A stretch of DNA of 23,465 bases from a virus. This document shows, one piece after another, positions 1 through 23,465 of this stretch. Within the stretch, counting starts at the first letter, position 1, and each line of letters starts with the position of its first letter. The translations under genes were made by a program, and so were the position numbers. Under the pieces are notes generated by a model. That model did no database searches, was not told the DNA's origin, and was given only the letters and a program-made list of their open reading frames with translations. The stretch lies in IMG/VR virus record IMGVR_UViG_3300025889_000970, positions 1 to 23,465 of that record. The stretch is one strand, 5' to 3'.

Positions 1-1
1 G

Positions 2-142
2 GCGATGCCTGACACCCGGAGCGTGACGGGGAGGATCTTGGGCGATCCCCTGGCAGGGCGGAGCGCGCTGGAGAAGAAGCGCGAGGCCGAGAGCCGGAAG
101 CCAAAATTGCCGTGGTGGAAGACGATGGATGGAGAAAACTGA
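2..142 (+). CDS. Partial or small hypothetical protein (C-terminal end)
   Basis: This frame is open from the window edge and ends at a TGA at 140-142. The first ATG is at base 5, so it may be a complete 45-residue peptide or the tail of a longer gene starting outside the window. The visible peptide is basic and charged in its second half (LEKKREAESRKPKLPWW). Its stop overlaps the next start codon (TGATG), which is typical of translational coupling in a phage operon. I do not recognise the family. The tight coupling to the next gene is the main reason to think it is real. Confidence 0.45.
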   Translation, partial: AMPDTRSVTGRILGDPLAGRSALEKKREAESRKPKLPWWKTMDGEN

Positions 143-396
143 TGAGCGATGATGTCGAGTGGCGGGCGATGGTGCATGCGCCTTTGGATGGAACGCCTAT
201 TTTAGCTCTGCACCCCTACTTGGATCGGGTTGCTGTAATTCGTGCGGCTATGCGGGGTGGTCAGTGCGAATGGTTTGTACTTGATTGGTCGAAAACCACC
301 AACATTGCGTGGGTGGGGTGGTTGCCAATACCGAAGATCAAGTGCGCGCCGTGGACGGTTTCTGACTGGGAGGCTCAAAGTGACCGACGTAAATGA
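142..396 (+). CDS. DUF551-like small hypothetical phage protein
   Basis: This is an 84-residue protein. The in-frame ATG at 112 is rejected in favour of ATG 142, which has GGAG at 131-134 seven bases upstream and overlaps the preceding stop. The pattern of an N-terminal 'W..M..APLDGTPIL' followed by a Trp-rich end 'WVGWLPIP' is what I associate with DUF551-type phage proteins ('W..i..APkDGt.i......W.plP'). Their function is unknown. The gene is visibly less GC-rich than its neighbours, suggesting a different origin. Its last 17 bases overlap the next gene. The family assignment rests on pattern memory. Confidence 0.6.
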   Translation: MSDDVEWRAMVHAPLDGTPILALHPYLDRVAVIRAAMRGGQCEWFVLDWSKTTNIAWVGWLPIPKIKCAPWTVSDWEAQSDRRK

Positions 397-907
397 AAAG
401 GACGACAGGGTAGGGCCCACGCCGGAACGCCTCGCCAAGGCCCCTCACGGGGCCGTGGACGTCCTTGAGACGGCGACGAAGGGTGGCGCACGCCGGAAGG
501 CCGGAACCCGGCTGGTGAGCCCGCTGGACGATCTGAGGTACAACGAACGGATCGGCGACCGCGAGTTCGAGGCGGGGCGGCAGTTCTACGTCGACCACTA
601 CTACGCCGAGAAGCCTAGCCAAGGCACCATGCGCTGGCGGGAGTTCATCTCCGGTTCACATGCGCCGGGCGATCTCGATCACTCCGAGCGCGTCGCCTTC
701 CACGCCAAGCGCTTTGCCGAGGCGAACAGGGCGCTGGGGCCGTTGCAGAGTGCTGTGGCGCGGCTGCTGATCATCGAGGAGATGAGCTGCATGCAGATCG
801 GCGAGCAGCTCCTCGGCTACCGGCACCGCAACGGCGCGAGCGCCGCGGGCGTCACGGCGGCCATCACGACGCTCGACACGCTGGCCCGGCATTACGGCGT
901 CAGGTGA
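380..907 (+). CDS. DUF6456-like putative DNA-binding protein
   Basis: This is a 175-residue protein starting at GTG 380, preceded by an excellent GGGAGG (368-373) with a six-base spacer; the in-frame ATG at 242 lies well inside the upstream gene and has no such signal. From about residue 47 the order 'SPLDDLRYNERIGDREFEAG', a helical middle with 'ALGPLQSAVARLLIIEE', and the end 'LDTLARHYGV' resembles the DUF6456 region found in alphaproteobacterial proteins. The C-terminal helices look like a helix-turn-helix fold, so DNA binding is plausible. Its position just before the small terminase suggests a late regulator or packaging accessory protein; that role is inference. Confidence 0.65.
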   Translation: MTDVNEKDDRVGPTPERLAKAPHGAVDVLETATKGGARRKAGTRLVSPLDDLRYNERIGDREFEAGRQFYVDHYYAEKPSQGTMRWREFISGSHAPGDLDHSERVAFHAKRFAEANRALGPLQSAVARLLIIEEMSCMQIGEQLLGYRHRNGASAAGVTAAITTLDTLARHYGVR

Positions 908-909
908 TC

Positions 910-1047
910 ATGCGCGACGCTGGCGGCCTTCTGCTGACGCTGGCGCTGATCATCGGCTTCTCGCCTGAGCTGCTCGCAAGCCTGTATTTTCTGCTTGCGA
1001 TAGCTACGAACGAGAGGCGAAAGCTGGACGATCCACAACATTGGTGA
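910..1047 (+). CDS. Small single-pass membrane peptide
   Basis: This 45-residue frame starts at ATG 910, two bases after the preceding stop, with AGG at 902-904 five bases before it. Residues about 5-32 are hydrophobic (GGLLLTLALIIGF, then LLASLYFLLAIA), followed by a short charged tail (NERRKLDDPQHW). This is the shape of a single transmembrane or hairpin peptide. It fills the gap between two real genes exactly and stops six bases before the small terminase gene. A membrane role such as holin-like is possible, but nothing shows it. Confidence 0.55.
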   Translation: MRDAGGLLLTLALIIGFSPELLASLYFLLAIATNERRKLDDPQHW

Positions 1048-1053
1048 TTTGAC

Positions 1054-1557
1054 ATGAACGCTGTGACCGAGCCCGTGAAGATGGGCAGGCCGACGGTGAT
1101 GTCGCGAGAACTACAGGACCAGCTCCTTGAACTGATCGCCTCCGGCACGCCGAACCGCGCGGCCTGTGCCGAGGTCGGAATTGATCCACGAACGCTCTAC
1201 TACACCGCGCAAAAGGATCTCGACTTTTTTCAGCGCTACGACACGGCCAAGAAGATGGCGGTCGACGCGCTCGTCGACAACGCGCGGGACGAGGCGCAGG
1301 CGGCCAAGCGCGCCACGAACGGCGCTCAGGTGCAGGGCCACAAGCTGGCGTGGGATCACGAATGGCGAGAGGCCCAGCGCCTTGCGCCACAGCGCTGGGG
1401 CGAGAAGGCTCAGGTCGAGCTGACCGGCAGGATCGACAGCGCCGACCCGGCAGAGATCTCGAAGCGCCTCGCCTTCATCGAGATGCTGGGCGCGGCCCAG
1501 CTCGGCGGCGACGTGACCGACGCGACCGGCGAGGACGACGACACCGGCATGGTTTAA
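1054..1557 (+). CDS. Terminase small subunit
   Basis: This 167-residue protein is the probable DNA-recognition subunit of the packaging motor. Residues about 10-50 (GRPTVMSRELQDQLLELIAS, then a 'GTPNRAACAEVGIDPRTLYY' helix-turn-helix) match the N-terminal DNA-binding domain of phage small terminases. The helical middle ends in 'W.EAQRLAPQRWGEKAQVEL', also usual in the family, and the C-terminus is acidic (TGEDDDTGMV). GGTG at 1043-1046 serves as a modest ribosome site. The large subunit lies 1.4 kb downstream, separated by a spacer, a protease gene and a small gene, which is an unusual gap for a terminase pair. It would act as an oligomeric ring that binds the packaging site and hands DNA to TerL. 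Confidence 0.85.
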   Translation: MNAVTEPVKMGRPTVMSRELQDQLLELIASGTPNRAACAEVGIDPRTLYYTAQKDLDFFQRYDTAKKMAVDALVDNARDEAQAAKRATNGAQVQGHKLAWDHEWREAQRLAPQRWGEKAQVELTGRIDSADPAEISKRLAFIEMLGAAQLGGDVTDATGEDDDTGMV

Positions 1558-1572
1558 CTGGGGCAGGGCCAA

Positions 1573-1646
1573 GCGAGACCAGCGCATCGGGCGCTGATCT
1601 GGTGTCACACAAGTGGGCATCGGCCATGAGACAGGGCTGGTCTCGC
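1573..1646. repeat. 11-bp perfect inverted repeat after the small terminase gene
   Basis: GCGAGACCAGC at 1573-1583 is the exact reverse complement of GCTGGTCTCGC at 1636-1646. A small AGCGC/GCGCT hairpin (1581-1595, five-base loop) overlaps the left arm, so the two structures compete. No T-run follows, so this is not a classical terminator. It could be a protein-binding site or an RNA structure. Confidence 0.5.
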
Positions 1647-1844
1647 AGGGTCTGAGGCTCTGGCGATACTGGTCTGGGCGGGCACCGGCTGGACCCGCGG
1701 CACCGGCCATCGGCTGGGCGGGCAGGGCGGCTGGCCGGGGCGCGCGGCGTGAGGGGGCCGGGAAAGGCCGACACCCCCCTCCGGTGGGGCCCCCTGCGCG
1801 TGGTGGGGCCCGCCGAATTAGACGAATACGAAAATTGAAACGAC

Positions 1845-1856
1845 ACACGCGCGTGT
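1845..1856. promoter_or_regulatory. Palindrome ACACGCGCGTGT upstream of the protease, possible operator
   Basis: This perfect 12-bp palindrome lies 19 bases before the protease start codon, at the edge of an AT-rich island (about 1815-1845) in otherwise GC-rich DNA. The island could hold a promoter (TTGAAA at 1835-1840 is a possible -35), but no good -10 is found at normal spacing. An operator or leader role is a guess from placement. Confidence 0.3.
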
Positions 1857-1875
1857 CGAGTAGACGGAGAACCAC

Positions 1876-2619
1876 ATGCGCCTCGCCGCTGCCGCAGTGT
1901 TTATCGCAGCCCTCGCCGCACCAGCGGCGGCCTGGACCGTCGACGACATGAACCGCCAGATCGAGAAGACGAACGTCATCGTCGGCGGGGTCTGCTCCGG
2001 CACTATCATCAACACGGCGGAACGCCTTGTGCTGACGGCCTATCACTGCATCACCGGCCAGCTCGTCGAGCAGGAGGTGAAGGAGATCGACGACAAGACG
2101 GGCGAGATCAAGACCAAGATGGTTCAGAAGAGGAAGCCCCTCGACATCTCGGTCCACAAGGTCGTCGACTATGAGATCGTCAGCACCCAATCCTACCTCG
2201 TGAAGATCGTCGGCACTGACAGCCTGAACGACATTGCGCTGCTTCAGGTCACCGACAAATCCTACACGCCGGAAATGGCCGCCACGCTTGCGCCGGATAC
2301 CTTCGTCATCAAGCGCGGCGTCAGGATCTACGCCGTCGGCAACCCCGGCATCGTCTACGACAATAGCATCACCGAGGGCATCATCTCGGCCCCGCAGCGC
2401 ACGATCAACATCGACGGCAAGGATCTCCGCTTCTTCCAGCACTCGGCATCGATCATCGGCGGCAACTCCGGCGGATCAATCCTGAACGAGGACGGCGAGC
2501 TTATCGGCACCGTGTCAGCAGGCGTTCGCGGGGCCAACATCGGCTTCGCGGTGCCGATCAGCTTCAGCAAGGATCTGATCCGCAAGGCTGGATTTGCCAA
2601 GGTTCTGGAGCAGGAATGA
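1876..2619 (+). CDS. Secreted trypsin-like serine protease
   Basis: This 247-residue protein has a signal peptide (residues 1-19, MRLAAAAVFIAALAAPAAA, likely cut before Trp20). The mature part has a chymotrypsin-fold triad: His57 in 'LVLTAYHC', Asp119 in 'SLNDIALLQV' and Ser198 in 'GGNSGG'. Cys40 and Cys58 sit where trypsins carry the disulfide beside the catalytic His, which fits a periplasmic or extracellular location. 'GFAVPISF' near the end recalls DegP/HtrA-type proteases, but no PDZ domain follows. GGAG at 1866-1869 lies six bases before the ATG. It is not a typical capsid maturation protease, which would lack a signal peptide. A role in attacking envelope proteins, excluding other phages or changing the host (a 'moron' gene) is inference. 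Confidence 0.88.
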   Translation: MRLAAAAVFIAALAAPAAAWTVDDMNRQIEKTNVIVGGVCSGTIINTAERLVLTAYHCITGQLVEQEVKEIDDKTGEIKTKMVQKRKPLDISVHKVVDYEIVSTQSYLVKIVGTDSLNDIALLQVTDKSYTPEMAATLAPDTFVIKRGVRIYAVGNPGIVYDNSITEGIISAPQRTINIDGKDLRFFQHSASIIGGNSGGSILNEDGELIGTVSAGVRGANIGFAVPISFSKDLIRKAGFAKVLEQE

Positions 2620-2813
2620 AAACGCTTTCCCTCTACCGCATGATGAACCCGAACACCTTGCGCCTCTCGGACGTCATGCCCATGCCGGAAGAAGACGAAG
2701 CGCTCATCGACGAGATCTCAAACCGCGCCAACCGCGAACACGTCATCAACAACTGGAACCTCGGCCCGGAGAAGGCGTCGGTCGACCCCAAGGAAGACAA
2801 GACCGACGATTGA
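2616..2813 (+). CDS. Small hypothetical protein coupled to the protease
   Basis: This 65-residue protein starts at an ATG overlapping the protease stop (ATGA, 2616-2619), with AGGA just upstream. It has no signal peptide and is acidic (MPEEDEALIDEISNRANREH), so it probably stays in the cytoplasm. The overlap implies coupled translation and possibly a joint role, for example holding the protease or a target, but no sequence feature supports a specific function. I do not recognise the family. Confidence 0.6.
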   Translation: MKTLSLYRMMNPNTLRLSDVMPMPEEDEALIDEISNRANREHVINNWNLGPEKASVDPKEDKTDD

Positions 2814-2871
2814 GCCAGACAACCCCGGAGACACACGACCGATCCATCCTCCTGTCGTGAAGTCTTCGGCT

Positions 2872-2906
2872 CGCAGCGGTGGGCAACTGACCCGAGGGCC
2901 GCTGCG
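2872..2906 (+). other. Hairpin in the leader of the large terminase gene
   Basis: CGCAGCGG (2872-2879) and CCGCTGCG (2899-2906) form an 8-bp stem. Inside it GGG (2881-2883) and CCC (2891-2893) can extend the structure. It lies in the 144-base gap before terL and has no T-run, so it may be an mRNA processing or stability structure, not a terminator. Confidence 0.4.
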
Positions 2907-2957
2907 CTTGCCGCTGACAAATACACAAACTGGCGGCAACCAACACAAAGGCGGCGA

Positions 2958-4520
2958 ATGACCACCACAACGGCCAGCGACCGGCTCGCCCCCTACCGGG
3001 AGCGCGTCGAGAAGGGCACGAAGAAATTCGCGAAAGAGATCATCAAGGCGACGAAGCACCTTGCCTTCATCCCTTGGCCCGGACCTCAGAGCGAAGCCTA
3101 TCTCAGCCCGGCGGACGAGATGTTCTACGGCGGCGCGGCAGGAGGCGGCAAGAGTGCGCTTCTCGTGGGGCTCGCCGTGCAGGCCCACAAGAAGAGCATC
3201 ATCTTCCGGCGTGAGTACAGCCAGATCCGTTCCATCGAGGATGAGGCCGGAAAGCTGATCGGTACTCGTGACGGTTACAACGCCACGGACAAGGTCTGGC
3301 GGCACAAGACAGGCGTCCTTGAGTTTGGCTCCGTGCCGCACGAATGGGACAAGGAAAAGTTTCAGGGGCGCGCGCACAGCTTCATCGGCTTCGACGAGAT
3401 CACGCACTTCACGTCGAGCCAGTACCGCTACCTCATCGGCTGGAACCGCTCGGACGATCCGAAGGAGCGCTGCCGGGTGGTGGTGACGGGCAACCCGCCC
3501 ACCACGGCGGAAGGCGCATGGGTGGTGCAGTACTGGGCCCCGTGGCTCGACCCCTCGCACCCCAACCCGGCGAAGCCGGGAGAGTTGAGGTGGTTCACCA
3601 CCATCAAGGGCGAGGACGTCGAGCTGGACGGCCCCGACCCGGTCGAGATCGACGGGCGCATCGTGAGGCCGAGGTCGCGGACGTTTATCGCCGCGCGGCT
3701 TGAAGACAACCCGGCTCTCGCCGACGGCAACTATGCAGCCGTCCTTGAGGCGATGCCGGAGCCGCTCCGCACGATGATGCGCGAAGGGCGCTTCGACGTT
3801 GGCCTGAAGGACGCCGACTATCAGGTGATCCCGTCAGCGTGGATCGACGAGGCGCAGCGCCGCTGGACGGCATCGCGCCCAGAGGGCGTGCCGATGACGT
3901 CAATGGGCGTCGATGTCGCGCAAGGCGGCCCGGACGAGACAGTGATTTCTTGTAGGTACGGGACTTGGTTTGATCAGTTGATCTGCCGCAAGGGCATCGA
4001 CACCAAGGACGGCCCCGCGGTGGCGGGGTTGATCGTGCAGCATCTCCGCGACGGAGCGGAGATCAACATCGACACGGGGGGCGGCTGGGGAAACAGCGCC
4101 TTCGACCACTTAAAGCACCAGAATGTGAAGATCCGAGGCGTAAACGGCGCAAGCGGGTCAAACACAAGGACGAGGGATAGGCAACTCTCCTTCGTCAACA
4201 AGCGCGCCGAGACGTGGTGGAGGTTCAGGGAAGCCCTGGACCCGGCCTACGGGTCGAAACTCGCGCTGCCACCAGATCCGGCGCTGAAAGCAGATCTCGC
4301 CTCGCCGACTTGGAAACTCACACCTCGTGGGATTCAGATCGAGAGCAAGGACGAAATTCGCAAGAGGCTCGGTCGTTCGCCTGACAAGGGCGACGCCATC
4401 GTGCTGGCGTGGGTGACGGCAGCAGAGACGTTGACGAGTGGCGCTTCGAGCGGCGTCAGAAGTTTTCAAGCGAAGGCGAAGCTCGGGTACGCCAAGATCA
4501 AAACAGCAATCAGGAGATAG
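2958..4520 (+). CDS. Terminase large subunit (packaging ATPase and nuclease)
   Basis: This 520-residue protein is the DNA-packaging motor. The N-terminal ATPase has Walker A 'GGAAGGGKS' (residues 58-66, Lys65), Walker B 'FIGFDE' with Asp146 and Glu147, and the coupling motif 'VVVTGNPP' (residues 174-181). The C-terminal RNase H-like nuclease has its acidic residues at Asp319 ('SMGVDVAQGG'), Asp372 ('INIDTGGG') and Asp476/Asp479 ('SPDKGDA'). Length and motif order are normal and nothing is missing. It would use ATP to drive DNA through the portal and cut the concatemer. Start choice: ATG 2958 after AAAGG (2947-2951), with a 144-base structured gap upstream. Confidence 0.95.
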   Translation: MTTTTASDRLAPYRERVEKGTKKFAKEIIKATKHLAFIPWPGPQSEAYLSPADEMFYGGAAGGGKSALLVGLAVQAHKKSIIFRREYSQIRSIEDEAGKLIGTRDGYNATDKVWRHKTGVLEFGSVPHEWDKEKFQGRAHSFIGFDEITHFTSSQYRYLIGWNRSDDPKERCRVVVTGNPPTTAEGAWVVQYWAPWLDPSHPNPAKPGELRWFTTIKGEDVELDGPDPVEIDGRIVRPRSRTFIAARLEDNPALADGNYAAVLEAMPEPLRTMMREGRFDVGLKDADYQVIPSAWIDEAQRRWTASRPEGVPMTSMGVDVAQGGPDETVISCRYGTWFDQLICRKGIDTKDGPAVAGLIVQHLRDGAEINIDTGGGWGNSAFDHLKHQNVKIRGVNGASGSNTRTRDRQLSFVNKRAETWWRFREALDPAYGSKLALPPDPALKADLASPTWKLTPRGIQIESKDEIRKRLGRSPDKGDAIVLAWVTAAETLTSGASSGVRSFQAKAKLGYAKIKTAIRR

Positions 4521-4522
4521 CG

Positions 4523-4723
4523 ATGTCCAGCCTGTTTAAGATGAAAACACCAAAACTCCCCGAGCCCGAGCGCATGCCCGACCCCGAGACGGAAGCGGTG
4601 CGTTCGAGGGTGCGGCAAGAGGAATTGAAGCGCCGGGCGCGCGGTGGGCGCGAGAATATGAACCTCGGAAATGTTGAAAGTGGCGGCGGCAATCAATACG
4701 CCAAAACCGTTTTGGGAGGTTGA
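4523..4723 (+). CDS. Small virion protein, T7 gp6.7-like (putative)
   Basis: This 66-residue protein starts at ATG 4523, with AGGAG at 4512-4516 and a six-base spacer; longer in-frame starts fall inside terL. The opening 'MSSLFKMKTPKLPEPERMPD' recalls, from memory, the start of T7 gp6.7 (MCFSPKIKTPKMD...), a small protein ejected from the virion. The C-terminal half is basic, then Gly-rich, ending in 'YAKTVLGG'. Small proteins of this type are often found beside terminase and portal genes in T7-like phages. The gp6.7 link rests on a short N-terminal similarity and should be treated as a hypothesis. Confidence 0.6.
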   Translation: MSSLFKMKTPKLPEPERMPDPETEAVRSRVRQEELKRRARGGRENMNLGNVESGGGNQYAKTVLGG

Positions 4724-4725
4724 AA

Positions 4726-4965
4726 ATGGGCCTTATCAGCTCAATCAAGAAGGTGGTCAAGGCCGCCACGGGCAACTCTGGCAACTCGAACGCCGCCCAG
4801 CGCAAGGCCGTCAAGCTGGCGTCGGCTGGCGCGAACGAGGACATCCGTAAAAAAATGGCCTTGCGTAAAGCCAAAAAACCTCGCCCTACGAGAGGGCAAC
4901 GAGGCCGCGAAAGTACCATCATCACACCAAACTCCGAGATTCAGTCTCGGACGATGCTGGGTTAA
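4726..4965 (+). CDS. Small basic virion protein, T7 gp7.3-like (putative)
   Basis: This 79-residue protein starts at ATG 4726, six bases after a strong GGGAGG (4714-4719). A TTG two codons upstream is too close to that site to be preferred. The N-terminus is an amphipathic basic helix (MGLISSIKKVVKAATG), followed by Lys/Arg-rich residues and the ending 'GRESTIITPNSEIQSRTMLG'. This 'GR.STI.T...TLG' ending is, to my knowledge, common in small proteins near phage portal genes. The basic start recalls T7 gp7.3, a tail/scaffold-like ejected protein. It shares a 'GRE...(K/R)T.LG' ending with the gene just before it. Confidence 0.6.
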   Translation: MGLISSIKKVVKAATGNSGNSNAAQRKAVKLASAGANEDIRKKMALRKAKKPRPTRGQRGRESTIITPNSEIQSRTMLG

Positions 4966-4968
4966 GCC

Positions 4969-5487
4969 ATGGCGGTTTCGCTCAAGCACGCTTTTGTTTC
5001 TTCCAAGTCGGATGGTGCTGACAACACGCTTGTCCGCCCGTCGAACTGGAACGCCGAGCATACGCTGACCCTCGATGAGGACCGCGTGCTGGGCCGGGTG
5101 TCATCCGGCAACGGCGTCGCGGAGGAGCTGACGGCAGCACAACTCAGGACGCTGGCCGACGTCACGCAGACGGGTGTTCTGGGCGGCATCAACACACGCA
5201 CCGGCTCCTACACTTTGGTTGTAAGTGATCGTGGCAAGGTCATCGAAATGAATGTTGGAAGCGCCAACACGCTTACCATACCCGCGAACGCGGACGCGGC
5301 CCTGCCTGTCGGCACACAGGTGACGGTGATCCAATACGGAACTGGACAGACGACGATTGCAGCCGCCGCTGGTGTTACCCTGAACTCGCTCGCTGGGGCT
5401 CTACGGATTACGGCGCAGTACGGCGCGGCGTCGCTGTACAAGCGCAATACCAACGATTGGGTTGCCTTTGGGACGCTGACGACATGA
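4969..5487 (+). CDS. Tail fibre-associated 'SLKH' protein, copy 1
   Basis: This 172-residue protein starts three bases after the previous stop, with only a weak ribosome site, so it is probably coupled. It begins 'MAVSLKHAFVSSKSDGADN' with 'PSNWNAEHTL' at residues 24-33, a start I associate with phage tail-fibre region proteins. The C-terminal 95 residues ('GSYTLVVSDRGKVIEM', 'TLTIPANADAALPVG', 'VTVIQYGTGQTTI', 'YKRNTNDWVAFG') form a repeating beta pattern typical of a fibre-tip or adhesin module. A diverged second copy lies at 7036-7686. Its stop overlaps the next start (ATGA). A structural or receptor-binding role is likely; the exact location in the virion is unknown. Confidence 0.65.
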   Translation: MAVSLKHAFVSSKSDGADNTLVRPSNWNAEHTLTLDEDRVLGRVSSGNGVAEELTAAQLRTLADVTQTGVLGGINTRTGSYTLVVSDRGKVIEMNVGSANTLTIPANADAALPVGTQVTVIQYGTGQTTIAAAAGVTLNSLAGALRITAQYGAASLYKRNTNDWVAFGTLTT

Positions 5488-6377
5488 CGACATTCATGCT
5501 CGGCACTTTCCCGCGAACGGCTTTTCTCGTTCCTACCACTTTCTCCACGGCATCCGCTTCAACGGCTGACTTTGTAGTCCCGATGAACGTCGGCAGTATC
5601 AAAGTCAAGGCGTGGGGTGGCGGTGGTGGTGGCGGCGGCACCTACGGCAGTTATGTAGGCGCTGGTGGGGCTGGCGGTTTTGCGTCCGCAATTCTGGCGG
5701 TGACGCCTGGGGAAACGCTACTCGTATATGTAGGTGGCGGTGGAAGAGCTGGTGAAGGCTCTGCCAACGCCAGCGGCGGTTCGGGCGGCGGCTGGAGCGG
5801 GATATTTCGCAGCACGACGCCTCTTCTCATCGCCGCAGGCGGTGGTGGCGGTGCGGGTGGTGGTGACAAGGATGCGCGCGGCGGCGGCAGCGGTGGCAGC
5901 GGCGGCGGCCTGACGGGCACAAATGGACTGGTACAGGGAACCTGGGCCCCAGACGGCTACGGTCGCGGCGGCACACAATCGGCAGGAGGTGCCGCAGGCA
6001 CTGGCGGTAATAATGGTGGCGCAGCGGGGTCTTATTTACAGGGCGGCTACGGTGGCGACAACAACGGCGTTGTTTCAGGTCTAAATGGCGGCGGTAGCGC
6101 AGGGCTCTACGGTGCCGCCGGTGGCGGCGGCGGATATTACGGCGGCGGCGGCAGCATCCGGGGAAACGGGGGCGCAGAGGATTACGGCGGTCAAGGTGCT
6201 GGCGGCGGGTCCAGCTACACTACCGGGACAAGCGCGCAGACGCAGGCTGGGTCGGGTTATGCCGCTCCATTAACTGACGATGCTCACTACTTACAAAACC
6301 GCGCAAAAGGTGGCCCCGCCAATTCCTTGGGCATTGCTGGGAAGGGCGGCGACGGTCTTGTCGTTGTGTTGATATAA
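5484..6377 (+). CDS. Glycine-rich putative tail adhesin
   Basis: This 297-residue protein starts at ATG 5484, overlapping the stop of the SLKH protein. After a 35-residue leader it has 'VGSIKVKAWGGGGGGGG', then about 230 residues dominated by Gly with Ala, Ser and Tyr, ending in 'GKGGDGLVVVLI'. This start and end are the frame of the Gly-rich domain found in phage tail and bacterial surface proteins. The spaced Gly runs could fold as polyglycine II helices, as in the T-even gp38 adhesins; that analogy is inference. The adjacent SLKH and membrane genes suggest a host-recognition cassette. The low-complexity part is prone to slippage and may vary between relatives. Confidence 0.7.
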   Translation: MTTFMLGTFPRTAFLVPTTFSTASASTADFVVPMNVGSIKVKAWGGGGGGGGTYGSYVGAGGAGGFASAILAVTPGETLLVYVGGGGRAGEGSANASGGSGGGWSGIFRSTTPLLIAAGGGGGAGGGDKDARGGGSGGSGGGLTGTNGLVQGTWAPDGYGRGGTQSAGGAAGTGGNNGGAAGSYLQGGYGGDNNGVVSGLNGGGSAGLYGAAGGGGGYYGGGGSIRGNGGAEDYGGQGAGGGSSYTTGTSAQTQAGSGYAAPLTDDAHYLQNRAKGGPANSLGIAGKGGDGLVVVLI

Positions 6378-6378
6378 A

Positions 6379-6612
6379 ATGCAGCCGTTGGATGTACTAG
6401 AAACCTTGATGAGGTGGGTTGTTGCGCCAGTGTGCGCTTTCGTCTGGTTTATATATCAGAGACAACAATCACATTCGCTCGACATCGCGGTGCTGAAGGC
6501 GACGACAGCCACCGCGCAAGAAGCTCACGACCGCGAGATCAAGGAAATCCGTGAAACCAGCCGCGCCATCATGGCGAAGTTGGACAGCATTGAACAGGCA
6601 CTTCGAAAGTAG
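6379..6612 (+). CDS. Small membrane protein with coiled-coil tail
   Basis: This 77-residue protein starts two bases after the previous stop and has no ribosome site, so it is likely coupled. Residues about 7-27 (ETLMRWVVAPVCAFVWFIYQ) form one transmembrane helix; residues 30-77 are a charged helix with heptad character (DIAVLKATTATAQEAHDREI, then KLDSIEQALRK). The layout resembles small holin-associated or XhlA-type proteins often found beside fibre genes, although XhlA carries its membrane helix at the other end. A lysis role is possible but unproven. Confidence 0.55.
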   Translation: MQPLDVLETLMRWVVAPVCAFVWFIYQRQQSHSLDIAVLKATTATAQEAHDREIKEIRETSRAIMAKLDSIEQALRK

Positions 6613-6624
6613 GAGAAGACACCT

Positions 6625-7032
6625 ATGGCACTTCAATATTCAACCAGCGTCCGCAACGCCCAGCTCGACGCGCTGGAAACGGCGGTCGGCGTATCCGCGG
6701 TTCTCAAGATCCGCAGTGGCTCGGCCCCAGCCAACTGCGCCACCGCCGACAGCGGTACGGTGCTGGCGACGATCAATCTGCCCTCCGACTGGATGGCCGC
6801 CGCCAGCTCTGGCTCAAAGGCAAAGAGCGGCACATGGGAAGACACGTCTGCCGATGCCACCGGCACGGCGGCCCACTGGCGTCTCTATGCGTCTGACGGC
6901 ACGACTTGCCACGCGCAGGGCACCATCACGGCGACGGGTGGTGGTGGTGATATGACGCTCGACAATACGTCAATCGCTTCGGGCCAGACCGTGACGATCA
7001 CCAGCTTCACGATTTCCGCCGGGAACGCATAA
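6625..7032 (+). CDS. Conserved phage structural protein of unknown role
   Basis: This 135-residue protein has AGGAG at 6611-6615, overlapping the previous stop. It opens 'MALQYSTSVRNAQLDALETA', followed by 'SAVLKIRSGSAPANCATADS' and 'NLPSDWMAA', and ends in short beta strands (TVTITSFTISAGNA). I recognise this sequence type as a common hypothetical protein beside tail-fibre genes in alphaproteobacterial phages and prophages. It has no signal peptide or membrane segment. It is likely a virion or fibre accessory protein; the function is unknown. Confidence 0.6.
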   Translation: MALQYSTSVRNAQLDALETAVGVSAVLKIRSGSAPANCATADSGTVLATINLPSDWMAAASSGSKAKSGTWEDTSADATGTAAHWRLYASDGTTCHAQGTITATGGGGDMTLDNTSIASGQTVTITSFTISAGNA

Positions 7033-7035
7033 GCA

Positions 7036-7686
7036 ATGGCTGTCAGTCTCAAGCACACCACGGTTGCCGTTGGCACAAATTCCGGTAACGGAGAGATTGC
7101 CAAGGAGGAGTGGAACGAGGAACATACCCTCACGCTTGCGACTGACCGCCTGCTTGGTCGTGCGACTGCTGGAGCGGGAGCCGTTGAGGAAATTACCTGT
7201 ACGGCGGCTGGCCGAGCATTACTTGATGACGCAGATGCCGCTGCACAATTGGCAACCCTTGGCGCTGCCCCACTGGCGTCTCCGACATTCACTGGCACAC
7301 CCGCTGCTCCTAGCGCCGCTGGGTATACCGACACCACCCAGATCGCCACTACCGCCCAGGTATACGACACAATAACCACTGTCCCTGAGAATGCCCAGAC
7401 AGGAACCACCTACACACTGGCTCTCACCGACGCTGGCAAGATGGTCACGCTCAACAATGCTTCAGCGATCACGCTCACAATCCCAACCAACGCCTCTGTC
7501 GCCTTCCCCGTCAATACGCGCATCGACATCTTCCAGTACGGTGCAGGCCAAGTCACGGTCGGCGGCGCAGGCGTGACGATCAGATCTTCTGGCTCAAAAC
7601 TCAAGCTGACGGGCCAGTACACTGGCGCCACATTGTGGAAGAAAGCCACCGACGAGTGGGCTCTCATCGGAGACATCACGACGTGA
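7036..7686 (+). CDS. Tail fibre-associated 'SLKH' protein, copy 2 with fibre linker
   Basis: This 216-residue protein is a diverged paralogue of the 4969-5487 gene. Both begin 'MAVSLKH', both have 'W(N)xEHTLTL' and 'LGR', and both end in the same beta module (here residues 121-216, 'TYTLALTDAGKMVTL', 'ALIGDITT'). Between the shared parts this copy carries an extra segment, residues 75-110, 'GAAPLASPTFTGTPAAPSAA' followed by 'TTQIATTAQV', the linker typical of phage tail fibres. It starts three bases after a TAA, with the same weak 'TAAGC.ATG' context as copy 1, and its stop overlaps the next gene (GTGA). It is probably a fibre or receptor-binding component. Confidence 0.7.
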   Translation: MAVSLKHTTVAVGTNSGNGEIAKEEWNEEHTLTLATDRLLGRATAGAGAVEEITCTAAGRALLDDADAAAQLATLGAAPLASPTFTGTPAAPSAAGYTDTTQIATTAQVYDTITTVPENAQTGTTYTLALTDAGKMVTLNNASAITLTIPTNASVAFPVNTRIDIFQYGAGQVTVGGAGVTIRSSGSKLKLTGQYTGATLWKKATDEWALIGDITT

Positions 7687-8480
7687 TAGTGAAGTCTTCA
7701 CTTGCTGCTGTACTTGCCTCTGGTCTTGTGGTTCCAGAAACACCCAAGCCTACCTTCCCGAAGCCAGCCATCATCAAGCCTGGGAACATCGAGTTCTCGA
7801 ACAATCTGCTGCTTTGTATGCCCATCACGATGGGAATGTTCAAATTCGGAGCCGCCGCCGCGCCGCTCACCTACGTCAACCATTTCTACAACAAAAACAG
7901 CAGCACAATTTCATTGTCTGGAACCCAGGCTGGCGACTTGGTAGTTGTGTTTTCGTTTCTTGACGGTAATGGGACACCAAACCTCCCTACCGGATACACC
8001 GACCTCAGAGGGGGGAACGGCGGCACCGCCGCCGGTTACGGTTTATCCTATAAAGTTCTTACCGGAGCCGACACGCAGATAACAGGGCTTCAATCGACGT
8101 CAGACTCAGGCAGCATTGCTGTCTTATTTAGAAACGTCCATGCCAGCACACCAATCGGAGGGAACGCAGGAGCGCAGTCGGCATCGGATAATGCCAACGT
8201 AAACCCGCCGTCGATTACTGCTAACGGAAGCGCAAGTATTGTCGTGGCGTTTGGTGCGCTGGATGATGATTTAGCCACGCTATCAACTGTCCCGTCTGGC
8301 TACACGGCGCTGACCTTTCCTACCAACAACTACTATCAGGTTGGTTCCTCTGGCTCTGGCGGAACCATGGTGGCTGCATACAAGGGAGGCGTTGGCGCAG
8401 GGACGGAAGACCCAGCCGCCTTTGTCATGTCCTCGTCAGACGCATGGGCAGCAGCAACCGTAGAAATCAGAGGACAGTGA
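7683..8480 (+). CDS. Putative tail adhesin with Pro-rich N-terminal segment
   Basis: This 265-residue protein starts at GTG 7683, overlapping the stop of SLKH copy 2; GTG 7689 is an alternative. An upstream ATG at 7635 lies inside that gene and is unlikely. The N-terminus has a short hydrophobic stretch, then 'PKPTFPKPAIIKPGNIEFSN' (residues 21-40) and 'LLLCMPITMGMF', a pattern I have seen in several alphaproteobacterial phage tail proteins. The rest (from about residue 61) is a Ser/Gly/Thr-rich beta sandwich ending 'AWAAATVEIRGQ', like a surface-exposed binding domain. Codon use is less GC-rich than in the structural core. It is likely a host-range protein; the receptor is unknown. Confidence 0.6.
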   Translation: MIVKSSLAAVLASGLVVPETPKPTFPKPAIIKPGNIEFSNNLLLCMPITMGMFKFGAAAAPLTYVNHFYNKNSSTISLSGTQAGDLVVVFSFLDGNGTPNLPTGYTDLRGGNGGTAAGYGLSYKVLTGADTQITGLQSTSDSGSIAVLFRNVHASTPIGGNAGAQSASDNANVNPPSITANGSASIVVAFGALDDDLATLSTVPSGYTALTFPTNNYYQVGSSGSGGTMVAAYKGGVGAGTEDPAAFVMSSSDAWAAATVEIRGQ

Positions 8481-8483
8481 GTC

Positions 8484-8771
8484 ATGTGGACCTGGAAATC
8501 CCGTTCACACCTCATCGACGCCCACTTTCACATTCTGCTGTTCGCAGCCTACGGCGCGGTGGCGTGGCTGGCGATTGCGTTTCTCCCGCCGCTGATTGCC
8601 GCCGCCTGCATTGCGTTCCTCGTCGGATACATCCGCGAGGTCACTCAGGTGCAGCAGAAGAATTATGACAACGTGATCTTCTACGGATGGGACGCGGCGT
8701 TCAATTTCGAGTGCCTCTATCCGGGCGGCGTACTGCTCGCGGCGTCAATCGCCGCCGCGAGTTACAGGTGA
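8484..8771 (+). CDS. Membrane protein with two to three transmembrane segments
   Basis: This 95-residue protein has AGG at 8471-8473 in a purine-rich stretch before ATG 8484. Hydrophobic helices lie at about residues 16-34 (HILLFAAYGAVAWLAIAFL) and 35-50 (PPLIAAACIAFLVGYI), with a weaker one at 79-93. His14, His16 and Glu52 sit at membrane edges. Size and topology would fit a holin, but no endolysin is next to it. It may equally be an inner-membrane accessory protein. No family is assigned. Confidence 0.6.
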   Translation: MWTWKSRSHLIDAHFHILLFAAYGAVAWLAIAFLPPLIAAACIAFLVGYIREVTQVQQKNYDNVIFYGWDAAFNFECLYPGGVLLAASIAAASYR

Positions 8772-8802
8772 GTCCGCCCTTATACCCGCATAGGAACCCC
8801 AC

Positions 8803-9048
8803 ATGAACCTCAAACCTGAACTGCTCACCACCCTCACCAACCTCGGTATCACCAAGGAAGAGCTTCCGATCCTTTATGACCGGATGCTTTCTCTTGTGTC
8901 TAGCCTCCAGGCGCAGATCAATTCTTTGGATGCTCAGATTGCCACGCTAACATCCCAGAAAGCGGAAGCGGAGGGGAAGCTGAAGGCTGGTCAGATTATC
9001 GCCATGAAACTTCTTGATCCCGTGGCAGAACCCGAGCCTTCTCTGTAA
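8803..9048 (+). CDS. Small coiled-coil protein
   Basis: This 81-residue protein has AGGA at 8792-8795 seven bases before the ATG. Residues 25-65 form a heptad-patterned helix (MLSLVSSLQAQINSLDAQIA, then TLTSQKAEAEGKL), so it probably makes a coiled coil or trimer. The N-terminus has Leu-rich 'LLTTLTNLGITKEELPILYD'. No membrane segment or signal peptide is seen. It could be a fibre chaperone or a trimerisation factor for the adjacent tail proteins; that is inference. Confidence 0.55.
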   Translation: MNLKPELLTTLTNLGITKEELPILYDRMLSLVSSLQAQINSLDAQIATLTSQKAEAEGKLKAGQIIAMKLLDPVAEPEPSL

Positions 9049-9066
9049 GCTCGACAGGTTGATGTA

Positions 9067-10110
9067 ATGGCTGGCATTTTCGACACAGGCATATTCGATA
9101 CGGGTATTTTCGATACCCCGAATGTCGTCGCGGATGCCAACACAACCCAAGCGGCGAACGAGGTCAGCGCGACGGGCGCTGTCACGGTCAAGGGCACCCT
9201 ATCCCAGACGCAAGCCGCAAATACCGTCAGCGCTACAGGCGCTGTCGCAGTGCAGGGCACACTTTCACAGACGCAAGCGGGCGACACACTCAGCGCCGAA
9301 GGCATTGGCGCGGCAACGACTTCCGGCTCTCTTGATCAGACGCAGGCTGCGGACACCGTCAGCGCCGTAGGCGCTGTCACGATAAAGGGTGCGCTCTCCC
9401 AGACGCAGGCTGCAAACACCGTCAGCGCCGTAGGCGCTGTGTTGATCCGCGCGAGCGCCAGCCTCACAGAGGCTTCGGACAGTATATCGTCGGCGGGCAG
9501 CACAGCTCCCTATCTGGACGCCGATCTGACGCAAGACAGCCAGACCGTCTTGGCAAGTGCGACAGTGCCCGCCAAGGGTGCGCTAAACGCCACGCAAGAA
9601 GGTGATAGTCTTGAACAGCCGCCGTCTTTTGTTGTGGCTCCCTCTTATGGAACGTGGGTAAAGCGGCAAAACAAGAACAAGCCGCAAGCTCCGCAGCTCC
9701 CACCACCGGTTCAGCCTGGCGAGGTGGTCGTTGACGAGGCCGTCATTCAGCAGATGGAGGAGGAGCGGCTCGCGGCGCTTGTTCTGGCCAAGAAGACTGA
9801 AGCGCTGGAGACCACCCAGCTCCTCCGCGCGACCGTACCGGTCTTGGACGACAGGCCGAGCAAGAGCATCACGCTCAACCGCGAGCGCTTTGATGTCGTC
9901 GATACATCTTCAGATATCCGGCGAGCGGTCGTGACGCTTTTCAGGTCGCCACCGGAGCCACCCCTCACGGAACCCGTCCGTGGCTCGATCACGCTCCGCG
10001 CGCTTGGACCGAGGCATCTGCCGCAGCCCGAGATGCGAAAGTCGAAGACGATCAGCCTGCGGCGCTCGTCGAGCCAGTCAACGCATTCAGGATTGAGTTC
10101 ACATGGATGA
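9067..10110 (+). CDS. Repeat-rich putative virion protein upstream of portal
   Basis: This 347-residue protein starts with three 'GIFDT' pentapeptides (residues 3-17). About eight tandem units of 21 residues follow (one of 23; residues 23-186), with consensus 'LSQTQAANTVSATGAV..G', the last three degenerate. Then comes a Pro-rich linker (APQLPPPVQPGE), a charged helix (MEEERLAALVLAKKTEALE) and a basic end with three 'SITL.R' -like motifs. Repeats of this kind are known to me from rhizobial prophage proteins, but the function is unknown. The beta-strand-like repeats suggest an elongated stalk or fibre. The last eight bases overlap the portal gene, so it is read with the head genes. Confidence 0.65.
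   Translation: MAGIFDTGIFDTGIFDTPNVVADANTTQAANEVSATGAVTVKGTLSQTQAANTVSATGAVAVQGTLSQTQAGDTLSAEGIGAATTSGSLDQTQAADTVSAVGAVTIKGALSQTQAANTVSAVGAVLIRASASLTEASDSISSAGSTAPYLDADLTQDSQTVLASATVPAKGALNATQEGDSLEQPPSFVVAPSYGTWVKRQNKNKPQAPQLPPPVQPGEVVVDEAVIQQMEEERLAALVLAKKTEALETTQLLRATVPVLDDRPSKSITLNRERFDVVDTSSDIRRAVVTLFRSPPEPPLTEPVRGSITLRALGPRHLPQPEMRKSKTISLRRSSSQSTHSGLSSHG
9133..9624 (+). repeat. About eight tandem repeats of ~63 bp inside the repeat protein gene
   Basis: Units of 63 bp (one of 69) recur in frame, encoding 'LSQTQAANTVSATGAV'. Units 2, 4 and 5 are nearly identical at the DNA level around CAGACGCA(A/G)GC and GTCAGCGC; the outer units have drifted. Such repeats can change in number by recombination without frameshift. 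Confidence 0.8.
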
Positions 10111-11755
10111 CAACGCAAAAGAATTGATGCGGCGCGGGAACAAGCTCTTCGAGCAGAAGGCCCCGTTCGACACGCTCTGCCAGGAGATCGCTTCAAATTT
10201 CTATTCTGCCCGCGCCGATTTCACGACCAAGATCAATCTCGGCGACGAGTTCGCCTCCCACCTTGTGGACAGCTACCCCGAGCTGGTGCGCCGCGATCTT
10301 GCCAACGCCTTCGCTTCCATGCTTCGACCGTCGAACCAGCAGTGGTTCTCGGCCAGTGTCGATGAGGATCTTGAAGCCCAGAAGGACGTGAAGACCTATC
10401 TCGAATATATGGATAAGGTCACAAGCCGTATTCTGTACGACCCTGAGACCAACATGCGTCGCGCATGCACCGAAGCCGACAGCGATCTGGCTGCTTTCGG
10501 CAACGCGGTTCTCTCCATCGTGGACAACAAGAACCGCGACGGCCTGAACATCCGGGCGTGGCATCTTCGCGACTGCGCTTGGATGGACGACGAGCTTGGC
10601 ATGGTGGCAGCTCTGCACCGCAAGCAGAAGATCACGCTCACCAATCTCCAGCGCCAATTCGGCGAGAAGGCGTTTCCGCAGCGCTGGAAGAACCAGCTCG
10701 GGAAAGATCCGCTTGCCGAGGTGACAATCCGCCACTGCGCCGTGCGGAAGTCCGACTACGATCCTTACGGCTCCAAGAAGACCTTCGGCGGCATGCCCTT
10801 TGTCTCGATCTTCTACACGGAGGAGGGCGATCTTCTTGCCGAGATCCCAGAGCCCCACATGCCATACGTCGTGCCCCGTTGGCAGAAGGTGTCGAGTTCA
10901 CCCTATGCCTTCAGCCCGGCAACCATCATCGCGCTTCCCAACGCGCGTCTCATCCAGCGCATGATGCTGACCTTGATCGAGGCCGCCGAGAAGACCGTTG
11001 ACCCTCCACTTGTCGCCACCCACGAGGCCATCAAGAGCGAGGTCGATCTCACGGCTGGCGGCATCACATGGGTGGATCGCGAGTATGACGAGCGCCTCGG
11101 TGAAGCCATCCGCCCCCTCCAGCTCGGACGGAATGTATCCCTCGGCTATGACCTTGTGGACACCCAGCGGAAGATGCTGGCCGAAGCCTTCTATCTCTCC
11201 AAGATCAACCTTCCGCAGGCCCGCGAGAAGACAGCCTATGAGACGGCCCGCCTCGTCGAGGAGTACGTCAGAAACGCACTCCCGCTCTTCGAGCCCCTTG
11301 AGGACGAATACAACTCCGCTCTTCTCGATGCCGTCGTCGCCCGTGCCATGCGCCTCGGGGCCTACGGCCCGCCGGATCGTGTGCCCGAACCTCTGAGAGG
11401 GAAAGACTTGAAATTCCGCTACACCAACCCGCTGCGCGAAGCCATGGCCAAGCGCAAGGTCGTCGCCTTTCAGGACACCTCGGCTCTCCTTGCCGCCGCG
11501 GCCCAGATCAAGCCCGACAGCCTTGCCATCGTGGACGTCAACACCATGCTCCGCGACGCGGTGCGCGGCACGGGCGCTCCGGCGACGTGGTTCAAGAGCG
11601 AGGACGAGCTGGCCGCAGAGCAGGCCATGCAGGCCCAGATGGCCAAGCTCATGCAGACCGGCGGCATGATCAGCCAAGGCGCGGACATCGCCAAGAAGGT
11701 GGCCGACGCCGAGTTCGCCACGAAACAGGCCGAAGCCGGGCCCGAAGCCGCCTGA
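10103..11755 (+). CDS. Portal protein (head-tail connector, T7 gp8 type)
   Basis: This 550-residue protein is close to T7 gp8 in length (536). It begins 'MDDNAKELMRRGNKLFEQKA' with 'CQEIASNFYSARADF' and 'HLVDSYPELVRRDLANAFAS', the pattern of the podovirus head-tail connector family (Head_tail_con). 'EAFYLSKINLPQAREKTAYE' and 'ARLVEEYVRNALPLFEPLED' match its stem-region helices. The dodecameric portal sits at one head vertex, docks the terminase during packaging and then the tail tube. The start overlaps the preceding gene by eight bases. Gene order after it (scaffold, capsid, TTPA, TTPB) confirms the call. Confidence 0.93.
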   Translation: MDDNAKELMRRGNKLFEQKAPFDTLCQEIASNFYSARADFTTKINLGDEFASHLVDSYPELVRRDLANAFASMLRPSNQQWFSASVDEDLEAQKDVKTYLEYMDKVTSRILYDPETNMRRACTEADSDLAAFGNAVLSIVDNKNRDGLNIRAWHLRDCAWMDDELGMVAALHRKQKITLTNLQRQFGEKAFPQRWKNQLGKDPLAEVTIRHCAVRKSDYDPYGSKKTFGGMPFVSIFYTEEGDLLAEIPEPHMPYVVPRWQKVSSSPYAFSPATIIALPNARLIQRMMLTLIEAAEKTVDPPLVATHEAIKSEVDLTAGGITWVDREYDERLGEAIRPLQLGRNVSLGYDLVDTQRKMLAEAFYLSKINLPQAREKTAYETARLVEEYVRNALPLFEPLEDEYNSALLDAVVARAMRLGAYGPPDRVPEPLRGKDLKFRYTNPLREAMAKRKVVAFQDTSALLAAAAQIKPDSLAIVDVNTMLRDAVRGTGAPATWFKSEDELAAEQAMQAQMAKLMQTGGMISQGADIAKKVADAEFATKQAEAGPEAA

Positions 11756-11770
11756 TAGAGGACACACTGC

Positions 11771-12106
11771 TTGACCGCGAAACTGGCCGCATGGCGTCCG
11801 TGGAAACCCGTCATCGTCAATGTCTCCCCCGTCGTCGGGGCGGGCATAGTCAATAAAGCTGATGCGGTAGCTATTAGAGCCGTGGCACAAGGAGATGCTT
11901 CGCCGGATCAGCAGCGCCGGGCCCTTGAGGCCATCGTCGGGCGGATCGCCTGTACCGACGATCTGAGTTTCCGGGCGGAAGACCATGGCGGCATGTTTGA
12001 GACAGCCTTCGCAGAGGGCAAGCGATATGTGGGCTTGCAGATCCGCAAGCTCATCACGACGCCCCTGCACATCCTGACCGGAGAGAATACCTCTCCTCCG
12101 GCGTAA
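11771..12106 (+). CDS. Bbp19-like head-associated protein
   Basis: This 111-residue protein starts at TTG 11771, eight bases after GAGGA (11758-11762); there is no suitable in-frame ATG. Residues about 43-98 ('DQQRRALEAIVGRIACTDDL' ... 'FETAFAEGKRYVGLQIRKLI') resemble the small Bbp19 family, named from Bordetella phage BPP-1, whose genes lie near the portal and capsid genes of T7-like phages. The typical 'AF.EGRRNVGL' segment appears here as 'AFAEGKRYVGL'. The role in the virion is unknown. The N-terminus (KPVIVNVSPVVGAGIVNKAD) is not part of that pattern. Confidence 0.6.
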   Translation: MTAKLAAWRPWKPVIVNVSPVVGAGIVNKADAVAIRAVAQGDASPDQQRRALEAIVGRIACTDDLSFRAEDHGGMFETAFAEGKRYVGLQIRKLITTPLHILTGENTSPPA

Positions 12107-12118
12107 CCCGCCGACACC

Positions 12119-12134
12119 CCGCCCAGCCGGGCGG
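12119..12134 (+). other. GC hairpin before the scaffold gene
   Basis: CCGCCC (12119-12124) and GGGCGG (12129-12134) form a 6-bp stem with an AGCC loop. No T-run follows. It sits 22 bases before the scaffold start codon, outside the AGGA ribosome site (12149-12152), and could stabilise the 5' end of a processed transcript. Confidence 0.4.
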
Positions 12135-12156
12135 CCCGGCAACATCGTAGGAAAAC

Positions 12157-13134
12157 ATGACTGACGACAACCGCCCTGAAGACGGCGGCGCTGAAGCCGC
12201 GCCCGCTGGTACGACCGTGACGACATCAACCTCAGAACCGTTGAAGACATTGAGCGAGACGGGGGTGGCAGAAGACAAGACCACCACCGCTCAGACGGAA
12301 ACGAAGGACACCGCGGCCCAGCCAAAGGCCAACTGGCCGGAGAACTGGCGTGACCAGCTTGCTAGCGGCGACGACAAGCTCAAGAACCTCCTGAACAGGT
12401 ACACGAGCCCGGACGCCTTCGCAAAGGCGTTCAAGGAACTGAGGACGGCCTACGACAGCAAGAAGCCCGCCAAGGCCGAAGACGTCGAGCTGCCGGAAAA
12501 CCCGACGGAAGAACAGCTTGCCGCTTACCGCAAGGCCAAGGGCGTGCCCGAGAAGCCCGAGGACTATGAGTTCGAGGTGCAGGAAGGCCGCGAGCTGAAC
12601 GACGGTGAATACACCATCTTCATGGACTTCGCGCGGCACATGCATGACAAGAACATGCCCGCGAACATGGTCAAGGAAGTATCGAGCTGGTTCCTCGACT
12701 ATCAGGAGATCGCCGAGCAGAAGGCTGCGGAGATGGCCTATCAGGCCCGCCAGCAGACCGAGGAAACGCTTCGCGCGGAATGGGGCCCCGACTACAAGTC
12801 GAACGTCAACATGATGGCGAACGTGCTTCAGGAGCATCTCGGCTCACACACACAGGAACTGCTTTCGAAACAGTTTACCGACGGAAGCCGCCTCGGCGAC
12901 AACGAGATGTTCATCCGCCTGATGGCGGATCTCAGCCGGAAGGTGGGCGGGTCATCCGCTGAACTCTACACCACCGACGTCGCCACCAGCGGCAAGAGCC
13001 TCGAAACGAGGCGCGCCGAGCTGATGAAGATGATGAACGATCCCGACCCGCTGGTCCGCAAGAAATACTGGGCGGCGGACAATCAGGCCGAGTTGCAGCG
13101 CATCACAGCCGCGCTCATCAAGCGCCAGTCATAA
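12157..13134 (+). CDS. Capsid scaffolding protein (T7 gp9 type)
   Basis: This 325-residue protein is placed between portal and capsid, as T7 gp9 (307 residues) is. The first 57 residues are disordered and rich in Thr, Glu, Ala and Asp. 'WPENWRDQLASGD' (60-72), 'FAKAFKELRTAYDSKKP' and 'GVPEKPEDYEFE' follow, all common in phage scaffold proteins, and the rest is helical with a basic end (ALIKRQS). It would direct assembly of capsid subunits around the portal and leave before or during packaging. AGGA (12149-12152) precedes the ATG. No protease domain is seen. Confidence 0.88.
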   Translation: MTDDNRPEDGGAEAAPAGTTVTTSTSEPLKTLSETGVAEDKTTTAQTETKDTAAQPKANWPENWRDQLASGDDKLKNLLNRYTSPDAFAKAFKELRTAYDSKKPAKAEDVELPENPTEEQLAAYRKAKGVPEKPEDYEFEVQEGRELNDGEYTIFMDFARHMHDKNMPANMVKEVSSWFLDYQEIAEQKAAEMAYQARQQTEETLRAEWGPDYKSNVNMMANVLQEHLGSHTQELLSKQFTDGSRLGDNEMFIRLMADLSRKVGGSSAELYTTDVATSGKSLETRRAELMKMMNDPDPLVRKKYWAADNQAELQRITAALIKRQS

Positions 13135-13140
13135 CCAGAT

Positions 13141-13236
13141 CTCGCCGCACGTCGGCGAGTAAGCAGACACCCCGCACTGCGGCCCTGCACCCTTTTGTAA
13201 CCCTAGCAAAAGTCACTCGCCCCGCTCTGCGGCGAG
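13141..13236 (+). promoter_or_regulatory. Repeated hairpins in the capsid gene leader
   Basis: The 194-base gap before the capsid gene contains four potential stems in a row: CTCGCCG/CGGCGAG (13141-13159), CCGC-ACT-GCGG (13172-13182), CTTTTG/CAAAAG (13192-13212), and CTCGCC/GGCGAG (13216-13236), which can also pair as CCGC-TCT-GCGG. The first and last share the arms CTCGCC and GGCGAG, so alternative long-range pairing is possible. CCCCGC(A/T)CTGCGGC is a near-perfect direct repeat (13171-13184, 13221-13234). It could be an mRNA processing or stability leader for the most abundant virion protein. Confidence 0.45.
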
Positions 13237-13328
13237 GAGCCCCCGTAAGGACACCGCTCGAAGCCGCGCCATAGCGGACACCCGACGACTGAAGCGCCCC
13301 CCTCAACATCAAGAGAGGAGTGCGACAG

Positions 13329-14159
13329 ATGTCGCTTAATCCCACTCAGGTTCTCTACAGGGACGAGTTCGTTGCCTCTTTCGAGCAGCGTCAGTCCTAT
13401 CTCCGTGACAGCGTAACGTCCGAGGCCATGGTCAAGGGTAACTCCGCGATCTTCCTCGTCACCGGTCAGGCCGACACCATGAAAGAGCGTGGCGTCGATG
13501 GCTTGATCCCCTCTGCGAACGAGACCGACAGTCAGGTCACGATCACGTTGAAGGAAATGCATCACCGCGCAACGGCGACGTCCTTCGACATTTTTGGTGG
13601 TCAGTCGGATCGTCGTCGCATCCTTCAGGAGCGTGGCATGAAGGCCGCCAACAAGGAGATCGATGACAGCATCATCTCTGCCCTTGGCTCTGCATCCACC
13701 TCCTATAACAGCGGTTCTGCGGTCACCCTGACCTACGGCAAGCTCGTGGATATCCTCTCCGAGCTGTACGAAAATCAGGTCGACAACGACGGCCAGATCA
13801 CTTGTGTCTGGTCGCCGAAGACCATGGCCCGCATTATGACCTTCGCTCAGGCGACTTCGATTGACTACATCAATCAGAAGCCGCTGGTCGACGGCCCGCA
13901 GCCGTTCCGCTTCCTTGGTGCAATGCATATCATGCATCCGCGCATCACGGGTGTGGGCACGGCCACTGCTTCGAACTTCGTGTATCACAAAGCTGCCGTC
14001 GGCCATGCCGTCGATAGCGCTGGGATCAAGACGGACATCGGGTACAACGGCGAGCATGACTACAGCTACGCCCGCCACTCGATCTTCCATGGTTCGAAGA
14101 TCCTCCAGAACGCTGGCGTGCTGAAAGTCGTCACCGACGACACGGCTGCGTTCTCGTAA
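13329..14159 (+). CDS. Major capsid protein
   Basis: This 276-residue protein builds the icosahedral head. ATG 13329 is chosen because GAGGAG (13315-13320) lies at proper spacing; a GTG three codons earlier would overlap that site. Its position between scaffold and tail tubular A genes equals T7 gp10, and the sequence type ('LYRDEFVASFEQRQSYLRDS', 'MHHRATATSFDIFGGQSDRR', 'YSYARHSIFHGSKILQ') fits the HK97-fold capsid proteins of alphaproteobacterial podoviruses. It is shorter than T7 gp10A (345). No -1 frameshift site for a second form is apparent near the stop. Strong signals and a terminator downstream suggest high expression. Confidence 0.88.
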   Translation: MSLNPTQVLYRDEFVASFEQRQSYLRDSVTSEAMVKGNSAIFLVTGQADTMKERGVDGLIPSANETDSQVTITLKEMHHRATATSFDIFGGQSDRRRILQERGMKAANKEIDDSIISALGSASTSYNSGSAVTLTYGKLVDILSELYENQVDNDGQITCVWSPKTMARIMTFAQATSIDYINQKPLVDGPQPFRFLGAMHIMHPRITGVGTATASNFVYHKAAVGHAVDSAGIKTDIGYNGEHDYSYARHSIFHGSKILQNAGVLKVVTDDTAAFS

Positions 14160-14186
14160 TCGTAAGACAGAAAGGAGAACAACCTC

Positions 14187-14480
14187 ATGGCTTACGTTTC
14201 CACTCAGCTTCGTCTCATGGTTCCGTCCATGAACGCCGACAGCCCGCAGCTCTGGACCCTTCAGGGTACGGACGCGGTCTCGACCGTTCGGGGCGCGAAT
14301 TTCGTGAGCGACGCGCAGGCTCGCGGTCTCCGCAAGGGTGATATCGTCCTCTACACCAAGTGGGACAATATCTCCACGAAGGCGACCTGCCAGGGTCACA
14401 CGCTGCTCACCGTTCTGACTGTCGGCTCCTCCGGTGCCGATCTGTCCGACGGCACGGCGGTCGACGCGACCAACACCTAA
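14187..14480 (+). CDS. Small head protein, probable capsid decoration
   Basis: This 97-residue protein has a near-ideal AAAGGAG (14171-14177) before its ATG, so it is probably made in large amounts. It lies 27 bases after the capsid gene and just before a strong terminator, which places it in one expression unit with the capsid. The sequence (residues 1-10 'MAYVSTQLRL', 'GLRKGDIVLYTKWD', 'TLLTVLTVGSSGADL') looks like a small all-beta domain. A decoration or cement role is inferred from position, size and expression signals; I do not recognise a named family. Confidence 0.6.
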   Translation: MAYVSTQLRLMVPSMNADSPQLWTLQGTDAVSTVRGANFVSDAQARGLRKGDIVLYTKWDNISTKATCQGHTLLTVLTVGSSGADLSDGTAVDATNT

Positions 14481-14486
14481 GAACAG

Positions 14487-14514
14487 GGCGGGGGGCTTCG
14501 GCTCCCCGCCTTTT
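14487..14514 (+). terminator. Rho-independent terminator after capsid and decoration genes
   Basis: GGCGGGG (14487-14493) pairs with CCCCGCC (14504-14510), extended inward by a G-T, a G-C and a C-G pair to a cTTCGg tetraloop (14497-14500). TTTT (14511-14514) follows. A 10-bp stem, an extra-stable loop and a T-run make a textbook intrinsic terminator. It lies seven bases after a stop codon and before the tail genes, so it would keep capsid mRNA above tail mRNA if termination is partial. Confidence 0.92.
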
Positions 14515-14536
14515 CCGTATCAACACAGGGGTTCAT

Positions 14537-14968
14537 ATGACGCCGCTCAAGGCTTCCAATCTCGACCATTCCCATTACGTCCGTCTCAGCATGACGGCAT
14601 CCGTCCCGGCGGGCACGACGCTTGCCGATGTCCTGACCCCCGCCTACTGGGCAAACCACGCTTACCGCCTCAAGCGCGGCGCCATCATCGAGGTTCTTTC
14701 CGAGGACAATCTGCTCGACTGCGAGCTGCGCGTTCTCGAAACCGGCCCAACTTTCACCAAGGTCCGCCTGCTTCGGAACTACGCCGCAGAAGAGGCCAAG
14801 GTCGCCCCTGAAACTCCCACACCGGAGGAAGACATCGAGGTGAACTACGGCGGCAAGCAGGATCGCTGGCGCGTCGTTCATCGCGGTCATGTCGTCAAGT
14901 CCGGTTTTGAAACCATTGTCGAGGCGAACAAGGCTGCGGATGAATATCGTGGCAAGCTCGCCGCCTGA
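14537..14968 (+). CDS. Hypothetical protein between capsid and tail tubular A
   Basis: This 143-residue protein starts at ATG 14537, five bases after AGGGG (14527-14531); the longer in-frame start at 14360 would lie inside the decoration gene and before the terminator. Residues 1-60 contain 'TPLKASNLDHSHYVRLSMTA' and 'YRLKRGAIIEVLSEDNLLDC'. A Pro/Glu-rich linker (VAPETPTPEEDIEVNY, about 95-110) leads to a second basic part with 'GGKQDRWRVVHRGHVVKSGF'. No membrane segment or signal is seen. Its place suggests a head completion or connector protein, but I cannot name a family. Confidence 0.6.
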   Translation: MTPLKASNLDHSHYVRLSMTASVPAGTTLADVLTPAYWANHAYRLKRGAIIEVLSEDNLLDCELRVLETGPTFTKVRLLRNYAAEEAKVAPETPTPEEDIEVNYGGKQDRWRVVHRGHVVKSGFETIVEANKAADEYRGKLAA

Positions 14969-14979
14969 AGGGAAACACC

Positions 14980-15609
14980 ATGCCTACGAAGCTCGGGATC
15001 TGGAACGATGCTCTCCGCATGATCGGCGAGCATCGGCTTGTGTCGCTCACCGAAGACACCGAAGCCCGCTATGTGCTGGACAGCGCTTGGGACGACGCCA
15101 AGATGTTCGTCTTCACGGAAGGGCTCTGGAACTTCGCGACCAAGACGGAAGAGATCAATGCGGACCCCGGCCAGACGCCGATCCCCGGCTTCGATTTTGT
15201 TTTTGACAAGCCGCTCTACTGGCTGCGGACCATCGCGATATCGCAGACCTCGCGCTTCGACACCGAGGCGATCTATCGGGATGAGAACAACAAGATCCAC
15301 GCCAATGTAGATACATTGTACATACGCTTCATCAGCTATGAGCGGTCGACCGACGAGCAGATCGAGAACTGGCCGCCGTCCTTCGCGAAGGCCATGTCGG
15401 CCTATCTCGCGAACACTTGTGCGGTACGGATCTCCGGCAGCAAGTCCGACGCCGACGCACTGAGGGCGCTTTACAGGGACGCGCTCGCCTCGGCGAAGAA
15501 CAAGGACGCGCTTGACCAGGCGCAGATGTTCACCGCCCCCGGCAACTGGATCAGGGCGATGCGTGGATCGTCAAGCCGGTGGGACCGGGGAAGCCTTTCG
15601 GGGTACTGA
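14980..15609 (+). CDS. Tail tubular protein A (T7 gp11 type)
   Basis: This 209-residue protein is close to T7 gp11 (196). AAGGGA (14968-14973) precedes the ATG by six bases. The start 'LGIWNDALRMIGEHRLVSLT' followed by 'DTEARYVLDSAWDDA' and 'LWNFATKTEEI' is the usual opening of the family ('..Lr.iG...v.sl.e......l...wd.......e..WnFa'). The family forms a 12-subunit ring between portal and nozzle. It is followed three bases later by the TTPB gene, as in T7. 'SYERSTDEQIENWPPSFAKA' also fits the known core. Confidence 0.92.
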   Translation: MPTKLGIWNDALRMIGEHRLVSLTEDTEARYVLDSAWDDAKMFVFTEGLWNFATKTEEINADPGQTPIPGFDFVFDKPLYWLRTIAISQTSRFDTEAIYRDENNKIHANVDTLYIRFISYERSTDEQIENWPPSFAKAMSAYLANTCAVRISGSKSDADALRALYRDALASAKNKDALDQAQMFTAPGNWIRAMRGSSSRWDRGSLSGY

Positions 15610-15612
15610 TAG

Positions 15613-18585
15613 ATGCCGCGCGCACAAGTTCCATTTTTCGCGATGAATGCGGGGGAGGTTTCCGCCACAGCCCTGAACCGCGTCGATCTGGAAAAGATGC
15701 GGCTGGCCGCCGAAGATATGATAAATTGGATACCAAGTGTTCTTGGACCCATGAGCCTGCGCCCCGGCCTCAAATACCAGAGAGCGTCTCACGGGAACGC
15801 AAAGTGCCGTCTCCTACCGTTTATCTTTAATGCCTCGACCACCAGCCTGTTGGAGATCACGGCGAGCGGGCTTCGCGTCAGTAACGACGACACGCTGGTC
15901 ACCTACGCCAGCAACGAAACGAGCATCGCCAACGGGACTTTCACTGGTGTTTCCGCGACGTACACCCGCACGTTGACTACGGTGACAATCACGAAGACAG
16001 CACACGGCCTTACCAACGGCACGGCAGTCTATTGCGACTTTACTTCCGGCGGCGCTGCGGACGGCAGCTATACCGTTGCTAACGCAACAACTAACACCTT
16101 CGACATAACCACTACGGCGTCCGGTTCTATATCCACATCGAATGTTACCTACTATCCGCACTGGTCAAACACCTCGACGACGGGTGCCAGCATTTCTTTT
16201 GCAAATGACCAGCTCGAACTGAACAACACGGAATACGCTTACGCTCGCGCCCGGCAGGCGGTGACGGTCGCCTCGGGTGACCAATCAGTCAGGCATTGTG
16301 TCAAGATCACGGTAGCGCGTGGGCCCGTCGTCTTCCGCATTGGATCGACGGCTGGCGGTGCTGAGATTATCGGGAACCAGACACTAGACGAGGGTCAGCA
16401 TTTTATTGCATTCACCCCCAGCGCGGGAACAATCTACATCGAGGTCGAGGCCATCAGCACGGGCCGATCTGTAAAAATTCTCGATGGTGTCGAGTTGTAC
16501 AAGGGCGCTGATCTGTTAATTTCGACGCCATGGGCCGAAGCGGATCTCAACAAGATTCGCTACGCCCAGTCCGGTTCAATCGTGTTCGTAGCCTGCGCCG
16601 GATACCAGCAGTATAAGATCGAGCGCCGTGGCCCAAACTCGTGGGGTGTGGCGAAGTACATCACTACGGCGGGCCCCTATCTTGGGTATTCTGCGCGCAA
16701 AGAGAAGATCCAGCCGTCTGGACTTACTGGGAATATCACGCTCACCGCGAACCAGGCGTACTTCTCCAGCGCTATGGTGGGATTGATCTTTCAAATAGCT
16801 CACCCCAAGCAGACGGTCACAATCAACATCACGGGGGCCGACCAGTACAGCGATTATATCCGCGTGACAGGTGTAGGTACGACTGACCGTGCGTGGTCCT
16901 TGAGCATCACTTACGGCTCCGGCGCTTCAGGCACCGTGACGTTGGAGCGCGCCTTTGGCACACCCGATGGCTGGACAACCACTAATACATACACAGCCAA
17001 CACAACGGCAACAATTGACGACAGCGGAACCAACTTCGGCTCTAGCTCCAACAACCTTATCACCTACTGGCGGATTTCGGCAATGCCGGGATCAACTATC
17101 GTAGGCACCATCACGGCAACGCTCACCTTTGAGGGTGGACGCAAGGTGGGTTCGGCCCGCGTCACCGCTTTCACCAGCGCGACCTCGGTAAGCGCGGAAG
17201 TGGTAAGTCCGCTGGGCGATACAACTTACACCGAAGATTGGAAACAGGGCGCATGGAGCGGCGGCACGTCGTGGCCCTCTGCCGTGACCTTCTACGACGG
17301 TCGTCTTTGGTGGGCGGGCCTCGATAAGGTCTACGGCAGCGTGAGCGACGATTACTATAATTTTGACCCCGAGACCGAGGGCGATGCCGGTCCAATTGTT
17401 AGATCTATTGCCATCGGCCCGGTCGAGGGCATCGCGTGGATGATGCCTCTCCAGCGCCTCATCGTCGGCACGGCCTCGTCCGAAGTATCAATCCGCTCGT
17501 CAAGCTTTGACGAACCCCTCACACCGTCCGCCTTCACAGCGAGAAATGCCTCGACAATGGGTAGCGCGCCTATCCAAGCTACGCCCATCGATAGTTCTGG
17601 CGTCTTCGTCCAACGCAACAAGTCAAAGGTCTTTGAATTTATCTACGACGTTGAGACGAACGACTATGGCGCGCGCGAGCTGACACGCTTGAACCAGTCT
17701 ATATGCAAACCTGGGATAGTGGAAATCGCCGCCCAGCGCCAGCCGGACACCCGGATCTGGTTTGTCAAGGAAGACGGCACTGTCGCGCTGTTACTCTACG
17801 ACCGCGCGGACAGCGTCGTCGGCTGGGCCCGTTTCGAGACAGACGGCAATATTGAAAATGTTACAATCCTCCCGACCGGCGAGGACGACGATGTATACTT
17901 TGTGGTCAAACGCACCATAAATGGCGTTACCAAGCGCTACGTTGAGAAACTTGCCTCGGCGTCTGAACTGGACGTTTCGGGCGTGTCGTATTACGTCGAC
18001 AGCTCTATTCGGTTCCAGTCGGGTTCGCCAACCCAGACGGTGACCGGTCTCACCCACCTCATTGGAAAGCAAGTAGTCGTCTTCGCACCGCGCTTGTTCT
18101 GTTTTGACGACGGGGCTTTCGAAAGCGCGAGCTTCCAGGCAAACAGCACGACCGGCGCAGAACCCCGCACCACCTACACGGTCAACGGCTCCGGTGAGAT
18201 CACACTCGACTTTGCGGTCTCGGATGTCGTGGTTGGGCTCCCATACCTCGCCAAGTACAAGAGCGTCAAGCTCGCCTACGGCAGTGCCGCTGGCACGGCG
18301 CTGACCCAGAAGAAGCGCGTCGATCACCTCGGCATCGTCGGCCTGAACACGGCTCCTGACGGCCTCCGTATAGGCCGCGACTACGATAACATGGCCAAGC
18401 TCTCGGCGATCTACAAGGGCAAGCAGCTCGACGACTATTTCATTGTCGAGGAGTGGGACTACGACGCGACCGCCTTCCCCGGCAAATTCGACACTGACAG
18501 CCGCATCTGCATTACCGCGCAGTCACCATACCCGGCAACAATTGCCGGGTTTGTGATCAGCATGCAGACGAATGATCAAGGTTAA
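15613..18585 (+). CDS. Tail tubular protein B (T7 gp12 type, nozzle) with inserted domains
   Basis: This 990-residue protein is larger than T7 gp12 (794). The N-terminus (NAGEVSATALNRVDLEKMRL, 'SVLGPMSLRPGLKYQ', 'LLPFIFNASTTSLLEI') and the middle ('VFVACAGYQQYKIERRGPNS', 'TFYDGRLWWAGLDKVYGS', 'GPVEGIAWMMPLQRLIVGTA') match the nozzle family of podovirus tails. A jelly-roll part, 'TSIANGTF' to 'VKILDGVELY' (residues about 103-296), sits after the first blades, and is itself split at residues about 114-180 by a small beta domain with 'TKTAHGLTNGTAVY'. The first visible overlap is at the 3' end, where it shares 14 bases with the GNAT gene. It should form the tail nozzle through which DNA leaves. 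Confidence 0.92.
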   Translation: MPRAQVPFFAMNAGEVSATALNRVDLEKMRLAAEDMINWIPSVLGPMSLRPGLKYQRASHGNAKCRLLPFIFNASTTSLLEITASGLRVSNDDTLVTYASNETSIANGTFTGVSATYTRTLTTVTITKTAHGLTNGTAVYCDFTSGGAADGSYTVANATTNTFDITTTASGSISTSNVTYYPHWSNTSTTGASISFANDQLELNNTEYAYARARQAVTVASGDQSVRHCVKITVARGPVVFRIGSTAGGAEIIGNQTLDEGQHFIAFTPSAGTIYIEVEAISTGRSVKILDGVELYKGADLLISTPWAEADLNKIRYAQSGSIVFVACAGYQQYKIERRGPNSWGVAKYITTAGPYLGYSARKEKIQPSGLTGNITLTANQAYFSSAMVGLIFQIAHPKQTVTINITGADQYSDYIRVTGVGTTDRAWSLSITYGSGASGTVTLERAFGTPDGWTTTNTYTANTTATIDDSGTNFGSSSNNLITYWRISAMPGSTIVGTITATLTFEGGRKVGSARVTAFTSATSVSAEVVSPLGDTTYTEDWKQGAWSGGTSWPSAVTFYDGRLWWAGLDKVYGSVSDDYYNFDPETEGDAGPIVRSIAIGPVEGIAWMMPLQRLIVGTASSEVSIRSSSFDEPLTPSAFTARNASTMGSAPIQATPIDSSGVFVQRNKSKVFEFIYDVETNDYGARELTRLNQSICKPGIVEIAAQRQPDTRIWFVKEDGTVALLLYDRADSVVGWARFETDGNIENVTILPTGEDDDVYFVVKRTINGVTKRYVEKLASASELDVSGVSYYVDSSIRFQSGSPTQTVTGLTHLIGKQVVVFAPRLFCFDDGAFESASFQANSTTGAEPRTTYTVNGSGEITLDFAVSDVVVGLPYLAKYKSVKLAYGSAAGTALTQKKRVDHLGIVGLNTAPDGLRIGRDYDNMAKLSAIYKGKQLDDYFIVEEWDYDATAFPGKFDTDSRICITAQSPYPATIAGFVISMQTNDQG

Positions 18586-18949
18586 GCGGATCGACCCCCT
18601 AGAACTGACGCGGTTCTACCGGGGCAGGGTTGAGTTCCATTTCCCGGTCTGGGGCTACGCCGCAAGACGCGGTATCCTCACGACGAGCATCGGCGGCATC
18701 TGGCAAGGCACAGATAACCGGGTGTGGGGATTCATCGATTTCAAGCCCGGTCACCGGGGGAACATCCTTTATCGCTACATGCGGAAGCTCCTCGCGGAAG
18801 CCGAGGAAATGGGCGTGCCGGAGATCTACACGGTGCGCGACCACAACCACCCGACGTCGGAGCGGCTGCTGCGCCGCGGGGGGTTTACCAAAACAGAAGA
18901 GCAACTCGAAGACCACGAAGTGTGGGTCTGGCGAAACCCAAGAAAGTGA
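18572..18949 (+). CDS. GNAT-like protein (T7 gp13 position)
   Basis: This 125-residue protein overlaps the TTPB gene by 14 bases and ends directly before the next ATG. It looks like a compact acetyltransferase fold: beta strands with 'RVWGFIDFKPGHRGNILYRY' (residues about 49-68, the usual acetyl-CoA-binding turn region), a helix 'MRKLLAEAEEMGVPEIY', then 'NHPTSERLLRRGGFTKTE', which is the typical end of the GNAT fold. T7 gp13, in the same gene position, is a small protein required for virion assembly, reported to resemble acyltransferases. Whether it is an active enzyme cannot be judged here. Confidence 0.75.
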   Translation: MIKVKRIDPLELTRFYRGRVEFHFPVWGYAARRGILTTSIGGIWQGTDNRVWGFIDFKPGHRGNILYRYMRKLLAEAEEMGVPEIYTVRDHNHPTSERLLRRGGFTKTEEQLEDHEVWVWRNPRK

Positions 18950-19546
18950 ATGGCAATGGCTGATCCAGTTACCATCGCAGCACTGAGTGCAACCGCCTCA
19001 AAGGTCGGTGCGTTTGTTGCGGCGCATGCGGCGACAATCTCCGCAGTTTCTGCGGCTGCTGGCGGCGGCCTTGCCGCAGTGGGTACGCTTGCGGCTGGCA
19101 ACGCCGCCGCTGACGCGGCCCGCCAGGAACAGAAGCAGCTCAACCAGATGGCCGCCGAAGAGCGCGCTGTCGCGTCCCGCAACAAGGCTGCTGTGGATCT
19201 CCGCAAGAGGCAGCTCCTCTCGCGCGGGCAGGCCGTTGCGGCTGCAAGCGGCGCTGGCGCGACCGACCCCACGGTCTTGGAGATGATGGGTGACATCGAG
19301 ACCGAGGGCGAGGTGCAGAAGGCCGAGGCCATGCGGCAGGGCATCGAGGCCGGGAAGAGCCTTGAGTATAGGGGCCGCCTCGGTGTGGCGACGGCCAACA
19401 CCAACCAGAGGCTCGGCTACCTCACCGCTGGCGGTCAGGTGCTTTCCGGCGTCGGCGATGCGTTTAGCAAGTACGGCGCTGGCCTTGAAAGCAAGCCGGG
19501 CGGAAGTGCCGATTACAATTGGTGGCAGAGCCCCGCGATTTACTAA
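18950..19546 (+). CDS. Internal virion protein B (T7 gp14 type)
   Basis: This 198-residue protein is very close to T7 gp14 (196) in length and position. It starts immediately after the preceding stop, with an alternative ATG at 18956. The N-terminus is Ala/Gly-rich and hydrophobic (residues about 20-52, 'GAFVAAHAATISAVSAAAGG' and onward), suited to insert into the outer membrane. A helical part follows with 'ASRNKAAVDLRKRQLLSRGQ' and 'ASGAGATDPTVLEMMGDIET'. In T7 this protein leaves the head first and forms part of the channel across the outer membrane. The same role is inferred here. Confidence 0.85.
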   Translation: MAMADPVTIAALSATASKVGAFVAAHAATISAVSAAAGGGLAAVGTLAAGNAAADAARQEQKQLNQMAAEERAVASRNKAAVDLRKRQLLSRGQAVAAASGAGATDPTVLEMMGDIETEGEVQKAEAMRQGIEAGKSLEYRGRLGVATANTNQRLGYLTAGGQVLSGVGDAFSKYGAGLESKPGGSADYNWWQSPAIY

Positions 19547-19558
19547 CGGATACAGAAC

Positions 19559-21730
19559 ATGGCGAAGCTTCCCGACGCTGGCGATCTCGGCAACCCGAAT
19601 TTCAGGACCGCGCGCTCCTTCTCGAACGTGCCGGTCGCCGACTATCAAGGCGCGCTCGGCACCCTTGGCCGTGGCCTCTCGGATATCGGCGAAGGCGCGC
19701 AGCGCTACGCCATCGCCGTGGACAAGCGCGTCAAGGATGAGGAAGCCTTCGGCGTCAACCTCCGCCTTGCGGACGCACAGGTGCAGTTCTCGAACACAGT
19801 GTCCGGGCTTGACCCGTCCGACCCTGAGTTCGCACAGAAGCGCATGAAGGCGTGGAGCGATACGTTCAAGCCGATCATGGATGGGATCAGGCACGGCGAG
19901 AACAAGCGCCGCTTTGGCGAGTGGGCTTATGAGAACGGCTCCAAGATCCAGATCGAGAGCAACCGGCTCGCGCTCGAAGCGAACACCGGAAAGACCAAGC
20001 TCCAGATCGTGCAGTACATGGAGGCGCAGAAGAAGCTCGTCGCCGACGGCGTGATCTCCCCGGAGGTGGCGAGCGCCAACATCAAGTCGCAGATCGCACA
20101 GGCTCCCTACCTCTTCGAACTCGACAAGCAGGAGATCCTGCTTAAGGACGCGACCAAGTTCGACGCGGACATCATCGAGATGACCGCGTTCAACGTGGCG
20201 AGCGTCGGTAGTGAAAGCCCCATCATCCGGGCGCAGAAGAGCGTGGAAAGCTCGAACGATCCCAACGCGATATCTCCGAAGGGCGCGCTTGGTGTCATGC
20301 AAGTCATGCCGGAGACCGCGCCCGAGATCGCGCAGGAACTCGGTGATCAGGAGTTCTTCAAGCTCAACGAGGAGGAGCGGAAGAAATACCTTCTCCGCGA
20401 GGATGTAAGTACCCGTTACGGCACACATTACATGAACAAGATGCTCAAGAGATACGATGGTGATCTTGAGCTGGCGCTGATCGCATACAATGCCGGAGCC
20501 AAGCGCGCCGATATGTATGTGGCGGCAGGCCGCGACTATGAGACCGTGAAGAAGAAAAACCCGAAAGACAGTGGCTGGATCAGCGAGACGAAGCCCTATG
20601 TCGAGAAGGTCTTCGCCAAGCTGAACGCCGACGGCGGTGCGCCGCAGACGGTCAGGCGGCGCGGGCAGTCTGAAGCGTCGATGATCTCAGCGCTCGAAGC
20701 AAACCCTGTGTTCCGTGGCCTACCGGTTGACCAGCAGAACGGTGTGAGGGAGCGGCTTCGTGAACGCTACCGGCAGGAGCTTGAAGAGCAGGAGAAGCTC
20801 GACATGGTCTCCGGCACCCGCGCCATTGTCGATGAGCTGATCACGAAATACCCGGAGGCACCCGACCGGCAGAAGGCTGAAGAGGAGCTGCGCTCGCGGG
20901 TCCAAGATCCGCTGGCTCTGGAAGACGGAATTGACATGCTGAACGAGGGCTACACGCGAGCGGCGCAGGCGAAGGAGGCCGCGAAGGTCGAGCTTCGCAA
21001 GGCAACCACGGCGAAGGTTCTGGAGCTGCGGAACGCAGGCAAGACTGACGAAGCAATCGCAGCCGCCAAGGTCGATGGTCTTGATCCAGAGGATGTGGAG
21101 GCTTTGCGGGAGCTGGCGCTGAAAGGCCCGGCGACGACAGACAACGCCCAGATCGAAGGCGATCTGTGGGCCCTCTCCTATAAGAACCCCAAGGCATTCT
21201 CAGAGATCGATCTGTCTTTGCCCAAGTACCGGAACGGACTTACACAAGAGACCCTCGAAAAGTTCCAGTCGATACAGCAGAAGGCGCTGAAGCCGGAAGA
21301 GAAGACAAACCTCCGCACTGCCGGTGCGATGCTCGACAACTATTATGCCGAGCTGGGGCTCAAGGACAGCAACAAAAAAGACGCCCAGTTGAAGAAGATC
21401 GTGGACATTCAGGTGGGTCGCGCGATCTCGTCACTCGAAACCAAGGCAAACCGCAAGGCAACGCAGGAAGAGATCCAGAGCATCCTCGACGATACCTTCC
21501 TGACGTACACGCGACCCGGCGGTTTCTGGGATGGATACCAGACCCAGACCTACAAGCTGCCGGATGTGCTTCAGATGTTCCGTGACGAAGCCGATGAGCA
21601 GTATTCAACCGAAACGCTCTACGATCTCGCAATTCAGAGCATTGAGAAGAATGGATATCCGGTCACCCCGGAAAATCTGAGCCGCTGGCTCGACAGCCAC
21701 CGCGAAGCGAAGAACAGAACACCTCAGTAA
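19559..21730 (+). CDS. Internal virion protein with lytic transglycosylase domain (T7 gp15 position)
   Basis: This 723-residue protein is close to T7 gp15 in size (747) and position but carries a lytic transglycosylase (SLT) domain at about residues 222-350: catalytic Glu230 in 'AQKSVESSNDPNAISPKGA', then 'GALGVMQVMPETAPEIAQEL' (242-261), 'RYGTHYMNKMLKRYDGD' and 'ALIAYNAGAKRA' (306-317). The rest is helical and charged, without membrane segments. In T7 the transglycosylase lies at the start of gp16, so here the enzyme seems to have moved or been fused. It would cut murein locally so the ejected proteins and DNA can cross the wall. The upstream ribosome signal is weak. Confidence 0.88.
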   Translation: MAKLPDAGDLGNPNFRTARSFSNVPVADYQGALGTLGRGLSDIGEGAQRYAIAVDKRVKDEEAFGVNLRLADAQVQFSNTVSGLDPSDPEFAQKRMKAWSDTFKPIMDGIRHGENKRRFGEWAYENGSKIQIESNRLALEANTGKTKLQIVQYMEAQKKLVADGVISPEVASANIKSQIAQAPYLFELDKQEILLKDATKFDADIIEMTAFNVASVGSESPIIRAQKSVESSNDPNAISPKGALGVMQVMPETAPEIAQELGDQEFFKLNEEERKKYLLREDVSTRYGTHYMNKMLKRYDGDLELALIAYNAGAKRADMYVAAGRDYETVKKKNPKDSGWISETKPYVEKVFAKLNADGGAPQTVRRRGQSEASMISALEANPVFRGLPVDQQNGVRERLRERYRQELEEQEKLDMVSGTRAIVDELITKYPEAPDRQKAEEELRSRVQDPLALEDGIDMLNEGYTRAAQAKEAAKVELRKATTAKVLELRNAGKTDEAIAAAKVDGLDPEDVEALRELALKGPATTDNAQIEGDLWALSYKNPKAFSEIDLSLPKYRNGLTQETLEKFQSIQQKALKPEEKTNLRTAGAMLDNYYAELGLKDSNKKDAQLKKIVDIQVGRAISSLETKANRKATQEEIQSILDDTFLTYTRPGGFWDGYQTQTYKLPDVLQMFRDEADEQYSTETLYDLAIQSIEKNGYPVTPENLSRWLDSHREAKNRTPQ

Positions 21731-21746
21731 GGGAACTGGCGACGCC

Positions 21747-23465
21747 ATGACCGAATTAGATTACGCCGCCTCGTGGGACAAGCCGGAGGACGAAGAGGAG
21801 AACGTCGGCCTCGATTATGCGTCCAGTTGGAAGAAGGAAGACGAGGGCGATGAGCTGATCAAGCAGAAGATCCTCGAACGGCAAGTGTGGAAGCGCGACC
21901 CCCAGCGCGCAGCCGAAGCACTGACGCTGGCCAACGAGCGCGGCATCCCGCCGTCGGTGATGTACAACAAGCTCGAAGAGTTCAAGCGGCCCAAGATCGA
22001 CTACGAGAAGATGCGCCGCGAAGCGCCGGTTCTCTCGCGCCTGATGAACAGCTCGGCATACTACCCCATCCTTCAGGCCGACGCCGACAAGATGTCGGGC
22101 TGGGAGGCAGGCTGGAACGACTTGCAGAAGCGCCTGACGGAAGCCGACGAGACGACCGAGCTGGGCTTGCTCGGCAACAAGTGGCGCAAGGGCGAGGCGA
22201 CCGAGGCGGAGATCAAGCGCATCGCCGAGCTTCGCAGTCTTCAGGCAACCCGCCCGGACTATAACCTCGGCTGGACGAACCCCTTCTACTATGCAGGCGT
22301 GATCGGGCAGACCGGCAAGCAGCTCTTCAATACCGGCATCCGGTCGCTTGACGAAGCCGTCATCGGCGCTGGTGCCGGTGCCACGACCGGCGCGGGCGCT
22401 GGCGCGGCGCTCGGAACCGTGACGGTGCCGGGCGTTGGTACGGGCGTCGGCGCGGGTGGCGGCGCGGTTGTTGGCGGTGTCGCTGGCTTCGGTGTCGGCT
22501 TGCGCTACGGCTTCCTCACCGAAGGCTATAAGGAACAGAGCGGTCTGGTGTTCATCGAGATGATGAACTCCTTCGACGAGAACGGCGACCCCATCGACCC
22601 CGATACCGCCAATGCCGTCGCCGTGTCGGTGGGTGCGATCAACGCGGCGCTCGATACCGTCGGTGCCAGCGTGATCGCCAAGGCGTTCCCCGGCGTGAAG
22701 GATCTCGTCGGCGAGAAGCTCATCCAGACTGTCTCCCGCAACCCGGCGATCCGCAGCAAGCTCGTCCGCATGTACCGCATCGCGTCGGCTGGTCTGGCCG
22801 AAGGTACGACGGAGCTTCTGCAAGAGGTCAACGAGCTGGAGCAGATGATCGCGAGCGGCGCGGTCTATGACGAGAACGGCAACCTTGTCGCTGACCAACG
22901 TGCTGGATATCCGACGGCCTTCGTGGAAGGTGCCATCGGTGGCGCGGGCCTTGCCGGGATCGGGCAGGGCGCACAGGCCGTCGTTGACAGCCGGAAGGCC
23001 AGAGCGGAGGCCAAGCGCGAGAAGCTGATCGAACTCGGCGACCGGATCAGGGAAGCCAAGTTCGTCAATATGTCGCCGGAGACGGTGAACGAGTACGCCC
23101 GTTCCCTCGACGAGAGCAACCCGTCCCAGATGACCGCGCCCGTCGAGGCCGTGGTCAAGCTGTTTCAGGAAGAGGGCTTCACCAACGAGGATGTCGAGCG
23201 GCGCTTCCCCGGTCTCGCGGCAGCGCTTGATGAAGCGCAGGAGGCCAACGCCGAGGTCAGGCTCTCCGCCAAGGACGTGATCCAGTTTGCCCAGCTCAAG
23301 GGCTATAATGATTTCACGGGCGATGTCCGCATCGGCGAGGGCCCGACCGCCAACGAGACCAAGAGCCGCGAGGGTGAGTTCGACACCATGTTGTCGGAAC
23401 TCCCGGCGGAGGAACAGCGGCAGGCGGTCGAGGCGTCGATCCAGAACGAAATCACCCAGCAGCTC
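21747..23465 (+). CDS. Large internal virion protein, T7 gp16-like, cut by the window end
   Basis: The frame is open for 573 codons and runs off the window. It starts at ATG 21747 with AAGGGA (21729-21734) at a longer than usual 12-base distance. The N-terminus has a duplicated 'LDYA(A/S)SW' motif (residues 4-10 and 22-28). Residues 207-252 are a Gly-rich glycine-zipper stretch (GAGAGATTGAGAGAALGTVT and on) suited to membrane insertion, and a second Gly/Ala segment lies at 394-412. Charged helical parts lie between. No transglycosylase motif is seen. Position after the gp14- and gp15-like genes suggests the gp16 counterpart, part of the DNA-ejection channel. Confidence 0.8.
   Translation, partial: MTELDYAASWDKPEDEEENVGLDYASSWKKEDEGDELIKQKILERQVWKRDPQRAAEALTLANERGIPPSVMYNKLEEFKRPKIDYEKMRREAPVLSRLMNSSAYYPILQADADKMSGWEAGWNDLQKRLTEADETTELGLLGNKWRKGEATEAEIKRIAELRSLQATRPDYNLGWTNPFYYAGVIGQTGKQLFNTGIRSLDEAVIGAGAGATTGAGAGAALGTVTVPGVGTGVGAGGGAVVGGVAGFGVGLRYGFLTEGYKEQSGLVFIEMMNSFDENGDPIDPDTANAVAVSVGAINAALDTVGASVIAKAFPGVKDLVGEKLIQTVSRNPAIRSKLVRMYRIASAGLAEGTTELLQEVNELEQMIASGAVYDENGNLVADQRAGYPTAFVEGAIGGAGLAGIGQGAQAVVDSRKARAEAKREKLIELGDRIREAKFVNMSPETVNEYARSLDESNPSQMTAPVEAVVKLFQEEGFTNEDVERRFPGLAAALDEAQEANAEVRLSAKDVIQFAQLKGYNDFTGDVRIGEGPTANETKSREGEFDTMLSELPAEEQRQAVEASIQNEITQQL

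Follow-up and report, generated by a model that had tools for sequence, protein, structure and literature searches.

On balance, the protease gene at positions 1876-2619 appears to encode a Sec-exported, PDZ-less HtrA-type enzyme whose phage-borne family is usually found in the company of lysis genes, and the enzyme would help to dismantle the envelope at lysis. The window analysed here is a whole IMG/VR record of 23,465 bases, which may be a fragment. Its gene content is that of a podovirus late region (Pfam, PHROGs): TerS, TerL, tail-fibre-like, head-tail connector, major head and tail proteins are encoded, as is an SLT-domain internal protein. A preliminary description of this DNA had placed the protease reading frame between the two terminase genes, followed through an ATGA overlap by a 65-residue frame at 2616-2813. 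Both observations were confirmed, the former by Pfam and PHROGs matches of the flanking genes. The features needed below are as follows; L numbers denote the other records used for comparison.

1054..1557, plus strand: small terminase subunit, TerS (Sf6_terminase PF20901, 3.1e-15; phrog_1482, 2.6e-20)
1558..1875, plus strand: 318-bp non-coding gap from TerS to the protease (partial DNA similarity to L017, L018 and L022)
1876..2619, plus strand: predicted secreted HtrA-like serine protease, 247 aa, ATG start (Pfam, alignment, AlphaFold)
1876..1932, plus strand: predicted signal peptide, residues 1-19, predicted cleavage A19|W20 (hydrophobicity and AxA motif, own script)
1933..1983, plus strand: conserved mature start, residues 20-36, W...DMN..I.KTN, a family hallmark (alignments)
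1993..1995, plus strand: Cys40, predicted disulfide partner of Cys58 (invariant in 32 aligned members)
2044..2049, plus strand: catalytic His57 and Cys58 (invariant in 32 aligned members)
2230..2232, plus strand: catalytic Asp119 (invariant in 32 aligned members)
2458..2475, plus strand: GGNSGG motif with catalytic Ser198 (G196, S198, G199 and G200 invariant)
2616..2813, plus strand: 65-aa ORF, which retains only the N-terminal half of a conserved 140-146-aa protein and is no dedicated protease partner (homologs at L017:2529-2966, L018:4049-4471 and L019:2925-3365)
2958..4520, plus strand: large terminase subunit, TerL (Terminase_6N PF03237, 6.3e-6; phrog_979, 2.5e-42)
6379..6612, plus strand: 77-aa protein with a transmembrane segment and coiled coil (49%-identical homolog in L013)

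The protease frame matched Trypsin_2 (3.6e-21) and Trypsin (2.4e-16) in Pfam. The H57/D119/S198 triad and the C40/C58 pair reported in the preliminary description were found intact, and all five residues are invariant over the 32 aligned members of the family. Export is likewise supported by the sequence: the N-terminus reads MRLAAAAVFIAALAAPAAA|W, with a hydrophobic core and an AxA site (own script), and the leader is conserved in the family. Its mean Kyte-Doolittle value over 11 residues is 2.72, whereas no stretch of the mature protein exceeds 1.46. When 33 members were scored by our own hydrophobicity measure, no other stretch surpassed the leader in 32 of them; in L135 the leader is about level with the remaining protein. 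No lipobox Cys follows the leader, the mature domain beginning directly after it, and no further hydrophobic segment of transmembrane strength was found in the protease. The protein was not taken for a spanin, as it carries neither a membrane nor a lipoprotein tether. Compared with its 78%-identical homolog in L018, the window protease has a dN of 0.19 and a dS of 0.83, so the gene is maintained by purifying selection; a chance origin of the reading frame can be excluded.

A structure was modeled with AlphaFold using 32 family sequences as input (pLDDT 93.9, pTM 0.87), and an HtrA/DegP/DegQ protease domain was obtained. The nearest solved domains, by sequence and by structure, are those of DegQ, DegP, DegS and other HtrA proteases; the model matches HtrA domains with a Z of 26 and an rmsd of 2.5-2.7 over 185-187 residues. 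Membership in HtrA (S1C) is indicated by a trypsin-fold domain with an HtrA-like active site (GNSGG). No PDZ domain was matched in Pfam, and the 247-aa protein ends with the protease domain. Counted from S198, trypsin's Asp189 is replaced by Ser192, which precedes the catalytic Ser by six residues, and Asp194 by Asn197, as in HtrA; trypsin-type Arg/Lys specificity and zymogen activation are therefore unexpected. The earlier label "trypsin-like" thus holds for the fold but not for the specificity. An IVGG string precedes C40. Other viral trypsin-fold proteases in the structure list, from Rhizobium phage AF3 and giant viruses, had no clear special kinship to the window protein.

Profile searches of IMG/VR and isolate records gathered a family of 37 members below 90% identity, the window included; a rescan with a 32-row profile added no members. 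Family hallmarks are the hydrophobic leader and, near the mature start, a W, an N six residues later and then I-x(2)-[TA]N, together with the motifs CSGT(L/I)I, LTxxHC and GGNSGG. The isolates represented are the Sulfitobacter phages pCB2047-A, pCB2047-C and NYA-2014a and, more distantly, the Microcystis phage Mae-JY35. Matches from Salmonella, Staphylococcus and Enterococcus were regarded as ordinary HtrA and left out; two are bacterial contigs with the annotation protease Do. A host origin found no support: a pattern scan of genome contigs, with a short and weak pattern, gave eight matches, of which those examined in full were long S46-peptidase-type proteins, and a search of 385 genomes of one class, run without a positive control, gave no match at 1e-35.

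Across unrelated phages, the protease is usually located with endolysin, holin or spanin genes. This link was first suggested by reading the neighboring genes and was tested afterwards; neighbor labels other than those checked against Pfam or PHROGs were assigned from reading the ORFs. The adjoining endolysins are of at least eight types (PF13539, PF01510, PF11860, PF00959, PF05838, PF08291, PF08924 and phrog_181-type). By Pfam and PHROGs, they are M15_4 in L003, Amidase_2 in L012, Muramidase in L014, M15_3 in L127, an Rv2525c-like protein in L138, phrog_181 in L145, GH24 in L007, L110, L116, L121, L133 and L146, and GH108 in L001 and L108. GTA_holin_3TM lies near the protease in L014 and L133, and Rz-like spanins do so in L003 and L127, with weak matches in L013, L116 and L145. 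A position-blind scan of 39 whole records was carried out for GH24, GH108, Amidase_2 and M15_3 together with the protease. An endolysin lay within 1.4 kb of the protease in 10 of the 11 distinct records bearing one (Fisher p = 5e-7 under uniform placement, a value that stands also without the two shortest records); the four families were picked after the neighbors had been read, so the choice of families is not independent, although the positions were unselected. By family, the counts within 1.4 kb were 6/6 records for GH24, 2/2 for GH108, 2/2 for Amidase_2 and 1/2 for M15_3. The sole exception is a 194-kb record in which an M15 domain is located inside a 576-residue frame.

Several further arrangements were seen around the gene. 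More than 90%-identical proteases are found beside different endolysins in L003:4991-5608 (M15_4) and L012:5691-6374 (Amidase_2), a case of endolysin exchange with retention of the protease. A gene combining an HTH and a metallophosphatase follows the protease immediately or after one intervening gene at L001:16603-17754, L013:7732-8835, L014:7738-8763, L116:7018-8250 and L209:6700-7944, and its recurrence suggests a wider conserved module; the L013 metallophosphatase is phrog_704, "DNA repair exonuclease". Another secreted protein is encoded at L108:2992-3438, upstream of the protease; judged by eye, its sequence may be ClpP/SDH-like. In L013, the homolog of the window's 77-aa protein is encoded upstream of the protease, at a distance of about 1 kb, and has a weak Rz-like spanin match. 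In the window itself, two paralogous tail-fibre-like modules (4969-5487 and 7036-7686, 35% identity) stand on either side of a Gly-rich protein and this 77-aa membrane protein.

Proximity to TerL is not general. Its p value for PF03237 was 0.014, driven by the window and L018, and among the records that match PF03237, half have TerL 15 to 96 kb from the protease. A terminase-specific function was rejected on these grounds, and placement between the terminase genes, noted in the preliminary description for the window, fails as a family rule; the general rule is closeness to endolysin, holin or spanin genes. Five members are found near ribonucleotide reductase (RNR) instead (L106, confirmed by Pfam; L107, L109, L111 and L141, from reading), and several have no informative neighbor. 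In the 23,465 bases of the window, which may be incomplete, scans for GH24, GH108, Amidase_2 and M15_3 recognised no endolysin, nor was a holin recognised; the window's link to lysis is therefore one of kinship.

That kinship was traced in a tree. The window clade comprises L018, L007 and L145 (support 97/91), of which L145 and L007 belong to the lysis-linked members; the protease and lysozyme genes of L007 abut. The RNR-linked L106 and L107 stand next to the window clade (100/99). On the best tree the lysis label changes 11 times, and at least 6 changes are forced by well-supported branches, so the label is scattered and the lysis link is not one inherited neighborhood. Either repeated recruitment or repeated loss would account for this scatter. 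The deep branching order is unsure because of the long branches of L001 and L141.

The preliminary description had regarded the protease and the 65-residue protein as a cargo pair and had proposed that related genomes be searched for it between TerS and TerL. When L017, L019, L022 and L018 were checked, the pair was not kept in them. The first three have a TerL about 80% identical to that of the window and encode, between TerS and TerL, a 145-146-aa protein whose N-terminal half corresponds to the 65-aa ORF (55-56% identity); over the L017, L018 and L019 homologs listed above, identity across this half is 50-56%. In the stretch of the terminase region sampled from L017, L019 and L022, the protease is missing, which supports its being an accessory gene. 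L018 has a 140-aa version as well as the 78%-identical protease, the latter two small genes further downstream and overlapping TerL. As the 140-146-aa gene occurs without the protease or in another order, the two genes are inherited separately, and the 65-aa ORF is better described as a truncated protein of the terminase neighborhood. The missing C-terminal half of its homologs carries a conserved Cys cluster (CANCEY...GYCTKFDFIC), of which no convincing match was found in any frame of window positions 1558-3100. The 140-146-aa protein matched no family when its L017 copy was compared with Pfam and its L018 copy with PHROGs.

Minus-strand serine recombinases of two types are encoded between TerS and TerL at L017:1222-1830, L018:2989-3624 and L019:931-1752, and an HNH-like gene also occurs inside this interval in L019; the interval is therefore a variable insertion spot. 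The TerL genes have insertions of their own: that of the closest relative (L018:5681-8365) holds an intein-like insert at the Walker A motif (GGGK | RLDIDTE...HN | TAMLVG), and the TerL frame at L110:2956-5562 matches LAGLIDADG and Hom_end domains. Just 5' of the protease start in the window, at 1841-1858, is the perfect hairpin CGACACACGCGCGTGTCG, terminator-like on the minus strand only. Between window positions 1500 and 3000, no sigma-70-like site was found, and terminator-like sites were found on the minus strand only; the idea of an independent moron with its own promoter and terminator was dropped for these reasons.

In the mechanism that we favor, the protease would be made late, together with the lysis and packaging proteins, and the signal peptide would carry it across the inner membrane by Sec. 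A Cys40-Cys58 disulfide would stabilise it outside the cytoplasm, where it may cut envelope or periplasmic proteins. Such cleavage could act together with endolysin, holin and spanins in the final disruption of the envelope, or determine when this occurs. In the window phage, the gene would have been shuffled into the TerS-TerL interval. A lysis function of the family seems plausible from its sequences and surroundings. Counted for it were the predicted fold, the triad, the conserved leader and Cys pair, the purifying selection and the association with lysis genes; counted against it were the lack of a recognised endolysin or holin in the window, the five RNR-linked members and the members with no informative neighbor. 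For the T4 antiholin RI, breakdown by host DegP has been considered, yet lysis inhibition was unchanged when degP was deleted (PMC8385771), and this precedent is weak for that reason.

The preliminary description had suggested that the enzyme is cargo that alters the host surface or excludes competing phages, which it might do by degrading receptors. We consider this rather unlikely. The export leader and intact active site would suit such a role, as would the accessory distribution of the gene and the five members among nucleotide-metabolism genes, which are likely expressed before lysis; regions beside lysis genes, moreover, are common sites for cargo genes. Set against these points are the recurrence of the lysis neighborhood with unrelated endolysins, the loss of the 65-aa ORF as a partner and the behavior of the Sulfitobacter phages. 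The proteases of phages A and D (D being equated with NYA-2014a on the basis of the SUFP locus tags) are identical over 222/222 residues, yet phage A infects D lysogens and phage D infects A lysogens (PMC7305329). The cross-infection argues against an effective exclusion factor in lysogens and weakens the exclusion proposal, while exclusion during lytic growth is unaddressed by it. Because the same gene is usually beside lysis genes in related phages, a lysis helper is likelier than anti-competitor cargo.

It is unlikely that the enzyme serves envelope quality control, as an extra HtrA that, during infection, removes host stress regulators or misfolded proteins of the periplasm or outer membrane and has no direct part in lysis. 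The HtrA-type domain is compatible with this function, and the RNR-adjacent copies in some phages would fit a role in mid-infection, but the protein lacks the PDZ domain that is the regulator in DegP/DegS-type proteins, and the linkage to lysis genes is strong. Extracellular use after lysis, in which virions are freed from debris, biofilm or S-layer, is quite improbable: a secreted, soluble, single-domain enzyme encoded with lysis genes could act in this way, but it has no retention or adhesion domain, and sequence cannot separate such use from help in lysis. A head-maturation or virion protease of the packaging operon is very improbable despite the TerS-TerL position in the window and the contact with TerL in L018, since the conserved export leader, the S1/HtrA fold (not the S78, S14 or U9 prohead type) and the frequent distance from TerL all speak against it, in agreement with the preliminary description.

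Lysis of Gram-negative hosts is described as the work of holin, endolysin and spanin on three layers. It is possible, though doubtful at present, that one enzyme of lysis in Gram-negative phages has been overlooked beside these three: an HtrA-type protease, exported by Sec, that would cleave proteins of the envelope as infection ends, such as a regulator of lysis or the links between peptidoglycan and outer membrane, and that was repeatedly recruited beside unrelated endolysins. A proteolytic step would then be added to lysis, hidden so far under the labels "protease" or "hypothetical". In the open-licence literature, no proposal of a lysis role for the protease was found, nor was any function found proposed for the Sulfitobacter phage protease. 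Since there are cultured carriers (Sulfitobacter phages A, C and D; Microcystis phage Mae-JY35), the lysis role is directly testable. Even if the enzyme proves to be a modifier of the host envelope, the family offers clean material for the question of why HtrA-like enzymes are exported by phages.

Among known systems, the closest are the HtrA/DegP/DegQ/DegS domains (MEROPS S1C, PF13365), which have in common with the phage protease the fold, the order of the triad, GNSGG, the Asn before the catalytic Ser and periplasm-type export. The phage protease differs from them in lacking PDZ domains, in its invariant Cys pair at chymotrypsin positions 42/58 and in its phage-specific mature start; identities in structural alignments are 20-33%. 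The proteases of Sulfitobacter phages pCB2047-A, pCB2047-C and NYA-2014a (SUAG_00063, SUBG_00019 and SUFP_011), annotated "Protease" or "putative peptidase/serine protease" and presumably within phrog_9683, have the leader, Cys pair and triad of the window protein at about 31% identity. Their genes differ from the window's in site, being in a lysis cassette (endolysin, small genes including a holin, XhlA-like, protease, metallophosphatase) rather than the terminase interval. Mae-JY35 XAI96534.1, annotated as a hypothetical protein, has a signal peptide, CSGTL, HC and GGNSGG in common with the family but is distant (28% to L136), and the window protein as query does not find it directly. Its gene order, named by reading, is an amidase with LysM, a small holin-like transmembrane protein, Rz-like, Rz1-like lipoprotein, XhlA-like, protease and metallophosphatase. 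With the spanins (Rz/Rz1), finally, the protease would have in common the step proposed for it, in which the envelope of the Gram-negative host is disrupted at lysis; spanins are not enzymes and are tethered to membranes, whereas the protease is predicted to be an enzyme with no tether. Spanins and the protease occur together in L003, L127 and Mae-JY35, so the protease is not simply a spanin substitute.
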